Shown here in pieces: positions 1-8,734 of a stretch of 8,734 bases of DNA. The DNA comes from Alphaproteobacteria bacterium. GTDB lineage: Bacteria; Pseudomonadota; Alphaproteobacteria; RF32; CAG-239. Below the pieces are notes generated by a model. The model was not told the DNA's origin. It searched no databases and was given only the letters and a program-made list of their open reading frames with translations. How positions within the stretch are numbered: the stretch's first letter is position 1; every line of letters starts with the position of its first letter. The position numbers and the translations under genes were made by a program. The stretch covers positions 1 through 8,734 of the forward strand of contig DPKR01000063.1 in assembly GCA_003542415.1 (NCBI GenBank), written 5' to 3'.

Positions 1-118
1 GTGGAGAGCGTGCGTAGATAATAGGAAAAGTCCTTTTGAGTGAGACGAGTGTACATATTAGTACATGACCGAACTCAAAAGGACTTTTCTGTATTAGCTA
101 CCAGCTATACGCGTTTTT
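1..118. repeat. Structured palindromic element, copy A (left end cut by window)
   Basis: This is a non-coding imperfect palindrome and the first of three related copies (others at 6373-6477 and 6482-6608). Visible pairing: an inner perfect 17-bp stem 25-41/73-89; an apical 5-bp stem TGTAC/GTACA (50-54/61-65) with a 6-nt loop; a lower stem 15-23/92-100 with one mismatch; and boxes GGAGAGC (3-9) and GCTATAC (104-110) that pair imperfectly. An outer stem begins at 1-2/111-112 and continues off the window. The boxes, the GTGTAC..GTACAT apex and the TATACG right end recur in the other copies, while the inner stem sequence is unrelated. The right end overlaps the stop codon of the leftward phosphofructokinase gene, so the element would form part of that mRNA's 3' end. 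No U-tract directly follows the inner stem, so it is not a canonical terminator. The function is unknown. Confidence 0.75.
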
Positions 119-1196
119 AAATTTCGCCGATATACATGCCAAGCAGTTTCGCCGCCTTAACATACGAACTGTTCAAATCAACAGATTTTGTGCCGGCTGC
201 AACAACTTCTTCCAAAGGATAAGAGGTCACTTCACCATGGCTCAAACCAACCATCACATTTGTTTTGCCTTGAGCCAAAAGATCAATAGCTTTTGCCGCA
301 AAAACGGAAGCCATAATACGATCGCCGAAAACAGGGTGACCGGAGCGCTGAATATGTCCCAAACGTGTGCAACGAATTTGAAATCCTTTATATTTTTCAT
401 TCAAAAGATTGGTTAAATAATCACCGATACCCCCATGAACTTTCTCTCCAACCAAATTTTTGGCTGCAGACAAAACTTCGCCCGTTTCCGTTTTGATTCC
501 TTCCGAAACAACAATAATCGCATGTGTGCGTCCTGTAGCCTTAACAGCTTCAAGCTTATTTATAATACCGTCTAAAGTATAAGGAATTTCAGGGATCAAA
601 CAAACATCAGCATAGCCTGCAATAGCAGATTGCAAAGCTAAATGTCCGGCATCACGCCCCATCATCTCAATAATCATCGCACGATGGTGCGAACGCGCGG
701 TTGTATCAATGTTGTCAACGGCTTCCATGCAAACTTGGCAAGCCGTTTGAAAACCAATTGAAAAATCGGTAATCGGAGTGTCATTATCAATTGTTTTAGG
801 AAGCCCGATCATTTTAATACCGGCCTTATTGCAATAATATTTCAAAACATTCATACTGCCGTCACCCCCCAAAACAATAACGGCATCAAGACCAAGTTCG
901 CGAGCCCCTTCGCCGAACTTTTCGGCAATTTCATCCATCTGTTCGGGTTTAATACCTTTATTAAGCGAGCCTAAATAAGAACCGGCAGTTTTAGACCAAG
1001 GTGTATCCGAAAAATTTTGTAATGTTAAAATTTCGTATGAAAGCGGACGTTCGGTCAAACCCTCTGTGCCGTTATGGATGCCATAAACAGTCCAACCTTT
1101 TAAGGTTGCTGCTTTTACAACGCCCGAAATAGCAACATTGAGCCCCGAACAATCGCCACCGCTTGTTAAAATACCGATCTTTTTAATCTCACTCAT
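117..1196 (-). CDS. pfkA: 6-phosphofructokinase, probably ATP-dependent (mixed G104/K124 type)
   Basis: The product phosphorylates fructose 6-phosphate to fructose 1,6-bisphosphate in the cytosol (glycolysis). At 359 residues it has the usual single-domain PFK length. Visible motifs: phosphate-binding TSGGDCSGLN at 11-20, GGDGS at 110-114, catalytic PKTIDND at 133-139, MGRDAG at 179-184, LIPE at 200-203 and HIQRSG at 281-286. In E. coli PfkA numbering, GGDGS places Gly at 104 (typical of ATP enzymes; PPi enzymes have Asp), while PKTIDND places Lys at 124 (typical of PPi enzymes; E. coli has Gly). This mixed combination is known from ATP-using trypanosomal and some actinobacterial PFKs, so ATP use is inferred but not proven. 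The start is an ATG preceded by GGAG about 9 nt upstream on the minus strand. The gene is divergent from the DUF465 gene, and no convincing promoter was picked out. PPi-dependent activity is the main alternative. Confidence 0.95.
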   Translation of the reverse strand: MSEIKKIGILTSGGDCSGLNVAISGVVKAATLKGWTVYGIHNGTEGLTERPLSYEILTLQNFSDTPWSKTAGSYLGSLNKGIKPEQMDEIAEKFGEGARELGLDAVIVLGGDGSMNVLKYYCNKAGIKMIGLPKTIDNDTPITDFSIGFQTACQVCMEAVDNIDTTARSHHRAMIIEMMGRDAGHLALQSAIAGYADVCLIPEIPYTLDGIINKLEAVKATGRTHAIIVVSEGIKTETGEVLSAAKNLVGEKVHGGIGDYLTNLLNEKYKGFQIRCTRLGHIQRSGHPVFGDRIMASVFAAKAIDLLAQGKTNVMVGLSHGEVTSYPLEEVVAAGTKSVDLNSSYVKAAKLLGMYIGEI

Positions 1197-1225
1197 AAAA
1201 TAATCTCCGTTTTTAAATAAAGTTC

Positions 1226-1253
1226 TTGATTTTTTTTCAAATTAATGTATACT
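1226..1253 (+). promoter_or_regulatory. Candidate sigma70-type promoter for the DUF465 gene
   Basis: A -35 box TTGATT (1226-1231) is followed after 16 nt by a -10 box TATACT (1248-1253). The context AAAGTTCTTGA recurs exactly at the -35 box of the next promoter (1551-1561), which supports both. The predicted 5' leader is about 78 nt and rich in A and T runs. The divergent phosphofructokinase gene must have its own promoter in the same intergenic region. Confidence 0.5.
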
Positions 1254-1338
1254 TCATACAGATTTTCGAAATACATTTCTACAAAAAAATATGTTTTTTC
1301 GAAAGCTTTTTTTGTAACTTATAGGACGAAATAAACAA

Positions 1339-1548
1339 ATGCAATACGAAAATTTGAAAAAACTGCAGCTTCAGCTTTGCGAATTAAAGCTTGAGCAACG
1401 TCGTGTTCGCTCTGATATAAAAAGCTTAGTAAACAAAAATCAAACCATTGATTTTTATCAGGCTCAGAAGCTCAATGCTTTAAGAAACGGCTTATCTCAA
1501 AAGATAAAAAAAGTTGAAGCAGGTTTAACACCAAATATTATTGCTTAA
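1339..1548 (+). CDS. Small DUF465/YdcH-like coiled-coil protein
   Basis: A 69-residue, highly charged protein that is almost wholly helical by composition, with two predicted amphipathic helices (about 3-31 and 38-61). Helix 2 has the spacing LxxLKxxKLxLKxxIxxLE-like that is seen in DUF465/YdcH proteins, and the C-terminus LTPNIIA matches the TPDIIA-like tail common in alphaproteobacterial members (recalled family pattern, not a search result). The molecular function of the family is not established. The start is an ATG with AGGA (1323-1326) 12 nt upstream, slightly long spacing. It lies about 85 nt upstream of rpsU, which has its own promoter. It may be co-transcribed in part, because no clear terminator separates them except the inverted repeat at 1558-1594. 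It could also be an unrelated small coiled-coil protein. Confidence 0.6.
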   Translation: MQYENLKKLQLQLCELKLEQRRVRSDIKSLVNKNQTIDFYQAQKLNALRNGLSQKIKKVEAGLTPNIIA

Positions 1549-1557
1549 AAAAAGTTC

Positions 1558-1594
1558 TTGACGCGTTTAAATTGATATGCTAAAAACGCGTCAA
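1558..1594 (+). promoter_or_regulatory. rpsU promoter overlapped by an 11-bp perfect inverted repeat
   Basis: A -35 box TTGACG (1558-1563) is followed after 17 nt by a -10 box TAAAAA (1581-1586), preceded by an extended -10 TGC (1578-1580). The same bases form a perfect inverted repeat, TTGACGCGTTT (1558-1568) against AAACGCGTCAA (1584-1594), with a 15-nt spacer. The arms therefore cover the -35 box and overlap the -10 box. This could be an operator for a dimeric repressor. It could also be a weak stem-loop terminator for the upstream small gene, but only TTTT follows it. Confidence 0.5.
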
Positions 1595-1632
1595 TTTTAA
1601 CAATTAACAACCAAGAAAAGAGGTGAATTTAA

Positions 1633-1839
1633 GTGGTTCAAGTTACTGTTATCGGCAATGATGTCGCTCAGTCTTTAAAGATTTTGAAGAAGAAAATGCA
1701 ACGCGAAGGCATTTTCCGCGAAATGAAATTGCGTCGTTGTCATGAGAAAAACGCTGAAAAGAAGGCGCGCCGCAAAGCTGAAGCCATCCGTCGTGCACGC
1801 AAGCAACTCAGAAAACGCTTAGATACCGAAGGTTTCTAG
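1633..1839 (+). CDS. rpsU: 30S ribosomal protein bS21
   Basis: bS21 is a small-subunit protein bound near the 3' end of 16S rRNA that assists translation initiation. The 68-residue product is strongly basic and has the family pattern: short N-terminal strand, then [18 protein letters not shown] (18-35), a CHEKN segment at 36-40 and an Arg/Lys-rich C-terminal helix (43-63). The start codon is GTG, supported by the Shine-Dalgarno AGGTGA 7 nt upstream (1621-1626) and by alignment of the N-terminus MVQVTV with bS21 proteins. It has its own promoter (1558-1586) and a strong terminator just downstream, so it is likely monocistronic. Confidence 0.95.
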
Positions 1840-1851
1840 TCTTATTTTAAT

Positions 1852-1894
1852 CAAAAAAAAACACTCGTTTTATTCAAAAAACGGGTGTTTTTTT
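1852..1894 (+). terminator. Rho-independent terminator of rpsU
   Basis: The stem is AAAACACTCGTTTT (1858-1871) against AAAACGGGTGTTTT (1878-1891), with one G-U pair and a 6-nt loop, followed by a T run to 1894. The A run at 1853-1861 means it could also work for leftward transcription. It starts 13 nt after the rpsU stop codon. Confidence 0.85.
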
Positions 1895-1963
1895 AACTTT
1901 TTTTTATACCTTTTCATATATGTTACAGAATTATGAATATTTGCGGTTAAAATCAAGAAAAGC

Positions 1964-1992
1964 TGGAAAAAACAAAAAAAACATGATATTCT
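1964..1992 (+). promoter_or_regulatory. Candidate promoter of the pilin/adhesin operon
   Basis: TGGAAA (1964-1969), a 17-nt spacer, then TATTCT (1987-1992) preceded by an extended -10 TGA (1984-1986). The boxes match consensus at four of six positions each. Transcription would start near 1999, about 33 nt before the first gene. The surrounding 1895-2031 region is A/T-rich and otherwise shows nothing recognisable. Confidence 0.35.
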
Positions 1993-2031
1993 TTGAGTAT
2001 GAAATAAAACTTTTATGGATGGAATAAAGCG

Positions 2032-2859
2032 ATGTATTTATGGGTTGTATTAGCTACATTTATGGTCGCACTGCTTTCGTTCAATCTCTCAATTCGGCCG
2101 GATGCAGACAGGGCCTTTATGGAGGTCAAAGCCCAAACTGTGCTCACAAAATTCAGAGCTCAGCACTACGCTTTTGTGCATTTTATCGCATCTAAAAGGT
2201 TGACTTTAACACAGCAACATTCCGACAATCCGAAAAATACCGTTGATTACGTTTCAGGTGTCGGTTATCATGACGGGAAGATTGTGGGTACATTAAATGA
2301 TGCGATTCAAGCGCAAGATGTAGAAAAATACTTGCCTTATGGTTTTCAAACCGATCCGAATGTCTTTTCAAAAGTTTACTGCTTCAGGCCAACATCTTTT
2401 GATGCAGATGCAAATTATAGCATTGTTTGTGAAAATGACACAAACATCCCGACACAAGATTTGCGAAACACCTGTTGCGGTGCCCCAGGTATATTGGTTT
2501 TTGTTATATCATGGCAAGAAATGCCCTCACGTTGGATAAACCGAAACTCAAACATTCCTATGTCTGATATGATGTCTGTTATCACAAAAGCCGACGGTTA
2601 CGGCTCAAACATCGGCTACATCACAAATGTTGACACTGTGAAGGGGGCTGTTATCAGCGGCGGTATGTATCGCACACTGGGTGAAGAAAAAGACGAAAAC
2701 AACAATTTGACCGGAAAATATGTCCATGAAATCAAATATAAACCTGTTTTTAAGGTTTTGGAATCTGATAAAGATTTTGAAACATGCATGAAAGACAACG
2801 AGATTAAAAACCCTTGTTTGATTGCAATCAACCAAGTTTCTAACAGAGAGGAGAAATAA
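2032..2859 (+). CDS. Membrane-anchored pilin-like protein, partner of the downstream adhesin
   Basis: A 275-residue protein with an N-terminal hydrophobic segment (about 3-20) followed by a soluble domain, so probably inner-membrane anchored and facing the periplasm. It is related to the N-terminal domain of the next gene: both carry an N-terminal membrane helix, then a YLPYG motif (100-104 here, 102-106 there). A YLP(A/Y)G-like motif is also my recollection of PilV/PilS-type type IVb pilins. Unlike the neighbour, it has no Gly-X4-Glu prepilin peptidase site. There are six cysteines (117, 133, 148, 149, 252, 262), suggesting disulfides. The ATG at 2032 is the only good start: an in-frame stop lies shortly upstream, and the GGATGGA region gives a weak Shine-Dalgarno. 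It ends 1 nt before the adhesin start codon, so the two are probably translationally coupled. The specific function is not known. Confidence 0.6.
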   Translation: MYLWVVLATFMVALLSFNLSIRPDADRAFMEVKAQTVLTKFRAQHYAFVHFIASKRLTLTQQHSDNPKNTVDYVSGVGYHDGKIVGTLNDAIQAQDVEKYLPYGFQTDPNVFSKVYCFRPTSFDADANYSIVCENDTNIPTQDLRNTCCGAPGILVFVISWQEMPSRWINRNSNIPMSDMMSVITKADGYGSNIGYITNVDTVKGAVISGGMYRTLGEEKDENNNLTGKYVHEIKYKPVFKVLESDKDFETCMKDNEIKNPCLIAINQVSNREEK

Positions 2860-2860
2860 G

Positions 2861-5800
2861 ATGACAAAGCAAAATAAAATACTCAAAAAAGTGAACCAAA
2901 CTGGCTCCATGATGATCGAAGCCTTGGCGATGCTCACACTTATTTCGCTCGTCACCCCAACGCTTTACAAAAAGTCTGCCGAGCGCACAACCGAGTTGCA
3001 AGATATCAACACGGCAACGCATGTCAGAACGCTGATGAAGGCCGTTGATAACTACACCTCTGCAAATTACCAAGAGATTTTAGAGGATATGAAAAACAAA
3101 AATACAGATACGGCAATCCTCCGTTTAGAAAATGACGAATCAGATGGCAACCCGATCAATGCATATTTGCCTTACGGATATAAATTTGATGCCATTAAAA
3201 ACTTTGAAAAGCCGATTGTTGCGATTAAAAAGCAAGGGGGTGCTGATGCTTTAACATCTTTTGTTGTTTTGCCGAAAGCCGGAGATATCAATGATCTTCG
3301 TGCATCCAGAATAGCTTCTATGATCGGTGCAAACGGCGGTTATGTCGATAAAGATAAAAATGCGAAAGGTGTCGGCGGTATTTGGAATTTGGATACTAAG
3401 GACTTAAAAGAACTGCTGGGAGATTATGAAGACGAAGTTGTTGGCGGCTCCATTGTTGCTTCCTCTTCTGAAAACATCAACGAAGCAAGCCGTGCCGGAA
3501 CGGAAAATTCAAAATATTTACAACGCACCAAGTCTGAAAATAGTGATAATGAAAAATGGCGTAATACTATGATGACAGACTTATATATGGGCGGTGTGCC
3601 GGATATTTTGCAAGGCAACGCCGAGATTCCTTTAAGCAAAATCTTAGGTGTTGATCAGCTCATCATTGGTGATACAAAAACAAGCGCTGATTCAAACGAA
3701 ACAGCAGCAAGCTTGGTTGTTAAAGCACGCGATGGTCAGGAGGGCTCTGCTTTTATTGAAGGGAGTTTGAGAGCTTTGGGTGGTGATTTTGCCGTCTTTA
3801 AGAATGGTGAAAATCCTGAGCTCAACTTTGCAAACAACTTATTAAGAGCAACAAAAGAGCAATTTTCCGTTAATGTTATGGAATCAGACACCCCTGAATT
3901 AGAAATTACTAAAATCGATGAAGCCGGCGCAAGGGCAACATTTAATGTTGAAACAAAAATCAACGGCGCCCTCGAATCCACCGGCGATACAAGGCTTGCT
4001 TCTGGCGAGGATTCTAAATTTTATGTTGGAAAAGACGGAAAAGCCATTAAGGCAACGAGCGACATGGTCAGTCTTTTGAACGGAAATATGGTTTTAACAA
4101 ATGATGCATATGCCCCGCAAGGTGATGAGGAGTATGATAAATCAAAACTTTATGTAGGCACTCAAGCTGTTCAAATAGATGGTAATACAACGATTGGTGA
4201 AAGTACTGTCGAACCATTTGAAAATTTAAATCCGAAGTTAAACGTTCAAGGCAACACTTTTGTTTCAGGCAACGTCACAATCGGTTCTGAAGATAACGAA
4301 AACAATCGTCCTAAAATCGAAAATTTGAAGCCGAATCTTGATGTCAGGGGCAATGCTTTTGTTTCAAACACCCTTGAAGCCGGTGAAATTGATGCACACA
4401 AATTTGATGCTCTGGAGCTTCATGCCGGTGGAAAAGATTATGAAAAAGACAGTAGCGGAAATTATCAACGTTGGCTCACTGCCGACAAAGACGGCGTTAT
4501 TGTTCAAGATTTAGACCATTCTGATTATGATGATAGCTTACGCTTGGTTATTGATAAAGACCAATCTTCAATTTATGGTCCTTTGTGGAAAACTGAATCA
4601 AACACTGGAAGTGTTGTCGAGCGCAAAGACGAAATCCTCCTCGGACGTGGCGAAATCGACATTTCCGGCGCAAGAACTGTTAATGTTGATACACAAGCAC
4701 CGACAGGCGCTGTCAGTGTTCAAAACGGCGCAATTGAGGCCTACGGTCTTGCCAGTCGAACAGGTGGTGCCAACTATGTCACATCTGATACGGATCAATT
4801 CTTAGTCAAAAAAGGTGATACGAAACTCCTAAATATCGTATCCGGCCAAAATGGTTCAACACTAAACGGCGATGCAACAGCAGAAATTGACCCTGAAACA
4901 TTTCGCATATGGGCAAAAACGGCTGAAGGAGATGATGTTAATAACCGCATTTTTGAGGTTAATGCCGCAACGGGTGAAATAAACAAAAGCGGTGAGGTAT
5001 CGAGCGCTGCCAGTGTTTATATCAGACGGGGTGCAATTGAACTTGAAGGTTCGCCAAACACAAGCGGAACGAATTATTTAGCAGACGAAGGTGTCGGCTA
5101 CATTGAAGCTTCCCGCTTTGTGGCAAACAATCTCCAAGGTCACAGTGTTATAGAGCCGAGATATGCTAAAAAATCTTCAAACTATGACAGTGGTGCACAA
5201 ATTGACCGCTACATGGTCAACCCTGCATATACTTCTGTGATGCACGACATTAAGCTCACAACAAGAGGCGGTGCACGTTTGAGCGATATTTTACCTGACT
5301 TTATCAACAAAGGCATTTATATCGTCAATAATACATATAAAGACGGCATTAATTTTAACGATTTAAAGGTGCGCGTAGACGATGGCGTCATTAAAGCCGA
5401 TGGCGCTCAAGACATCTCCGAGGAAAACACATTTGATGGTTCAGATCAATGGGCATCGCCTTTCTTAGGTATGATTCCGGCACCGCAATGCCCTCCGGGA
5501 CACGCCAGAGTGATTACCATCACACCGGCAAGCTTCCAGATGGCGCAAACGGGTGAAATGGTGTTAAACTCAGATGGACGCTATTATGTGCAAGAAAACG
5601 AATCTCTTAACAAAATTCCTCAATATGGAACTGAGAGAAATGGTAACAACGCATCAAACATGATTTCTACACCGCGCTTGCAACATACAACATATAATAT
5701 GGGTGGCAACACACCAACATATTTAACGACCTATTATCTTGGTATGGGCGCAGATCAAGCACCTGTCGACAACCCGACGTTTGACTCGGACAACACACCG

Positions 5801-6301
5801 AAACCGCTTTATTTTCAACAAAGCACTTGGCTCAAGAGCAAGGTGATTGCCTATGGGCGAAGCGGCAAATGCTCTAACAGCGTTGCAGCAAACGGAGGAT
5901 GTGATGACTTCTTAGGTTGGGCAGCAATCATGGGCTTTATCTATCCCAAAAAACTATATGGCACGATTATTGACTCGCTAATCGGAAGCAACTCTATAGA
6001 AGCGGTTCAAGAAGATTCAAGCCTGCCAAAGCAATATGTTTACTGGAACGTGTTCCCTGTCAGAACCAGATCTATGGAAGCATATGCAACAGTCTACTGC
6101 TACTTTGACAGAACAAACCTCTTCGGTTCCGGCCACGATTCACATTATGTAGATCAATATGACCAATTACGTAGCTTCAGAGATGTTTATAAAAAGAAGG
6201 TCACTGATGGATGGAATGCATATAACGGAACAAGAACCAATAACGATGAATACATCAAACGGTTGAATGATCCTCAACTTAAATATGATGATCCATGGTA
6301 G
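2861..6301 (+). CDS. Large prepilin-type adhesin, PilV-like pilus tip protein
   Basis: A 1146-residue protein, probably secreted through a type IV pilus or type II-like route as a tip adhesin. The N-terminus is a class III prepilin leader: basic residues, cleavage expected after Gly15, mature SMMIE with Glu at +5 (Glu20), then a hydrophobic helix to about 33. A pilin-like domain with YLPYG (102-106) follows. The middle (about 280-850) is Gly/Asn/Asp-rich and repetitive, like a tail-fibre shaft: a 33-residue-spaced repeat (455-476 and 488-509; LNVQGNTFVSGNVTIG, LDVRGNAFVSN) and GAIE(A/L) units at 623 and 724. The C-terminal domain (about 870-1110) contains the only four cysteines (877, 1004, 1014, 1080) and ends near ATVYCYFD, recalling shufflon PilV C-terminal domains. 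The start is the ATG at 2861, with AGAGGAG just upstream; a longer TTG start at 2822 lies inside the preceding gene. No recombinase gene or sfx-type sites are seen. A phage-fibre-like surface protein is the alternative. Confidence 0.65.
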   Translation: MTKQNKILKKVNQTGSMMIEALAMLTLISLVTPTLYKKSAERTTELQDINTATHVRTLMKAVDNYTSANYQEILEDMKNKNTDTAILRLENDESDGNPINAYLPYGYKFDAIKNFEKPIVAIKKQGGADALTSFVVLPKAGDINDLRASRIASMIGANGGYVDKDKNAKGVGGIWNLDTKDLKELLGDYEDEVVGGSIVASSSENINEASRAGTENSKYLQRTKSENSDNEKWRNTMMTDLYMGGVPDILQGNAEIPLSKILGVDQLIIGDTKTSADSNETAASLVVKARDGQEGSAFIEGSLRALGGDFAVFKNGENPELNFANNLLRATKEQFSVNVMESDTPELEITKIDEAGARATFNVETKINGALESTGDTRLASGEDSKFYVGKDGKAIKATSDMVSLLNGNMVLTNDAYAPQGDEEYDKSKLYVGTQAVQIDGNTTIGESTVEPFENLNPKLNVQGNTFVSGNVTIGSEDNENNRPKIENLKPNLDVRGNAFVSNTLEAGEIDAHKFDALELHAGGKDYEKDSSGNYQRWLTADKDGVIVQDLDHSDYDDSLRLVIDKDQSSIYGPLWKTESNTGSVVERKDEILLGRGEIDISGARTVNVDTQAPTGAVSVQNGAIEAYGLASRTGGANYVTSDTDQFLVKKGDTKLLNIVSGQNGSTLNGDATAEIDPETFRIWAKTAEGDDVNNRIFEVNAATGEINKSGEVSSAASVYIRRGAIELEGSPNTSGTNYLADEGVGYIEASRFVANNLQGHSVIEPRYAKKSSNYDSGAQIDRYMVNPAYTSVMHDIKLTTRGGARLSDILPDFINKGIYIVNNTYKDGINFNDLKVRVDDGVIKADGAQDISEENTFDGSDQWASPFLGMIPAPQCPPGHARVITITPASFQMAQTGEMVLNSDGRYYVQENESLNKIPQYGTERNGNNASNMISTPRLQHTTYNMGGNTPTYLTTYYLGMGADQAPVDNPTFDSDNTPKPLYFQQSTWLKSKVIAYGRSGKCSNSVAANGGCDDFLGWAAIMGFIYPKKLYGTIIDSLIGSNSIEAVQEDSSLPKQYVYWNVFPVRTRSMEAYATVYCYFDRTNLFGSGHDSHYVDQYDQLRSFRDVYKKKVTDGWNAYNGTRTNNDEYIKRLNDPQLKYDDPW
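4223..4387 (+). repeat. Degenerate 99-bp-spaced direct repeat within the adhesin shaft
   Basis: Positions 4223-4288 and 4322-4387 encode two related 22-residue units 33 residues apart (NLNPKLNVQGNTFVSGN and NLKPNLDVRGNAFVSN). At DNA level the first bases (AAATTT..CCGAA) and a shared CTTTTGTTTCA remain similar. They look like duplicated beta-strand units of a fibrous shaft. Confidence 0.55.
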
Positions 6302-6316
6302 TCTGATAAATTCAAT

Positions 6317-6352
6317 AAAACCCCGCCGTCTTCACGCGGGGTTTTGTTTTTT
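6317..6352 (+). terminator. Rho-independent terminator of the adhesin operon
   Basis: A perfect 10-bp stem, AAAACCCCGC (6317-6326) against GCGGGGTTTT (6336-6345), with a 9-nt loop and a T-rich tail to 6352. It sits 15 nt after the adhesin stop codon and should end the rightward operon before the palindromic elements. Confidence 0.9.
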
Positions 6353-6372
6353 GAGCTATCGTCAAAATATAT

Positions 6373-6477
6373 AAAACTCGGAGAGCGTGCAGATACGAAG
6401 AAAGCTTGAATACGCAGTGTACACAAACAGTACATAAGTATTCAAGCTTTCAAATAGATGCTAGCTATACGAGTTTT
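6373..6477. repeat. Structured palindromic element, copy B
   Basis: The complete 105-bp copy of the element also seen at 1-118 and 6482-6608. Outer stem AAAACTCG (6373-6380) against CGAGTTTT (6470-6477); boxes GGAGAGC (6380-6386) and GCTATAC (6464-6470); lower helix 6389-6395/6455-6461 interrupted by a tandem G-A/A-G mismatch; inner perfect 14-bp stem 6400-6413/6438-6451; apical stem TGTAC/GTACA (6418-6422/6430-6434) with a 7-nt loop. A T run follows (6474-6481). It lies beyond the adhesin operon terminator, so it is unlikely to be needed for terminating that operon. No open reading frame or promoter is recognised in it. Confidence 0.8.
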
Positions 6478-6481
6478 TTTT

Positions 6482-6608
6482 CAAAAGTTTGGATAACGAG
6501 GCGAATAGAAGCAAAAAAAGAAAGCTGAAAATTTTAGTGTAGATAGAACTACATGAATTTTCAGCTTTTTGCATTTTTGCGATTAGTCGTCCGTTATACG
6601 AACTTTTG
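6482..6608. repeat. Structured palindromic element, copy C
   Basis: A 127-bp copy in direct orientation, starting 4 bp after copy B. Ten-pair outer stem 6482-6491/6599-6608 with one G-T pair; boxes GGATAAC (6491-6497) and GTTATAC (6593-6599); lower helix 6502-6508/6580-6586 with two G-A mismatches; an extra 7-bp stem 6511-6517/6574-6580, which is partly alternative to the lower helix; inner 13-bp stem 6521-6533/6556-6568; apical stem TGTAG/CTACA (6538-6542/6549-6553). It ends 1 nt from the bL9 stop codon, so its leftward transcript forms the 3' end of the ribosomal operon mRNA. Confidence 0.8.
6513..6568 (-). terminator. Probable terminator of the rpsF operon, formed by copy C
   Basis: Read leftward, the 13-bp stem AATTTTCAGCTTT-type (6521-6533/6556-6568) is followed by CTTTTTTT (6520-6513), the expected form of an intrinsic terminator about 45 nt after the bL9 stop codon. 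The loop is long (22 nt) but holds its own 5-bp stem. Copies A and B lack such a U tract next to the inner stem, so termination is probably not the general role of the element. Confidence 0.6.
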
Positions 6609-6609
6609 A

Positions 6610-7095
6610 CTATTCGGCGCTGTAAGCCTTCTCTTGCTTAGCCGCTTCATCTGAAGTTCTGGCAACATTGATTAAAATTGTTTGCGCAACTTCAGGGTGA
6701 AGGTTTAATTTGACTTGATAAATACCAAGGTCTTTAATCGGCTTTTCAAGATAAACCAAACGACGCTCAACATCGAAACCGGCTTCTTTGATGGCTGCTG
6801 CAATGTCACGGATTGTGACAGAACCGTAAAGCTGACCTGTTTCAGCAGCTTGACGAATAAGAACAGCCTTAAAGCCTTTCAAAGCTTCAGCTTTTGCTGT
6901 TGCAGCTTCTAACAATGCCTTGTTATGAGCTTCTAATTCAGCCTTTTGCTTTTCAAAATAAGCAACATTGGCTTCTGTTGCACGCAAAGCTTTGTTTTGC
7001 GGCAAGAGGTAGTTACGAGCATAACCGTTTTTAACAGTTACTTTATCGCCCATTTTACCTAATTTTTCGACATGTTCGAGAAGAATAACTTCCAT
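6610..7095 (-). CDS. rplI: 50S ribosomal protein bL9
   Basis: bL9 is a large-subunit protein at the base of the L1 stalk with two globular domains joined by a long helix. The 161-residue product shows the N-terminal signature GDKVTVKNGYARNYLLP (16-32), a connecting helix (about 41-75) and a C-terminal domain with GQLYGSVT (87-94), PIKDLGIYQVKLNLHPEV (119-136). A short charged tail extends past the usual end, making it slightly longer than typical 148-residue members. The ATG start has GGGGAGGG 7 nt upstream. It is the last gene of rpsF-rpsR-rplI, 15 nt after rpsR, and is followed by palindromic element C. Confidence 0.97.
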   Translation of the reverse strand: MEVILLEHVEKLGKMGDKVTVKNGYARNYLLPQNKALRATEANVAYFEKQKAELEAHNKALLEAATAKAEALKGFKAVLIRQAAETGQLYGSVTIRDIAAAIKEAGFDVERRLVYLEKPIKDLGIYQVKLNLHPEVAQTILINVARTSDEAAKQEKAYSAE

Positions 7096-7110
7096 ATTTT
7101 TACCCTCCCC

Positions 7111-7335
7111 TTAGTTTGCCACATAAGGCAACAAGCCGATATAACGCGCACGTTTGATTGCACGAGCGAGTTCTCTTTGCTTTTTAGCCGAAACAGATGT
7201 TATACGTGAAGGAATGATTTTGCCTTTTTCAGAAATGAAACGAGACAAAAGCTTGACATCCTTATAATCAATTCTCAAAGCATTTTCGCCGGAGAACGGA
7301 CAAGATTTTCTTTTAAAAAATGATTGTTTTGCCAT
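7111..7335 (-). CDS. rpsR: 30S ribosomal protein bS18
   Basis: bS18 is a small-subunit platform protein that forms a heterodimer with bS6. The 74-residue product has the CPF motif (12-14), [11 protein letters not shown] (23-33) and the conserved basic stretch [19 protein letters not shown] (38-56), with an [13 protein letters not shown] end. Only 2 nt separate it from the rpsF stop codon. Its Shine-Dalgarno AGGAG overlaps the last codons of rpsF, so translation is probably coupled. Confidence 0.97.
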
Positions 7336-7337
7336 GA

Positions 7338-7691
7338 TTATTCTCCTAAAGCTTCAGCTTCTTCAACAGCTTCAATATCTTCATCTGTTGACATTTCGCT
7401 GTTAAATTCATCAACTTTGACGGTCATATAACGAATAATATCTTCGTTCAAGCGCATCAAACGTTCATATTCTTGAATTGCCCCGGCAGGTGCAACAATG
7501 TTTAATAAAACATAGTGACCCTTGCGGTTCTTTTTAATGCGATAAGCAAGGTTTTTAAGGCCCCAATTATCGACTTTAACAACTTCGCCGCCTTGGTTTT
7601 TAATGACATCGCTCAAATTAGAGACAAGATCATTAACTTGTGAGGCGCCTAAGTCTTGACGTGCAATAAGCACGCTTTCATAGTTAGCCAT
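7338..7691 (-). CDS. rpsF: 30S ribosomal protein bS6
   Basis: bS6 is the small-subunit partner of bS18. The 117-residue product begins [14 protein letters not shown], with [20 protein letters not shown] (44-63) and [18 protein letters not shown] (76-93) matching the ferredoxin-like S6 fold. An acidic tail (about 97-117) follows; in some bacteria such tails are modified by RimK, which cannot be judged here. The ATG start has a strong AAGGAG 9 nt upstream. It is the first gene of the operon, behind a roughly 90-nt structured leader. Confidence 0.97.
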
Positions 7692-7783
7692 ATATAAATC
7701 TCCTTATGGATTCTCAACAAACGAACGGGGCTAACCGTTCTGGTTAATGTATAGCCGAAAGAACTATTCTTTCGGCAAGGACA
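7692..7783 (-). promoter_or_regulatory. Structured rpsF leader, candidate bS6:bS18 autoregulatory site
   Basis: The untranslated leader holds a perfect 9-bp hairpin GCCGAAAGA/TCTTTCGGC (7754-7776, 5-nt loop) with no U tract. Nearer the start codon are two mutually exclusive hairpins: 7723-7728/7735-7740 and 7732-7736/7742-7746. In many bacteria the bS6:bS18 dimer represses this operon by binding a leader hairpin with an exposed CCG. A CCG is present in the arm at 7740-7735 read leftward, but I could not confirm the published consensus by eye. Confidence 0.4.
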
Positions 7784-7789
7784 AGCCGC

Positions 7790-7817
7790 AATATACACGA
7801 AAAAATTTTAAATGCAA
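7790..7817 (-). promoter_or_regulatory. Candidate promoter of the rpsF-rpsR-rplI operon
   Basis: On the minus strand, TTGCAT (7817-7812), a 16-nt spacer, then TATATT (7795-7790). The -10 box matches five of six consensus bases. Transcription would begin near 7783, giving a leader of about 90 nt. Confidence 0.5.
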
Positions 7818-7835
7818 GATGTTTTTTAGCTCACC

Positions 7836-8405
7836 TTATTTGAAATGTATGTAAGCAATCAAATTATTGTATGTGCTTAATGTATCGCATTGCTCTTGAA
7901 TCTGTGAGAGGTTTTGTTTTACCGCATTTTTCATCAGCTCTTTATAACCTACCAGTAGATGTTCATCTTCATCGTTTTTTGCATAATTCAATGATAAAGA
8001 TATGATTTCCATTTCCTGCATCAGCCTTAAAAATGAAGGACAAATATATTTGATACTGCTTTCCGCTTGTTTGCCTTGTGCTCCACCCAAACGAACAAAC
8101 AATCCGTATTCGTTAATACCCCATTGGTTATTGTAAATATCATAAAATAAACGGCTTGAGGCTTTTGTCTTTATCAAATGCTCGGGAACAAAATGTTCTA
8201 TACTTAGCGGCGTAAATTGAGTTTCTGATTTTGTTAATTCGTATAATTTCCATATCATGAGAGTGACATCATCTTTCCATTGATTGAGCCTACTCTTTTC
8301 CATCGCCTTTGAATAGCCTGCAAGTGCGCCGGCTGATAAAACCCCGACAATCGCCAAAACACCTAACATTTCAACCATTGAGCGCCCATTTTGTCGTATT
8401 TTCAT
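7836..8405 (-). CDS. Prepilin / type II pseudopilin-like protein
   Basis: A 189-residue protein with a very short class III leader: MKIRQNG, cleavage expected after Gly7, mature RSMVE with Glu at +5 (Glu12), then the hydrophobic helix MLGVLAIVGVLSAGALAGY (13-31). The remaining soluble domain has two cysteines (122, 173), possibly a disulfide, and no motif that I recognise. It should be an inner-membrane pilin-like subunit processed by a prepilin peptidase that is not in this window. I chose the ATG at 8405 because GAGG lies 8 nt upstream and the leader then has normal form. The longer start at 8435 would lie inside the preceding terminator hairpin. No clear terminator follows, so some transcripts may run into the rpsF operon. 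Confidence 0.8.
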   Translation of the reverse strand: MKIRQNGRSMVEMLGVLAIVGVLSAGALAGYSKAMEKSRLNQWKDDVTLMIWKLYELTKSETQFTPLSIEHFVPEHLIKTKASSRLFYDIYNNQWGINEYGLFVRLGGAQGKQAESSIKYICPSFLRLMQEMEIISLSLNYAKNDEDEHLLVGYKELMKNAVKQNLSQIQEQCDTLSTYNNLIAYIHFK

Positions 8406-8418
8406 ATTTGTATCCTCA

Positions 8419-8453
8419 AAAAAATTAAAAGTCACTTTAGATAAAAAGTGACT
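8419..8453 (-). terminator. Intrinsic terminator just upstream of the pseudopilin gene
   Basis: A perfect 9-bp stem AGTCACTTT/AAAGTGACT (8430-8438/8445-8453) with a 6-nt loop, followed on the minus strand by TTTTAATTTTTTT. It ends next to the pilin Shine-Dalgarno (8417-8414), so read-through here would decide pilin expression unless the gene has another promoter, and none is visible in the short gap. Confidence 0.8.
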
Positions 8454-8613
8454 GGAAGAGACAAACTATTTCTAACGACATAGTGCGGCTTATTCACCGC
8501 ATAGGCTTATTACACCGCCTTCCAGTCTTCCGACTTTCAGGCTGTTTTTCGTCTCGCGGACGCGTTAGAAAAGAGGTTTGTCTACCCCAGACAGACTTTC
8601 TATCCATCTGCTC
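8419..8613 (-). ncRNA. Structured leader RNA or small RNA upstream of the pseudopilin gene
   Basis: A roughly 190-nt transcript bounded by a promoter (8645-8617) and an intrinsic terminator (8453-8419). Visible structure: a long-range helix of 8+8 bp (8459-8466/8576-8583 and 8470-8477/8563-8570) enclosing three small hairpins (8550-8553/8559-8562; 8517-8520/8539-8542 capped by 8524-8527/8532-8535 with a GGAA tetraloop; 8484-8488/8497-8501). A 9-nt stretch 8450-8458, overlapping the terminator arm, is fully complementary to 8519-8527 inside the enclosed region, so a pseudoknot could compete with the terminator. No known riboswitch, 6S, RNase P, SRP or tmRNA signature was recognised. It could be an attenuating leader of the pilin gene or an independent small RNA; several GGA motifs would also fit binding by a CsrA-type protein. 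Confidence 0.55.
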
Positions 8614-8616
8614 CTA

Positions 8617-8645
8617 AGAGTAACAAACAAAAAGCAAGATGTCAA
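8617..8645 (-). promoter_or_regulatory. Promoter of the leader RNA and pseudopilin gene
   Basis: On the minus strand, a consensus -35 box TTGACA (8645-8640), a 17-nt spacer and a weak -10 box TACTCT (8622-8617). The predicted start is near 8613-8610. Confidence 0.55.
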
Positions 8646-8699
8646 AAGTTTTTTGAAACAATGCGACACAAAGCGTTATTATAAAAACAAAAAAACCTG

Positions 8700-8728
8700 T
8701 TGCGCTTTTGCTTTGTTTTATTTATAAG
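8700..8728 (+). promoter_or_regulatory. Candidate rightward promoter leaving the window
   Basis: TTGCGC (8700-8705), a 17-nt spacer, then TATAAG (8723-8728). The -10 box and spacing are good and the -35 box is poor. It would drive a rightward gene beyond the window, divergent from the leader RNA. The rest of 8646-8699 is A/T-rich with nothing recognised. Confidence 0.3.
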
Positions 8729-8734
8729 GTAGAA

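Follow-up and report, generated by a model that had tools for sequence, protein, structure and literature searches.

A high-copy family of palindromic elements in Alphaproteobacteria, mostly positioned antisense at stop codons in four genomes of one genus

What are the elaborate hairpins that occur three times in a single short alphaproteobacterial contig, and why do they lie where genes end? The stretch of DNA analyzed here (hereafter, the window) is the whole of contig C86 of genome G000, with a length of 8,734 bases. A preliminary description had proposed that it holds three copies of one structured element, that these are under selection for structure, and that they are not simple terminators; its author knew of no named family with such a pattern. 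The three copies (Table 1) fold at -49.6 kcal/mol (A), -44.8 kcal/mol (B), and -57.1 kcal/mol (C), and none of 200 dinucleotide shuffles equaled the fold of any of them. The paired substitutions described among the copies agree with the sequence: pairs 8/105 in A and 6385/6465 in B are G-C and 6496/6594 in C is A-T; the outer pair is G-C in A (1/112) and T-A in B (6378/6472) and C (6489/6601); and the apical closing pair is C-G in A and B and G-C in C. Element A lies antisense to pfkA, docked so that the A/T-tract at its base overlaps the stop codon of the gene. Since the window is the entire contig, A is truncated by the contig end; its 5′ end is lost and its outer stem is incomplete. Element B is the upstream partner in a tandem pair, and element C is antisense to rplI and docked on the rplI stop codon. 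Several contigs, this one included, begin or finish within an element, and the elements may account for some breaks in draft genomes.

Table 1. Features of the window that relate to the three elements (R1, covariance model built from relatives).
Feature	Position	Strand	Evidence
Element A, type II	1..118	+	R1 match 1-121, 99.1 bits; fold z -8.14
Apical hairpin of A, GTGTAC-ATATTA-GTACAT	49..66	+	Sequence; apical helix pairs in 99.5% of cells (31 copies)
3′ box TATACG of A	106..111	+	Invariant in 31 aligned copies
pfkA stop codon TAA	117..119	-	ORF 117-1196; PF00365, E 2.5e-88
Ordinary terminator-like hairpin of + strand ORF 2861-6301, just 5′ of element B	6321..6351	+	Read from sequence
Element B, short type I	6364..6481	+	R1 82.5 bits; fold z -8.21
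Apical hairpin of B, GTGTAC-ACAAACA-GTACAT	6417..6435	+	Sequence, pattern match
3′ box TATACG of B	6466..6471	+	Invariant in 31 aligned copies
Element C, type III	6482..6610	+	R1 91.6 bits; fold z -10.53
Apical hairpin of C, GTGTAG-ATAGAA-CTACAT, closing pair swapped	6537..6554	+	Sequence, pattern match
3′ box TATACG of C	6595..6600	+	Invariant in 31 aligned copies
rplI stop codon TAG, at base of element C	6610..6612	-	ORF 6610-7095; Ribosomal_L9 domains

The proposal of selection on structure gained support from an alignment (A2, made with MAFFT) of 31 copies out of 35 distinct pattern matches; the four omitted were an unrelated hit, an echo, a doubtful hit, and a copy cut by a contig end. 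Both sides have changed in 22 of the 32 consensus pairs, and there are 218 double-changed cells compared with a shuffled mean of 75.5. Pairing was found in 90.9% of the cells, compared with 71.4% in shuffles that ignore relatedness and at most 51.3% in slid structures, over which a consensus drawn from the same alignment is favored. The covariation score was 0.527 vs. 0.200, a value that none of 500 shuffles reached.

The two strands of the palindrome are not equivalent. On the element strand, G-U pairs outnumber A-C pairs by 34 to 11 in helices 1–3 (p = 8e-4), and the apical helix has 23 G-U pairs and no A-C pair; counted over all helices with a symmetric score, the excess of wobble pairs is slight (160 vs. 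121, p = 0.023). Also, the fold of the element strand has the lower energy in 106 of 114 elements, and its unpaired bases are A-rich. The wobble pairs thus mark the strand antisense to the gene as the structurally constrained one, which may reflect either movement through single-stranded DNA or an RNA made from that strand.

Further copies were found with R1 both in the window's own genome and in its relatives. Each element is a single hairpin of about 115–140 nt, and matches are present in 10 of 11 genomes of the genus, in 96 of 101 sampled genomes and all 16 genera of the family, and in 117 of 125 genomes of the order. Among the genomes listed for one genus, the number of matches is uneven (G005, 76; G007, 67; G000, 51; G008, 8; G003, 1; and G010, 0); these per-genome counts include some opposite-strand echoes of the palindrome, and the high ones are possibly lower bounds given that a limited number of candidates was scored in each genome (up to 150 for the genus, 33 for the family, 26 for the order, and 17 in a further scan). 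Arrays of elements in close relatives rearrange, apparently also by tandem duplication, such that not every new copy needs transposition. Rfam 15 gave no match at gathering score in the window; permissive scans of relatives listed only matches below their gathering score, and any that overlapped an element had E of at least 0.4. The family was not found described in the titles and abstract beginnings of open-licence PMC literature. The statement that no named family has this pattern holds for Rfam, but the probable kind of element, the ERIC-like miniature inverted-repeat transposable element (MITE), does have a name.

The position of the elements relative to genes was examined in four genomes of the genus, including that of the window. 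Removal of 15 opposite-strand echoes left 124 rows, and omission of nine with a score below 50 left the 115 elements used for the docking, orientation, and strand-fold counts. An element was considered docked if an antisense stop codon lies -25 to +12 nt from its 3′ end. With genes taken as uncurated script-called ORFs (here and in the orthologue and viral-contig counts), 85 of the 115 elements have an antisense stop at the 3′ end, and four have a same-strand stop at the 5′ end; 30 are undocked by this rule. The ORF on the 3′ side is antisense in 106 of the 110 elements that have one.

Comparison of orthologous gene ends (score cut-off of at least 43) indicated that the elements turn over. The initial element calls at these ends include false positives, and the strict count covers 38 orthologous gene ends. 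In comparisons between genomes at these ends, 19 typed pairs carry the same element type and 19 carry different types. A further 16 pairs have an untyped member, and in 33 pairs the model matches in one genome only, a class in which contig ends or degenerate elements may be concealed. Two orthologues have an ordinary terminator where the element would be. Ends that have a different type, a terminator, or no detected element imply turnover of these elements. At the two ends with a plain terminator, its stem differs from the outer stem of the element, so that the idea of the outer stem as a pre-existing host terminator is not supported. The earlier contrast with simple terminators stands for the element as a whole, but its base, with A- and T-tracts, is terminator-like, and the two ends just mentioned have an ordinary terminator instead. 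Overall, the preliminary interpretation was partly supported; neither the high-copy turnover nor the antisense docking had been foreseen.

The termini of the elements were compared in rows with a score of at least 60 for which the anchors were found, as were TA occurrences and upstream repeats. AAAA is present at the 5′ end in 63 of 76, TTTT at the 3′ end in 59 of 76, and both in 55 of 76. The base before the A-run is T in 47 of 76 (background 0.31), and that after the T-run is A in 63 of 82; TA-like ends occur on both sides in 37 of 68, with the 3′ A often part of the stop codon. A Rho-independent terminator is a G+C-rich hairpin with a T-tract, placed behind the stop; the tracts and the position of the elements are in line with this, but their stem is short and variable and the loop is about 100 nt. 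One pair of filled and empty sites, with flanks 89–92% identical, has a 10-bp direct repeat together with an inverted copy rather than a bare TA duplication, and this pair could equally have arisen from a deletion between repeats. In most elements, the best upstream counterpart of the 3′ arm scores no higher than that of shuffled arms, and a target duplication ahead of the 5′ arm was rejected as a general feature. The RAYT transposase domain Y1_Tnp (PF01797) does not qualify as a general partner: only 43 of 125 genomes contain it, and four genomes with at least 19–26 R1 matches each (G024, G038, G039, and G086) lack it.

Taken together, these high-copy elements are probably ERIC-like miniature mobile palindromes that would insert at TA and serve as the 3′-end hairpin and terminator of the gene on which they dock. 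They would add a new branch to a known kind and likely replace the terminator of the docked gene. In the mechanism that we envisage, an element would insert at a TA dinucleotide, moved by a transposase acting in trans. The base of its hairpin (A-tract, short stem, and T-tract) would end the gene-sense transcript in the manner of a Rho-independent terminator, and ribosomes halting at the docked stop codon may control decay of the upstream message, by analogy with the ERICs located at the 3′ ends of Yersinia genes.

Several other explanations share part of this evidence. The elements could be a family of structured RNA genes, each expressing from its own strand a small RNA that is antisense to the docked gene and ends in its own T-tract. 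The G-U excess in helices 1–3 and in the apex, the lower fold energy of the element strand, and its A-rich unpaired bases are in line with this explanation, which we nevertheless regard as rather unlikely, as no promoter consensus was seen upstream of the elements, the many copies turn over, and the wobble excess over all helices is small. The high copy number, the turnover at gene 3′ ends, and the antisense position on stops favor an ERIC-like mobile palindrome over an RNA gene that stands alone. Covariation could also emerge without any selection, if template switching at the hairpin (quasi-palindrome correction) keeps palindromes perfect. Such a process would suit the rearranging arrays and the inner stems, which vary freely between copies and yet match within each copy. 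However, the loops and apex are conserved across families while the arms change, and a wobble bias of one strand is not expected from a symmetric correction. The covariation is more likely due to selection on the fold, and its origin from template switching alone seems improbable to us.

The remaining alternatives concern the place of the elements behind genes. Ordinary intrinsic terminators could have grown elaborate and be alike by shared descent, with no mobility involved; the A- and T-tracts and the exchange with plain terminators between orthologues are what such a history would leave. It is nonetheless very hard to reconcile with boxes and an apex common to copies at unrelated genes, with 0 to 76 matches listed within one genus, and with the same gene carrying different types in different species. 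The place behind stop codons, the folding of the antisense strand, and the tandem arrays also recall integron attC sites, in which a single-stranded site is used by a recombinase. We consider this hardly credible, as the elements sit at core genes such as pfkA and rplI rather than at exchangeable cassettes, and their outer stem is variable where attC would carry conserved core sites. The mobile, ERIC-like palindrome remains our preferred explanation.

The apical hairpin GAG-YGTAC-loop-GTACR-TGA extends beyond this family. It was also found in other alphaproteobacterial families, and in Sphingobium, Shinella, and rhizobial plasmids, where the wider kin are often in high copy and often also antisense behind stop codons. 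The wider apex is present in 23 contigs of the viral collection, six of which lack docking, and docking is absent in five of 14 annotated plasmid regions with wider kin. None of the viral contigs matches the exact consensus of the family. Furthermore, blastn gave no match for the L374 element among 50,697 phage records, for an alphaproteobacterial element (L364) among plasmids, or for a Sphingobium copy in E. coli. A tentative extension, which we hold to be possible but doubtful, is that of an ancient superfamily of structured mobile elements from Alpha- to Gammaproteobacteria, in which ERIC would be the branch known best and the conserved apex would be read by a shared machinery that places elements antisense on stops. 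If so, thousands of bacterial genes would end in a mobile, translation-sensitive 3′ hairpin. Within one bacterial family, repeats with no matching Rfam model shape gene 3′ ends, and, through the apical module, they probably do so across many alphaproteobacterial families. The docking on stops in one orientation is common to an E. coli ERIC copy, which makes movement and role testable in the culturable Sphingobium and Shinella; in Sphingobium herbicidovorans, a docked copy lies behind dmpG.

Among known repeats, REP sequences (GTAG- or CGTC-tagged) are likewise extragenic palindromes. Excerpts of the literature report that the CGTC type is enriched in alphaproteobacteria (PMC3733652) and that ribosomes stall at E. 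coli REPs lying no more than 15 nt from a stop codon (PMC12306157). REPs are 20–40 bp with an unpaired tag, whereas these elements are about 115–140 nt; also, the GTAG type is tied to RAYT transposases, whereas several of the high-copy genomes analyzed here lack Y1_Tnp. The CIR of Caulobacter and Brucella is, in the excerpt cited, an alphaproteobacterial intergenic repeat of ~110 bp with two arms and an exposed GANTC (PMC2229807). By that description it differs from the single hairpin found here, and GANTC occurs in eight of 115 elements compared with 39.8 predicted from base composition. Rickettsia palindromic elements are alphaproteobacterial stem-loop repeats of ~150 bp (PMC10969869 and PMC2229807, excerpts) and, by description, are noted for insertion within genes, unlike these elements. 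The RIME, ABC, and Sm repeats, together with Br-REP1 and Br-REP2, are rhizobial intergenic or 3′-UTR repeats according to parts of PMC2573895 and PMC5082802; the Ensifer and Rhizobium copies found here could belong to one of these named sets.

The closest likeness is to ERIC (also IRU or RU-1), which excerpts describe as a TA-ended miniature mobile element with an orientation that matters for mRNA stability (PMC2229807; PMC10969869) and is called crucial (PMC2229807), known from Enterobacteriaceae and Vibrionaceae (PMC10969869). This host range is not matched here, as the named relatives of the window are labeled Alphaproteobacteria or similar. ERIC has the apical stem CTTAC/GTAAG rather than YGTAC/GTACR, and the inner and outer stems of our elements vary from copy to copy. 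Conversely, both are single long palindromes (127 bp in ERIC), both have an apex of GAG-stem-loop-stem-TGA, and the antisense preference at stops counted above adds to the likeness. Yersinia ERICs reportedly show TA duplication at the target and a preferred orientation at stop codons. R1 has no match to ERIC up to E 1. R2, a model built without ERIC, places the ERIC core first among seven loci with E of 5e-4 and 9e-4, compared with 0.005 for a coding stretch in the same loci. By score the kinship with ERIC is weak, and overall it is suggestive rather than proven. At the one E. coli locus examined, seen in two strains, ERIC is antisense to ybhI and directly follows its stop codon, and the strand with the better fold corresponds to that of the elements described here.

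The position of the hairpin elements relative to genes is the principal result of this analysis. We placed 115 elements scoring at least 50, from contigs of the own genome (G000) and three genomes of the same genus (G004, G005, and G007), against open reading frames (ORFs). An ORF is present on the 3′ side of 110 elements and is antisense in 106 of these; on the 5′ side, the ORF is sense in 52 cases and antisense in 47. An antisense stop codon lies −25 to +12 nt from the element 3′ end in 85 of the 115 elements, with peaks at −4 (n = 21), −3 (n = 18), and −16 (n = 15), and a sense stop occurs at the 5′ end in only four. Stops at −3 and −4 share bases with the A-tract at the hairpin base; for stops at −16, the gene enters the element and ends at the TAA within its CGTATAA. 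The 30 undocked elements include one with the stop at −27, 20 with the nearest antisense stop 62–398 nt away (several of them the upstream copies in a tandem array), and nine with none within 600 nt. In the window, element A is docked on pfkA and element C on rplI, with B located behind C.

Features of the window and of related loci (L321, L325, and L335–L337, from relatives)
Feature	Sequence	Coordinates	Strand
Element A	window	1-118	
Element B	window	6364-6481	
Element C	window	6482-6610	
pfkA	window	117-1196	minus
rpsU	window	1633-1839	plus
ORF, 275 aa, without Pfam match	window	2032-2859	plus
ORF, 1,146 aa, without Pfam match	window	2861-6301	plus
rplI, rpsR, rpsF	window	6610-7691	minus
Small ORF, 199 aa, without Pfam match	window	7836-8435	minus
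Second repeat, ~100 nt	L321	about 3757-3860, 7391-7480, 11155-11240	
Second repeat, ~100 nt	L335		
Second repeat, ~100 nt	L336		
Apical insert, ~100-110 nt	L321	about 3900-4010	
Apical insert, ~100-110 nt	L337		
Apical insert, ~100-110 nt	L325		

The window spans an entire contig of 8,734 bases in a draft genome totalling 1.07 Mb. By rplI, its nearest named records comprise Azospirillum sp. CAG:239 and MAGs, many from rumen and gut samples, that carry the labels Alphaproteobacteria, proteobacterium, or Rhodospirillaceae. By eye, the 1,146-aa and 199-aa ORFs have pilin-like N-termini. Contig boundaries fall within an element in several cases (the window at 1, L305 at 1, L261 at 3006, L295 at 1, and L260 at 5441), so these repeats may break assemblies.

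The preliminary description held that A, B, and C are structured copies of one covarying element. This is correct: the three can be aligned with one another and fold 8 to 10.5 SD better than shuffles. The pattern TGTAS, loop, STACA, then NTATACG gave 15 hits in the own genome, including an echo on the other strand, vs two for the reversed control, and was present in 12 of 20 genomes. An alignment of 31 copies, sorted by eye into short (B-like), type II (A-like), and type III (C-like) elements, has as invariants the TGTA and TACA of the apical arms and the 3′ box TATACG. The proposed covariation was borne out in this alignment, with double changes in 22 of 32 pairs and a score of 0.527 vs 0.200 in shuffles, a value reached by none of 500 shuffles.

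Regarding the strand that folds, G-U pairs outnumber A-C mismatches on the element strand in the three outer helices (34 vs 11, p = 8e-4) and the apical helix (23 vs 0), and folding energy is lower on this strand in 106 of 114 elements. Counted symmetrically across all helices, the G-U excess is weaker (160 vs 121), and inner helix 6, where the alignment is least sure, is opposite in direction (5 vs 14). From these counts and energies, the constraint probably falls on the strand that is antisense to the docked gene; RNA or single-stranded DNA would fit equally well.

The window has no Rfam match at the gathering score. With a covariance model of the family (R1), matches were obtained in 10 of 11 genus genomes, in 96 of 101 family genomes (16 of 16 genera), and in 117 of 125 order genomes; the sole sampled representative of a different family within the order was among those matched. 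Class-wide at 1e-4, matches were found in 11 of 190 genomes, of which three belong to the element's own family of genomes; a copy in G181, from another family, has identical end boxes.

These elements turn over at gene ends. We compared 38 orthologous gene ends at which one or more genomes carry an element. Genome pairs with both members typed comprise 19 of the same type vs 19 of different types; in 16 pairs a member is untyped, and in 33 the model matched in one genome only. The pfkA end carries short types in G004 and G005 and type II in G000 and G007. At the rplI end, a short element in G005 and a type III element in G000 have nearly identical outer stems, and in G008 a plain hairpin terminator is present; plain terminators also lie immediately behind the stop in two further orthologues. 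In G057, G065, G071, and G078, close relatives from another genus of the family, arrays have apparently grown, and one site is filled in one genome and empty in another. The empty site reads CAAACTTTTT; the filled site has CAAACTTTTT, an inverted copy, the core, and CAAACTTTTT again. This difference could be due to insertion or to deletion between repeats, and the upstream repeat copy seen at the filled site is not general among elements.

In G057, G065, and G071, a second repeat of ~100 nt (..ATATGCA..GGAAGCAACGCG..GCGGTCAAGCTGGC..) lies ahead of elements, sometimes in tandem. In G065, G071, and G048, some elements carry at their apex a structured-looking insert of ~100–110 nt that partly replaces the apical stem and has no Rfam match.

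The apical module extends beyond this family. In gene-sense, TCAYGTAC-N3-9-GTACRCT was found in 29 of 289 class genomes, 26 of them outside the family, vs eight matches in seven genomes for the reversed control; in most of 12 loci inspected, it is the centre of a long hairpin. G277 has 32 copies. G287, a 0.9-Mb genome from another alphaproteobacterial family, has 161 exact motifs with differing outer structures (L353–L356). A stricter form was found in 23 viral-collection contigs, a few mutually near-identical, with an antisense ORF stop 53–63 nt from the apex centre in 17 and sense stops in two. One of these contigs, L374, encodes terminase, portal, capsid, and connector domains in a head-gene cluster, which we infer to be a gene transfer agent cluster; its element (1727–1857) separates the capsid gene from the connector gene and is antisense, behind the stop of the former. 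Relatives of a Sphingobium copy were found in 28 of 72,556 named plasmid records, from ten alphaproteobacterial genera. Of 16 plasmid regions taken, 14 are annotated, and according to their incomplete gene tables an antisense CDS ends at or near the element in nine and not in five. The family is tied to this wider set by R1 run without filters, which matched five of eight loci (E 5e-8 to 2e-4); the three exceptions, unmatched or matched only as a fragment, were the ERIC (enterobacterial repetitive intergenic consensus) locus, a plasmid locus, and a further locus. Across the phylum, GAGYGTAC-N3-9-GTACRTGAG was found in 31 of 398 genomes, 22 outside the class and some with a single match (control, three matches).

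The architecture of this module is reminiscent of ERIC. The sequence that we take to be the ERIC core occurs in 5,375 of 5,426 E. coli genomes. In two E. coli strains, an ERIC locus occupies the ybhJ–ybhI intergenic region, antisense to ybhI and directly 3′ of its stop; like the family, it has the GAG/TGA frame around the apical stem and folds better on the strand antisense to the gene. Under R2, an apical-module model from which ERIC had been left out, the ERIC core ranked top of seven loci (E 5e-4 and 9e-4); because a coding stretch reached 0.005, this sequence kinship is only suggestive. At the 5′ end, 47 of 76 elements have a T before the A-run (background 0.31); at the 3′ end, 63 of 82 have an A after the T-run; 37 of 68 have both. 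We conclude that A, B, and C belong to a family of ERIC-like miniature mobile palindromes that forms a new branch within a known kind. The analysis itself demonstrates the docking and its orientation, the covariation, and the turnover. A transposase may have moved these elements, and docked copies may be used as terminators and could control mRNA decay. Published reviews present ERIC as a TA-ended miniature mobile element for which orientation is important, and which can expose an RNase E site and destabilize the messages upstream of it (PMC2229807; PMC10969869).
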